Source: Astropecten irregularis (Eukaryota > Echinodermata > Asteroidea > Paxillosida > Astropectinidae). From it: DNA of 64,000 nucleotides. This document shows, one piece after another, positions 1-64,000 of the stretch; within the stretch, counting starts at the first letter, position 1, and each line of letters begins with the position of its first letter. The notes under the pieces were generated by a model, which worked only from the letters and a program-made list of their open reading frames with translations, made no database searches and had not been told where the DNA came from. The stretch is taken from assembly GCA_963971285.1 (NCBI GenBank), contig OZ020248.1, forward strand, positions 14,818,001 through 14,882,000, in the 5' to 3' direction. The position numbers were made by a program, and so were the translations under genes.

Positions 1-199
1 CAACATTAACCTACATACACCGAAGCAGAGATTAAAGCCGAACTTGAATGCGTGTGCATGTATGGATGCGTGCACAGTGAGCACAAGGTTGACGGATGAA
101 CGCTTGTCAGCAGCTAATGTTTACGGTTCGTTCTCGTTCCCGGAAGTTTGGAAATGATCTACATGTAGTACCTCTACGCTCCCTTTGAGTCGGTCATAT

Positions 200-457
200 G
201 GGCGTTTTGCGAAACGGACGCCCAGGCTCCGGCTCCATTTCGTGAGTCCATTCTAAAATAACGGGTATCAAAATAAAGGCTTTTGGCTGCGATTCGGAAG
301 TAGATTCTCGGGTCGAATAGGAAAACAGAGCTTCAGCTTCAATAAAAAACCAAACCTACATTTTCAGCGTATTATGGATGTCAGAGCTGGAGCCTGAGCC
401 TGAGCCTGAGCCTTAGCCTTAGCCTGAGGCTAAGCCTAAGTCTAAGCCTAAGTCTAT
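200..457 (+). mobile_element. Family G element (GGCTCA-hexamer ends)
   Basis: The left end is GGGCGTTTTGCGAAACGG. The core includes AGGCTTTTGGCTGCG, AGCTTCAGCTTCAAT and TGGATGTCAGAGCTGGAGCC. The right end is a run of GCCTGA/GCCTAA hexamers. Five further copies carry the same core. Confidence 0.8.
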
Positions 458-560
458 GTGCAATTATTAAGAGATACTCTCTCCTTTGGATTTGTGCAAT
501 CTATCTTTTTATTCCGCCATTGAACTGCAAGTCCTACAACAAGTCACTGGATTTCGAAAC

Positions 561-935
561 TTAAAGGGAGGGTACAGAAATGGTAAGACAAAATACACTT
601 CATGATCACAGATTCACATAAAACTTACACAGTATAATGGTGATGATAGGAGAAAACATCCCATGAAATGTTTTTGTCTGAAATGCCATATTCGTTGAGA
701 AATAAATGAAACTATTTTCCGATTGGAATAAATCGCTTCGAAGCGTTTTATTCATCCGTTGAAATGTGTACAGTTCTCTGTACACGGGTTTTCACTATTT
801 TCTCGTGACCCAGATGGCTGATTGACCTCAAACTTCTACAGGTTTGTCAGTTAAGGTATATGATGGATTACATAATGTGCTTTCACTGTCAGCAACGGGT
901 TTGTCGCAAAAACCAGTTCTGTACCATCCCTTTAA
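561..935 (+). mobile_element. TTAA-flanked MITE, family E
   Basis: The ends are TTAAAGGGAGGGTACAGAA and its near-perfect inverse TTCTGTACCATCCCTTTAA. The interior contains TTTTCTCGTGACCCAGATGG and related words that match the family B arm, so E is a distant member of the same group. No coding capacity is visible. Confidence 0.75.
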
Positions 936-1573
936 ATCTGTCTCAAAAGCTGAACGGCACAAAAACAGAAACATGCAAAAAAAGGTTTTTAGCAAAAACA
1001 GATGACAGCAAAACTACAGCACACGAAAAAAAGGCCGAAGAAACTGGAAAATTGGAACAATTATCGAGGAGCGAAGGTGTAGAGTGCGAAGATTGGAAGT
1101 GATTCGGCGGTCGGGAATTCGCAAAAGCTACCATTAGAACCCACGCGTCTATGGAGAAAGATGTACCCCACGTGCGATAGAAATTCAATGACCACGCGGG
1201 GAAAATAGTCAATAACTGCCGTCCTAGATACTAAGGTCAGATGGTTGGATTGTCCACGGACGATTTTCATCCAGACTTCTCTTGCCCAGTCGCCAAGGCA
1301 TGCATGATTTATGATGGTTAATAACGGACAGCACTCACCCCACGCCGCTCGGTTACTTTGCCCCAAAAAAGTCCAGTGCGGACAGGGCTTTAAGCATGCA
1401 AACTCTTCCTTGATCAAACAGGATAACCTATACCTAATGTTCATGTGATGTTTACTGCTTTTGACTTGTATTTGGCCATTGTTTGCTGAGCATAACATTC
1501 GCAAGGTGTTTTGGCTGGCATACTGATTTTATTTACCAATTTTTTGGTGCTTAAGCAAATTTTGGTGCTTGAG
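936..1573. other. Unannotated intergenic stretch
   Basis: No gene or repeat recognised. Open frames on the minus strand of up to 147 codons lack domains and a coding-like composition. TTTTGGTGCTTAAGCA and TTTTGGTGCTTGAGCA form a short direct repeat at 1543-1575. Confidence 0.6.
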
Positions 1574-1716
1574 CACTCTGGTGTTTCCCTCCCACCTCTA
1601 AAACTGTATCTTCTTCTCATCATCTTTCCATAAAAAGGTTTCATCAGGCTTTCGAGCTACAGTGCCTAGGGTGCTTTTGAGGAATCCTTGGTGTCATCAC
1701 CAGAAATAAATAAATC
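1574..1716 (+). mobile_element. SINE family S2, 5'-truncated copy
   Basis: It matches the 16.4-kb SINE from CTCCCACCTCTAAAACT through TTTCATCAGGCTTTCGAGCT and the 3' end CACCAGAAATAAATAAAT. The tRNA-like head is missing, as expected of 5'-truncated retroposed copies. Confidence 0.8.
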
Positions 1717-2109
1717 ATGTGTATAAACCGACTGCCAGCTTTAAAGAAAAAGCACACCCTGTATGTTTTCATCTTTTAGACGGCGGAATCTAAGCCAAAG
1801 TTTCGCCAAAGTCTCTCGGTAATATATTGGACCAGGACCTGGCGACGCAGCAGTGAGATATATTATTACCACTCTCTCTGACAATGAGCTAATTTCTTTC
1901 CGTCTGTGTAACCGTGCACCCCAGGGACGCTGCTTGCTTCCTCTACCCGTAGAAACCCGAGACAAGTCCTGAGAGTTTAATGGTATAAGTCAACAGAAAT
2001 GTTGTCAGGTGACACCGTGCCAGCTTCCCCCGTATTGTACCGGCCACGCCGAGTCACTCACTGCAGCGTGCTAGACCATTATACTCGCACGACATTATCT
2101 GGCCACATA

Positions 2110-2475
2110 TTAAAGGTAGTATCATACTTTGGTAGGAAACCAAAACAGAAATGTTCACAGATTTACGTATAACTCACAGGGTATGAAGATGGTGGTGGTA
2201 GAAATATACCGTTCAACTTTTTCCGCCTGAAATGGTGTATTTATCCAGAAATTAGTAAAACAACGACCGAAAATCTTTTTGATCTTTTAAAATATCAAAA
2301 ATAAACGAGAAGAAGACTTCAGAAATACTGTGGCTGATTTTCACTGTTTTCTAAAAAAGTGGGCACCATATGGGACTGAAATTTTCACAGATGACTGTTA
2401 CTGTATCTGTCTTGATGTTTTTGCCCACGAATCTGTATTTCTTTGATAAAAACCAAAGTATGATTCTACCGTTAA
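2110..2475 (+). mobile_element. TTAA MITE, family A
   Basis: It starts TTAAAGGTAGTATCATACTT and ends AACCAAAGTATGATTCTACC then GTTAA. The centre is the palindromic TTGATCTTTTAAAATATC. The right arm has GTGGGCACCATATGGGACTG. A family B element begins immediately after its right TTAA. Confidence 0.85.
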
Positions 2476-2789
2476 TAAAGGTATAATATATGATTCTTAA
2501 AGGTCACAGAACAGCACTCACACTTTGTCTAATACAGCAGTACATGAAATGATGCACCTGTGAACATTTGAGCTCAATCGGACGTCTGAGAAAATAGCGA
2601 AAACCCGACTAATTTTTTCTTATAAAACATAAACTAATTTCTGAATAAATACGACATTTCAGGCGGAAATGCTTTAACGGTATGTTTTACCAGCACAATC
2701 TTCATACCACACTTATTAAAGGTTATACGTAAATCTGTGAACATTCCTGTTCGGGTATATGTTTCCAATCCTTTGCTGTACCTTTTAAA
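2476..2789 (+). mobile_element. TTAA MITE, family B
   Basis: It begins TAAAGGTATAATATATGATT, carries AGGTCACAGAACAGCACTCA and GAGCTCAATCGGAC, and ends with GCTGTACCTTTTAA. The right half (TTTCAGGCGGAAATG onward) is homologous to the left half of family A in inverse orientation. It abuts an A copy on the left. Confidence 0.8.
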
Positions 2790-2854
2790 ATATGGCACAA
2801 GAACATACTCACTCGTTTCAACAGCGCCATCACTAGATAAACAAAAAAGTCTTT

Positions 2855-3106
2855 AGGGCCTTTCTCTAGATCAAAGCTCGGCTCCTGCTCCGGCTTCGTT
2901 TCCGTCTGTCATCCATATGCTGAAAATATAGGTTGCGGTTCTTCATTGAAGCTGAAGCTCCGTTTTCTTTTTCAAACCAGAGAATCTACTTCCGAACCGC
3001 AGCCAAAAGTCTCTATTTTGATACCCGTAATTTTAAAATTGGATTCATGAAATGGAGGCGGAGCCTGAGCCTGAGCTGAGCTTTGAGAAAAGCCCTAGAT
3101 CTAAAG
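2855..3106 (-). mobile_element. Family G element
   Basis: Inverse orientation. The core has CATCCATATGCTGAAAATAT, TTCATTGAAGCTGAAGCTCC and GGCGGAGCCTGAGCCTGAGC. The termini are a variant, AGGGCCTTTCTC and GAGAAAAGCCCTAG. Confidence 0.75.
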
Positions 3107-3202
3107 GCCGTGATGAGACCTAGCTTTTTTATTGAGAAATAAACTGTGTACCGGTTGGCAGGTGAACGGCAACATGTTACCCAAACATTCCATGTTGTCG
3201 AC

Positions 3203-3643
3203 TTAAAGGTAGTATCATACTTTGGTAAGAAGCCGAAACAGAAATGTTCACAGATTTATGTATAACTTACAGGGCATGAAGATGGTGCTGTTAGAAACAT
3301 ACCGTTAAAGCTTTTCCGCCTGAAATGGTGTATTTAGCCAGAAATTAGTAAAACAACGACCGAAAATCTGTTTGATCTTTTAAAAGATCAAAACTAAAAG
3401 AGAAAAGACTTGAGAAATACTGTGGCTATTTTTCACTGTTTTCTCAAAAAGTGGGCACCGTATGGGACTGAAATTTTCACACATGATTGTTACTTTTAGA
3501 TTTTATTTTTTTTAATTTTTTTTTTTTTTAAATGGGCACCGTATAGGACTGAACTTTTTATAGATGATTGTTACTCTATCTGTCTTGATATCTTTGCCCA
3601 TGAATCTGTATCTCTTTGATAAAAACCAAAGTATGATATTAAA
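3203..3643 (+). mobile_element. TTAA MITE, family A, with internal duplication
   Basis: It starts TTAAAGGTAGTATCATACTT and ends CCAAAGTATGATATTA. Near 3460-3590 the right-arm segment GGGCACCGTATGGGACTGAA is present twice, separated by a T-rich tract at about 3497-3530, which makes this copy longer than its relatives. The last bases of the right TIR are lost. Confidence 0.8.
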
Positions 3644-4389
3644 CCTGTTCATGTATAGGCATATAGGCCTATTCAGATGATAATGTCTTCTTCTTTCACG
3701 TGTTCTTCGTGGGGTGTTTGGTTCTCAACAAATTAAAACACTTTTTTAGAACCATTTTAGTTCAAACTGATGATTAATGTTTGCTTTGCAATTATGGTTT
3801 CGGCCGCCATCTTGTGTGGTTCAAAAACATCGGGTCCTAACGATGGGGCTTTGGTGTCGAAGCGACCGCCCATGCACAATGCTATAACGGCTGTATCTCC
3901 CACTGCATCACAACCCTGCCGTTGAATGATAACACATTTGGGCATGGTTATGTTTCCGTGAACTCAGTCACGTTCTGACTGCAACTCGGCCGCGCGCATA
4001 ACATCTTTCAATCATTCAACAGTTTTCCCCCAGAATGCGGTCGGCAAAATCAGACAAGAAAGATGTTTGTCGAGCAAGCATGCAATATGCCTCAGAAGAA
4101 AGAGAATAACAAATAGCAAATGCCAAAGCAATAAAAGATGAAGTAATCATTACAGCATGTCGGGAAATGGAGACTTAGGCTTGTAAGGAAAATGCCATTA
4201 ACTAGATATAAATGGATGGACCAGGATCGGCATTGTAGTAACAGAAATGGCGGGAAAAGGCAACATTGGATACAAAATGCTTTTAGTGTATTCTACTTTA
4301 TCAGGAGGCAAAGTCACAGCTAGGGAGCACACGAACACAAAAGCGAAAATGTGAAATCGTTTTGGTAAGCGAATACGTTTAAGTCCTAT
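3644..4389. other. Unannotated intergenic stretch
   Basis: Nothing recognised; mixed-composition unique-looking DNA between two family A copies. Confidence 0.6.
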
Positions 4390-5118
4390 TTAAAGGTAGT
4401 ATCATACTTTGGTAAGAAACCAAAACAGAAATGTTTACCACATATTTACGTATAACTTACAGGGTATGAAGAATTGAGGATGGTGGTGGTAGAAACATAC
4501 CGTTACATTTTTGTTCCACCTGAAATGGTGTATTTATCCAGAAATTAGTAAAACAACGACCGAAAATCTTTTTGATCTTTTATAAAATATCAAAAATAAA
4601 AGAGAACAGACTTAAGAAATACTGTGGCCTTTTTTCACTGTTTTCTCAAGCATCGTATGGGACTGAAATGTTCACAGATGACTGTTACTGTATCTTTCTT
4701 GATATTTTTGCCCATGAATCTGAATTCTTTGACAAAAACCAAAGTATGATATTAGGCCATAAAAAAATTGTTGTATTGGAGGAACGGAGGGTTGGAAAAT
4801 AGGGTAGGGCGGGCGGATTTTTTCTTTTTTTTAATTTAATTTTTCCTGGGGTATTAAATGCTTTTTCCCCTGTATATCACAGTATTTGACGAGTCGAATA
4901 AAGACAAGAAATGACATAACAACTTTAACCAGTCTGGTTTCCATCTTTTGCTCCTTTTAAGCTTTTATTCTGCATACAAATTAGCGAATTTTTTTTTTGA
5001 TTTTTTTTTTCCCGATTTCTTTTTTTGTTTTTTGTTGGTTTAAAATGTTTACGGTCGGGGCATATTTTTGGGTCGGGCGGGTTACGCCAATACAATTTTT
5101 TTATGGCCTTACCTTTAA
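4390..5118 (+). mobile_element. TTAA MITE, family A, split by a nested element
   Basis: The left end is TTAAAGGTAGTATCATACTT at 4390. The A sequence runs to GTATGATATTA at 4754 and resumes as TTACCTTTAA at 5109-5118. The two pieces together rebuild the usual A right end GATATTACCTTTAA. The interruption is the element at 4755-5108. Confidence 0.85.
4755..5108. mobile_element. Harbinger/Tourist-like MITE nested in family A
   Basis: The 354-bp insert has ends GGCCATAAAAAAATTG and CAATTTTTTTATGGCC, with the inverted match continuing through a TGTATTGG/CCAATACA block. It is flanked by the 3-bp target duplication TTA (4752-4754 and 5109-5111). A TWA target duplication with GG-starting TIRs is typical of PIF/Harbinger elements. 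The interior has long T/A runs and no coding frame. Confidence 0.8.
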
Positions 5119-5632
5119 ATAATGGGTAGGCCGACTTCATGTGTAGATACAAGATTCTGTTCCAATACTTAAGCAGCGAAATCAGTTGATGTCAGACGTT
5201 GAAGCCTGATGAAATGTGGTTATGTTAGAGCATGCATAATGTTTTCAGAAGACGAAAGAATTAAGGAAACTAGAACATTGACAAGAGTTAGTCCGATGAC
5301 ATTTCATGGTATGAATATCTGACGATGATGGTGGTAGCTATCCTACTTAAGTTGTTCGTGAGCCAATATGTCAGTTTTATGCCACGAACCGCCGTACTGA
5401 CAAGCATTTTGCCCTAGAAATGATACAGGACAACATCAAGTAATGCACGTTTTAAATTGGTCCCCGAAATAATTTTCCATAAAAAGTCAGTCCTTTAAAC
5501 GCGTGCTCGTAATCCTTCATATTGCAGTGCGATCACGAAGGTTGCCGTTTAATGACGGGGCTTGGTCACCCGTACGGCCCCGCCGTACCGTCTAGTGAAA
5601 GACGCTCAATCACGCCCGTAGCCATTCACAAT

Positions 5633-5950
5633 TTAAAGGTAATATCATACTTTGGTTTTTATCAAAGAAATGCTGAATCGTAGGCAAATATATCATGGAG
5701 GATACAGTAACAATAATCTGCGAAATATTCAGTCCCATACGGTGCCCACTTTTTGAGAAAACAATGAAAACGCTCACATTAAACAGAAAAGACTGAAGAA
5801 ATACTATGGCCGTTTTTTCACTGTTTTCCCCGAAAGTGGGCACCGTATGGGACTGAAATTTTCACAGATGACTGTAACTGTATTTTCGTTAATATATTTG
5901 CCCATGAATCTGTATTTCTTTGACAAAAAAAAGTATGATATTACCTTTAA
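5633..5950. mobile_element. Palindromic (fold-back) derivative of family A
   Basis: Both ends are the right end of family A in opposite orientations: TTAAAGGTAATATCATACTT at the left and TATGATATTACCTTTAA at the right. Each arm of about 135-150 bp carries the GGGCACCGTATGGGACTGAA segment or its inverse. The left arm of a normal A copy is absent. Inverted similarity continues into the flanks: AGCCATTCAC (5620-5629) and GTGAATGGCT (5951-5960). Confidence 0.85.
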
Positions 5951-6384
5951 GTGAATGGCTTGCCGCGAGAGCAGCCATTTCTGTTCTATATGCAGACTAT
6001 TAGCTGCAAATATCACTTTGAATTATTTACTCTTGTGATACCTGTTACGTTCTGATTTTTATAGTGAAAACAGGTTGAGTACACACTGAGATGTAGGTAG
6101 GATCATATAAAATATATAATGTTTTAATGAGATCTTTTTTTAATCGCTTTTTGAGCTTTCATAATTTCAAGATAAGCTCATTACTAATGCATTATAAACA
6201 TCCATTTTCGCCATGAATTTTCGAGAATGAAATTCAGGTCATGTAATTCAATTAAAATTAGATGCGAGGCTTTGATTTGATTAGGTCCACAGACTGCTGA
6301 ATATGACCGTATAGGGAGTGTGAACATGTCGTATTGCCACGTGCGAACATTGCAGTACTTTCGTATCGGCATAATTTCTGTCGT

Positions 6385-6730
6385 CAATTGACGTGGTTAT
6401 TGTCCATTGATTGGGCGACTAAGTGTTGTTATGTCACATTGTCTTATTGTCACGTTGTCATCTGATTCGTACATCGTCAGATTGTCTTCCGGTCTGACTG
6501 TCACCGTAATGTGCAGCTTTCTCAGTCATGTCACATGCTTGTCACAATAGTTGTTTTCGTTAATTGTCATAATTATTGCCCATTGATCGGGCGACATAGT
6601 GTCGTAATGTCACATTGTCATATTTTCATGTTGTCATCTGATTTGTATATCGTCAGATTGTCACCCGGTCTGACTGTCACCGTCATGTGCAGCTTTCGCA
6701 GTCATGTCACTTGCTGTGACGTTCATGCCA
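6385..6730 (+). repeat. 176-bp tandem duplication
   Basis: Blocks such as GTCTGACTGTCACCGTAATG and GTCTGACTGTCACCGTCATG, or GTCCATTGATTGGGCGAC and GCCCATTGATCGGGCGAC, recur exactly 176 bp apart. The two units are clearly diverged. A 32-bp minisatellite follows. Confidence 0.8.
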
Positions 6731-6767
6731 TATGTCACCTTGCTCATGTCGCCTCCTGCAGGGGTCA

Positions 6768-7045
6768 TACCACATGCATGTCGCCTGTTGTCGCGTCCAT
6801 GAAATACACCTGTCGCCTGCTGTCGCGTTCATGCAATATACCTGTCGCCTGCTGTCGCGTCCATGCAATATACCTGTCGCCTGCTGTCGCGTTTATGCAA
6901 TTTACCTGTCGCCTGCTGTCGCGTCCATGCAATACACCTGTCGCCTGCTGTCGCGTCCATGCATTATTCCTGTCACCTGCTGTCGCGTCCATGCAATATA
7001 CCTGTCGCCTGCTGTCGCGTCCATGCAATATACCTGTCGCCTGTC
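6768..7045 (+). repeat. 32-bp minisatellite
   Basis: About 8-9 units of CTGTCGCCTGCTGTCGCGTC plus CATGCAATATAC. The period is 32 bp, not a multiple of three, so it produces open frames in all phases on both strands (one of 240 codons); these are not genes. Confidence 0.95.
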
Positions 7046-7553
7046 TTCATTATAATTATAGCCCGGTTTATTCGTGCCATGCCGTAATCTACATCAGCCT
7101 CTTCCATCCACACAACCCAGCAATAAGCCTTGAAATCCTCCCCCTGTACTCTCTCACGTCATGTACTCTGGATGGCCTGATTACAGTCATCAGTTTCTCC
7201 CAGCGTCCTTGCACTAATAATTACACGCTATAATGAATTTTTTTCGCATACTCTTTGTGCTCTTCATTTTGTTCTCTCTATTTACCTCGCCCTCGCTAAT
7301 TTGCCACGCAGAATTATTCGCGGTTGACCTATTTCGGGTTTTTTTTTTTTCATCTTTTGTTTGCTGCATACATGTGCGTTGGACTGGATGCCCTTGTAAT
7401 ATCGATGATAGCCGTTGTGATTTCTGATATCGGCAGTAGAAGGCGGTATATTTTTAATGACATCGCGTGGAGGGGTTGTGAAGTGATATGACGTGAACAA
7501 TGCCCAGCACATTGTCACCTGCATTGCCGTTATAACATTTACATTAATGAACT
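7046..7553. other. Unannotated pyrimidine-rich stretch
   Basis: Sequence from 7100 to 7380 is C/T-rich with a T run at 7340-7350. No gene seen. Confidence 0.6.
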
Positions 7554-7788
7554 GGGCCCAATTTCATAGAGCTGCTTAGCACCAAAAAAATGCTTAGCAC
7601 AAAAATAGCTTGCCCAATAAAACAAACCAAATTCCATTTGATATTCATGGTCAGCGAACAACAGCCAAAGAACAATCACAAGTGTTACACAACACACGGA
7701 AATGTGTTTGTTAATCCTGTTTTTACTAAGACAGAAATGTCATGCTTAGCGAATTTTTGTGCTAAGCAGCTCGGTGAAATTGGCCCCT
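7554..7788 (+). mobile_element. Family F MITE
   Basis: The ends are GGGCCCAATTTCATAGAGCT and CGGTGAAATTGGCCCC, with AGCTGCTTAGCAC and GTGCTAAGCAGCT next inside. The interior TCAGCGAACAACAGCCAAAG is shared with the copy at 61257-61487. Confidence 0.85.
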
Positions 7789-8151
7789 GGCCTGGCGGTT
7801 ACCGATAAATTGCCCTTTTTTCAGGGGTTCACAATATTGGAACCCGTCGCACTGCCGTGCTGGAAAATGTTCCAAACACGACCCACTTGTGGTTCAAGTG
7901 CGTGTGGCTTTCGCAGCAGGAAAGCCGCAAGGACGCTTGTGCACAAACCTGATATTAAGAGACACTACTGTATGGCATGAATAATTCCCTCTCATTAACT
8001 GAATTGGGAATTGGCGCGAAACATCTTTGTGATTTTTATCTTCAGGTCATTGTCGTTGCTGCTTTAATCCTTGGTTGTTCTTTTCTGTCAACAGATTTTT
8101 TGTCGAGATTAGCTTAGATTTGTGAGTTTTTGTGTTGGGTTGTATTTTATC

Positions 8152-8522
8152 TTAAAGGTGATATCACACTTTGTTGTTGTTTTTTTCAAAGAAATACAGA
8201 TTCATGGGCAAAAATATCAAGGAGGATACAGTAACAGTCATCTGTGAAATTTTCGGTCCCATACTGTGCCGATTTTTTTTAGAAAACAGTGAAAAACAGC
8301 CACAGTATTTCTAAAGTGTTTTCTCTTTTATTGTTGATCTTTTAAAAGATCAAAAAGATTTTCGGTCGTTGTTTTACTAATTTCTGGATAAATACACCAT
8401 TTCAGGCGGAAATATTTTAACGGTAGGTTTCTACTAGCATCATCTTCATACCCTGTAAGTTATACGTAAATCTGTGACCATTTCTGTTTTGGTCTCTTAC
8501 CAAAGTATGATACTACCTTTAA
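8152..8522 (-). mobile_element. TTAA MITE, family A
   Basis: Inverse orientation: TTAAAGGTGATATCACACTT at the left, AAAGTATGATACTACCTTTAA at the right, central palindrome GATCTTTTAAAAGATCAAAA, and the TTTCAGGCGGAAATATTTTA arm. Confidence 0.85.
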
Positions 8523-9388
8523 TCAGCAGATAAATTGAAAATCTTTAACCTACCAGATCATTAGGCAAAATATGCAGCCCTTGAAAATATTAGGCATGTG
8601 CCTCGTTGCTTTGCTAATAGCTTATTGCAAAAAGAAAATGATAATGATTTTTCAATTAACCAGATAATGCATGCAGTCACAATACATGGTACGGTATTTG
8701 ATCAATGCTCCGCATAATTTACCAAATTATGAACAGGAAGCTGTGGTCTCGTTGACATTCTACCTTCAATGAAGTGTCGGATGTTTGTGTGGAGAGCCGT
8801 GACCTTGCTTCGATTCCTGAAATTACCCACGGAACTATCAAGCCACACACTCCCAGTGAGTAAGAAAGGGCAAAAAAACGCGCTCAAAAAGATAGAACAG
8901 CCATTGAGAAATCGTCTGCTTTTTGGCGCGCGCGCCGGGAGAAAGGAAAACGTTGAAAATCAAGGCACGCACTTAATCATAATTGATGGAAGTTGGACTG
9001 AAAACAGCCGTGTCATTGAACTAGGAGGCAGTCCACAGGTTGTGACATTGCATCCATCTCATGAATGAGTTAAGGTCTCTAGCTGAAAGATGATTGATAA
9101 AGTATATCGGGCTAGCAACCTCTTGCAACTTCGATCCCTACTCCTTGTCATTGCAATACAGGCCGTATTCTCACACACACACATGGCAATGTGTTCTTTG
9201 CCCGCCGGACTGAATCGGATATCACCGCGTCCAGGTGGGCCGGCCAGGTCTGGGAGAAGGAGGCTTCAACGGGGGGCCATGCTCTTCGATTTCAGTGCCA
9301 AGGGGAGTGCGATGGCCGTTGGAGATGACCTCCAAGCCTGCGTGTTCGGCGAACCTGTACCATTTTGTTTTGTGTTAATTCATTTGCC
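8523..9388. other. Unannotated intergenic stretch
   Basis: No recognisable gene. A plus frame of 99 codons (8769-9068) and one of 183 codons running into the family J element have no domain signal. Confidence 0.6.
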
Positions 9389-9533
9389 AATGGGAGTTTT
9401 TTGGAGAGTCGGTCTTGAGTCAACAGCGCACGCGCACGCACGCGCAATACAACGCGCGCATGCTCACAATTGCGCAAGCATGGTTTGCGCGTGCGCTGTT
9501 GACTCAAGACCGACTCTCCAAAAGTCTTCCATT
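9389..9533. mobile_element. Family J inverted-repeat element, CG-rich
   Basis: AATGGGAGTTTTTTGGAGAG and GTCTTGAGTCAACAGCGCAC are inverted at the right as GTGCGCTGTTGACTCAAGAC and CTCTCCAAAAGTCTTCCATT. The centre alternates CG and CA (CGCACGCACGCGC). Confidence 0.85.
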
Positions 9534-9939
9534 CTGATCTATTTCCAATCGAGTATTATCACGATAACGGATGTATGCACGAAGTCGCAGGGCACATCAT
9601 TAGCCTCTTTGGCTATTCAATGGCAGCGTCATGTTGTCTAATAGCATAAAAAGGGCTCCTGAATTGTCTCATGTTTCAAGAGACGGGACCAGGTATGGTT
9701 CCCTAAGTGTCGTATTTGGTTACCAGTCTTCTCCCCTGTTAATATCAGAGGTAAGGCCATCTCCTCACCATGAGCAACCGCAGTACCAGCGATCTCTGTT
9801 CATGATATAATGATTCTCCATTTGGTTGATGAGGTGCCGTGTGGCAAATATACAAGTTTTTCATCTCACGACAAAATAGAAGACGCACACTTATCACAGT
9901 TCTCCTGACTTTCCCAATTTCTATCTTAATTCAAATAGT

Positions 9940-10264
9940 ATAAAGACCTTTCTTTAGCAACGTCACAGCCCGAGTTTTTGCTAACCAAGATGGCGGAAAC
10001 TAGCCGTCAAAGCCAGGCATACAAAAATAACCACAATTTGAACACAATTTATATACATCGTTTCATAAATGTTGAAATATATTAATGAATGTAATGGAAA
10101 CAACACAAGCAATGGTTGTATGAATTTGTACAGCTATGGAAAGTTATGTTGAATTTGGTCACGCCGTCTGTCAAGAAGACGAACTGATTTGCAACACTTG
10201 GCCGCCCATGCAAAGTATTGCCAGCCAGCATGTCAGTGTTTGTAAACAAAATAAAGGTCTATGA
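9940..10264 (+). mobile_element. Family M element, copy 1
   Basis: The ends are ATAAAGACCTTTCTTTAGC and AAAATAAAGGTCTATGAT. The interior includes CCGAGTTTTTGCTAACCAAG, AAAATAACCACAATTTGAAC and CGTCTGTCAAGAAGACGAAC, as in two other copies. Confidence 0.85.
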
Positions 10265-10308
10265 TACACGCTATATACCTATCTCCCCAGTCTCCGCCCA
10301 GCCTTTCC

Positions 10309-10840
10309 TTAAAGGTACAGGATTGGTTACATACCCAATGTTCACAGATTTACGTAGAACTTTCAAAGTATAAAGATGGTGATGGTAGAAACATACCGTT
10401 GAAATTTGTCTGCCTGAAATGCACGTATTTATCCAGAAAAGAGTAAAAACCAATGACCAAACTTATTTAAAAAGAGATTTTTCTTTTAATACTGTGGCCG
10501 ATATTTTCTCAAAAAGCGGGCACCGTATGGGACTGAAAGGGTTTGAAGATGTTTCTAGTAGAAACATATCATTGGAATATTATTTCCGCCTGAAATGGTG
10601 CATTTATCAAGAAAAAAGGTCAAACAAAGACCGGAAACAGTTTTGATCTCCGGGTAAGATCAAAACTATTTTTTATCTTTTATAAGAAAAATTGAGTCGG
10701 TTTTTCGGTATTTTCTCTTGGCTCAGATGTCGGATTGAGCTCAAATTTTCAGTCAGGTATATAATTTCATACACATGCTGAATCAGACAAAGTGTGAGTG
10801 CTGTTCTGTGGCCTTTACCAATCATGTATTGTACCTTTAA
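10309..10840 (-). mobile_element. Chimeric A/B TTAA element
   Basis: From the left: a B-type end (TTAAAGGTACAGGATTGGTT), the arm shared by A and B with GGTAGAAACATACCGTT, an A-specific segment CTCAAAAAGCGGGCACCGTA, then a second copy of the shared arm and a B-specific end finishing TGTATTGTACCTTTAA. It looks like a fusion of a deleted A with a B copy, by recombination or nesting. Confidence 0.75.
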
Positions 10841-11583
10841 GATCTGAAATGTTTACAGTTTCCTGATTGTGATAACATGTAACTGTCTCCTTTGATTTGA
10901 CCTGCCCCTTTTTTTTTTGTAATTGTTGAGTTGATTGTTTAAATTGTCTTTATATCGTTGTTATCTTGATTTATGATTGATAAATATAAGTCATGAAATT
11001 AATTAAGTTGAGGATTCCTGCTCTAATGTCTGTTTCATTGAAAGCATATTCTGCATCTTTAATTTTTTTATGAACACAATTCGAAATCTTCGTTATAAAG
11101 TCCATGATGATTGCTGGTGTACGGAGCTCTGGAGGTGCCATTTGATAACCTGACATCCCGTGATTAATTATCGCAGCATATCGGGCAGTCATATGGCACT
11201 CTGGAGGCACCGTACTGTTTATAAGGCACCATGTAATCCTACAGGCATATTAAGTCCAGCGAGCCAGAACAGATGGGTTTATGTTCTTAGCCTAATAATA
11301 ACGGCACAGTAGAAATTGCCAGAAATCGGATAATCAGAAAGTCCTGTGACATCTAAAGTCATTGGATTATTAGAATGCACTGAACCGATTACAAGGCTAA
11401 TCAAAATGCAGAAATTTAATTGGGGGTTCAAACTTTAAAGCTACAAAAATTCTCTGGTAGATACAAGAACGATAAAGGGGGATGATGCACTCTCATTGCA
11501 GAAACAAAAAATATGACAAATTTTAATTAAAAAGGGGAAATTAAATAGAGGGCAGAGGTTTTGTTTACCGATATTGGGTACTT
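10841..11583. other. Unannotated AT-rich stretch
   Basis: Nothing recognised. Confidence 0.6.
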
Positions 11584-11830
11584 AGGGAGACATTCCCACA
11601 GGGACGTGCCCACGACTTTACTTACCTTTTTCTAAACATCCTCCAAACCAACGAACTTGAAATTGAAATATGTTCATATTGAGAGCATTCTCTGTCTTCT
11701 ATCAAAATATGGACATTAAAAATATATCTTTAAGCTGTAGAAATACATTTTTGGGGAGACAACAAAATGTCTCCCTATTGACCGGTGTCTCCCAAATTTT
11801 AATTTTCAGATGCTAACCTGTCTCCCTATT
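11584..11830 (+). mobile_element. Family L repeat, copy 1
   Basis: It begins AGGGAGACATTCCCACAGGG, has TTTCTAAACATCCTCCAAAC, GTTCATATTGAGAGCATTCT and an inner inverted pair GGGAGACAACAAAATGTCTCCC, and ends CTAACCTGTCTCCCTATT. Confidence 0.8.
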
Positions 11831-11863
11831 GTGCAATTTAGAAAAATAATGATAATCGAGGAT

Positions 11864-12116
11864 GGGACCTAGACTTTCCCATAGGGTCGTGCACAAACTT
11901 TACATACCTATTTCTAAACATCCTCCAAACCAATGAACTTGAAATTGACATATGTTCATATTGAGAGCATTCTCTGTCTTCTATCAAAATATGGACTATA
12001 AGAAATGTGTCTTAATAAAAAGGTAGCTGGTACTAATTAGGGAGACATCGAAAAGTCTCCCTAAGTCCCGATGTCTCCCTGATGTTCACTTTTAGATGCT
12101 AACGTGTCTCCCTAAT
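11864..12116 (+). mobile_element. Family L repeat, copy 2
   Basis: A second unit in the same orientation 34 bp further on: TTTCTAAACATCCTCCAAAC, TTCATATTGAGAGCATTCTC, the inner AGGGAGACATCGAAAAGTCT and the end CTAACGTGTCTCCCTAAT. The left end is decayed. Confidence 0.8.
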
Positions 12117-12127
12117 ACCCCATTTGT

Positions 12128-12474
12128 AATTATAGTACATTTATATCGCGCATATATACTCTACTGCGCATTTCATACAGATTTATTATTATCTCTGGTC
12201 ACTGGGCCATAATTTACATTCCTGAAACCACCTCAACACCCTGGGGAGCATACAGCGCCAGCTGCTGTAAAGCTCACAGAGGTTAATCACCACACAAAGC
12301 CATCTCGACCTCGCGTGCATTTACACCTGGGTGAAGAGGAGCAATATGACTTGTTACAAAGCGTCTTGCCCAAGGACGCAAGCATCACTAGCCCATGGCT
12401 GGATTCGAACACTCAATCTGTAGATTGACCACAAGACTTGGAGTTCAACACGCCAGACTAGGCCAAATGTACCC
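12128..12474 (-). mobile_element. SINE, tRNA-Leu-like head (family S1), second copy
   Basis: On the minus strand this aligns with the 58.3-kb element along its whole length: the head with TGGCCTAGTCTGG and GTTCGAATCC, the central block GCGTCCTTGGGCAAGACGCT, the TTCACCCAGGTGTAAAT block, CTCCCCAGGG, GTTTCAGGAATGTAAAT, and a 3' end with GCGATATAAATG. The tail is interrupted and the head more decayed, so it is an older copy. Confidence 0.85.
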
Positions 12475-13031
12475 CACAACATCCCAAAGACATTCTTGAA
12501 CGGGGCATGCACCAATCCAGGACCAAAACCCTGCTTAGCAAAAAAAAAAGAAGTAATGATATAAATTGAGACCGCACAAGTGTCTTCCTCAGCCCTTGAT
12601 AAAGTCTAGCCAGTCCTCAGCCGAAACTTCGCTACATTTTAAGCCAACATCGTGAGCCATCGAACACTTTGCTTCGGGCAATTTATTAGTCATTGGCCAT
12701 TGGTTTTGGCGTACCGTCACCCTGTTGATGCTTGTGATTACAGTATTTGTAATTTCTGTGCAGATAATGATAACTCGTTCATTTTATCCGCCCCTAAAAA
12801 GTGGTATGGCTCCGCCCATGGCCCAACTGCTGCTGCTGCAAGTCAGTGTAGGACAGTCTTATGAAACAGCACCCTACAATAGCCTATATATAATTCATTT
12901 GAGTGAGACACAGCGGAAATGAGGTGTTTCTCTAATCAACCACAGCATGTGTCGATGCTAACCTCGTGTGCATGGGAGAAACCTTGTGACATGGTCACAA
13001 AGCTCATTATTTGTGGAGAATCGGGGTTCTC

Positions 13032-13565
13032 TTAAATATAGGATTTGCAAGGCCTCAAACAACATTGAGTTTGAGACAGAAAATTGTCTCAACAGTTCGT
13101 TAACAGTGCAAACAGTCACCATGGGAAATCTTGGTTCATCAGATGCTGGGATTTTCAAGAAAATCGTGATTTAGTGTCTTTTCCAAAGATAGTTCGTCCG
13201 AACGATTTTTGGAGCAAACGTAAGGACATCATCACTTGAGTTGTTTTAGTTATCCCCTTTCACTCAAGGTATGAAGATGGTGCTGGTAGAAACATACTGT
13301 TAAAATACTTCCACCTGAAATGCTGTATTTATCCAGAAATTAGTAAAGCAAAGACCGAAAACAGTTTGGATCTAGGGGTAAGATCAAAACCATTCTTCAT
13401 GTTTTATATTAAGAAAAATTGAGTCGGGTTTTCGCTATTTTCTCGTGACTCAGATGTCCGATTGAGCTCAAATTTTCACAGGGTTATTATTTCAGGTACA
13501 TGTTTGATTAGACAAAGTATGAGTGCTGTCCTGTGACCTTTACCAATCATGTATTGTACCTTTAA
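13032..13565 (-). mobile_element. Long B-type TTAA element, uninterrupted copy
   Basis: Flanked by TTAA (13032-13035 and 13562-13565). On the minus strand it starts with the B end (TTAAAGGTACAATACATGAT) and continues past the shared arm into a unique segment with AACTAAAACAACTCAAGTGA, CCAGCATCTGATGAACCAAG and GCAAATCCTATAT. It aligns throughout with 21075-21988 once the family C insert there is removed; both are then about 533 bp. Confidence 0.8.
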
Positions 13566-14614
13566 GCCAATGTGACTTTGTCTTTTTTTTCCTGTATATT
13601 TCTTCCGGAAAAACCACGTCCCTAAGCTATATCTTGATTGTTCTACTTTACCCATTTCGTGATAAAACATCGAGAAGATAAAAATGTCAGGATTAATTTG
13701 CAGCGAATTTTGATGATTGGAAACGGCGGATTCGTCCGTTTGGCAGGCGGTATAGTGATGTGTATTCCCACTGGGACCGCTCAGACGCCTTGCTAGCCAT
13801 CTCCTATAACCCTCACACTGAGTAGGAACGAACACACAAACCCCTGCGTTATAAAATAGAGGTATACATCTCACACGCCGTCTTCACAATCATCATTATC
13901 TTGAGAGTCAAGAGCCAAAGGCTTTCCTTCTTTTTTTTTACCCTCAATTTTTTGCATTCTCTGGCCGTCTTTAGTGATTGATTTCTGGAAACGCCAGCAG
14001 GCATTGATCATCTCGCCCATTGAACCTGCGTGGGTTTTTCCTTCAACACTTCTCGTCCAGATTGGATTGGTGATTCCATGCAGCTATAGCTAGACAGTAG
14101 GAAATAAGAAAGAAGAGGTATATGTCACTTCGTATGTGCATTTAAAAACAAACACGTGCTTCAATTTGTTAGCCGAACTTCCCCGGCGGACATCGATCGG
14201 GCCCCGGTATGGCAGAGGGGGCTAGGGGAGGCATTTGCATCGCGAGCACACGTCGCGACGTCCAACCACTTCACGCGAGATTTACTTCAGCAAATTCCGT
14301 ACTCCTTGCGAATACAAAAGCGCACTGAAGTTTTAATAAATTCATGTTGTTCGACCGCGCGGGCATACCTAACATTTTGTGAATTTGTCTCAGGCTTAAG
14401 AATCAGAAGATAGTCATGATTTTATTAAGGGGCATACTTAAACTTTTGACAAGGCTTACGTCAATGTCATTCACAGTGATTGACAAATGACATTCAGAAA
14501 GGCACTGTATTACTGAAAAACTGTAGTCCTCAGACCTGGGGTATGAGGCTGTAGCTGGGTTGTACGTCCATATATGTTTGTGCACAAATACATACATGGT
14601 TCGAACCTTAAGGA
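13566..14614. other. Unannotated intergenic stretch
   Basis: No gene seen. A minus frame of 132 codons (13476-13874) overlaps the B element end and lacks any motif. Confidence 0.6.
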
Positions 14615-14870
14615 GACAAGGTTTGCTATAAATTCGACCTTAGGGAGACACCGAACATTAAGGAGACATGTTGGTGTCTCCCTTTAATGTCTTAGGTACC
14701 TTTTATAAACACTTGTTTAGTGTTTTTGTTTTTTTTTTATAGAAAATAGAGAATGCTCTCAACAGGAACATATAATGTCAATTTCAAGTTCATTGGTTTG
14801 GAGGATGTTTAGAAATAGGTAAGTAAAGTTCAGTGTACAACCTACGGGAATGTCTCCCTAAGGTCCCATT
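14615..14870 (-). mobile_element. Family L repeat, copy 3
   Basis: Inverse orientation: CCTTAAGGAGACAAGG at the left, a third GGAGACA/TGTCTCC hairpin at 14642-14680, AGAGAATGCTCTCAACAGGA, GGTTTGGAGGATGTTTAGAA, and AATGTCTCCCTAAGG at the right. Confidence 0.8.
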
Positions 14871-16371
14871 CAGGAAAATTATATACATATATAATTAAAT
14901 TTTGGGTGTACAAGCCCCCCCCCCCCCCCAACTTCCCCGTAATCTACGCCCATGACAGTGATTTTCAGTCTTGAGACTCCAAGCACTGAGTTTGCAAATG
15001 CATACTACATGTAAGTCCGTCCAGGTACCAGACCTGACACCAATTGAATTTGAGTCAACCGCGAGACAGTGCACAGTGGGGCAAGGGTGCAGGGACGTGT
15101 ATAAAACAAGTCTTGGGTCACGTCAGCCCGGTCACACCTTCTATACAAGGTTTATGGGAACATAGATCACCTAAATATCCAAAGATAATTGGAAGAGAAA
15201 TATTCATGATTCACACTGAACCTTAAGGAATGGATTCAGTTCATCACACAGGTACGGTGAACAGACGAAGGAAGGGGGGGGGGGTCTGCATCAGCCAGCC
15301 AGGTCAGTGAACTAGGAAATCCAAGACACTGGCTTGATGTGAAATTCGATGATGCGAACGAGCCAGCCTTCCTCTCGCTATATCCTTTATAGAAAGCATA
15401 CAGGCAACAAGTGGTTTGCTGTGACACGAATGGAACGTGTGTGTATGTGTAGCGATGATTATGATGAGGATCGTAGCAGCGGGCAGGAGTAGTCGATGAG
15501 GACGCCGTGGAGTACCCGTCAAGAGGTTGGACGCAAGAGGGTGGAGGGCGCCGGTCCCCCCCCCCCTCTCTACCGAGAGGTCACAGGTGCAATGCACGGG
15601 ATGATGGGGTCACCCCGCACGGCCGGACGGACAGCATAGTCGCACGGTGACTGAGACTAGGGAAGGGGGTTGACATCACATTCAGACGCTGGGCACGCGG
15701 GCTTGCCCTGGCATGGCATAGCAAGGAAAGCGTTTTCCCACGGAATATTTACAGACAGCATGCCGAGAGTCTCTCTCTTCAGTTTGCTCCGTCCTTAGTC
15801 GTCATCGGCTTGTGTCCATCACAGCCAGCATCAACATCGATCGAGGAAGAATCGTCCCCAACGGAGAGGTCCTTACGTCGGAAGCTCCGTCCCAGCTGGG
15901 ACCGCAAACTGCATTTGGGCCCAGCTCCGTGCCAGCACGTTGAGGTTTTATTGGCGGCGCGAGCTAGACTTGGCTTGATCAAATCTTGGTAATGCAGTGG
16001 GAAAAAAAGCTCTAAGCTTGTTAGTGGTGATGATGAGTGCGGATTGTCAACAGGGTACAAACTCACCAGGGACGTTGTGTTTGTGATGTGCACATAGGTT
16101 GTACATTTGCTTCAGACATGGGCTTGTTGAATATGCCTTAATGTGTGGTGTATACGTACGTGATAAGGCACAATCGCCTACCAACATGTTGTCTCGAAGA
16201 AATATTCCCAAGACAAATGGAGACCATGCTTGCAAGTGCATGAAAGGTCGAAAGGTTCATAGCCCAATCCAATGTTTAATACCAGACTTGCATGTAAAAG
16301 AATAAGAAAGCGTGTAGAAGTTTCATGCGCCTGAAAGTGCTAATGAATTTGAGAACATAAAATAAAGAGGA
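14871..16371. other. Intergenic stretch with homopolymer runs
   Basis: It contains a C run near 14915-14929, a G run near 15273-15283 and a C run near 15556. Apart from the doubtful exon at 15779-15908 nothing is recognised. Confidence 0.6.
15779..15908 (-). CDS. Candidate terminal coding exon, unrecognised
   Basis: A minus-strand frame ends at a TGA (15779-15781) and encodes a hydrophilic tail including LGRSFRRKDLSVGDDSSSID and CDGHKPMTTKDGAN. Codon third positions are G/C-rich compared with the AT-rich surroundings. A possible splice acceptor (AAATGCAG) stands just before 15908. The frame is also open further upstream to 16093, but that part looks like ordinary non-coding sequence. I do not recognise the peptide, and no partner exon is visible. 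This could easily be a chance open frame in a GC-rich patch. Confidence 0.2.
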
Positions 16372-16640
16372 GTCAGGTTGGCGTAGCGGTTCTTTCCTCG
16401 CCTTTCACCTCTGGCGGACCGGGTTCAAGTCCGACTCTGTCCACAAGTGGATTGGGTTTTCAGTCCCTACCTGATTCTGTGGGTTTTACCCAGAATATTA
16501 CTCTGGGGTTTTCCTCCCACCTCTAAAACTATATCTTCTTCTTATCATCTTTCCATTAAAAAGTTTCATCAGGCTTTCGAGCTACAGTGCCTAGGGCACG
16601 CTTTTGAGGAATCCTTGGTTTCATTACCAGAAATAGATAA
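16372..16640 (+). mobile_element. SINE with Pol III promoter (family S2), near full length
   Basis: The tRNA-like head has A-box TGGCGTAGCGG (16379-16389) and B-box GGTTCAAGTCC (16422-16432). The body includes GGGTTTTCCTCCCACCTCTA, a pyrimidine-rich stretch, TTTCATCAGGCTTTCGAGCT and a 3' end ACCAGAAATAGATAA. The body and tail match the truncated copy at 1574-1716. The tRNA of origin is not clear because the anticodon arm is degraded. Confidence 0.8.
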
Positions 16641-16889
16641 TGAAGAAGTGTTTTGAACATTTTACAATGTTCGACACAAAGAATTGAATTACAGGCGTCG
16701 CAATGGTCTTATCAACTACCGCGCCGCCATCCAAAGCCCCTACAAAACGCTTGTTTTAGTTTGGATTCGTTCATTTGATATTGAGTAAAACGAGACGGGA
16801 CCTATTTGAGATCAACTTAGCCTATTTTACAGATTTCATTTAGATTTGTCTTATTACATTCTAATGACATGGATGAAGATTCGATACCA

Positions 16890-17030
16890 GGGGTCGATTT
16901 CACAAAGCCGTACGATCGATCGTAACTCGAGTTACGAAGGATAATCCATCGTAGAGGTCATATCCTACGTAGGGTAACAATGCATCATTAGTTCTACGAT
17001 TGATAGTAAGTTACGATGAGCTTGGTTAAT
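16890..17030 (+). mobile_element. Family D palindrome-rich MITE
   Basis: The left end is GGGGTCGATTTCACAAAG, followed by the overlapping palindromes TACGATCGATCGTA and CGTAACTCGAGTTACG, then ATCCTACGTAGGG and GATTGATAGTAAGTTACGAT. The right end has decayed. Confidence 0.85.
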
Positions 17031-17279
17031 ATTGAGCGTGCTGTTTCGTCTTTGTAATCACTTTATTTTTCGGTTCTCTTATTTTATATCTCTTCTTATT
17101 TCAACTGAAACACTACCGTTGTTGGAGGCTGATTGTGTAAGATTATGCCTTGCAATAATATTTGTATTTCTGAAACACAATCTGTTCTAGTTCTTACAAT
17201 AATATTTATGCTGGGAAAACTATAACACTGAGGTAGCGGGTAGATGAAAAGTGGAATACAAAGTGCGTACGGTTGGCCT

Positions 17280-17448
17280 TCATGCAGCGGTATAGGACTG
17301 TGCTCGCTGGGTCTTCGGGGTGGGGGACCTCCGGGGGGACGAAGGGGAAGGACTGCCCGGAGTGCCCGGCCGAGGCAGTTCGATGTTTGCGGTGATGGAG
17401 TTGTCTCTCGGCGAGCAAAAACACACAATTTTGGAGATGTTCACGTGG
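17280..17448 (-). CDS. Candidate terminal coding exon, unrecognised
   Basis: A minus-strand frame ends at TGA (17280-17282) and encodes NISKIVCFCSPRDNSITANI followed by a Pro/Ser-rich tail (GTPGSPSPSSPRRSPTPKTQ). Third positions are C/G-rich. A pyrimidine-rich stretch and AACAAG just upstream of 17448 could be a splice acceptor, and AATAAA occurs on the same strand near 17072. Several other frames on both strands are open in this GC-rich patch, including one of 215 codons that reads the GAA repeat as poly-Ser. I do not recognise the peptide. Confidence 0.22.
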
Positions 17449-17622
17449 CTTGTTCCAATAGACACAAGGAGTAGGGTAGTGCTTATAGTCTCTAGTCCCC
17501 CGGGTATCTCTTCTTCTTCCCCGGCTGAGAGGCCTCCCCGCGGCATGGTCAAAATAAGACCTCGGCACCTGGATCACGGAGTAACCTGGTGGAGATATAT
17601 CACAGCGGTACGCTTCAAGTGA

Positions 17623-17680
17623 AAAAGAAGAAGAAGAAGAAGAAGAAAAAGAAGAAGAAGAAGAAGAAGAAGAAGAAGAA
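17623..17680 (+). repeat. GAA/TTC microsatellite
   Basis: About 58 bp of GAA triplets with two GAAAAA interruptions. It creates a poly-Ser run in a minus-strand frame. Confidence 0.97.
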
Positions 17681-18124
17681 TCTTGCAAGCTAGTAGGAGG
17701 AGCTTTGAGCACGAACGGCAAACACGTTTGAATGCCTGTGGGGGAGGAATCTCCGTAAGACGTTAATCGCCTTATATCGGATGGATTGTGGCTTAACGGT
17801 TGGCCTAGGGATGTAAGGCCCGGCCTTTTCTCGGTACTGTTTACCGAACTCATGTGATTGGATCATGACATAATCGGATTAATAATGTATTATCGCTTGA
17901 TTAATATTATATAGCATTTTATGATATTATTTTCCAGCTTTGGATTTAATGCAATTTGAAGGATTTAGTGAAAAATGTCATGGAGCAACACTGTGATGCA
18001 AGGAATGTGACTAGGCCGCGCAGAGCCTAAAAGTAAAAAAAAATAAATAAACATCAAAAAAGGCTTCTCATAATAAAGCACACATAGCGAATAATAGTAC
18101 ATGTATGTGAATTGATATAAGTTA

Positions 18125-18267
18125 GGGACGCGTCCCAAATCTTTGGCTGGGACCGCAAATAACACACAAGTCTATGGAAAAAGGGCAGCTACAGTCACTG
18201 GCTAGTGGCTGCCATAGGTGTGTGTGTAATTTCCGGCCGCAGTCAGAGATTTGGGACACGGCGCGCC
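18125..18267. mobile_element. Family R MITE with TTA target duplication
   Basis: GGGACGCGTCCCAAATCTTT at the left is inverted at the right as AGAGATTTGGGACACGGCGC. The inverted similarity extends about 55 bp to CTATGG/CCATAG near the centre. TTA flanks both ends (18122-18124, 18268-18270), which is Harbinger-like. Confidence 0.8.
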
Positions 18268-18449
18268 TTAGATTATTTTGGAATTGTTACCATGAATTGA
18301 AATCAGCTGATGCATTGTTAAAAGGCAATTGACTGGTAGATGGCGGCAATTAAGAGGGAAAGATTTAGCAGAAAGTTCGTTTTTCATGATTATCAACTTT
18401 ACAAACACCTTTTACACAGAAAATAAACATTTTTACCCTCTCATATATA

Positions 18450-19000
18450 GGGTGTCCCAGAAAAAAACGCAGCACTGTGTCGGGAACCATTATGTTAAAG
18501 TTAAACTGTTTATCGCTTCAAGATTCAGATATATGATACAGCCATGTCTTGACTATCACCATGTAGAATTTAAGCATATTGGGGCTGAAATTGGCAAAAA
18601 AATTACCAATTGAAAGAGTACTCCTTACAAACAAATACACGGGTTTACACCATGGCGGCCATCTTAGATTTTGATCGCGACTTCGAAACGAGGCACTTCC
18701 ACGCATGCGCACTTTTCGAAGTGTTAACCCGTCCATTGTCGAAGACAATACACGGGTTTACACTTCGGTAGTTTAAATCCCGACTTCGAAACGAGGCACT
18801 ATTACGCATGCGCACTTTTAGAAGTGTAAACCCGTGTATTTGCAAGGATAACACGCATAGTGGTCAAAACACACATAAAGTGTATGAAAGAAAGATGAAA
18901 ATCGGGTTTCAGGTTGGGTGGAGCTTGAAGTGAAAAACAATTTAATTTTAATATAATTGTTCTCGACACAAAATGTTGCGTTTTTGGGGGGGACACGCTG
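18450..19000. mobile_element. Family K element with TA target, composite interior
   Basis: The ends are GGGTGTCCCAGAAAAAAACG and GTTGCGTTTTTGGGGGGGAC followed by ACGCTG, with TA on both sides; CTGTGTCG and CGACACA continue the inverted match. TA targets suggest a Tc1/mariner-type source. The middle carries two hairpin units (18637-18732 and 18750-18837). Confidence 0.65.
18637..18837 (+). repeat. Tandem pair of ACACGGGTTTACAC hairpin units
   Basis: Unit 1 (18637-18732) and unit 2 (18750-18837) each start ACACGGGTTTACAC and end with its inverse (GTGTTAACCCGT or GTGTAAACCCGTGT). Both hold CGACTTCGAAACGAGGCACT and ACGCATGCGCACTTTT. Confidence 0.85.
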
Positions 19001-19497
19001 TATACCTTTAAGAGACTGCTTCGCGTCTTGGTACGATCAAATTACACAACAATCGCCGGGCAGTCAATTTTATCCCGTATATTGAAATTGCCAAAGAATA
19101 CCACAAAGAATAGAGGAAATGATATATCGTAAGCTACCAAATTGTTGCTTTGTATCCCTGGAGCATAAAACACATCGATCGGTTTAAAATAAGCCACTGA
19201 TGTGTATGAATAAACCATCGTTCAAATATAAATGCGATGGTTTTTACGGTCTGTGGAGCAGCGTGCCCCAGTTTAATATTCGGCAGGTGAACGATAATGG
19301 TACTATTCCCAACCAATGAATTATTGATGTCCATCATCGACTCCCGTCATTTTATTTGTCAGCCCGTCATTCGGCTGACATATACCGTGGGTAGTGTGTC
19401 TGGCCACCTCCGCGCTCGGTGGCCAGACGCGGCTGCCACATTCGTCTGGGGAATGCGTGATGAATGCTGCTTTCTCACCAGTGTATGCATTTGAACC

Positions 19498-19633
19498 AAT
19501 GGGAGACTTTTGAGAACCGGTCATCAAGTCAACAGCGCACGCGCACGCACAACAGCGCAGGCGCAAAACAACGTGCGCATGCTCACAATTGCGTGCTGTT
19601 GACTTGAAGACCGGTTCTCCAAAGTCTCCCATT
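19498..19633. mobile_element. Family J inverted-repeat element, second copy
   Basis: AATGGGAGACTTTTGAGAAC at the left, TCAAGTCAACAGCGCACGCG next, and GTGCTGTTGACTTGAAGACC with TTCTCCAAAGTCTCCCATT at the right. GCGCATGCTCACAATTGCG is shared with the 9.4-kb copy. Confidence 0.85.
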
Positions 19634-20040
19634 TCAGACACTATGCAGTGAAAGTGCAGACAATCTGCTCAAGCACACACAATTAACGGACATAAATCTT
19701 ACTAATTGCCCAAACGCCATAAGAATGATAGGCGTAAGTTTATCAGCCGAACAAAAGACAAAAGCGGTAAACATTATGAGATCATTTGATTGATGATACT
19801 CTGATTATCAGGGATAATAGTCCTATATCAGGGGGCGATTTCTCTATAACGCTCTGCGATCATCGAAAAGGCCAAAATGCATCGCTAAACGGAAAATCGA
19901 TCGCTACTTTGCTTAGCAATTTTCCGTTTATAGCCATGGATTTGGGTTTAGCTATGATCGCAAAGCGTCTTGCTAAGCACATTCTGATGCTGATAAAAGC
20001 AGATAAGCAATGAAATATTTGCCCAAGTGCTTTATTGGGA

Positions 20041-20153
20041 GTGCGGTGGCCCTGGAACGACACGTTTGATGTGAACTAACTTTGGACATAGGACATTATA
20101 CATTTGATGTATGACTTCGGGCAATGGGACGTGTCGCTTCAGGGCCACCGTAC
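20041..20153. mobile_element. Family T MITE
   Basis: The 113-bp unit has 25-bp TIRs differing at about four positions: GTGCGGTGGCCCTGGAACGA and TCGCTTCAGGGCCACCGTAC, both continuing into CACGT/ACGTG. Only one copy was seen. Confidence 0.7.
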
Positions 20154-20594
20154 ATAGGGGGGGGGGGGCTCGCGAAATTTGAAGTCGAGGAAATCAAGCA
20201 CGCCTCGTAAGGGAAACAGACAAACATCGGTTCAATATCGGTTATTTAAGCAATCGGTTACCGTCCAACCATTTTGCACAGGCAGAGGAAATCTCGATGC
20301 TCAGATCTTAGTCAGTTTGAGCCAACTGAAGCTCTCTGTTCACAAGTTGTATTACAAACGCACGAACAGTATATGAAGGCCGACCCATAAGCACCTTGAA
20401 GTTGTCATGAAAACTCATCATTAATGCTGATGACGTCATCGTGACTTCATGAAACAAAAAAATGGAATGTTTTGCAAACATTGGATAGTTGAGTGGTTGT
20501 CTGTGTTTTTGTTGTCTACAATGAAGAAACACACGTATTAATAGTTTCATGCATTAAATGCATAGGGTTCCCGAACGCCAAGTAAATCCTCCTT

Positions 20595-20742
20595 GGGTCG
20601 ATTTCACGAAGCCTTACGATGGATCGTAACTCGAGTTACGAAGGTTAACCCATCGTAGGGGGTCTATCCTACGTAGGAGTGAAATGCATGAAAGGTCCTA
20701 CGATTGATTGTAAGTTACGATGATTTTGGTGAAATCGACCCC
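20595..20742 (+). mobile_element. Family D palindrome-rich MITE
   Basis: The ends GGGTCGATTTCACGAAG and TTGGTGAAATCGACCCC are inverted. CGTAACTCGAGTTACG and TCCTACGTAGGA are intact internal palindromes. Confidence 0.85.
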
Positions 20743-21074
20743 TTGACAGCGAATGACACAATGCACAGCGTGAATTGAATTGGTTGCTTTATACATATTT
20801 TTTATGTTAGACAAGCTTTGAAATTCTGGTTATTTCGCCTTGTTAGCCAACATTCAAATGATTATCATGCAGTTCGGTAAAATTAATCTAATTCAACGGT
20901 GCAGTGGTACCTTTGAAGTGATTAGTTAGGCCTTCCTAATTAACAATATCTCGCGATTATTCACTTGATTGGAATACATGTATTCTGATCAACATACGAA
21001 CATGCAGATGTACAGAATTGGCGCCAAAATTACACATAAGAAATACATGATGACTCATGATTACCTTATTCTCA

Positions 21075-21988
21075 TTAAAGGTACAAAACATGATTGGTAA
21101 AGGTCACAGGACAGCACTCATGATTTGTCTGATCTAACATGTACATGAAATAATAAACCTGTGAAAATTTGAGCTCATTCGGACATTCGGAGTCAAGAGA
21201 AAATAGCGAAAACCCGACTCAATGTTTTTTATGAAACATGAAGAATGGTTTGATCTTACCCCGAGATCAAAACTGTTTTCTGTCTTTGTTTTACTAATCT
21301 CTGGATAAATACAGCATTTCAGGTGGAAATATTTTAACGGTTTGTTTCTACCGGCACCATCTTCATACCTTGAGTGAAAGGGGATAACTAAAACAACTCA
21401 AGCGAGGGTGTTCTATATGTTTGTTCCAAAAATCGTTCAGACGAATGATCTTTGGAAAAAACACTTAAAGGGATTGCATACGTTTGGTAATTTGAGCCTA
21501 CTGTTTGTTTCAAACCAATATAATTGAATATATATACCATAAAACTAACCTGTGAAAGTTTCAATTCAAAAGGTGGTAGCGTTTTTGAGATTTTGGCGAC
21601 AAACTAGAGCGGTTATTTCACGCCAGAGAACAGTTAGTCAATAGCTGAGAAGCGTTACGGCCATAACGCTTCTCAGATTCATAATTTTTGGAGATAAAAA
21701 GTGACATATTTTTTCCATAACCGCGGTACTTCGAATTGAACGTTTCTCAATATGCATTATACTATCCAAAGCAGCTGTACTTCTCACCAAGTAAGTTTTT
21801 ATTGCCATAAATTTTCAGAGTCATTACCAAACGTATGCAATGCCTTTAATCTTGATTTCCTTGACAAACCCAGCATCTGATGAACCAATATTTCCCATGA
21901 TGACTGTTTACGAACTGTTGAATCCATTTTCTGTCTCAAACTCAATAAATTGTTTTGATGCCTTGCAAATCCTATATGCTCCCTTTAA
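21075..21988 (+). mobile_element. Long B-type TTAA element, interrupted by family C
   Basis: The left end is TTAAAGGTACAAAACATGAT at 21075 and the right end CCTATATGCTCCCTTTAA at 21988. The inner 21465-21849 is a separate MITE. The remaining sequence matches 13032-13565 in inverse orientation, including GACGAATGATCTTTGG and CCCAGCATCTGATGAACCAA. Confidence 0.8.
21465..21849. mobile_element. TTAA MITE, family C
   Basis: The ends are TTAAAGGGATTGCATACGTT and AACGTATGCAATGCCTTTAA, near-perfect inverted repeats that continue as TGGTAAT/ATTACCA. An inner hairpin CTGAGAAGCGTTACGGCC/GGCCATAACGCTTCTCAG (21639-21676) is near perfect. The paralogous empty site lies at about 13166-13172, where the flanks join without the insert. 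Confidence 0.85.
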
Positions 21989-22470
21989 CATTAAATACCC
22001 CAAACCTTATGTGTGATGTGATTTTCTTTCAGGGTGTAGGCTTACTGCTTGAAATGCACACGTCTACCTGACGCCAGAGTAAGTCCTACTATAATTTCCA
22101 TTCCTGCATAAAGGCCTAATAATATGAAGCTCTGTCTGCTTTATAAAAGACTCGCTGCTTTTTTAACCCCGATTTGTAACGCATCTTTAAGTGATCTCAT
22201 AATTCCGTAGGATTCTCCGTGTTACGAGCTTTCTAATGAATTTTGTCACGGAGTACCCAGCCGGGGGAAGTGCTGTATAAATAGTACGGTACATCGTACA
22301 CAGGAAACAGGGAAGATTTATTGGATTATAATCACACAGAATCAAGTCGTGACATGTCCGTCACGAAATATTGCATCCCCCATGGAACACAACAAAATAA
22401 TAATAACGATAAAATCAGTTCAGCGAGTGTTAACATATTGTACTCCAATGATATTGCACTGCACCAAGGC
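21989..22470. other. Unannotated intergenic stretch
   Basis: Nothing recognised. Confidence 0.6.
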
Positions 22471-22839
22471 TTAAAGGTAATATCATACTTTGGTTTTTGT
22501 CAAAGAAATACAGATTCATGGGCAAAAATATCAAGACAGATACAGTAACAGTCATCTGTGAAAATTCTAGTTCCATACGGTGCCCACTTTTTGAGAAAAC
22601 AGTGAAAAACAGCCTCGGTATTTCTTCAGTCTTTTCTCTTTTATTTTTCAGTGATCTTTTAAAAGAACAAAAAGATATTCGGTCGTTGTTTGACTAATTT
22701 CTAGATAAATACACCATTTCAGGTGGAAACAAATTAACGGTATGTTTCTACCACCACCATCGTCGTACCATGTAAGTTATACGTAAATCTGTGAACATTT
22801 CTGTTTTGGTGTCTTACCAAAGTATGATACTACCTTTAA
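22471..22839 (-). mobile_element. TTAA MITE, family A
   Basis: Inverse orientation: TTAAAGGTAATATCATACTT at the left, AGTATGATACTACCTTTAA at the right. Its right TTAA (22836-22839) is also the left TTAA of the adjoining family B element. Confidence 0.85.
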
Positions 22840-23204
22840 AGGTATAATACATGATTTGAAAGGTCACAGAACAGCACTCACACTTTGTCTGATCAATACA
22901 TGAAATGATAAACCTGTGAAAATTTGAGCTCAATCGGACATCTGAGTCGCGAGAAAATAGCAAAAACACGACTCAATATTTCTTATAAAACATGAAGAAT
23001 TGTTTTGATCATGCCCCGAGATCAAAACTGTTTTCCGTCTTTGTTTGACTAATTTCTGGATAATTACACAATTCCAGACGGAAATATTTCAACAGTATGT
23101 TTCTACCAGCACCATCTTCATATCCTGAAAGTTATACGTAAATCTGTGAAAATTTCTGTCTAGCCATGTTACCAATTCTGTAGGCATACTGTATATACCT
23201 TTAA
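22836..23204 (+). mobile_element. TTAA MITE, family B
   Basis: It starts TTAAAGGTATAATACATGAT, has AGGTCACAGAACAGCACTCA and GAGCTCAATCGGACATCTGA, the hairpin TTTTGATCATGCCCCGAGAT, and ends GTATATACCTTTAA. It shares one TTAA with the preceding family A copy. Confidence 0.85.
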
Positions 23205-23764
23205 AAGATATTTTTCATTAACGGGCGCGATGGCTTCACTGTGTGTACACCCCCACTCGAGTTCTCATTTCTCAAATATAATTAGGCCTATACCTAGAAT
23301 TGTTTTTGTTTGTCGCTACGTGCAACCAAGCACTAACATACCCAAGTCCTCTTGCTGTAGCCTCTCTCTGTCCATGTTAATACATCCATGTTTTCCTGTT
23401 TCTCCTTTTTCTTCCTTTTAATGAGCAAGCCACGGCATGTGCGTCACGAAAAATAATTTGAATCTCGCTGCGTTGTCCGGTTAACGGTTTCATTTTTGGA
23501 AGATAATGAGGTATTTTATTTAGCTGGAATGATGATCAGGCATAAAATCATTTTTAGGATTAATTAACGAAGCATCACAGACCATCGTATAACCTTTGTT
23601 GCTGTCGCTGTTGCTGCTTTCCGTTAGTGTTGTATTCGTTTCGTTTGGTATGCCAGCGATGGATATAGGCCTTGTATTGCGAGCTAGACATACTAATCGA
23701 AAAAACAACAACTTGTATTTAGCCAGATTTCAATATTCTCTCAGTAAATCGCCCCCCCCCCCTT

Positions 23765-23784
23765 AAAGGTAATATCGTACTACG
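23765..23784. repeat. Isolated TTAA-family end
   Basis: TTAAAGGTAATATCGTACTA after a C run looks like a single family A terminus; no matching right end was found. Confidence 0.4.
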
Positions 23785-25254
23785 GAAAATATGAATAATA
23801 ATCATGAAACCATTCAGACCCAACTGTGTTGAACACACACAGTTGATGAGGACAGAGCTCGCAGAAACTCTAAGGTGATAATGACTATTTCACACATATA
23901 AAACAACTCACCAACTGTGTGTGTCAATAAATGAAGCCATCGAGTCCTTGGGTCCGTATCTTCCTCCTGCAAACCTCTTGCCTCCATTGAAGATGATGGG
24001 TAGAAGGAAGAAGCCCAGGTTCATCTTCTGATCTGTTATTAAACCATTCGTATTAGGTTAGAATCCAAATTCTTTTTTGTAATAAAAATGTACATGACAT
24101 TTAACAGCTGATACAAACATTTTCCAAAATTCCAAAGGATAACACATTGACAATTGTTAAATTGTTAAATATTGACAAATATTTGGCCCCATCGGTTTGT
24201 ACACAAATTGCCTAATCCCCATGATGCAGTGCGGATGTGACTTTTGGCCTAATTGTATCTTAACCAATTTCTAAGTATTTACCTTGCCCATGTGTTGGGC
24301 AGGCACATTTCCAGCTTTCTGAGGATCTTTTTTTCCTGCAAAATGTTTGTCAATAAAGTTTTGGTTTGCTGTTTTTGTGCCATTCTTTTTAGGTCGAGCC
24401 CCAAACTATAGTGCATAATGCCTTTAGTTTAAGACATTTCAAAACGCAAATTCTTCATTCAACTGATTGATAGGCCTAAATGTAATGTACGGTATAAAGC
24501 CTACATGTACATAAAAAGGCAATCCCATGCAAAAATACAATGAACGATGTTTGTATGTAAACCGCACGCTCGTGGTAAGGCATGGGTATACCGTGAAAAA
24601 GGTCTATACGCTATAGTATACGTTGTGCTCATCATGCAAGAAACATGACCTTCATTTTGGTAGGCTTAGTGGCTTACACGTTAACGATGACTTGAATAAA
24701 CTCACACAAAAACGTTGTCTCAGCTATTTAATCATCTAGGAAATACAACAACTAATTTCTTACCTACGAATACACCAATCGGCTCCTTGATCCAACAAGT
24801 CCTCCATTTCGCAAGATCAAGATATACGAACTGTCAAAGGAAGTGATGACGCGTCGAGACGTGCTCAGTTGCAAATGCTCCCGCAACCGTATTAATTGAA
24901 AATACCCAAAAACTTGGGAAACTTTGTTAAATTGCTCAACATTTTAGCATGTTTATCAAACCATGTGATTAATGCCCAATAAATTGGCAGACTTTGCCCA
25001 AATAATGGAACTCATGATTCGACCAATGTTGGTCACCCTGCTTTTTTACCCAATGGGAAATTTTATCCATTTGTTGAGGTAAAATTGCCCAACATTATTT
25101 TGCTCAACCAAAATTTACCCAGCATTTTTAACAGTGTGTAGATATACAATAATACAAGATTCACCACAGGTTCTGCATGATGTACACTTTGGTGGGCATC
25201 GTTAAATTGATTAACATTTAAAACCAATTAAACTGAATGCTTTATGTTTTATCT

Positions 25255-25286
25255 TCCACCCCCACCCCCACCCCACCCCACCCACA
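25255..25286 (+). repeat. CCCCA-rich simple repeat
   Basis: Irregular CACCC and CCCCA units over about 32 bp. Confidence 0.9.
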
Positions 25287-26256
25287 TCGCGTCAATGTAC
25301 TTTCCTTACATTTTAAGAAGCCTACCACCAAACTAGGATATTCTTCTCCCTTCAAACAAAAAATAATTAGACTCTGGAACTTTGAATAAGGAAGAACCCC
25401 GAGGTCATTATTATATTACAAGTTGTCGGGAGGGGAGAGACGAAGCTTGGGGGTGTGGATGACATAAATACTTCATAATCAGTCGGGTGGCGTTTCTTTC
25501 ACGCGTTATAACGCCTCCAGCTTGTATAAACCTTTCTCGGGCTACGAGGCCTATACCCTTCTTTCTGTGCCAAATTGTTTCCCGTTAGTGCGTTGTTGCC
25601 AAGCGCTGGCCATTATGCTGTCCCTAGACCCTCGGGGTGTATTCGGGGGTCAGTTTCTCAAATCCGGTGTCCAGTTTGACGGGCTTGTATTTTTAGAATG
25701 TTGCAGGGGTGGCTGGAACTGAAACGAATGCACATGCTCTTTTATTACAACGAGTATGAAGAATAGGACACATCAGTTTGAAGAATAAAACTTAAATCGT
25801 GAATAAGATTCTTGTATTTCCGAATGTGACCAAGTCATAGATATAATATATTGTCTGAATTCAATGTTTCATTGTGCAACTCGAAGACCTGTATATGTTT
25901 ACATGTGGCAGCAGGGGCGGGTCCTCTATTATCACTAGGGAGGCTGATCGGCCATTTTGTGCCAATTTCTGGTGTCAGTTTTTTAGTTGGTTACCCACAG
26001 ACAAAGTGTCTTTCGTGGGTACCGGGCACAATCGACCAAAAGTTGACAAAATTATAGGCACTGACATGAACTTGACTTAGTCTGCCCTGATTTCAGTATT
26101 TTTGCCAATATCCATAAAAAAGTCCCAAATTGTCTCATTTTATTCAACCAATAAAAAGATAAAGCACCTCGGACTATTCTACAGAGAATTCAAGATGCTC
26201 TTTTCTGCCCTTTGAATAATATCTCAATTTTAATCTCAAAAATCTTACTTATCCAA

Positions 26257-26283
26257 TTTTTTTTTTTTTTTTTTTTTTTTTTT
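26257..26283 (+). repeat. Poly-T tract
   Basis: About 27 consecutive T. It could be the tail of a minus-strand retroposed copy, but no body was recognised to its left. Confidence 0.9.
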
Positions 26284-29120
26284 ACAGTTTTGCACCAATT
26301 CCGCTAGGCCTATATTTCTTTCATACCAGTATTATTTGAGTAAATATTCTCCTCGGAATAATAATGCTGGCCTCGTTACCTCATAAACATGTTTTTCTTT
26401 TACCCTTAGGCCTAATTAATGTTTACTGCATGGTCAGTGATGCCCATTGTCTTTGCGTCATTTTCCTTCAAAACGCCCATAGGGGCCTACCAAACAATGG
26501 CCTAGAAAACTGCTCGTGCAAGCGATGCGCATGAACAATAATCGTTATATGGATCTCCGGACTGATATTATAGGCATATGGTGCAATTATTCCGTATGCT
26601 TCGTCCAATGACTATGTATATGGACGGGCCAGTTCGTGACCGCTAGGGTGAGACTGCATATGAATCGCCCACGGGTAGTAACGGGGGGACAATTAGGGGC
26701 AATTCCGGATCTAATGTCTGGTAATAATGCCGATATTGCTTGCTTGTAGGCCTATACTGCAGCGTAACCGCTCCTCTTTGTCGCTATGAGGACGTTCATC
26801 TTAAAGTGAGGACTCTCTGTATTAAATACGGACAGCCGTCTTTTAAAAGGTGGCTGCAATGAGATTTAATAAAATCCACCGAAATAATTTAATCAACTTT
26901 TTTTTAATATATTAAATTTGATTAAAGTGTGTTTTTTGTTTTCCCCCGCATCTTTTTTTTTCTCGAAATGAATCGCACCCCAATAGCATTTTATGTCCAC
27001 GTCCCCACCCCCTATAGTACAGGATTTTGATTGCCGTAAGTGACGCGGGAACCAGCTTAGCATTACTTAATGGCTTGTGTACCAGCTACCGGGTTCCCGA
27101 GATGGCGTCGACGGGAGGACCATTTGTGGGCGTGGCGTTCCCCCTCCCAGTTGATAAAATTGTTTTAACACCAACATAAGGAAGGCTAAGACTACGACAG
27201 CCACACAACTGCGTTTGAAAGACTTTATTCCACCAATATATAAGCAAAAACACCCATTGCGGCCACCCTCTAAGTGAGGAAATCCGTCATGAATGTCAGA
27301 CCATCCAAGTCAAAGCAGTAATTGTACTCTTTGAAACAAAAACCACTGTGCGGACAATTACATTATAAAGCGAGGACTGTTATCCGTACACTGGGTTGCA
27401 ACATTTCATCTTCCAAGCGAGGCACTCGTACTTAAAGCGAGGACCTGCAGTGAGGGCCTGAGATTTAGCTTATAGGCCTAATACAAACCAGCTTTAAACT
27501 GAAGTTTCTCGGTTTTTTTTGTTAAAAGTGTGGACGTCCATTATTGAATGCGTAGGCGGCCGTCCTCCACTTGAAGTAGGTAAAATTCCACCTCAAAGTG
27601 AAAACATTCCTCTTTAGAGAGTGAAGAATGTCGTAATGTTAGGAACAAACAACAACACCTCAAGGTTATGCGTTGTTGTTGTTTCATGTTTTGCATCTTA
27701 AGGACCTCAATTTTCAAGTTGTGGCCTCGTCTTTCTGACGTAAATTGGCAAAAATTGAAGTTCTGTCGCTACTTCTAGCTGAAACAAGATGAGAATTAGT
27801 TTTGCTCCGCCTGATCAAGAGCTGGGGGGTCTCTTGGATTTTCAAGGATTTTGTACTCGAGTAATGCAGAATCATACGCCTTCTAATCGAATCAAAATGC
27901 GACACGACCCATCATCAGTAGTGACGCGCGGCTTTGCATTCAGCAAACAGCCGTCAGGACTGACAATAGCGATGTATAAACGGTATAATAGTCTTTTCAC
28001 ACCATGACAATTTCATGTGCTTCTTTTTTCGTTTACTGGCGACAAAATGCTTAACTCGACTCAGCAGCTGTAAACATTATCCGTGCAGTGGACGATGCGA
28101 CGGCATCTGGGCGATGATATTGTGTTTGTTACGGGTCACTCACTCCGTGTCATTCTGAATGTCTGTCACACAGCTGCACAAATACCGTCGTCGAGTCCAC
28201 GAACAAATAGGTACATCACATTCTTTTTAGAGAGTAGGGGAGTTAGGTCTTTTTGCATGAATGATATACAAAACAAAGACTGGAAAACGATGGCATCAAG
28301 GCGTGGTTTGCCATCAATGTTACCTTTCCCTTTAAGAAATAAAATTGTAGGAGATCAATTATTCTCAGGCAGCTGTTTCCGTGAGGTTGTCCGAATTAGA
28401 GTTGATTTCCATCGGTGATAACATCAAGCCAGGCCCCGGTAGTCCTCACGGCTGACAGGTAAAGTCCTGTATGGACTGCTTTGACGCCGTGAGAGGGAGG
28501 GAAGGGTAAGGGAGAGAGCGCGCAAGGTGTCCGGTCATCCAGAGCCATGCAGGTGATGTACCGGACTACATACCTACCTCCTGTCCAGTGCCTTCGTGCG
28601 GAGGAGGTGTATGTGGGTGTGTAGTTTAACGTGTTTGCTAGGTAATGAAATTTCTCAATTGGCTTCTTGACGCGCTCGCCTGCTCAATGAAGACACTTAT
28701 CCCGAGACTTGACAGGTTTTTATTTATTTACTTTCCACGCGAGAAACCTTGGGATGATAACGATGTTCAAGGGCGTAGCACTACATTCGTTTGTCTTGAA
28801 ATGCATGCATGACGAACTTAGGAAAACTTTACCGTGGAGAACAAATAGACTTTAGTAACTCAAGATTGTTCTGGGGCAAAAGGGATTGGTATCATGATTG
28901 CCTCTTCTCCAAAACCTTGGCTTCGTCTCTACCATCCAAAAATTGAAAATCCAAGGCTGTGGCTTATTAATTGTCGCTGATATCAAGCTCCGATTCCCTG
29001 TTTTAAGGAGAGTCAGCCATTCGAATCCGTAGCCCCACCCTCAACATTTGAACCAGAGCCGGGGTTTGGAATTAAAGGAGCACGTCACAGTACTTGTTCG
29101 TAGTGTCTATGGATAGACTT

Positions 29121-29246
29121 AGGGTATGTTTGTTTAACGCACAGGATCACGAATTCTACTGATCCGGATCCCATTTTAGCGTATCCTGCATAAGACGTGG
29201 ATCAGCAGATCTGAGATCCTATATGCGTTAAACAAACAGACCCTAA
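29121..29246. mobile_element. Family H MITE
   Basis: The TIRs are AGGGTATGTTTGTTTAACGC and GCGTTAAACAAACAGACCCT. The interior holds GATCCGGATCCCATTTTAGC. A second copy is at 40307-40420. Confidence 0.85.
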
Positions 29247-29252
29247 GAGTAA

Positions 29253-29383
29253 GAGCAAATTCGATCAGCGACTATCTGTCAACCACTGGTCGATTGTGCC
29301 TGGTACCCGTGGAAAATTTGGTGTATATGTTACCAAGCAAAATCCTGCATTGGTTGACAGATAGTCGTTGGTCGAACTTGCTC
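29253..29383. mobile_element. Family I MITE with TAA target duplication
   Basis: The 131-bp unit has TIRs over 30 bp long, differing at about four positions (GAGCAAATTCGATCAGCGAC and GTCGTTGGTCGAACTTGCTC, continuing through TATCTGTCAACCA). TAA is present on both sides (29250-29252, 29384-29386), suggesting a PIF/Harbinger-type source. It sits a few bases from a family H copy. Confidence 0.8.
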
Positions 29384-29665
29384 TAAATCGTCCAAACTTG
29401 TATGCTTGATGTCATTAATGTTCTGTTTATAATCCAATCAGGTTTGTGGTACGGAGGGGAGTAAATGCCACACTATCGCCAGGAATTAAAACTAACTACC
29501 AGATGAAGTGAAGTCATCTCAGATGTGAGTAGACAAACATTTTCTTCGGTTTACCAAGATTCTGGGCCATAATTGTGTATAGAGGCTCGGGGCCAAATTA
29601 TCAGATAAACTGCACGGATCCATACTGTAACATTTACCAGCATTTCAACATTCAAATATGAACAC

Positions 29666-30010
29666 TTAAAGGTAGTACATGTATTATACTTTGGTAAGAA
29701 ACCAAAACTGAAATGTGCACAGATTTACGTATAACTTACAGGGTATATGAAGATGGTGGTGGTAGAAACAATTTTGTGTTTATCCAAAAATTAGTAAAAC
29801 AACGACCGAAAATCTTGTTGATCTTTTAAAGATCAAAATTAAAAGAGAAAAGACTTAAGAAATACTGTGGCTGTTTTTCACTGTTTTCTCAATAAGTGGG
29901 CACCGTATGGGACTGAAATTTTCACAGATGACTGTTACTGTTCTGTCTTGATATTTTTGCCCATGAATCTGTATTCCTTTCATAAAAACCAAAGTATGAT
30001 ACTACCTTAA
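29666..30010 (+). mobile_element. TTAA MITE, family A
   Basis: It starts TTAAAGGTAGTACATGTATT and ends AAAGTATGATACTACCTTAA. A short deletion near 29770 removes part of the TTTCCGCCTGAAATGG segment; the rest matches the family. Confidence 0.85.
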
Positions 30011-30057
30011 ATGTCGTCGCTCTATTGGGGGCGTTATAACGACGCCATCTTTGGTCA

Positions 30058-30392
30058 TATAGACCTTTCTTTTGTTTTCAAACATTGTCTGGTTGTTTGC
30101 AATAATTGGCGTGGGCGGCCCAATGTTGCAAATCATTCGTCTCCTTGAAAGACGGCGTGACCAAATTCAACATTTGTACAAACTATCCATAGCTGTACAA
30201 AATACATACCATCATTGTGTGTGTTGCTTCCATTACATCCAGCAATATCTGTCAATGTTTATGAAACGTTGTGTACTAATTGTGTTCAAATTGGGTATTT
30301 TTTATGCCCGGCTTTGAAGGCTCTCCATAGTTTCCGCCATCTTGGTTGGCAAAAAACTCGGGCTGTGACGTTGCAAAAAGAAAGGTTTATAT
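30058..30392 (-). mobile_element. Family M element, copy 2
   Basis: Inverse orientation: TATAGACCTTTCTTTTG at the left and AAAAGAAAGGTTTATATT at the right, with CATTCGTCTCCTTGAAAGAC and TTTCCGCCATCTTGGTTGGC inside. The stretch before it (30018-30057) also matches the flank of the 39.6-kb copy. Confidence 0.85.
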
Positions 30393-31776
30393 TATTGCGA
30401 GTCAGACGAAAGCAAAATCCAAAGATGGAAATCTAGAATTTGAAAGCAAAGATGTAATACGGTAAATGTAAGGATTAAGTTATTTCAAGTCAAATCAAGT
30501 TTTGTTTACATCTCCATGAATTGTGTCTAAATATCGTTTGCTCAGAAAAAAAAAATATTCACCAAAGAATTTTGGTCTGTAAGTTTATTCTGTGCCACTA
30601 CTTGTGAATTGAGGGAAGTTCGGTTTCAGAGTTATGCAACACGAGGACCTCTAAACACCAGAGATAGACCGTTTTCAGTTTAGCTCTGTGTAGTATGAAC
30701 GGAAGGGTTTGGGGATGAAATGTTTACCTCCCGCTATGACCGCAAAGGTAGACCTTTTTCTATCTCCTGAGTACTGCGTCTGAACATACAGGAAGGATTT
30801 CTGAGCTTCAGTAAAAAAAAAATGGTGTTTACGCAATGTTATGACATCACCTCATGGTTAGATAAGCCGGTAATATTTGAGCCAAGCCCCGCCAAGGCTA
30901 ATATTCTTCCCAGTAATTACTACCAACTCTTCAAATGATGATGTTTGTCCCTCAGTATCAATGCATGTCTTAAAAAAAACACAGAAATAATAGCATCTGA
31001 AGTAGTCCTTTACATTCCACTCATCAGTTAGATGATTCACATAATATAGAGGACGGTAATAACGCGGGAACAATAATTGAAAAACGTCTATTTTTTCATG
31101 CATATCGGGGCCATTATGTCCAGTCCAGCGTCTTCCATGAAAGTGCGTGTTGGGCTATAAGGAGGTTTGCCAGTGGCGTGTGTCCGTCACCGGAAGACGT
31201 CAATCTTTGTCTAGCGCACGTCATGGGTATAATTTGACACGAGCCCATTGTGTGTGTGTTTTTTGTCTCCGTGATTTCAATTGTTTTCGAGAGACACCTA
31301 TAAGCGCAGGTTTTTTATTTTTCGTGGGATGCTAGAAGCATTAATTTTTGTAATTTGAGTGTGTGGCATTCAGTGTTGTTTTCTGTTGAAATTCGAGGGG
31401 TGGTGTTTTTTTTCTCGGGGATGGGGCAATGCTAATAAAAGTAATAAATAGTTTGTTATGGGGGACTGTCTCTCGTTACCTTTTTCCATAATCGCTGATG
31501 ATCGCATTTTTATAATAGTCTGCATCTTTGTTAACGTATTTGTTTCTTCATTACCCTATCCCACTGCACTGCACATAGTGCCTAACTGTTTTGGGCGTCA
31601 CGTTCCACGCGTGTTACATCATAAGCCAGTGCACTATGTACAAGCTTTCCAGAATCTTGTGATCGCATGCCGTAAAATTCAAGTCACAACACGGCGTGTA
31701 TAACAACAGAGCCCCTATAGGATCAGGGACCTCGTGGATTCGACCAAACCTCAACTCGGCTAAGTCTTCCAGGTTT
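30393..31776. other. Unannotated intergenic stretch
   Basis: Nothing recognised between the family M copy and the GTGACTC array. Confidence 0.6.
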
Positions 31777-31867
31777 GTGACTCGTGACTCGTGACTCGTG
31801 ACTCGTGACTCGTGACTCGTGACTCGTGACTCGTGACTCGTGACTCGTGACTCGTGACTCGTGACTC
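31777..31867 (+). repeat. (GTGACTC)13 microsatellite
   Basis: Thirteen exact 7-bp units. The sequence immediately after (GAGTC) is the inverse of the unit end, which gives a small hairpin at the border. Confidence 0.98.
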
Positions 31868-32089
31868 GAGTCAAAACAACAAACATTGAATGACCTGTAC
31901 TCGGATCTACTGACTGGGACTTGGACTCGATATTTTGTGACTCGTATACAAAACAATATGTCCCTAGAAGCCACAGCCATGCAAGAGCTAGCCTTTGTTT
32001 TGACATCCATTGATCCTAGAGGCTAAGTCCAGGTTTGGGGACATGGCTTATGGAAGGCCTTATCGAAGATAGCATTTTTCAGGCACTAC

Positions 32090-32189
32090 TCTTGCGCACG
32101 CAAAGGACAGTGGGTAATCTTGTTGATTTGTACATCACTCAGGCCGTGCCCTAGTAACAATTTTACCCAGAATGCTTTGCGCATACCCC
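32090..32189 (-). repeat. Family N repeat, compact copy
   Basis: On the minus strand AAACGGGGTATGCGCAAAGC, TTCTGGGTAAAATTGTTACT, GAGTGATGTACAAATCAACA and TTACCCACTGTCCTTTGCGT occur together within 100 bp. The same blocks at 42060-42425 are separated by about 260 bp. Confidence 0.65.
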
Positions 32190-32242
32190 GTTTGGGTCCG
32201 TTTTGCGCTATGTTCGATAAGGTCCGTGGAAGTCAGCTCATA

Positions 32243-32495
32243 GGGCGTTTTCGAAACGGAGGCTCAAGCTCCGTTTCAGGCTCCGGCTCCATTTCGTGAA
32301 TCCAATCTAAAACAACGAGCATCAAAATAGAGACTTAGGGCTGCGGTTCTGAAGTAGATACTCTATTATGAAAAGGAAAAAAGAGCTTCAGCTTCAATGA
32401 AAAAGCACAACCTATGTTTCCAGCATATGGATGTCAGAGCTGGAGCCTGAACCTGAGTCTGAGCCTGAGCCTAAGCCTCCGTTTCGAAAACGCCC
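32243..32495 (+). mobile_element. Family G element, best preserved
   Basis: It has perfect 22-bp terminal inverted repeats: GGGCGTTTTCGAAACGGAGG plus CT at the left and AG plus CCTCCGTTTCGAAAACGCCC at the right. The core has AGCTTCAGCTTCAATGAAAA and TGGATGTCAGAGCTGGAGCC, followed by six-base GCCTGA-type units. Confidence 0.85.
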
Positions 32496-32701
32496 ATAGT
32501 AACTGGTGTACCAAACCGGCAATTCTAATCTAGTCACAAAACTCCTCCAGTGTGCGTAATTGTACTTTCTCCCCATACTCTTCTTCCTCGTTTTCCCTAG
32601 GTCCTTGCATATTTCTTCAATGAAACTGTTCGTCATTGAGGTATTATGTTCTTCTGTCACTAATATGCCCCTCGTTGTTCTGTTCCTCCCTTTGACCTTT
32701 A

Positions 32702-32873
32702 GCAGGTGCGGTTCTTCGAGGGGCTACAGCCCCCTGTAGCCACCCAAAGAACTTGACGTCACGTGCGAAGGGTCTAGTCCCCCAAAAAAATGTTGGTCTT
32801 CTAGCATCCAAACATTTTTTGGCTCTTCTATCCCCCAAAAAAATATTGGCTCAAGAACTGCGCCTGGCCTTTA
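32702..32873. mobile_element. Family Q MITE
   Basis: AGGTGCGGTTCTTCGAGGGG at the left and GCTCAAGAACTGCGCCTGG at the right are imperfect inverted repeats. CCCCCAAAAAAATGTTGG and CCCCCAAAAAAATATTGG recur inside. Confidence 0.65.
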
Positions 32874-32876
32874 CAA

Positions 32877-33602
32877 TTAGGCGTCTAGGCTAGGCTTGGG
32901 ATTTATTTTGCTATCGGCTCCTGTCCTAAATGAAATGAAGGACTTGAGATACTTGCTGAAGCTGGAGCCTTTCTCCGGCTTCGGCTTCATGTGGCCCAAT
33001 CCCTACGTTTCGCGAATTCGTTTTGTGAGCATCAAATTGGCGGTAGCGAAATAAGTCAGAAGCCCATCCTCAAGCCTGATTTCGTCAAGGCCCTCTGACT
33101 GCCATTTAGGCTTTGAGAAAGATCCTGCCATTATTGAAACAGGTGCATCCCTCCTATACCTCTATAAGCATTGGACGTTTCATGTCATTATACTTGCTGA
33201 TGAGCAGTATGCAGCAGTTTGACTACATGTACTCTGAAGTTTTTCCATCTCTGATTCACATGTCCCTGCGGAACGAAGAGACTTGAGGGAAGAGTTGAAA
33301 ATGTCCCAACCAATTTTTGTGATTGGCATTTTGTTTCCCTCCGTTTTTACCCAGCGACGCCAAACTCGTCTACCTTGATTTGTGGGAGCGCAGACGGCGG
33401 TAATCTTGATCCGTCACGCTAGTCGACTGTGATGTGTGTTGGTTTGTTTTTTCTTGCTGGACATCATGACAGGGCCGTGGAGATGGGTTAATGGCATGCA
33501 GTCTGTCTGTCTGTCAGGTCGGCTAGGGGTGGGGGGTTTGTCTGTCTACCTGTCTGCTGGGATGTAGGCTGCTTCGGTGATTATTTCTCTGAAGCTTAGA
33601 GC
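32877..33602. other. Intergenic stretch, possible family G remnant
   Basis: GAAGCTGGAGCCTTTCTCCG, CTTCGGCTTCATG and AGGCTTTGAGAAAGATCC (32958-33126) resemble a badly decayed family G element. No gene seen. Confidence 0.4.
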
Positions 33603-33832
33603 ACCGGCGCACCCAGGATTTTGTCTTGGGGGGGGCTCAAAGAAAAAAAAATTCCCACAAAACATTTTGTGACTCCCCCCCCCCCTTCCTCCTCTGCCTT
33701 TCCCTCTCCCCCCTTTTTTTTCGGTTTTTTTTCTTCTTTTTTTTTCCTTCTTTTTTTCAGGGACCCTCTTGGTGGGGGCTCAAGCCCCCCGAGCCCCCCC
33801 CCCCCCCCCGGGTGCGCCACTGGCTTAGAGAG
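33603..33832. mobile_element. Family P MITE, homopolymer-rich
   Basis: The ends CACCGGCGCACCCAGGATTT and GGGGTGCGCCACTGG-type (CGGGTGCGCCACTGGC) are inverted. The interior is long C, G and T runs plus TTGGTGGGGGCTCAAGC. Reading frames here are homopolymer by-products. Confidence 0.7.
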
Positions 33833-33982
33833 TGTGACTGTCATATCATCGCATCGTTCGAGAGCGTGCATGCACCAGTCCGGCGAAGGGGGCCAGAGTC
33901 AGTGGTCTCCCCGTATGATGACTACTACCCTGTTGTACAGGTACCTTGTTATTGGCGTGCGTCTTTTTAGCCGACCATACAA

Positions 33983-34107
33983 GGGGCCGATTTCATAAAA
34001 CTTACGATGCGTCGCAGAGTTAAGACGCATCCTTTCTCTATGGACTCATCGCATCTATGCGACGCGTCGCAGCTATGACTCGTCGCGGAGCTTTATGAAA
34101 TCGGCCC
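33983..34107. mobile_element. D/F-related MITE
   Basis: The 125-bp unit has ends GGGGCCGATTTCATAAAACT and GCTTTATGAAATCGGCCC. The interior repeats GACGC/GCGTC words such as GCGACGCGTCGC. The TIR joins features of families D and F. Confidence 0.75.
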
Positions 34108-34131
34108 AAGTCATATATTTGATAACCATTA

Positions 34132-34627
34132 CAAAACGGAGGCTAGGGCTCGGGCTCGGGCTCAGGCTTAGGCTCAGCCTCAGCCTCAGCCTCAGCCTCA
34201 CCATCAGGCCTCACCATCAGCCTCAGCCTCACCATCAGGCCTCAGCCTCAGCCTCAGCCTCAGCCTCAGCATCAGCATCAGCATCAGCATCAGCATCAGC
34301 ATCAGCATCAGCATCAGCATCAGCCTCAGCCTCAGCCTCAGCCTCAGCCTCAGCCTCAGCATCAGCATCAGCCTCAGCCTCAGTCTCAACCTTAACATCA
34401 GCCTCAGCCTCAGCCTCAGTCTCAGCCTCAGCCTCAGCCTCAGCCTCAGCCTCCATTTCGTGAATCTATTCTTAAATAACGGGCATCAAAAAAGATGGCT
34501 GCGGTTCTCTGGTTTGAAAAGGATAACAGACATTCAACTTCAATGAAAAACCACAATCTACATTTTCTGCATTATTATGGATGACTCACAGGACCTGAAC
34601 CTGGGGTCTTAGTTTCGTAAACCCTAC
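34132..34627 (+). mobile_element. Family G element with expanded hexamer end
   Basis: The left end AAAACGGAGGCTAGGGCTCG runs into about 310 bp of CAGCCT and CAGCAT hexamers (about 34147-34455). The usual core follows (CCATTTCGTGAATCTATTCT, GGCTGCGGTTCTCTGG, CAACTTCAATGAAAAACCAC) and the right end is TTTCGTAAACCCTACG. Only the left hexamer block is expanded. Confidence 0.85.
34147..34455 (+). repeat. CAGCCT/CAGCAT hexamer array
   Basis: About 50 hexamer units: CAGCCT at both sides and a block of CAGCAT in the middle. It lies inside the left end of a family G element. Long Ala-Ser or Leu-Arg reading frames here are by-products of the array. Confidence 0.95.
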
Positions 34628-36119
34628 GTATTTAGTATGGAGCCTTGTCTGTTTGTGGGGACGTGCACCCAGCTAGCTCTACTGAACGCCGTCCAACTTA
34701 AAACCGCTCCTCCGGGATAATTTTTCCTGGGTAATTGATTTTTAACGAGTGTGCGGTTTCGTGACTGCACCGGTCTTTTTACCAATCAAAACCAACCCTT
34801 GCCGATCCGTACGGATGCTGTACTTTATTTCACTATAAAACCTCAACACCGCTCACGTCTCCATCCACCGCGTCACCGTGATTTTGGAGACGCGACTTCT
34901 ACCGTCAGATTTCATTTGAACACACGGCGTCGGTCGACCTTCCTCGGTATTTCGCCGGTGCCGTGCTTTGATTTCCCCACTTTCCCGCTGGATGATAGAA
35001 AAGAGGGATTGAATCTGCCTCTATAACCCCTCCAGGGTCGACCAAGGAGCAATTTGTTCGCTCTATATTCCAGTGACTCCCCTCGGCTCATCGACCGTAG
35101 TCCTACAGCAGTACATGCCTTCTCTCCCGCTCTCTCAATCTGTGCCTCTCTTTCCATTCTTATCAGAAGTCAAAATCTGTTTCCCTTTGTCCCTGTAGAA
35201 CGCCGACTCAGGCTCCATCTCCCATCCACCGAGACCTCATACAGAATCGGCTCGACCGCGATGTAGGACAGCTAAGTATGATTGCAAACAAACATGCAAA
35301 CAGACAAACAATCCTGACCGAGTGTATAAGGCGCGCGTGCTTGCCACCAGCGGGACAGCCCGACGAAAGGCGCGGGGCTCAAGGGGGCCAAGGCCGGCAT
35401 GGAAAACAGAGACGGACCCGGCGAAGAATGCCGACAACATCACAACAGGTTTCTGCGCTGATTAAAAGTCGGGCATGCCGTAACACGAACGGTGTTAGAC
35501 TTGACACTTAGCCTATCCCCTAGGCACGCAACACATGTACTATACCTCTGAGTTCAATATTGTGAAGAATTTTCCTTTTTTTTTTACTCCACTGCATGGT
35601 AAAAAAATTTTACGCCAAAACTGTTTTCCAAAAAATGTTTAAATTGGATAAGTAAATAATTAAAAAACGTAATCCCAAGTGAACTATTCAATATTTAATA
35701 TAATATCTGGTGGGATTTAATGGCGTAAAAGTTAATTACCGCAAGAAGAAACTAAACCAAAGCAGTACGCCGACGAGCAAGCGAGCACTCCTGTTAATAA
35801 CCCCGGCAGATTGCAGAAAACACGGGGAGGTGGTGAGCGATCACGCGCTGTCAATTACCGTCCTGACATAATTATACACTAGCGCACTTTCATCTCGTAA
35901 GCGCACTGGCGCGTCCTCTTTATATATTTTTCTTCATCGTGCCGGACGTCGTAAATTTTATAATTGGACTGCGCTGACTTGGCGAAATAAAAAATATATG
36001 GATGTACTACCGTAATATTTGATCGTACAGTTATTAGCGAGTGCCATTTGGGCTATAGGCACCTTCATGAATCTGCTTCAAGTTCAAGTACAGTACAGTA
36101 GTTGGATGGTATGGTTTCG
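34628..36119. other. Unannotated intergenic stretch
   Basis: A C/T-rich patch at 34830-35230 has open frames without domains. The rest is AT-rich. Nothing recognised. Confidence 0.6.
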
Positions 36120-36491
36120 TTAAAGGTAATATCATACTTTGGTTTTTTGTCAAAGAGATGCAGATTCATGAGCAAAAAAAATGTATATCAAGAAAGATAC
36201 AGAGGCAGTGATCTGTGAAAATTTCAATCCTATACGGTGCCCACTTTTTGAGAAAACAGTGAGAAACAGCCACAGTATTTCTTAAGTCTTTTCTCTTAAA
36301 TGTTTGATCTTTTAAAAGATCAAAACGATTTTCGGTCGTTGTTTTACTAATATCCGGATAAATACACCATTTCAGACGGAAGATTTTTAAGGGTATATTT
36401 CTACCACCACCATCTTCAAACCCTTAATGTTATACATAAATCTGTTGACATTTCAATTTTGGTTTCTTACCAAAGTATGGTACTACCTTTA
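36120..36491 (-). mobile_element. TTAA MITE, family A
   Basis: Inverse orientation, TTAAAGGTAATATCATACTT at the left and AAAGTATGGTACTACCTTTA at the right, with central GATCTTTTAAAAGATCAAAA. The right TTAA has mutated to TTTATT. Confidence 0.85.
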
Positions 36492-36589
36492 TTCACTGCG
36501 TTTATGTATTGTGATGGTGCATCAAGCCCTGCATCATTAGAATCACAAATAAAGCTCAAAACTGATCTTCAAATGGAAATGAATCGGTC

Positions 36590-36946
36590 TTAAAGGTAAT
36601 TTCATACTTTGGTTTTTGTCATCAAAGAAATACAGATTCATGGGTAAGAATACCAAGACAGACACAGTAACAGTCATCAGTGTGAAATTCCCAGTCCAAG
36701 GCGGTACCCACTTTTTGAGAAAATAGTGCAAAATTCCCACGGTATTTAAAAAAAAAAATTTTATCTTTTGAAAATCAAATTGTTTTTGGTCATTGGTATG
36801 ACTCTTTTCTGGATAAATACAGCATTTCAGGAAGAACTATTGTAACGGTATGTTTCTACCATCACCATCTTTATACCCAGTAAGTTATAGGTACATCTGT
36901 GGAGATTTCTATTTTGGTATGCTACCAAAGTATGATACCACCTTAA
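36590..36946 (-). mobile_element. TTAA MITE, family A, diverged
   Basis: It starts TTAAAGGTAATTTCATACTT and ends AGTATGATACCACCTTAA. It lies about 100 bp from another copy in the same orientation but is clearly more diverged, so the two are separate insertions rather than a tandem duplication. Confidence 0.8.
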
Positions 36947-37061
36947 AATGTCTATCACCGCGAGTTCTAAAATTCGAAAGTCTCATTTTGGTGAAGCGCC
37001 TGTACCAATGCAACAGAAATAGGCCAACTGTACAGTTATAGAGAGATGACACGCGTGCGAA

Positions 37062-37339
37062 GCACAGACTCACGCCTTATAACACCTTGGTGGATAGGCA
37101 GCTTGCACCACGATTGCTGCAATCGAAGAATCATCTATACGCACTATAGTGAAGGTTCACACCTCGCTATATACCACCAGTGTCGAGGGCCTCAACATAA
37201 GCACAGACTCACGCCTTATAACACCTTGGCGGATTGGCAGCTTGCACCACGATTGCTGCAATCGAAGAATCATCTCTACGCACTATAGTGAAGGTTCACA
37301 CCTCGCTATATACCACCAGTGTCGAGGGCCTCAACATAA
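37062..37339 (+). repeat. 139-bp exact-period tandem duplication
   Basis: Unit 1 (37062-37200) and unit 2 (37201-37339) differ at only three positions, so the duplication is recent. The unit starts GCACAGACTCACGCCTTATA and ends GTCGAGGGCCTCAACATAA. Confidence 0.97.
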
Positions 37340-37686
37340 TGGGCACGGTGCAAAACACCGTCATGAAAACTGACTGCCAATATAACAGTACATACGGTTT
37401 ACGGTCATGCTGTCAAACTAAACTAGTCGTGAGAAAAATAGTAACAGAAAAATCATTCCGTGACTGTGTGTACATTCATTATGGGTTTCTTTTTTAGGGT
37501 GTCGAACGAAGGCGTGATGTAATTTGGGCCATTTGCCAATTCTCTTTCCTTTAAAAACTGTGTGGTTTTTTTTTCATCAGGCCAATATATTTCGATGCGA
37601 ACTTTCTGCTGGTGATAATTGTTGCTATTAAATTCATGGTTTTTCTTGCGATTTTAACAATGTTGTGTGTGCCACAGCTTTCACCA

Positions 37687-38069
37687 TTAAAGGTACAATA
37701 CATGATTGGTAAAGGTCACTGAGCAGCACTCACATATTGATCAAACATGTACATCAAACATATACATCAAACATATACCTGAGCAAATTTGAGCTCAATC
37801 GGACCTCTGAGTCACGAGAAAACAGCAAAAACCCAACTCATTTTTTCTCATAAACATAAAGAATGATTTTGATCTTACCCGGCCCCGAGATCAAAGCTGT
37901 TTTCGGTACAGTCTTTGTTTTACTAATTTCTGGATAAATACACCATTTTAGGTGGAATTATTTTAACGGTATGTTTCTACCAGCTTCATCTTCATATCCT
38001 GAAAGTTGAATGTAAATCGGTGAACATTTCTGTTTTATTTCTGTTACCAATCCTGTACGGTACCTTTAA
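37687..38069 (+). mobile_element. TTAA MITE, family B
   Basis: It starts TTAAAGGTACAATACATGAT and ends CCTGTACGGTACCTTTAA. A short repeat of ACATATACATCAAACATATA is present at about 37748-37778. Its right TTAA is shared with the adjoining family A copy. Confidence 0.85.
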
Positions 38070-38332
38070 AGGTATCATCATACTTTGGTAACATACCGAA
38101 ACGGAAATCTCCACAGATTTACTCATAACTTACAGGATATAAAGATGGTGATAGTAGAAACATATCATTAAAATATTACCGTTAAAGAGAAAAGAGACGG
38201 TGGGCGTTTTTCACTGTTTTCCCAAAAGTGGGCACCGTATGGGATTGAAATTATCACAGATGACTGTAACTATATCTTCCTTGATACCTTTCCCATGAAT
38301 CTGCATTTCTTTGACAAAAACCAAAGTATGAT
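38066..38332 (+). mobile_element. TTAA MITE, family A, internally deleted
   Basis: It starts TTAAAGGTATCATCATACTT, lacks about 90 bp of the centre (jump near 38175) and stops at CCAAAGTATGAT without the last bases of the right TIR. It directly follows a B element. Confidence 0.8.
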
Positions 38333-39209
38333 TTGTATTGTGACATCAAACTTTGCTTAGCAATTGAGATGAATTCACACTTAAGATCAATCTTATAGTG
38401 CTTCGTAAAAATCGACCCCAGATTCGCATTGTGTCGGCAAATTCCGTGCATTGTGATTGGCCAACGCGTTTGAAACTCTTGGCGCGCACTACAAATTGTG
38501 CCAATTCGCACGTGTTGCCTTTTTAAAGGATAAACCAAAGTATGGCCTATATCGAATTTAATTGAGCCACAACAACAATATCAACAACAACAACAACAAC
38601 AACAACAATAAGAACAATTCTACACATCTCAAGACCTGAACCGTAAGTGTAGTTGCTGATTTTCTCCAGTAGATAAAATAATGCTCAATATTTTTTCCTA
38701 GTACAGTGTATAAGCAAGGAGTTTCCTCGTGAGCGCAATATCCTTGACAATCAGAACAGACACCATAATAAAAGCAAGGGCCGCAGTGACGCACGCACGG
38801 CTAAGGCTTCGCCCACAGATTTGGCTCAAGGAAACACTGTTGTTTTCCGAAATGTTGTCCCAGTATGGAAATTTCTTTAATTCCTAAGCCTTCATGGACA
38901 AATGTATTAAACCTCCCTTGTCCTTTTGACCTTCCAAACAACCGGAGAAGCCGATTCCTCTACTTATCTTTCCAAGAAAACAATCTCTGCTTACCCTGAT
39001 ATCAATCTTAACCTATAGCATGATTAAGAACACCGTTCGTGGCCTCGTGCGAGAACAAATTATAGATGGGAGCTAGGTCGCGAACGGCAAAATTGAGGCA
39101 TTTTTCACCACAGATGATGATGAGCTTGTAGGATAGACCATTCATTGATGAGTGGCACGGCGGTGTTGTATTTCCTCCTACACGTTGAGACTTTTAACAT
39201 GTGACATCA
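38333..39209. other. Unannotated intergenic stretch
   Basis: Apart from the CAA repeat and a short D/F-like fragment (CTTCGTAAAAATCGACCCC at 38401) nothing is recognised. Confidence 0.55.
38573..38616 (+). repeat. CAA microsatellite
   Basis: CAACAA triplets with a few interruptions (AATATC, AATAAG). Confidence 0.95.
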
Positions 39210-39362
39210 GGGGTTTATTTCACCAAAATCTTCGTATTAAACGTACGATCAATCGTAGATCTTTTGATGCATTGAAACCCTACGTGGGATAAGTCACCTG
39301 CGACGGGTTATACCTCGTAACTCGAGTTACGATCGATCGCAGGGCTTCGTGAAATCGACCCC
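39210..39362 (-). mobile_element. Family D MITE, inverse copy
   Basis: GGGGTTTATTTCACCAAAAT at the left and GGGCTTCGTGAAATCGACCC at the right. CGTAACTCGAGTTACG and TACGATCGATCG are retained. It is followed within 2 bp by another D copy in the opposite orientation. Confidence 0.85.
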
Positions 39363-39363
39363 T

Positions 39364-39507
39364 GGGGTAAATTTCAAGAAGCCCTTTACGATCTATCGTT
39401 ACTCGAGAATACGAAGGATAACCCATCGTATCTTGCGTAGGGTTGCAATGCATTATAAATCCTATGATTGGATGTAAGTTACGATGAGTTTGGTGGATTC
39501 AACCCCT
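39364..39507 (+). mobile_element. Family D MITE, abutting inverse partner
   Basis: GGGGTAAATTTCAAGAAGCC at the left and GTGGATTCAACCCC at the right. It is more diverged than its neighbour at 39210-39362, so it is probably a separate insertion at the neighbour's end. Confidence 0.8.
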
Positions 39508-39572
39508 GGCTATGTTTTTGGTCTATTGGGGTTGCTCTAAAGACGCCATCTTTATGGAGGCAACATGTGGCA

Positions 39573-39902
39573 TTATAGACCATTATTTTGTAACGTGACA
39601 TGCCGAGTTTTTGTCAACCAAGATGGTGGAAACTATGGAGAGCCATCAAAGCCAGGCATAACAAATAACCACAATTTGAACACAATTATTTGTACACATC
39701 GTTTGTACGCATATTGCTGAATGTAATGAAAACAACACAAGCAATGATGGTATGTATTTGTATAGCAATAGAAAGTTTGCAACATGTTGAATTTGGTCAA
39801 GCCGTCTGTCAAGAAGACGAAATGATTTGCAACAATTGGCCGCCAATACCAAGTATTGCCAACCAGCATGGCAATGTTTGTAAATAAAAGAAAGGTCTAT
39901 AT
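39573..39902 (+). mobile_element. Family M element, copy 3
   Basis: TATAGACCATTATTTTGTAA at the left and AAAAGAAAGGTCTATAT at the right. AACCAAGATGGTGGAAACTA and GCCGTCTGTCAAGAAGACGA are shared. The upstream GTCTATTGGGG...GACGCCATCTTT (39520-39555) is also found before the 30.1-kb copy. Confidence 0.85.
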
Positions 39903-40306
39903 CTTGTACCAAAATAGCGGCATTACGTAACAATGCCACATAATTTGTAACTTTGTACATGTATCTAAAAGTATTTTGACTACACCAAATTGTTTAGTTT
40001 ACTTCATTTTGTAGGTCTATTCCTAAAAACCTTTACTTTAAGTTGACCCACAAAGATGGCGTTCGGGCCAGCGCCCTCACTTGACCAATAATAAATCACT
40101 AGATGTCACTCTCCTTTTAAAATAAAAACTCACACAAATTGTACAATTTTAGTAAAGGTTAAACAATAATTGGTTAAAAGAGAGTCGATTTATCCAGAGC
40201 GTGTATTTATTGTGCAACCAAAACCCCACAAACAACAATCAGAATGAAATATTGACACATTTTATAACGACACGTTTAGTTACTGTCTATCTAGCTATAC
40301 AAACTT

Positions 40307-40420
40307 GGGGCCTGTTTGTTTAACGCAAAGGATCACGGCTTTTGCGGATCTGGATCCCATTTTAGCGTACCCTGCATAGGACGTACTCCACAAATCCGAG
40401 ATCATTTGCGTTACAGACCC
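40307..40420. mobile_element. Family H MITE, second copy
   Basis: GGGGCCTGTTTGTTTAACGC at the left, GATCTGGATCCCATTTTAGC inside, and a shortened right end TTTGCGTTACAGACCC. Confidence 0.8.
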
Positions 40421-40894
40421 TTGGTCATTCGTATGACGTCATTACAAATTAACACCAGTCATTTTGTATGTTTTTTTTGTATTTACCTCGAAACAGTTTG
40501 TCGTCACATAATAGGGCAAATTCGACTATTTGCCAACGAGAGTCCCAAAACAGTGTTCATAAACAACTAGGCCTACTGTTTCAATGCGATGATCACTTTA
40601 ATAACTTTAAAAATTGGAAGGGACATAATTATGTGACAGTAATGAAGGAAATGATCTGCGAGCCATTTCAATCCATTTTCCCGCCTTAATTTGAATTCTT
40701 TTCGCAATTCACTATTGTAAATCATAGACCTAGCTCTATCATGGGTAAATGATGTGCACTTAAATTTGCTAATACATGGAGCATATTATGCATTTTCCGA
40801 AAATGTAGTGATAATGAGTTGCCTACGACCAAAACGGAATTGTTTTTGTTTTTTGTTTTTTTCACCACTTAATGTAACCGAAAATGTGCACTCT

Positions 40895-41043
40895 GGGGTC
40901 GATTTCAAGAAACCATACGATCGATCGTAACTCAGATTAAGAAGGATAACCCATCATTCATATCCTGGACTACAGTGCATCATAACTATACTGTAAGTAT
41001 ACTATTGATAGTAAGAATACGATGAGTTTGGTGAAATCGACCA
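40895..41043 (+). mobile_element. Family D MITE
   Basis: GGGGTCGATTTCAAGAAACC at the left and TTTGGTGAAATCGACCAC at the right. TACGATCGATCGTAACTC is kept; the second palindrome is degraded and a CTATACTGTAAGTATACTAT stretch is added. Confidence 0.8.
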
Positions 41044-42059
41044 CTGGTTTACAATTTAGTGAGCTGGGTACATGACCTTTAAATTGCTCTGTATACGATG
41101 ATTACAAGCTTATAACATTTCGCTAGTCAAGGTGACTTAGATGTTTATAAATTTGCGATTGAAAAGAAGCCTAGTCTGTCCGTATGACATTCGGGACCTC
41201 ACGAGTGGAATGGTGTTTTGTCGTATTCACAACTTGGCCCAAAATACAAGATATATTGATATTAAACTACACCAATACCAGTATGAGTGGCTTCATTAAT
41301 ATAAAAAAAGACTAATAATTGGACTTTTTCACTCAACTGACGACCTTTTGTACGGTCAAAAAGACCTACAAGTGGAAGGTCAAAGGTCATATACTTGGCA
41401 ATACTGAGTTTTATTTCCCCTCACAAAACCAGAAACACTGTCAAATAGTGGCAATAGATGAACAACCTTCGAGGCCAGCAGGAAACCCATATTTAACGGA
41501 TGCATTTGCTTTTTTTTCTCATGGACACTCTAGTTGCTTGTGTTGTTATTTTTTTTCTGCAGCGTATTAAATTTAGATGGTCGGTGCCCTCTAATGGACA
41601 TCTTCTAATCCTAAGCTTTTTATTAATATCCGTCACATGAAGTACGTGACTGATCGTTTTAATAAATGGTGAAAACACAAGAGGCCTGCCAAAAATATAA
41701 ATCAAAACCATCCGTGTATTATTAAGTGAGAATAATCAGCGCATGCAGCCATTTTTGTGTTTTATGCACGGAGACCGATGTGAGATGTTTTTTTGCGCCA
41801 TTTGGGCGGCTGTGGCTTGAGTGCAAACACGGACCCGTACGAGGTAATTAATCGTGAAACAAAAGAGAGGTGGGTTCGCCTTTTCCCCTCCCCCACACTC
41901 CCCTCACCCTCTTTCTTTTACTCAGCAAGTGGTCAATGCCACTCGTGTAAGAATGCAGAAAAACATGTCCGCTTTGTTCAATTCTGATTACGTTTCGTGT
42001 ATGTAGGTAAATAAAGAACAAATCTGACGGACCTCAAGGAAGATAACCCAAAATCGACC
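41044..42059. other. Unannotated intergenic stretch
   Basis: Nothing recognised. Confidence 0.6.
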
Positions 42060-42425
42060 AAAACGGGGTACGTGCAAAGTATTCTGGGTTAAATTGTTGC
42101 TAGGGGCCAGTTCATAGTGATCACGAACATCATATAAAAGAATCTAGACTCGCAATACTCCCTATCAGCCCAAATAGTTCACTGAAACCACAAGTATCCA
42201 TCTTGGAGGGCCGAATACAAAGGTAATACAAAGACGCGCTCACCATTGTTTGTTAAATCCATCTAGTAACAATAGTTATCGCCTTGTATCTGGCGTGGTA
42301 AGATGGCCGCCGGTGGCTTCAGTCGATACAAAAGCGTTTCCAGGCCAGTTTGGTTTTACATGACGTCCATGTGAGTGATGTACAAAATGCCACAAAATTA
42401 CCCACTGTCCTTTGCGTGCGCATGC
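42060..42425 (+). repeat. Family N repeat, copy with extra internal segment
   Basis: AACGGGGTACGTGCAAAGTA and TTCTGGGTTAAATTGTTGCT at the left, GTGAGTGATGTACAAAATGC and TTACCCACTGTCCTTTGCGT at the right, with about 260 bp between them that the 32.1-kb copy lacks. No TIR was found on the extra piece. Confidence 0.65.
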
Positions 42426-42589
42426 GTAGTGACGAAAAGGTCCATGCATAGGTGCGTGTGCCGCTTGGTGTTGCCTTCATCAATAGGTGAAAACGTAAAG
42501 ACTTGTATGAACATTGCATTGGTCATTATAAATCTTCGAGATATCCATTTTAAATGACTGTCCACTCGCAAGCAAAGATATACATTCCT

Positions 42590-42918
42590 TTAAAGGTATA
42601 ATACATGATTGGTAAAGGTCACAGAACAGCACTCACACTTTTTCTGATCTAGCTGCATTGTACATGAAATGATAAACCTGAGCTCAATCAGACATCTGAA
42701 ATAGCGAAAACCCGAATCTTTTTTTCTTATAAAACATAAAGAATAGTTTTGATCTTCCCCTGAGATGGTTTCGGTCTTTGTTTTACTAACACCATTTCAG
42801 ATGGAAAAATTTTTTTACGGTATGTTTCTACCAGCACCATCTTCTTATCCTGAAAGTTATACGTACATCTGTGAACGTTTCTGTTTGGGTATGTTACCAA
42901 TCCTGTACTGTACCTTTG
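42590..42918 (+). mobile_element. TTAA MITE, family B
   Basis: It starts TTAAAGGTATAATACATGAT and ends CTGTACTGTACCTTTGAG, with the right TTAA lost. AGGTCACAGAACAGCACTCA and the shared arm with GTATGTTTCTACCAGCACCA are present; the centre has small deletions. Confidence 0.85.
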
Positions 42919-44868
42919 AGCGGGAATCGTGGCTATTTTCTTAGTGCGTACTGCTACACCTAGACCCGGCCGTCTATCGCCAGTGGGGGATGAACTCGTT
43001 TATTTTCAATTTGGCGCGAAACCAAAAATTATACAAACCCGGGGGAAGGCAGCCAAGAAACAGATTTGTATCCGATTCTTATTCCTGTTTTCAGTGTTGA
43101 TGCGTAGCTGGTAACCTTTCGCTCCTTTACATTATTATATAGGGCCTATACCCCACGGGTAGTCTATATCTGTTAATTGAGGCCAGGACGGAGCACCAGG
43201 GAAGGGGATATATCCAGTATAAGATATTATGTGCAGTACTGATGTAATAATTGCAATGAGCTCAGTGTGTAGTGGAATACAGGTAATGCACCCCCTCGTG
43301 TGTGTTTACTGTACAAATACTGCCTGGTGAATTCCCAAGCCCGCTCGCCGTTCCTACGGTAATATTTGCTGTGTAGGCCCCACTTTCTCTTATTACCTCA
43401 CCAATCCGGCAGATATTTCTCTTTACAGTCGATTTGCTCTCTCGGTTTTTCTTCTTCAGCTGGAGTACGTCAGTGCGTCTTTAACCCAGTTGTGGGCTGC
43501 CCTGAAAGTTGTTTCAGGACATTTTGAAGACGTTTTTTCCTCCAACATGATGGGGTGCCAACGGCCGTGTGGACCCAGTTATGTGCAGAGATGTTGAAAA
43601 ATACTCCATCGGACAGTTTGCGATGAAAACCCCTTAATGTAGGTCAGCGTGACCCTATGAAACGCCGTGACGTATGAAAGCACGTGATTCACGCTAGCCA
43701 ATCAGTAATTAAGATGTGACGCATGCGTAGACGCAGAGGGCGTGCATATTTGGGCAAACCCACGACCACATTCCATGAATTTACGGACTAGAATTTGAAA
43801 GCAAATTCTTAAACAAAACAATATTAATGAATTTCGTTGCAAAAAAAGCCTATGATAATTCGCGGTCTAGTTTCCAACAAGCACGGTAGGGTGTCCTTTT
43901 AAGATTCTATAATGTTCAAAAGGACGCCGCGTATAAGTCATTAGAAAAACTCATCATCATTTCTCAGCGGAAAATGTTGCATTTTCTCGTTATTTGTTAC
44001 CGTATTGCCGACAATACATGCCGGCCTTTCGAAGTGCAATAAATGATGTATGCCTGTCAATTGTGAAGGTTCGTTTGTTTCGGTTTACCTATGGGCGGAG
44101 GACACCATTTAATAAATGGCACTGAACGCTCCAAGGCGCTCAGTGAATGCTTTTGACTAATTCCATCGGCGAAATGTAAAAGAGAAAGAGCATTCTAAAT
44201 GGCCTACAAAACGAGCCATTTCATTAACAAGCATTATTTCACATAAACAAAATACATCGCCATTTGCGCGCCAAAATGTGCATACCGCCTTCCCTCTCAA
44301 GGCCGAACACTCATCTGTCTGCACGGGAATATAGACAGTAACTGATAAAATATTCAAAATGTGCATCGCTCCCAGCAGTGGCAGAAATTTTGAGACTGGG
44401 AAAAAACCTCTAGCAAAGGAAGAATGAACCAAATTGATATAATTTATCGACACGGATACAATATTCTAGGCACTATACCGCTGACACAATCAAATTGCCA
44501 TATTTCTTGTTCTTTTTTTTTATCACAGTAAGGAAAACACACACACACTGCACTTTACAATAAAACCGGAAGGAGAAAAGACGACTAGTTCATAATATTG
44601 AACTTTTATTATCATATTTTGCTTCATTTTTTTTACATTAACAATGATCTTCGCCAGTTTCTTTCTGAAGCGAAATAATCCATATTCCTGACAAATAATT
44701 GTGGTTAAGAAAGTGCGCTATATTATATAATGAATTCAGTATTAAAGCAATCTGATTATTTTGTGATCGTGAGTTTCCAGCAGTGTTGTAGATTATACTA
44801 GAACCGCTGATGTCGTTGCACGGTTTTATTTATTTTGTGCTGGAATTATTTTAGGCATTTTTATTTGT
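42919..44868. other. Unannotated intergenic stretch
   Basis: Almost 2 kb without a recognised gene or repeat. Confidence 0.6.
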
Positions 44869-45233
44869 TTAAAGGTAGTATCATACTTTGGTAAGAAACC
44901 AAAACAGAAATTTTCATGGATTTACGTATAACTTACAGGGTATGAAGATGGTGCTGGTAGAAACATATCGTTAAAATGTTTCCGCCTGAAATGGTGTATT
45001 TATCCAGAAATTAGTAAAACAACGACCGAATTTTTTTTGGATCTTTTAAAGGATCGAAAATAAAAGAGAAAAGACTTAAAAAATACTGTGGCCGTTTTCC
45101 ACTGTTTTCTCAAAAAGTGGGCACCGTTTGGGACTGAAATTTTCACAGATGACTGTTTCTGTATCTTCCTTGATATTTTTGCCCATGGATCTGTATTTCT
45201 GTGACAGAAACCAAAGTAAGACATTACCTTTAA
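44869..45233 (+). mobile_element. TTAA MITE, family A
   Basis: It starts TTAAAGGTAGTATCATACTT and ends AAGTAAGACATTACCTTTAA. All internal segments are in the normal order, so it is one of the best preserved copies. Confidence 0.85.
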
Positions 45234-45452
45234 ATGCGAAACGCCAATCATCTACAGGCCCTTTCAAGCAATAGGCTTTACCGTACATTGTGAAACACAC
45301 GGGGGGACCACGTCTCAAAACGAAACGGGACCCTCTCTTTACAAACAACATAAAAAAATTGACTGTTTAATCTTTCTGTGCTAACCGATAATATATGTGT
45401 TCATTGCGTTCTATTAGTGGAAAGCTGCTTGTTTTTACACGTGTGATTCCCA

Positions 45453-45790
45453 TTAAAGGGCATATACAATATTGGTAACAGACCAAAACAGAAATACTCA
45501 CAGATTTACGTATAACTTTCAAGGTATGAAGATCGTGCTGGTAGAAACATATCATTGAAATATTTCCACATGAAATGGTTTTTTTATCCAAAAAGAGTAA
45601 AACCAAACACCAAAAACATTTTTGATCTTGACAAGGTCAAAAGTCCTTTATATTTTAAAAGAAACATTGAGTCGGGTTTTCGCTGTTTTTTCGTGACTCA
45701 GATGTCCGATTGAGCTCAAATTTTCACAGGTTTATCATTTCATGTTCATGTTGGATTAAACAAAGTGTGAATGCTGTTCTGTCACCTTTA
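45453..45790 (-). mobile_element. TTAA MITE, family B
   Basis: Inverse orientation: TTAAAGGGCATATACAATAT at the left, then the shared arm (CAGATTTACGTATAACTT), then TTTTTTCGTGACTCAGATGT, and a decayed right end GCTGTTCTGTCACCTTTA. Confidence 0.8.
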
Positions 45791-47099
45791 CTAAAGTTGT
45801 AAACACCGTTTCAAATATCAATTTATAACATTAATATCATATTTACTTATTAGACGTGTGATGCGGAACGGCACTCGAGCATTTTAAAAACAATTAGGAG
45901 CCATTCACAAAAATAACTGGAAAACAATCACTACAACAATCATATTAATTAACACTATTAATTAGATAAAACCGTTTGCGTTATGTATTTTCTCTTTCTC
46001 AGGCAAAAATAGTTCCCATCCATTAAGAAAATTAATTTTGTTTATACAATTGGAAAACAATAGTTTACAACTGATATTATTATTTTAAAGCTATTAATTA
46101 TATCGTGATTTGTTAACTTTTTTCGTTATGTGTTTCACTTTTTTTTTCAATTATTTACAATATAATTTATACATCTATGAAAACAATAAATGACATAAAA
46201 CAATCAATAATTACCGGCAAGAGTAAAGCCAAAACAGATCGTGAAAACTTCAACATTACAATTTTTCAATAAATATACCTGAAAAATTAAATAAATTGTA
46301 TTTATTTTTTTTACTCTTAGAATAATTGCAAGCTTTGGTATTGAAAAAAAGACAAACAAAAGAAAAAACAGGCATTCAAAGAAAGCAATTTCATCAATAG
46401 TTCCCGGAGGAAATTAATTTGACCATCCTTCTAAACGTAACTCGTCAAATTTGTTCTGTCATCTTTCGTTGTGCCTGTTTTTGCAAGGTTTTTTGGTTTT
46501 TTTTGTGGGTTTTGTTTTCGTGTTGTTCGTCGCACACTCTACTTTGCTCGATTAATACTCCATCAGTGCAGCAAAATGAACACATAATTGTGTCTTCATG
46601 CTGATATTTATATAATATTTTTTTTAATCACGGAATTGAACCTCAGGGACGTTTTTCAAAGACGGACGACATTTTGGTGCAAGTTTTCGAGGAACTTAAT
46701 TTAGGCCCGAGGGATATGAAAGTCGTCTACTGTATCTGCACAAGCTCTCTTGCACGGACAGGGAAATTGTAGGGGCGCTGACAAAACACGGCTGGGCAAA
46801 ACATGATTTCTATATTGATGTTTCAATAAAATGTGTTCTGACCTAACATATGGGCCTACACCATAGAGATAGGCCCTCAAAACAAAAGACGTTCACATAA
46901 GGACGTCCCCTGAAAGAAGCCTGCGTTCACTAATTATTATGGACCGTTCATGCAAATTATGTCCACGTACGGATGTTACAAACAGTCGGGGAACTAGTTG
47001 AACAAAATGGATCGAAATGTTATTACGTTGACAATATGTTGGTTATCACCGTTGGTTATAATGTTTTGCCAATTAAAATTAAATTATTAGGTGGGTGTT
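45791..47099. other. AT-rich unannotated stretch
   Basis: Very AT-rich from 45830 to 46400, with many TTAATTA and ACAAT words. No gene seen. Confidence 0.6.
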
Positions 47100-47340
47100 T
47101 GCGGTAAATTTGCGGGCAAGTAGAGCGAGCAAGTAGAGCAAATCAAGGTAATTTGGGCAACTGGCGGTAATTTGCCACAACTCGCGGTAATTTTCGGCAG
47201 CTCGCAGTAAATTGGGCAACTCACGGTAACTTGGGCAACTCACGGTACTTTGCGGTAACTCACGGTAATTTGGGCAGCTCGTGGTAATTTGCGGCAACTC
47301 GCGGTAATTTGCGGCAACTCGCGGTTTGGGGGAATACTCC
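47100..47340 (+). repeat. 19-20-bp minisatellite
   Basis: Units of GGTAATTTGCGGCAACTCGC and variants with GGGCAACTCAC; the two best adjacent units (47283-47322) are exact 20-mers. A degenerate tail continues to about 47455. Confidence 0.9.
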
Positions 47341-47455
47341 CGGTTATTTGGGGCTGCTTAAGTTTATAACAACTCATTGTTATTTGGAAGAATACTGGCG
47401 GTAATTTGGGGCACGTTTGGGACAACTTATTTTAAATTTGGGCAACTCGCTGTTA

Positions 47456-49987
47456 ATTAGCGCGGTTTATAGCATAGGCCTAATGTCTTTATTTAGATCA
47501 AGGACGTGCATTTTGACAAGTGGCTGATAAATTGATACCATCCAAGGATCTGTTCATAAAATGTAATTTAGACACGACACTGCGGTACATGTATAAGCAG
47601 TCTAACACAGTCGATCCTGTAATTACATTTCCACCAGGCCGTAGTACAAAGCACCGCAGAAAGTGATACATTGTTCAGGCAATCGCCAATGATGGCCAAC
47701 CGAGTAATTGCAGCGAACCACGGCATGTTGGGGATGGAGTTACTCGGTCCCCTAGCAATCAACATAATCAACATAATGCCATTTCACTGGGTTGTGGAAG
47801 GGAAAGGAGTGTAGTTTTTCTGTGGCGTAAGCCATCGGGGTGCATGGACTGTTATACACCGAGGGGGCTCTTGACAAACGACTTAGGCTCCGGCTCGGAC
47901 TTGTACACTTCATCGAGTATAAAAAGCCGAAAGTACAAGCCGTGATTTTCTTTTTGGCTAAGGGTTAATGTTCCTTCTATTAATTAATATAACTGCAGAG
48001 CATTTGCTTTGAAACCGTAGCCATACTTCTCTTTTGATACCTGCCACTTTCAAACGATGTTTTGAAAAAATGGCCTGATCGTTTATCAGGCCTCATTACA
48101 CGAACGGTAAGAACGGGGTTTCACGAAGGCGGGTACTTTTGGTTTATACGATCGGTGAAAAAGCAGCAGTGAACAGACGGTCTGATCCGCGCTTTCTGCC
48201 CCACGGGACTGAGAGGAAGAACCACTTTTATTCGCTTGATTTTTCCGTCGGAATCTGGAGGGGGAAATTTAGGGTTCGAGTGTGATGACTTGCAAGCTGA
48301 TCGCGAACTATAACAGCCATGTCCTCTAAAAAGCCTGCTCCAACGAACAATTGAGACTCTGGCGTTTAAAGCTAAAACGAGCCAGTGATCGATAGAGCGG
48401 GCTTGCCGGTCCAGCCCCGGCGGCAGGATCCTCGTCAGACACGGTGGTTGTAATATCGGTCGACGGGAGGACAGGACACACGGGTGGCGAGAACGCGATG
48501 ACATCGGATCAATTGACTTTATATCCCCAATTCCTATAGTTCTCGATAGGATCGGAGAGATTCGGCGAGGAATCAGTGGGGAGTTCGGTTCAAGTGTCGT
48601 GTGGAGATTTCACACCACGGTGCATTGGCGATGACCTTTTGGGTAGCTATCACCCACGAACTCTGCCCAATGGTCTCTGTGAGATCTCTGAAGAAGACGG
48701 AATATGTTTTGGCGCGTGTGCCATTAAGTGGAGTGCCCTAGATGTAATAAAAAGAGCCGCCTGGAGATTTAAGGCCACACACAGAAGAAAATTGAATTGG
48801 TTTGTAAATTTAAAAAATCCTCACGGACGAGACACCACAAGCCATCTTCCTTGTTCACGCGCATATGTATGTCTTGCCACTGCGTGATGTTTTTTTTTTA
48901 GAAAATGTAATAAATAGCGTGATGCGTGAAGACATCTTCAGGCCAATACTACAATTTGTTGCGTGAAAAGATTGAGTACAACGTGTAATCCTTTAGTTAT
49001 AAAAAGCAAATCGAAGCAAAACCTGTAATATTCCCTTCTTTAAAATTGAAATTTGAAAAGTAGCTTGTTGGGTTTGGGGAGGAGATCATTCATTCTCAAA
49101 AATACGTAGCACAAAACAATCTACTGAAAATTTGGTCTTTTTTAATCTTAAATGGCGGTTACATTTTTGTCATAATGTATAGAAATGTGTTTAACTTCTT
49201 TCTTCTTTTTTTTTTACATCTGAATCAGCTAGCTAGATCCACTTCACGTGTTCAAAATCACATCAAATTCTTTGAAAAACAAGAACATTTTAGAAGGAAA
49301 TATTTCATAGAAATATTGGTTCTGGTATAAAGCCTTCACACCGAAACAATGATTTGATCCTTGCTAATTTTGTGTACTAACTTCAAATTAAGTTATTTCT
49401 TCAATGAGCTATGAATGTTGTCTTTGATGAAAAAGAACACGTGAGTTTAGCTCGTTCTATATTGTAATTGTCAGAATGTGTCCAGGTCAGGAGTGTGAAA
49501 ATAAAATACTTAGTAGTATATGTCCGTCCGTCCGTTTGTGATGTCTTTCTGTCCGTGTCATGATTTGAAGCCCCGGCCCCTCCCTTTCACGAATAAAATA
49601 AAGGGTGAACAAAAAGAAAATTGCCAATTTGGTATACAGGTTGAACTTTCCATGCATAGGGCGATATTCTTAGGGTCGACAATAGTAATTGTATACACAA
49701 TCATGTATCTAAAAGTGCAACTTTTGGTTTTGTACCTTTTGTCAAACAATGGCGTGTATATTGAACAGTGTTGAGTCCTTGGCATCAAGTAGGGCATCAA
49801 AATGCAGCTTAAGATGTGCTCTAAACAGTCATACTACTCATATTACCCCACACCTATTAGATTTAAAGGGTTAAGGCGTCAAAATCAACGGAAGTTTCTT
49901 TTAGTGCACGTTTGTGGATCGGTTTGAGGAAACACCATGTGAGAATCGTTCGAACTTACGCACTTTTCGTCGCACTTCTCGTTTAAG
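47456..49987. other. Unannotated intergenic stretch
   Basis: A patch at 48120-48890 has higher GC and open frames on both strands (127 codons minus, 103 codons plus). Neither shows a domain or an obvious splice context. Nothing else recognised. Confidence 0.55.
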
Positions 49988-50037
49988 GTCTCAAGCTCAA
50001 CGTTTCGACTCGTCTGCTCTAGTCATCATCAGGAGAC
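49988..50037 (-). ncRNA. Hammerhead ribozyme-like motif (Penelope-like element type)
   Basis: On the minus strand a 50-base segment reads GTCTC, CTGATGA, a stem-II segment, GAAAC, a short linker, then GAGAC. CTGATGA and GAAA are the two conserved strands of the hammerhead catalytic core. Stem I is GTCTC/GAGAC (5 bp perfect) and stem II is GACT/AGTC (4 bp with a large loop). The segment between GAAA and stem I is short and does not make a convincing stem III; an unstable stem III is known for hammerheads in the terminal repeats of Penelope-like retroelements, which are thought to act as dimers. No reverse-transcriptase frame is visible nearby, so this is probably a solo or truncated terminal repeat. 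Self-cleavage is an inference. Confidence 0.6.
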
Positions 50038-51154
50038 GATAAGAATAATATGATTATGTTTTTAAAAGTGTAAAATTTACACATTACAACCATTGACCAA
50101 TCACTTCCAAGTGGTTTCGTAATGTTCGGAATTGAGCTCTCTCATTGGTCATTTAAATGTGACACGTGACCGTTCGAAATCAGATGTACATTGTGATTGG
50201 TCAGATTGGATAAATTTCACTTTCACGTACTGAGATGAGAGGAAAATAAAAAACAAATTGAAAGAAACTTTTTTCAAAAGGGCCTTTGTTCAAAAATACG
50301 CGCTGCAAGCAAGCAATACCATAATTAATTTGACATATTCAAAACCTCCAAAAGTATACGCGATCGATATAGCGTACATAGAGCTCATGTACACTGAGCC
50401 TGTGCTGAGGTACTGTTCTTGTCAGTGATCGTGTTTTCCTGTACCAGGTCCGTGTATTTGTCACGTCAATGTCCTTGCTACGGTGTCCTCGAGTCTCCCA
50501 TCCAGGGAATAATTATCATTAAAAACAAAAAGGAATTCAATTGAATCCACCGCTCGACTACGTTGTTCTCTCCGTATTCGACGACAATGCCCAAACACAG
50601 CAGGCGTTTAAATACACACGACTGGTGTCACATACAACCTTCCGTAGTGTTAGTTAAGTGCCGCCCTTTACACAACCGATGCAGTTTGTAGTGTTCAGAT
50701 TTGAGAGACGGGATTTTCGGGGTCAAAGGTCGGCTGTAAATTCTTTCCTTAAGAGAGTATAGAAATTTCATATAACAAAATCAATAGATTGTGTTGTAGT
50801 TTCCGTGATAGTACTAAACAAATTGGCGCAATGATGTACTTGGAAGTGACAGATGTTTAGAATTATGACTGAACTGTTCTTCGTACTTTTGTTTTTCGTC
50901 TGCAGCTAAAGAACTTGAGTCAAACTGCACAGAATTTGATAAAAGGAAACTGAAAACATTTTCGAGGGCTTAACGACGCCTAGCTTCAACAATCAAACAT
51001 TGCAACAACCGTCTTCCACAGGTAGGACATTTTATTAAAATTCATTAAATTTTCAAAATTGATACAATTTTTCTTTGTTTCCTTGCCAAAATGGTGCGCA
51101 TTTTTTCAAGGAATAACGTAACACTGAACAGCGTACATGAAAGTTGAGTTATAA
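50038..51154. other. Flank of ribozyme motif with CCAAT-type words
   Basis: GACCAATCA (50095), CATTGGTCA (50143) and GATTGGTCA (50196) lie 60-165 bp from the hammerhead core. They could belong to the promoter part of the same retroelement terminal repeat. The remainder is unannotated. Confidence 0.35.
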
Positions 51155-51292
51155 CTGGCCGGGCCATCTGAATATGAAAATGGAAAAGGTTATTTCCACC
51201 CAAAACAAATGGGTAAGCAAAAATGTCTGCTTCACCGTAAGCGAGGAATTGTTGCTTACCGTAAAGGATTCTGATGAAATTGGGCCCTGTTC
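51155..51292 (+). mobile_element. Possible family F relative
   Basis: The right end CTGATGAAATTGGGCCC matches the F-type terminus and the interior has paired GGTAAGCAAAAA and TTGCTTACCGTAA words. The left end is not convincing. Confidence 0.35.
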
Positions 51293-51357
51293 GTTCGGGA
51301 TCGCTAGTCCACAGCGAGGGCAATTCATACCCACCCCCGTGATCTTTGGGAACCCCG

Positions 51358-51433
51358 GTGGTCGATTTCACGACGCCCTACGATCGATCGTAACTCGAGT
51401 TACGAAGGATATAACCCATCGTATCATACGTGG
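51358..51433 (+). mobile_element. Family D MITE, left half only
   Basis: GTGGTCGATTTCACGACGCC, TACGATCGATCGTAACTC and TTACGAAGGATATAACCCAT are present. The copy stops where a family A fragment begins at 51434. Confidence 0.8.
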
Positions 51434-51545
51434 GGCTTTTAAAGATAAAAAATAACAGAGAAAAGGTTAAAACATACTATGGCCGTTTTTCATCGTTCTC
51501 TTAAAAAGTGGGCACCGTATGAATGTTACTGTATCTATTCAGGAT
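51434..51545 (+). mobile_element. Family A fragment fused to a family D fragment
   Basis: Only the central to right part remains: AAAGATAAAAAATAACAGAG, CTATGGCCGTTTTTCATCGT and AAAAAGTGGGCACCGTATGA. It directly follows the broken family D copy at 51358-51433. Confidence 0.7.
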
Positions 51546-52797
51546 ACCACATGTAAAAACCGTGTGTGGTAAACTGTGGTATGGAGGTGGGTTAGGCAAA
51601 GAGGCATTACCCAGTCCACAGCAAGGCACTGAATACCACTGCTCCCATTATTTCATACGTCTATTCAATGCATGATGCTTTACATGCGACCACTGTCAGT
51701 ACAATAGATGGTCTCTTATCTGGATCCACGTATAACGTGCCCAATGAGGTTAGGTGGCGCGAAATCACAGATTCATCTTAGCTAATGGCGTGTTCTGATA
51801 CCTCGTCCAGCACATTAGTGAGGAATGAAAAAATCGCAAAGTGATATATGCCCATGAACCATGAGTATAATCTCTGAGAACACGCATGGACAAAAACCTG
51901 TTATATGCCGTGTAACTTCTCAGGTTCGTTTCGTATATCACAATATTCGCATGATCGGCACCCAACGATAACATGTTTAGTACACATTAATGGGGTATAC
52001 ACGTGCTTCTCAGTGCGCTTGATCGAGATTTTCCCGCTTGTTAAAAGTTTATTTCAAGACTATTTCCATTATGGGCTTTATTTCGTGAATCCATCCTGAA
52101 ATAAGAGGTATCAAAAGGGGCCTTTTGGTTGCGGTTCGGAAGTAGATTCTCTGGTTTGAAAATGAAAACGGAATTTCAGCTTGAATGAAAAACCAGGCTA
52201 TATTTTCAGCATATGGATGACAGAGCTAGAGCCTGAGCCTATAATCCCCGTTTCGTAAACGCCCTATGTTGGATAGCTTGTGAATATCGTACGAAATTTT
52301 AGTCACATGGGACGCCTTAATGAGGCCAGCTTTATAGTGATACACAAAAGCAGAAAGTTCAACACACTAGACATTCTGCAAATTTGAGACATTTAGCAAA
52401 TTTACATCATTGTGATGAGATTTTCTTTTTGGCTTTCGCGCCAAAAATATCGCACCGATTGCAACAGCGCCCTCTCTTGCCTGATATTGCTGTTGCATTT
52501 TGATTGGCCACCACATTTTATAAGTGCGCAGCATATGGAACGCAACGCTTCATAAATTGGTACCTCGTGTGATGTAGGCCTAACGCTTTCTTCTGCAAAA
52601 CAACGTCGCAACCAATTATCTTAATCAGAAACAATGAGGGGAATATCAAAGCAAAACAAAACCATATCCTAGTTCGCGCCAAAATCTTTATCATAAACAT
52701 TCTAAAATATTGTCGAACGTATAACAAAACAAACCAAACAGAAATATGAATATTGATGATTTTCGTCGGGAAATAGATAATATGCCAATTAGGCTTA
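51546..52797. other. Intergenic stretch holding one family G copy
   Basis: Apart from the G element (52078-52265) nothing is recognised. Confidence 0.6.
52078..52265 (+). mobile_element. Family G element, shortened ends
   Basis: The core TTTCGTGAATCCATCCTGAA, GGTTGCGGTTCGGAAGTAGA and CAGCATATGGATGACAGAGC is present. The left hexamers are missing; the right end is CCCCGTTTCGTAAACGCCCT. Confidence 0.75.
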
Positions 52798-52865
52798 CCT
52801 ATCACCGACGTGGATGAGCACTACATACTCAGTGCCTGTGAGAGCACGTGAACAAAATCACATGC

Positions 52866-52939
52866 TAGCTCATGTGGGATTCGAACCCACGACCTTCTGC
52901 TTACTAGTGCAGATGCCATACCGCTAGGCCACCGAGCTA
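52866..52939 (-). tRNA. tRNA-Thr(AGT)-like gene, pseudogene or SINE head
   Basis: A 74-base cloverleaf can be drawn. The acceptor is TAGCTCG/TGAGCTA (6 Watson-Crick pairs plus one G-U). A-box TGGCCTAGCGG and B-box GGTTCGAATCC are close to consensus. The T arm is perfect (GTGGG/CCCAC). The anticodon stem TCTGC/GCAGA closes an 8-base loop ACTAGTAA rather than 7, which would place AGT (Thr) in the centre if one base is extra. A run of four T lies about 8 bases past the 3' end and could terminate Pol III. The odd loop and T-A first pair argue for a pseudogene or the head of a SINE whose body could extend to about 52798. Confidence 0.5.
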
Positions 52940-53464
52940 ACTGGGGTCAGCGGGGTGAATCGAATCCAATATCGCGGCGGGTACCGCAGTAAATCATGAA
53001 TTTTAAATGATTTAAAAACTCATTAATGCCAGATATACTTGCATTATATTCACGCTTTAAAAAGTTAGCAGAAAAAAATTTGGTGACAACATATGTGAAG
53101 GAGATCAATTTTTTGCAAGATTTGGCCTTCCATACAAAATCTGTTCAATTTGTCAGACCACCCTGCCTATTCTTATAATGACACATTACCCCCAAATGGC
53201 GTGAGCAGATGGTCTCAAGCGACATGTAATTAAAGGCATTCACCGGCGATTTTAAGATTGATGGAGCGTCGAATTAGCAACATGAACTTCACACAGAAAT
53301 CGGGACAGATTTTAATTTGGCGTATTTTCAGTTTGACACGATCACAATTTTGCTGTTTATGTTATTTTTTTTTTCAATATCATGTTATTTCCACTTGAGT
53401 ACGTACACGACTCACAGAAAACAAAGCGACAATGGAATTCATATTAATGTATGATTTTTTGTTC

Positions 53465-53818
53465 GAGGTACTATCATACTTTGATAGCGTACCGAAACAA
53501 AAATCTCCACAGATTTTACCTTACAGGGTATAAATATGGTGATGGTAGAAACATAATTATCGTTAAAATTGTTCTGCCTGAAATGCTGTATTTCTCCAGA
53601 AAAAGTCAAACCAATGTCCAAACACAATTTTTATTCTTTTAAAGATTAAAAACGGTGAGATTAAGATTTTTTAATACCCTTGGCGTTTTTGCTGTTTTCT
53701 AAAAATAAAAATGGGCATCGTATGGGACTGAACATTTCACAGATGACTGTTACTGTATCTTCCTTGATATTTTTCCCCATGAATCTTTGACAAGAATCAA
53801 AGTATGATACTACCTTAA
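53465..53818 (+). mobile_element. TTAA MITE, family A
   Basis: It starts GAGGTACTATCATACTTTGA and ends AAGTATGATACTACCTTAA. The left TTAA has decayed; the interior is intact but diverged. Confidence 0.8.
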
Positions 53819-55960
53819 AGGAAAGAAACCCTTTTAACTGATTGGCCCTCGCTGGAGGACGTAGTCGCCAAAATTGGTCGCCAGAATTGGTCGAAAAAGC
53901 CGCTTTGTCCGAATTCGGCCATTATTATTTTCATGGTTAACATAAAAACAGATCGATTTTGTTAACTGTGTGTTGTGCGAGGTATAAGAAGCAGCTTACA
54001 AGCCTTCATTTAAACCCTTGGTCGAAATATTTCTCTCCCATAAATAAATTCCAAATCCAAAAGATGCAAAATCCAAGATCGTTCATATTCAGCCGTTAAA
54101 ATACCCAAGCGACACTTAGAATAATGGCCGTTTAAACAAAAAAGATCCTATCTAACATTCTTGATATCTTTAAAAATAATCCTTCATCCCCCTGAAGTAT
54201 TTTGTGTCAGCCTGTTTATTTAAGCCTTCTGAAGAATTCGTTCCCTTGAGAATTGTCCTCAATCTTCCTGCCACAAGCATTAAGGCAGTGTGCCCTTTCA
54301 AAATGAAAAAAAATAGCCGTGGAGCATCTTAATATTCTACTGTGGGTATAGACATGGAAGCTTGCAGTGGTTCAAGGTTTTAGGTTTCTGTATCCTATTC
54401 ATCTATGTCTGGGGAGTGTGGCCAGTGGCACTGTCGGTCATTTCTCTTGGTCAGTCGATGGTCCGAGAGAGGCGTGGCATTTTTATAGCCTCCTCTTATT
54501 TCGTATATCCTTATTGATTTGTTTCAACGGGGTCACTTGTCCAGTAATTTCTCCCAAGGACTTGTTTGTTTGTCAATAACAAACAAACCAAATCCTTGTT
54601 TTATTCAAATAATAAGAAGCAATGTGATTTTGTGCACTTAGTAGTGGATAGATCCTGCTTAAATTAATGTCCGTTCTCGTTATTTTGTGTTATCAGTTTT
54701 TATGCCCGAGTCAGGAGTTTTTTCTCATGCTTTTTACCCAACATTTCAGAGAATTTGAACATGAAAACTGTGTGGAAATTGATTTCTCACGTCATGTTCG
54801 ACCATTTTCCTTTTGGTTTGACAATTCTTTGCTGTAATGGTTTTGGTGGTATAATTAAGCTGACAGTATTTCAAGAACAGATGTGAAGTAAATTTTCTTC
54901 ACCCGATAATTTAATCTCGACCCGGTCCGTCAGAGATCTTATTTTTCTACCGAGAGAAAAAATATTTCCAATCGTCGTGATGTTTTCACCGTGAAGAGCT
55001 GGGTCCAGCCTGCCGTGTACGTCGGCAGTGTGATTTGTCATTTTACGCTTGTCTAATTAGTTGACGCTGGGGCATCGCATTCGGCCTTTTTTTTTTGGTG
55101 GAGGGATCTTTATTTACGCATTGAAGCAATGCTATAACGATTACGCGAATCTTGCATGAACTTAGCAGATGTTTGACCGTTGGTGAGCGGCATGAAGACG
55201 GACTGAGACCGGACGATTTGTTTTCCCTGACCCCCCAAGGACTAGGTCGATGAATTCCAGCGGTTCCACTCGTGTGATTTCTTTTAATTTTGCCATCATG
55301 TCAGTGTAAATGCTATAAGATGTTGATATTACCAGCTTGGTATAGCGTCACCCCCCTTGGAATTAGAACAGCAAGGAACTAGGCCTACCCGAGGCGATGA
55401 TGCATTGAATGAGCAGATTAACAAGCAATAAATGTAAAAAGAAGATGCCCCAAACCTCTTATACACATTTTCCAGACTGTAAAACCAACGGCGAGGAGTA
55501 AAAGTGCTTTAGCGTGAATGCCAAATGATATGGGCGGGCCCAATGGCGTGCGAAGACCGGTCAGAACTTCAAGGATGTGCCGCTAGCGCCGGGGAGCAGC
55601 TCGGTGACGAGTCGGGGGGCTAATACGCACGATTCGCCCGGTTGACAGGTTTGATGGGAGAGGCCCTCCAACCCTGAAGTGGCTGGCACACATAATGCAC
55701 CTGGGCAAGAGGTTGTCACCATTATACAGGACGATATAAGGGCTGGCATATTATAGGGGGAAACAAATCCAATAGTGATTATAACACAAAATAAGGAATG
55801 ACCGAAATAACGCTCCGTATACGGTGTTTACGGGTAGCCATTAGACCCTTCCACGTCCCCTAAGGCGACTTACCAATGCATGTATATTTTGGTTCAGAAA
55901 ACGTTTCGAAAAAAAAGCTAATTTTCATCAAGGTTTTCCATTACCATCTCGAAATAATTT
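53819..55960. other. Unannotated intergenic stretch
   Basis: More than 2 kb without recognised content. Confidence 0.6.
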
Positions 55961-56240
55961 CGAACAAAGAAACGTATTATGTTTACCATCCTATCCCATT
56001 GCTTCATCTATTGTCAATTTCGGCTCCATTTCCTTCAAGGTTTTGCACTAATATTTCTATCTTTAATTGCGAACAAAAAAACATATTATGTTCACCATCC
56101 TATCCCATTGGTTCATCTATTGTCCAATTTCAGCTCCATTTCCTTCAAGATTTTGCACTAATATTTCTATCTATAATTGCGAACAAAAAATCTATTATGT
56201 TCACCATCAAATCACGTTGGTTCGTCTATTATTAATTTCA
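55961..56240 (+). repeat. 109-110-bp tandem array, about 2.5 units
   Basis: CGAACAAAGAAACGTATTAT at 55961 recurs at 56070 and 56180 with the following TTCACCATCCTATCCCATTG and TCAGCTCCATTTCCTTCAAG. The period is not a multiple of three; frames over it are by-products. Confidence 0.92.
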
Positions 56241-57399
56241 AACAATGATGTTTCAAATAATTATTTTGTTTTTCGACTCGGACTCTTCAGTTTTTGATTA
56301 CCATACAGAAAAACCCATCTGCTTCATCAACTTGTGCCCTTCAATTCCCCGTGGCTATTTGCCCCTCCGCGGTATAGATTAATCCCTCTCGTCCCACATG
56401 CAGGATAGAACCTGCTCGGGTAAAAATGAAGAAAATCTAATAATCGTGATAGTGGGTCCCATGATAAACTAAGAAACAAAGAGATCGTATTTCTAATCGC
56501 CCAATGGCCAATTGCTACATGTATAATATACCGCTATCAACAACACTATACTTTTGTATTATTCGTAAGAATTGGTAATTAGTCAAACAAAACAATGGCA
56601 GCAAAACCTATGGTTTTTGTCGTCATTAAATCCCTAAACATTTTTATTACTCAATTTTATTTTTTTCTTTATAAGAGAAGGACAGTGCTGGTGTATATGA
56701 TTGATTTCAAGCTAATTTAAGGCTGAGATTGAAGCGATGACAACGGCTGTTTTGTGTTTGTGGTATTTTTTCGCTGTAGTAGTCAGGTGTCCCGCGCGGA
56801 AAATCAATGGAATATGATATTGTTTAATCAGTATTTGTTATACTCGGATGGCACGAGTTTGGTGATGTGTGCAAACTGCAATCTGCTTGAAAAAAATATA
56901 TAATCATCCGCGTGCGAGCGACACGTGAAATCTGTCGACAGACCACAAAGCTGGTGTCGACTGTCGACCCACCTGGGTTGTCTCTGATTTCGCTGTGTGT
57001 AACAGTCTCCTTTCACGGAATGCAACGGCCGTGTCCATGAGCAGCATACTTTTCACGATTGCAAAGAATATCGGACTCGAAGAGTGACAGTGAACCTTTT
57101 ACCTACTAGGATTAGTCTCAGATATGTTTGTGTGGACTCTGTATACTGTTCTTGTCATGCTTGCGTGTAACCAGCTCTGAATAAAATCATAAAATCATCT
57201 TGTTGTTAGCATTAGTATACAAACTAATTTGTACATCTCTGGCTTTCATAACTATCGACATACATTTTCTAAATGTCTCGTTCAACTTGTCAATTTCTTT
57301 CTTAGCTTTTGAAAAACGAGAAATACAGGTTTGTTTTAGTTTTGGTGTAGTTCAATATTTACGCGAATCTATAGAATTATACACTTTTGGGGGAAGCTA
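56241..57399. other. Unannotated AT-rich stretch
   Basis: Nothing recognised. AATAAAATC at 57180 resembles a plus-strand polyadenylation signal but no coding region precedes it. Confidence 0.55.
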
Positions 57400-57648
57400 G
57401 GGCGTTTATGAAACGGAGGCACAGGCTCAGAATCAGGCTCATGCTCCAGCTCTGACATCCATATGCTGAAAATATAGGTTGTGGTTTGTCATTGAAGCTG
57501 AAACTCTGTTTTCCTTTTCAAACTTGAGAATCTAATTCCGAACCGCTGCCAAAAGCCTCTATTAAGATACCCGTTATTTCAGAATGGATTCACGAAATGG
57601 AGCCGGAGCCTGAGACGGAGCCTTAGCCTCCGTTCCGTAAAGGCCCCT
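57400..57648 (-). mobile_element. Family G element
   Basis: Inverse orientation: GGGCGTTTATGAAACGGAGG, then CAGGCTCAGAATCAGGCTCA, the core CATCCATATGCTGAAAATAT, and the end AGCCTCCGTTCCGTAAAGGC. Confidence 0.85.
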
Positions 57649-58289
57649 AATTAGTAAAGTGTGTGTGTGCACATGGCTGTGGCAAAGGCTTGGTCAGCTT
57701 CCAAAATGTCCCGGCTGTGGCTTGCATTTTGCGCACGCGTCTATGATTGGTAGCGGCTATAGCTCAGCCGCTTCAAGCCCTAGGGGCTTCGTGATACATA
57801 ACCTCGGGAATGATGAAAATGGGCAGGGATAATGGATCGCCGTGCCTTGTGCGTTTGACGGTCCATGGACTCCGATGGGAAAAGAACACTGTAGCTTCCC
57901 CGAGTGTAATACTCTAGAACTAATCCTCCATATATCACACGTTCCGCTCGCATTAAAGGATTGTAATCTAAAATATCTAATGATTTGGGGGCTGTATGGG
58001 TGGGGGTCTTTGTTTAATTCCAGCGCCGCCCAAGGACGTGGCAAGCAGCATGATCGAACGGTCTAATGTCAAGAGTTTGAAACTCGGCTGACAATTTGAT
58101 ATTTTGTAATTGCATTACAAGATGGTTTTATTTATTATTTATTGTGAACCTGGACGTGGCTGCATTGTATAGCGTGCCAGGTTGACTGGGTAGGCTGGCA
58201 CAGTGGCAAGTAATGTAGCTAACTCGTGAATGTTAACTGTTACTCTGCAGTTAGGTTATACACAGGATATTTGACCATGCAATGTGGAG

Positions 58290-58657
58290 TGCCGTGGCCG
58301 AGTGGTCTGGCGTGTCGGAATCAAGATCTTGTGATCAATCTACATTATTGTGGGTTCGAATGCAGCCATGGGCTAGTGGTGCTTGCGTCCTTGGGCAAGA
58401 CGCTTTGTCACATATTGCTCCTCTTCACCCAGGTGTAAATGGGTACCTGCGAGGGTAGAGATGGCTTTGTGGTTTGATTAGCCTCTGTGCACCTTATGGT
58501 GAGCACGAGGCTGTATACTCCCCAGGGAGCTGAGATTGTTTCAGGAATGTAAATGGGCCCGATGACCAGGGATAATAATAGTGTAAAGCGCTGTGATACC
58601 ACTCTTGTGTGTATAAGAGCGCTATATAAATGCCGATATTATTATTATTATTATTAC
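58290..58657 (+). mobile_element. SINE, tRNA-Leu-like head, full length (family S1)
   Basis: The head has a perfect A-box TGGCCGAGTGG (58295-58305), a CAA-type anticodon loop with a long variable arm as in tRNA-Leu, and a B-box-like GGTTCGAATGC (58353-58363). The central body contains TCCTTGGGCAAGACGCTTTG and CACCCAGGTGTAAATGGGTA. The 3' tail reads AAAGCGCTGTGATACC, then GCGCTATATAAATGCC and (ATT)n, resembling the 3' ends of L2/CR1-type LINEs, its likely mobilising partner. A second copy lies at 12128-12474 on the other strand. Confidence 0.85.
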
Positions 58658-58683
58658 AGGATTCATCCCTACACTGATCTATA

Positions 58684-58820
58684 GGTCGATTTCACAAAGC
58701 CCTACGATCGATCGTAACTCTAGTTCAGACGGATAACCCGTCGTATCCTACGTAGAGCTGCCATGTATCATAAGTCATACGATTGATAGTAAGTTACGAT
58801 GAGTTTGGTGAAGTCAACCT
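58684..58820 (+). mobile_element. Family D MITE
   Basis: GGTCGATTTCACAAAGCCCT at the left and TTTGGTGAAGTCAACC at the right, with TACGATCGATCGTAACTC and ATCCTACGTAGAG inside. It lies just after an S1 SINE. Confidence 0.8.
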
Positions 58821-60274
58821 TATATATTACTAAAGGCTTTTTTCTCATTATATTATTTGGCAAGTTAGTGTCACGTTGACCAGAGTATCCGACACCGTTT
58901 TCCTTGAAAAGGTTGTGAAATTTAAGAAAAGGAGTTGATGATGTGCTTTAGAGTCAATTTAATACATAAAGAGTTGATGCAGTGGAACTGATAAAGAAAT
59001 GATGAGTTAATAAAGTTGATTGGACGGAGTTTATACGACAGAGTTGATACAGATGAGTGGATATAAATGAATTACGACGTTGGTACGACGAAAAATGAGT
59101 TATCACGACACTTGAGTGCGTTCCGTTAGCTTCCACGGGGCAGCCCTGGCCAGGGAATGGTCGTGTATAGTGCGCATAACAGGCGAGAGGAAATTAACTG
59201 GTTTCGACACGTGAAAGCTGAACGAACGCACCCTTTAAGTGGCACATTCGCTGTGCTGACATTGTGACTTTTAGGAATCGCAAGCGTTACTGCCTCCGGG
59301 AATTAAGAGCTTTAGTGCCCGGTATAGTCGTGTTGACAGCCGGCACCAAGACGATGGCAAGACCTTTCTAGAGACGAGAAAAATCACTCACGTAAAGGTG
59401 AGAAGTCGTTTTTTGTGTGTGTGAAAAAAATACCGCGTGAGTTGCATCGAAAGGACTGTTTGTGTCGACATGTCGACACAGCGAGGACTGCTCTTGTGCC
59501 GTGTCGACATAACGTGGACTGTGGGTGTCTATTATCGAGAGTGCTACATTAGTGTTTTGGGAGGTTTTTTCATAATACAGCGAGATTTTTACAACATGCA
59601 AATCGCTAGCCCCGCGCATAAAACCGTACCGTTATGTGACTTGTGACGATTGAAAGTGAAACGCGTGCGTATGCCTATGCATTCCCGCGTTATGAAATTG
59701 GCCCCTGGGCGTTCACTCAGGTTGGTTTTACATACATAAGTAAATAACTTTCTATTGTTCTCGCGGATACCGAACAAATTAAATTTCTATTTTTCAAACC
59801 GATGATTAACATTTAGATTTCATGATGGGATTTTGACAGAATATCACAGGATGTTTTAATTTATTTTGAATATGCGACAGTCAACGAAATCTGCCTCAAC
59901 TCTGATGGGAAAAAATGCCATTTTTTTCATTTCCCGCTCAAACATTATGTATATAGACGTGTTCAAGTCCGCATAACGTCTCAGTATGATACATTATGTG
60001 GACTTCCTTTGTTTTGAGGTTCACAGTGCAAAGCTGTGTAACTATTTGCTCACTGTGAGTGTGATGTTGCTACGGAAACGAGAGAATACCGTTGACTTCA
60101 AAAGGGTCTTGGAGTACAGTGCAAATAGTAGCATTTACATTATATGTGATAATATTTACACTGATTCTGGTGGAGGGTTTATGTGAAACAAGCTTTTTCC
60201 AATGACCAGAGAGAAAGTAATGACATGACATAATACGGCTACCATGTATTTTACTCATCGCCAGAGCTGGGTGT
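58821..60274. other. Unannotated stretch with SalI-type palindromes
   Basis: A perfect 20-bp palindrome TGTGTCGACATGTCGACACA lies at 59461-59480, with GTGTCGACAT again about 40 bp on. TTATGAAATTGGCCCCTGGG at 59690 looks like an isolated family F end. No gene seen. Confidence 0.5.
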
Positions 60275-60637
60275 TTAAAGGTTGTATCATACTTTGGTAA
60301 GAAGCCAAAACAGAAATGTTCACAGATTTACGTGTAACTAACAGGGTATGAAGATTGTAGTGGTAGAAACATACCGTTAAAATTTTCCGCCCGAAATGCT
60401 GTTTTTATCCAGAAAAGAGTAAAACAACGACCTAAAATCTTTTTGATCTTTTACAAGATCAAAATTAAAGAGAAAACACTTAAGAAATATTGTGGCTGTT
60501 TTTCACTGTTTTCTCAAAGAGTGGGCACCATATGGGACTGAAATTTTCACAGATGACTGTTACTGTATCTGTCTTGGTATTTTTGCCCATGAATCTGTAT
60601 TTCTTTGACAAACACCAAAGTATGATATTACCTTTAA
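60275..60637 (+). mobile_element. TTAA MITE, family A
   Basis: It starts TTAAAGGTTGTATCATACTT and ends AAAGTATGATATTACCTTTAA, with TTAA at both borders and the complete set of family A segments. Confidence 0.85.
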
Positions 60638-61256
60638 CCAGCACTGGGCAGGGCCGAGCTTGTAACTCTCCTGCACCTGGGCAAATAGCACGATCTCCCG
60701 TAATTATTATACAGAACCCGAACTCTTAATTTTGCTAACAGGAAAAATACTCCACCATTAATGTGTAAGTCGCTGCGTAACCCTGGCAACGCACATTAAT
60801 GTGTGCAACTTGGGATTTGTTGTCCATTTGAGATTGAAAAGGTATAATGGGAGAAAAGTCTTATAATGGATATTGGCGCCTTTTATCGTTTTTTATGGAA
60901 TTATATAGAAAAACCACGGCTATGTATAGCAACATAGTCATCCGTTAATACACAGAGTGTTTGTAACCATCCACTCGGTATTCAGCGAGGTATTGCGACG
61001 CACTGCGATTTTGTATCGTCAATTATTTAAGCCCTCTTCCACATCGCCGTGTAGACTGGTTAACAATTTATTGAAAGGGTTTGGAATTGTCAGTCCCAAG
61101 GCGCTTCAGCAAATGACTATCACGTCTCCACGACACTTCTTCTCGTAGTTAAGGGATAGAATGTAGTGAGCACGTAGCGCGTGTAGACGACTTTCACATT
61201 CTACTTTTCTCTAAGAGATTCGCCAAATCGAAGTAATGAGTTTCCTCCCCGACCTG

Positions 61257-61487
61257 AGGCCAATCTCATGGAGCTGCTAAGCACCAAAAAAATACTTAGC
61301 ACAACCATGTCTTGCTCAATAAAACAAACCACCATTAAAAAAAATTCATGGTCAGCGAACAACAGCCAAAGAACAATCACAAGTGATATACAGCACATGG
61401 AAATGTGTTTATAAACCCTGTTGTGATTAAGACAAATGTCATGGTTACCAAATTGTTGTGCTAAGCAGGGCCGTGAAATTGGCCCCT
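61257..61487 (+). mobile_element. Family F MITE, second copy
   Basis: AGGCCAATCTCATGGAGCTG at the left and GCCGTGAAATTGGCCCC at the right. The interior GGTCAGCGAACAACAGCCAA, AAGAACAATCACAAGTG and GGAAATGTGTTT match the 7.5-kb copy. Confidence 0.85.
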
Positions 61488-63072
61488 GTTTTTGTGGAAA
61501 TTTGCCGGTAACTTAAAACATGTACTGCCTAGGTGTAGGGCCAACCACTACGCTTACAAGAACCGAGTTACACCAAGCATTCGCAGCAAACAAGACTGAC
61601 TTACAGTTCTGAGTTTTGGAGGTGAATCAAAACTTTTTCAATATGAGGATAAAAAAACCAAGCTTTTAAAATGCTTAATTTCCTTTTTAGAAAGTTCATA
61701 ATTGATTAAAAGAAATTCTGTCATATATTTTCCTCTGAAATAATGTCAAACTCGATAAAAACTGCAATCTGACATCTTGAGAAATCGGATTTGCTGATTC
61801 CTGTCTCACCAGAATAGCAACGGCAATTCTTAACAGTAGGAACATGCCCAGATTTACACTAAAAAAAACAGCAACAATTGTGTCGGATTCTCGAAAATGT
61901 GCACGCCGTTCCCGTTTTGATTATTTTACACGGGTTAGTTTTAGGATACGCATTTTGAAAACATTCTCTTCAAATAACAGGACCGATTTAAAACGTGCAC
62001 GCAGTCGTTTTTTCACATGCTGTCACAAAAAAATAGAATAGCCCTTTTTTAAAGAATTTCGCAACTTTGTATCATAGCCATTGTATTGAAATTGAAATGT
62101 ATTCCGTTTCGTCACATTATATCAGCAAAGCTATATCAAAATGTGTATATCAGACATGGCCGTCGGGTAGTTACCAAGCGTTTTTTGGTTTTACGCGGGA
62201 AGTCCAATATTTTGCTGAACTTTTTGTACATGCAGCTTAATTGGTCCCCTTTCGTTTTCGTAGACGGGTAGATTTATATGATTTAATCCATTATCAAGAG
62301 TAAAAACTTTCGAGAAAATTCTTGTCAAGAATTTGACGGATGGATTTCGTCTCTTGGTTTTTTTTTTCAATAAAAATAACTCGTAACTTTGGGAAACAAA
62401 ATAGTTTTTCTAGTTTGCCAATCATACATGTATTTGTAAACCTTAACATTCGGCAAAAGTGCTTGTGGTTTATGTTTAACACACTGTTTTGGTGCGACTT
62501 TAAAAAAGACTAGTTGACATACCAAGCTAAGTGATATTAAACGAATTTTAATGATTTGTGGCTTACCATCTAGTTCCTAGATACAAAATAAATACTCATC
62601 GATTGGACTTCAGACGGCGTCTTGCAAGGAGATGTTCGCCGACACCAGACTGTTTCTACACTGTCTGTTCCTTTGTGCGACCGGGCGGTCGCCAGACTCT
62701 TTAGACTGGTCCCCAGTCCTCTTTCACCTTTTCCTCCTGAATTGGAAACGTAGTCTTGTCTCGAGTCGTATCGTGGATCAGCGAAGGCAGTGTCTATCAG
62801 CACGGTAAGGCAGTGATAATCGTCGTAGGCTGGTTGACATCGTTAAGAATCCGCGTATCACTAGTTGTATTGTTGTCTGTAACTTCGCAACATCAATTTC
62901 ACGAGTCAGTTCGATTTTCTACTGTACATACAGCAAGCTCACAGAAATGTGAACACAAAACCACTACTGTCTTTGAACATTTTTTTTTCCTTCAGTTTTT
63001 GTTTTGGTGTTTTTGCAATCCCCTCTTGAAAATAAACTTTTGGAATACACTTTTAGCAATCTAGCGAGTCCT
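61488..63072. other. Region 3' of the receptor gene
   Basis: AT-rich DNA downstream of the minus-strand receptor stop. It may contain the receptor 3' UTR; I could not fix a polyadenylation site. No other gene seen. Confidence 0.5.
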
Positions 63073-64000
63073 TTATGCGATAGCTATGGCTTGTCCTTCC
63101 ATTTGTACTTTGAGAAGTTCACCGTTCCGTGGGAAGGTGGACTCTGACACGGCTGAGGTGACAGCCGTTGCCGTCAGGGGGTACTGATTGTGGGCCCCGG
63201 ATATATTATCGTCATCCCCCTCGTCATTGCGGAGCCGAAACCGGCCGCCTTTCTTGTTGGGCTTGCCCCGGCCCCCGCTCTTGCCGAATTTCCACCGGCT
63301 GGCCTGGGAGGCCATGCTCATGTCCGACTGGCCGTCTCCCTCGCAACACCAGGCCTTCTGGAAACTCTTGCGGAAGTTGTCGCTCAGGAAGGCGTAGAGG
63401 AGAGGGTTGGCGCAGCTGTTGATGTAGCTCAGGCCCAGGCACATCTCCGTGACGATCCAGGCGCTGCGCCAAGTGCGAAAGTCGGCCCAGAAAGCCCACA
63501 AGTACCTGCATATGTAAAATGGCCACCAGCAGATGACGAAGGTGACCACCACGATCAAGACCAGGCGGTTGACCTTGCGAGACTTCTCGGGCTTGCCCGT
63601 CTTCTTGTTCATGTCCCGCAGGCGGAGCACGATGTTGGCGTAGCAGCCGATGATGATGGTCAGGGGCAAGGCGAAGGCAACCACCGAGAAGTAGACGATG
63701 AGATACCGGGACATAGTCAGGACCTTGTCGGGCTCGAAGGTCATGTAACAGGAGGCACTGTCTTCGTCCTCGTGGTACTGTGTAAAGTGAGGGATGGGGA
63801 TGGAGCCCAAGATGGACAGGACCCAGATGGAGGCGTTTATGGCGGTAGCCACCCGGAGGTTCCGGAAGGAGCGGGACTTCATGGCGTGGCAGACGGCCAC
63901 GTAGCGGTCCACGCTCATGGCCGTCAGGCAGAACACGCTGATGAACATGTTGATGCCGTCAACGCCGAACACCAGCTTGCACATGAAAGGCCCGAAGATC
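63073..64000 (-). CDS. Somatostatin-type class A GPCR (3' part, 5' end beyond window)
   Basis: This frame encodes the part of a seven-transmembrane receptor from the end of extracellular loop 1 to the C-terminus. It is open to the window edge: five codons (I-F-G-P-F) precede the first in-frame Met at 63984, so that Met is internal. Numbering from it, TM3 spans about 2-25 with Cys2 and Asp9 in a VDGIN motif, the amine-contacting Asp of somatostatin and opioid receptors. DRY is at 26-28. Cys79 in loop 2 should pair with Cys2. TM4 is about 47-65 and TM5 about 93-121. CWWPF of TM6 is at 152-156. NSCANPLLY of TM7 (189-197) is the classic somatostatin-receptor signature. Helix 8 (FRKSFQK) is followed by a Cys pair at 213-214 that may be palmitoylated, then a basic and acidic tail. 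No intron interrupts the visible 928 bases. Such receptors sit in the plasma membrane and usually couple to Gi/o. Allatostatin-C or opioid-like receptors are the alternatives; class A identity is near certain. Confidence 0.9.
   Translation of the reverse strand, partial: IFGPFMCKLVFGVDGINMFISVFCLTAMSVDRYVAVCHAMKSRSFRNLRVATAINASIWVLSILGSIPIPHFTQYHEDEDSASCYMTFEPDKVLTMSRYLIVYFSVVAFALPLTIIIGCYANIVLRLRDMNKKTGKPEKSRKVNRLVLIVVVTFVICWWPFYICRYLWAFWADFRTWRSAWIVTEMCLGLSYINSCANPLLYAFLSDNFRKSFQKAWCCEGDGQSDMSMASQASRWKFGKSGGRGKPNKKGGRFRLRNDEGDDDNISGAHNQYPLTATAVTSAVSESTFPRNGELLKVQMEGQAIAIA

Follow-up and report, generated by a model that had tools for sequence, protein, structure and literature searches.

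The window analysed here is a stretch of 64,000 nucleotides from Astropecten irregularis (C11:14818001-14882000), and it was compared with the whole genome of this animal (475.7 Mb, 168 contigs). Its minus strand carries a hammerhead-like motif that reads, from 50037 to 49988, GTCTC CTGATGA T GACTAG AGCAGA CGAGTC GAAAC GTT GAGC TT GAGAC and lies within a copy of the terminal repeat (pLTR) of a Penelope-like element (PLE; Table 1). A first-pass annotation made from the sequence alone had noted CTGATGA and GAAAC on this strand, and both are present. Elsewhere in the window, the minus strand contains a rhodopsin-like G-protein-coupled receptor exon at 63150-63957 (7tm_1, 147 bits) and a tRNA-like match at 52866-52938 (50.2 bits), whose anticodon was not settled by ARAGORN.

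Table 1. Features of the window copy (window positions) and of the related motif in the L064 family (positions in L064).
Feature	Position	Strand	Basis
PLE terminal-repeat copy, from hammerhead to short tail-less 3′ end	49910..50040	-	blastn to sister copies
Stem I 5′ strand GTCTC; also commonest 5′ end among sister copies	50033..50037	-	sequence, 5′-end census
Catalytic core strand CTGATGA	50026..50032	-	sequence, alignment, covariance model
Extra nucleotide between core and stem II: T (G, T or C in kin)	50025	-	alignments A1, A2
Stem II and loop GACTAG-AGCAGA-CGAGTC, with A.G mismatch	50007..50024	-	sequence, covariance model, covariation in kin
GACT strand; AGTC partner	50024-50021; 50010-50007	-	stem II, sequence
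Core strand GAAAC	50002..50006	-	sequence, alignment, covariance model
GTT, putative remainder of palindromic stem III (ACGT)	49999..50001	-	hammerhead layout
Predicted cleavage position	after T 49999	-	hammerhead layout
6-nt duplication TTGAGC, window copy only, displaces stem I	49995..50000	-	absent in 35/35 other copies
Displaced stem I 3′ strand GAGAC	49988..49992	-	sequence, alignment
ATGGTGTTTCCTCAAACCGATCC..., possible ORF start of next unit; copies end here	49910..49938	-	3′-end census
L064 hammerhead-like motif, palindromic ACGCGU stem III	427-477 and 3694-3744		

A scan of the 64-kb window for CTGANGA...GAAA returned 13 rows, and both stems were found in this one only. In 100 first-order Markov windows, a core with a stem II of at least 4 bp occurred on average 0.2 times per window and a core with both stems 0.0 times. 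The Rfam hammerhead models, with which the first-pass annotation had proposed to search, detected nothing in the window and, up to E 10, nothing in 49700-50300; they also gave no match at 20 sister-copy loci (E limit 5), in 20 PLE 3′ flanks or in the related family L064. By the Rfam models the motif therefore stays below threshold, an outcome that the annotation itself had named as speaking against it. Two further such outcomes, a lack of genomic copies and an unconserved core, did not arise, as alignment of the genomic copies revealed many of them with a conserved core. Because the Rfam models miss these motifs, a family-specific covariance model was built from an alignment of close kin (A2), which contains no letters of the window; the window copy, L064, L079 and L080 (lengths differ) as well as L086 were left out. 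This model matched the window motif with 54.1 bits (E 4.1e-11), its sole match in the 64 kb up to E 10; the model being made from close kin, this E-value does not independently prove a hammerhead. For L064, L079 and L080, whose motifs were recognised through pattern searches and visual inspection, it gave no match up to E 1.

The independent part of the hammerhead evidence is the set of compensatory changes in stem II between PLE families. They were analysed in 19 motifs (16 distinct) drawn from a number of these families. Stem II occurs in the forms GACTAG/CTAGTC, GGCCAG/CTGGCC and GAACAG/CTGTTC; changes on both sides were counted in 10 cells vs 2.5 in whole-structure shuffles (0 of 500 as high), and pairing was lost when the partner strand was slid. 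The number of stem II pairs with changes on both sides was 3, which was equalled by 95 of the 500 shuffles, and we judge that the stem II changes represent two or three independent events. Stem I had no compensatory change in the 16 distinct rows, 8 of which lack its outer pair.

The window copy has retained all hammerhead core letters and has been damaged around them. The 5-bp stem I had been described as perfect: the letters GTCTC/GAGAC are there, the correct spacing is not. Through the duplication of TTGAGC, the distance of GAGAC from the predicted cleavage site is 6 nt too great, and the stem I pairing left beside this site is CTC/GAG, 3 bp. The arrangement GAAACG-TTGAGC-TTGAGAC was read in the window copy alone among the 36 copies of the first alignment; GAAACGTTGAGAC is exact in 31 of the other 35, with other point changes in 4. 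Stem II contains the annotated 4 bp GACT/AGTC, followed by the A.G mismatch and 1 bp, compared with 6 bp in the majority sequence of the sister copies, and is set off from the core by one nucleotide; stems I and II of the window copy thus do not sit directly on the core as in a hammerhead. In its minimum-energy fold neither GTCTC/GAGAC nor GACT/AGTC was paired, whereas the folds of three sister copies paired GTCTC with GAGAC and GACTAG with CTAGTC or a variant, plus pairs across the core. These four single-copy folds were little better than shuffles (z -0.1 to -1.3). A strictly intact motif, the extra nucleotide being allowed, was present in 24 of the 39 copies of the first set (window included, L099 dropped), and the window copy is not among the 24. 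Its self-cleavage, held possible by the first-pass annotation, is accordingly doubtful, and the copy is probably inert.

For the detection of further copies, the genome was searched with 49900-50230, giving 54 listed matches, with 40 scored of 1741 candidates. At the best 40 places (self excluded), blastn identity to sister copies was 82-86%. All non-self matches start at query base 185 or later, i.e. at about 50046 or further on, and the window copy aligns to L062 and L034 at 50040-49913 and 50040-49910, its end lying near 49910. For the 220 bases upstream (50041-50260), a search that skips very common words gave 1 candidate, a single genomic place. Both observations place the beginning of the copy at about 50040, and the CCAAT words, previously regarded as possible promoter parts of the element, therefore fall outside it, in the DNA with one genomic place. 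The interpretation as a solo, truncated terminal repeat is supported by the genomic copies and their alignment.

An exact 35-nt hammerhead pattern occurred 716 times in the genome (351 forward, 365 reverse; reversed control 0). The majority layout of the 36 first-search copies is GTCTC, CTGATGA, (G/T)GACTAG-loop-CTAGTC, GAAAC, GTT^GAGAC, and the core letters CUGANGA and GAAA were found by pattern in 33 of them, window included. In a second set, derived from a different query, the motif was strictly intact in 12 of 33 rows, two of which are duplicates. Identity was 94.8% in the hammerhead vs 92.9% and 90.1% in its flanks (31 copies), so that it is barely better kept; L060, a duplicate of L041, was dropped from this comparison and from the target-site test below. 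The assignment to Penelope-type hammerheads with a very short stem III holds: of stem III there is almost none, a palindromic, loopless ACGU for which pairing is possible only in a dimer. A natural candidate array for cleavage as a dimer lies at C1:3251208-3251948, where exact hammerhead words of the window family follow one another six times in direct tandem, 54-326 nt apart.

Copies next to a Penelope-type RT/GIY-YIG gene, which the first-pass annotation had recommended looking for, were found, sister copies lying directly downstream of PLE coding sequence. On the minus strand of L053 (C15), a partial inverted repeat, a C-terminal RT piece (recognised by eye, with a tblastn E of just 0.05), a GIY-YIG piece (Pfam 26.4 bits vs cut-off 22.6), a stop codon in stem II, the hammerhead and a tail follow one another. 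The frame crosses the stretch upstream of the motif and ends with ...SFQPSPDED-stop, the stop being the TAG in stem II (...TCT CCT GAT GAG GAC TAG). Therefore, TATATAAG and CCAAT upstream of the sister copies, which had been considered as a non-coding promoter, were rejected as such, L053 showing the coding 3′ end of the ORF there. In a longer sister, L069 (C27), RT motifs identified by eye are followed by GIY-YIG and then by the hammerhead. By position, ORF and copy have the same order and strand at C8:35182334/35182905, C22:15612268/15612641 and C20:8490862/8490449, and are on opposite strands at C20:8248038/8248331. A 717-aa ORF of L068 matched RVT_1 with 39.7 bits and stayed below Pfam for GIY-YIG, yet aligns to the GIY-YIG region of L053 at 53%; the L064 ORF has GIY-YIG above the Pfam cut-off and RVT_1 just below. 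RT followed by GIY-YIG in one ORF was thus found in sister or related copies and not in the window, and pLTR, partial inverted pLTR and tail as further PLE traits were found in sister copies, L053 and the end census. No ORF starting at the proposed ATG was seen, and a complete start-to-end element of the window family was not among the loci read. A further GIY-YIG match lies in a 954-aa frame of L065 (C94, 24 kb contig) that resembles bacterial UvrC by eye, so that this contig may be a bacterial contaminant. L068 also has a match to U5 spliceosomal RNA at 266-385 (90.6 bits), about 360 nt upstream of its longest open frame.

Altogether, 26 PLE 3′ flanks were read (L053, L064, L066-L089), with L053, L069 and L089 picked on account of a known or expected copy. 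A sense-strand hammerhead-like motif was present in 18: fifteen are of the window type, with L053, L071, L076, L077, L086 and L089 altered in core, stem or cleavage site; L079 and L080, which belong to one family, have a different stem II and a stem I of 3 bp; L064 has an altered core. A clear motif was absent in the remaining 8 flanks, including L083 and L088 with weak family-model matches (E 0.013 and 0.1).

The ends of the copies were determined at 39 of the 40 scored places, L099 being dropped because its anchor word is mutated. Counted from the first T of TATATAAG, the 5′ ends of 21 copies, among them the window copy, lie 29-32 nt downstream, and those of 28 lie at 26-36; 11 are located further upstream and 0 further downstream, this absence being due at least in part to the start of the query at that point. 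This statistic is censored, as copies cut inside the hammerhead, where the query began, score worse. When the 5′ ends were tested with a query taken from downstream of the hammerhead, no match was returned, the query's own place included, probably because common words are skipped. Since a TATA-driven transcript would start 29-32 nt after TATATAAG, these 21 copies would be complete copies of the short RNA leader; as TATATAAG lies within the coding 3′ end, it may not be a promoter, and its promoter role is putative. The 3′ ends are located at ATG+22..36 in 22 of the 39 copies, at ATG+58..61 in 14 and elsewhere in 3. Target-site-like repeats of at least 6 nt flank 15 of 65 copies (23%), whereas shuffled flanks averaged 6.6% and reached 17% at most; the anchor was set wrongly in 4 of the 65 rows, one of which, L003, counts as a positive, and L061 as well as L033, a duplicate of L014, were left out. 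The window copy is not among the 15 positives.

Minimal type I hammerheads in PLE pLTRs were reportedly described by Cervera and de la Pena in 2014 and by Luense, Weinberg and Breaker in 2017. In the accessible parts of later sources, PLE hammerheads are minimal type I motifs without helix III that may cleave as dimers and whose role is unsolved (PMC7761336, PMC6155905). The motifs studied here resemble them in having almost no stem III, many dispersed copies and a location in a terminal repeat; as is thought for the known ones, they would cleave as dimers. They differ from the published descriptions by the ORF stop in stem II and the extra nucleotide between core and stem II, either of which the original papers may describe, and the window copy differs additionally by its lost stem I spacing. 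For the Anolis Poseidon element (PAc), the accessible text of PMC11167929 describes an RT start inside the ORF start and a protein-assisted hammerhead. Like PAc, the present family has its hammerhead at the pLTR-ORF junction and genomic copies whose ends would correspond to RT start sites inside the ORF start. In contrast, the PAc hammerhead is overlapped by the ORF start, with the ATG at stem II, whereas here it is overlapped by the ORF end and the proposed ATG lies 57 nt past the predicted cut. The Penelope families of Adineta vaga, according to the part of PMC3846280 that was available, have a TATA-bearing pLTR, an inverted head-to-head partial pLTR, an optional 31-bp tail and short target-site duplications; similarly, tail-less and tailed 3′ ends differ here by about 30 nt. 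That paper makes no mention of "hammerhead". The anatomy of the window family fits both the PAc and the Adineta elements.

We consider it very probable that the window contains a 5′-truncated, tail-less, decayed solo pLTR of a Penelope-like element, formed in the following way. The ORF of the parent element, encoding RT and then GIY-YIG, ends inside the hammerhead with TAG in stem II and is followed by about 80 nt of non-coding sequence and the ATG. Reverse transcription would begin at either of two favoured positions shortly past the ATG, and would then reach the 5′ end of the RNA or break off earlier; solo copies, we infer, are short reverse transcripts from this internal start back to the RNA 5′ end. 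As ACGU without a loop cannot close stem III alone, an intact hammerhead would need a dimer, and may act as such within tandem transcripts or aided by the protein of the element. Its simplest role would be that tandem transcripts are cut at each unit.

Other origins were weighed against this. The copies could belong to a non-autonomous non-LTR retrozyme with circular RNA and its own hammerhead, mobilised in trans by a PLE, the ORF-linked copies then being mere relatives. The first-set copies are indeed mostly short solos, the six tandem words on C1 would suit such an element, and animal retrozymes with type I hammerheads are known from the accessible text of PMC7229834; the published ones, by the same text, are tandem repeats of about 150-450 bp. 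What makes a retrozyme improbable is that in sister copies the GIY-YIG coding sequence passes into the motif without a break and has its stop codon there, and that copies end at two places past the ATG and not at the cleavage site. These preferred 3′ ends, combined with variable 5′ ends, also argue against a foldback or MITE-like DNA transposon that contains the motif by accident. The many copies that form head-to-head inverted pairs, as in L004, L008, L017 and L029, would point to one; many copies are single, however, and the inverted pairs match the inverted pLTR of Penelope in the accessible part of PMC3846280, which leaves this origin extremely unlikely.

A chance likeness to a hammerhead, for which the silence of the Rfam models and the imperfect window copy could be quoted, deserves next to no credence in view of the Markov windows, none of which contained both stems, the hundreds of exact copies and the compensatory changes. 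The opposite reading, that the window copy is itself a still active or domesticated ribozyme, could invoke the complete core letters and the 3 bp of stem I that are still possible; the duplication at the junction, the mismatch in stem II and a fold with neither stem, where three sister copies pair both, make it very unlikely. Read as a decayed solo pLTR, the window copy is an unremarkable remnant of an element type already known.

One young PLE family, L064, has a 921-aa frame and identical 552-bp direct terminal repeats 3.27 kb apart. The motif in its repeats, GCCT, TTGAGAA, A GATCC tgcta GGATC, GAAACGCGTC^AGGC, has the same layout as in the window family. C3 and G8 pair in the active hammerhead fold. 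In L064, C3 is replaced by U and G8 by A, so that this pair would persist as U-A. In PAc, single mutants of C3 or G8 kill cleavage and the double mutant partly restores it, according to the accessible text of PMC11167929. A 33-nt word of the L064 motif occurred 1124 times exactly in the genome (578 + 546; reversed control 0). A degenerate motif of the L064 type also forms the unit of a 60-nt tandem satellite with 18 units in L032 (6269-7360; also at 1851-2120 and 4925-5185).

In PLE families related to that of the window, the Rfam histone 3′ stem-loop was detected above its 34-bit cut-off in 8 of 20 PLE flanks (L071, L072, L073, L074, L075, L077, L085, L087), and two weaker matches, in L068 and L070, were below it (27.0, 23.9). 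Each of these stem-loops starts within 10 nt after the hammerhead, and they occur in 10 of the 11 related-family flanks (L068, L070-L077, L085, L087), L076 being without; ATGGTG follows in L068, L070 and L075, the three inspected. None was seen in the window family, for whose flanks L086 and L089 Rfam gave no match up to E 1. A genome-wide search scored 75 stem-loops of 91,728 candidates, all above the cut-off, of which 52 are located on C18 at 15.5-15.6 Mb and 23 elsewhere. The one inspected on C18 (L119) follows a histone H1-like tail. Among 19 of the 23 dispersed stem-loops that were read, 17 are, by eye, copies of one PLE-type repeat (L100-L112, L114, L115, L117, L118), tied to PLEs by likeness to the ORF-linked flanks; the hammerhead family model matched 12 of the 19 loci at E <= 0.01, 11 of them in the sense of the stem-loop. 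In two loci, L113 and L116, a stem-loop of histone type and a purine-rich element come after protein ends that resemble each other and are not those of a histone (...GFDL stop, by eye).

With up to 44.7 bits, the dispersed PLE-type stem-loops exceed the histone copies (42.2 bits). Across 26 sequences, 25 of them distinct and the histone among them, pairing holds in 99.3% of the stem cells, and changes on both sides were counted in 14 cells vs 4.1 in shuffles (0 of 500), with the forms GGCTCT/AGAGCC, GGTTCT/AGAACC and GGTCCT/AGGACC; the number of changed pairs, 2, was equalled by 36 of 500. By eye, AAAAGAGA or a close form follows the stem-loop in all 26 rows, so that this kind of purine-rich element is common to the PLE flanks and the host histone H1-like gene. 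Two stretches comprising hammerhead and stem-loop folded better than shuffles (z -3.6, -4.4). We tentatively propose, at somewhat short of even confidence, that several related PLE families have a complete histone-type 3′ end cassette, a 6-bp stem-loop with its purine-rich element, no more than about 15 nt past the hammerhead, and use the ribozyme and the histone stem-loop/U7 pathway together. Nothing on Penelope elements linked to histone stem-loops was found in the literature searched, whose coverage was incomplete, so that novelty is unproven; a squid study counts both RNA families and, in its accessible part, does not link them (PMC6962438).

The family-level by-products, i.e. the altered core and the histone-type signal, are of more interest than the window copy. 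A single animal genome contains several PLE lineages whose hammerheads differ by compensatory changes; one PLE lineage has, in more than a thousand copies, a motif in whose core the C3/G8 pair is exchanged for U3/A8, and other lineages join a hammerhead to a histone-type 3′ end signal. If the histone-type signal is used as proposed, PLE mRNAs would lack poly(A) and would have their 3′ end, translation or S-phase timing as histones do, and read-through RNA would be the template for new PLE copies. Together, these lineages make the unsolved role of PLE hammerheads and the formation of PLE mRNA 3′ ends accessible to direct test.
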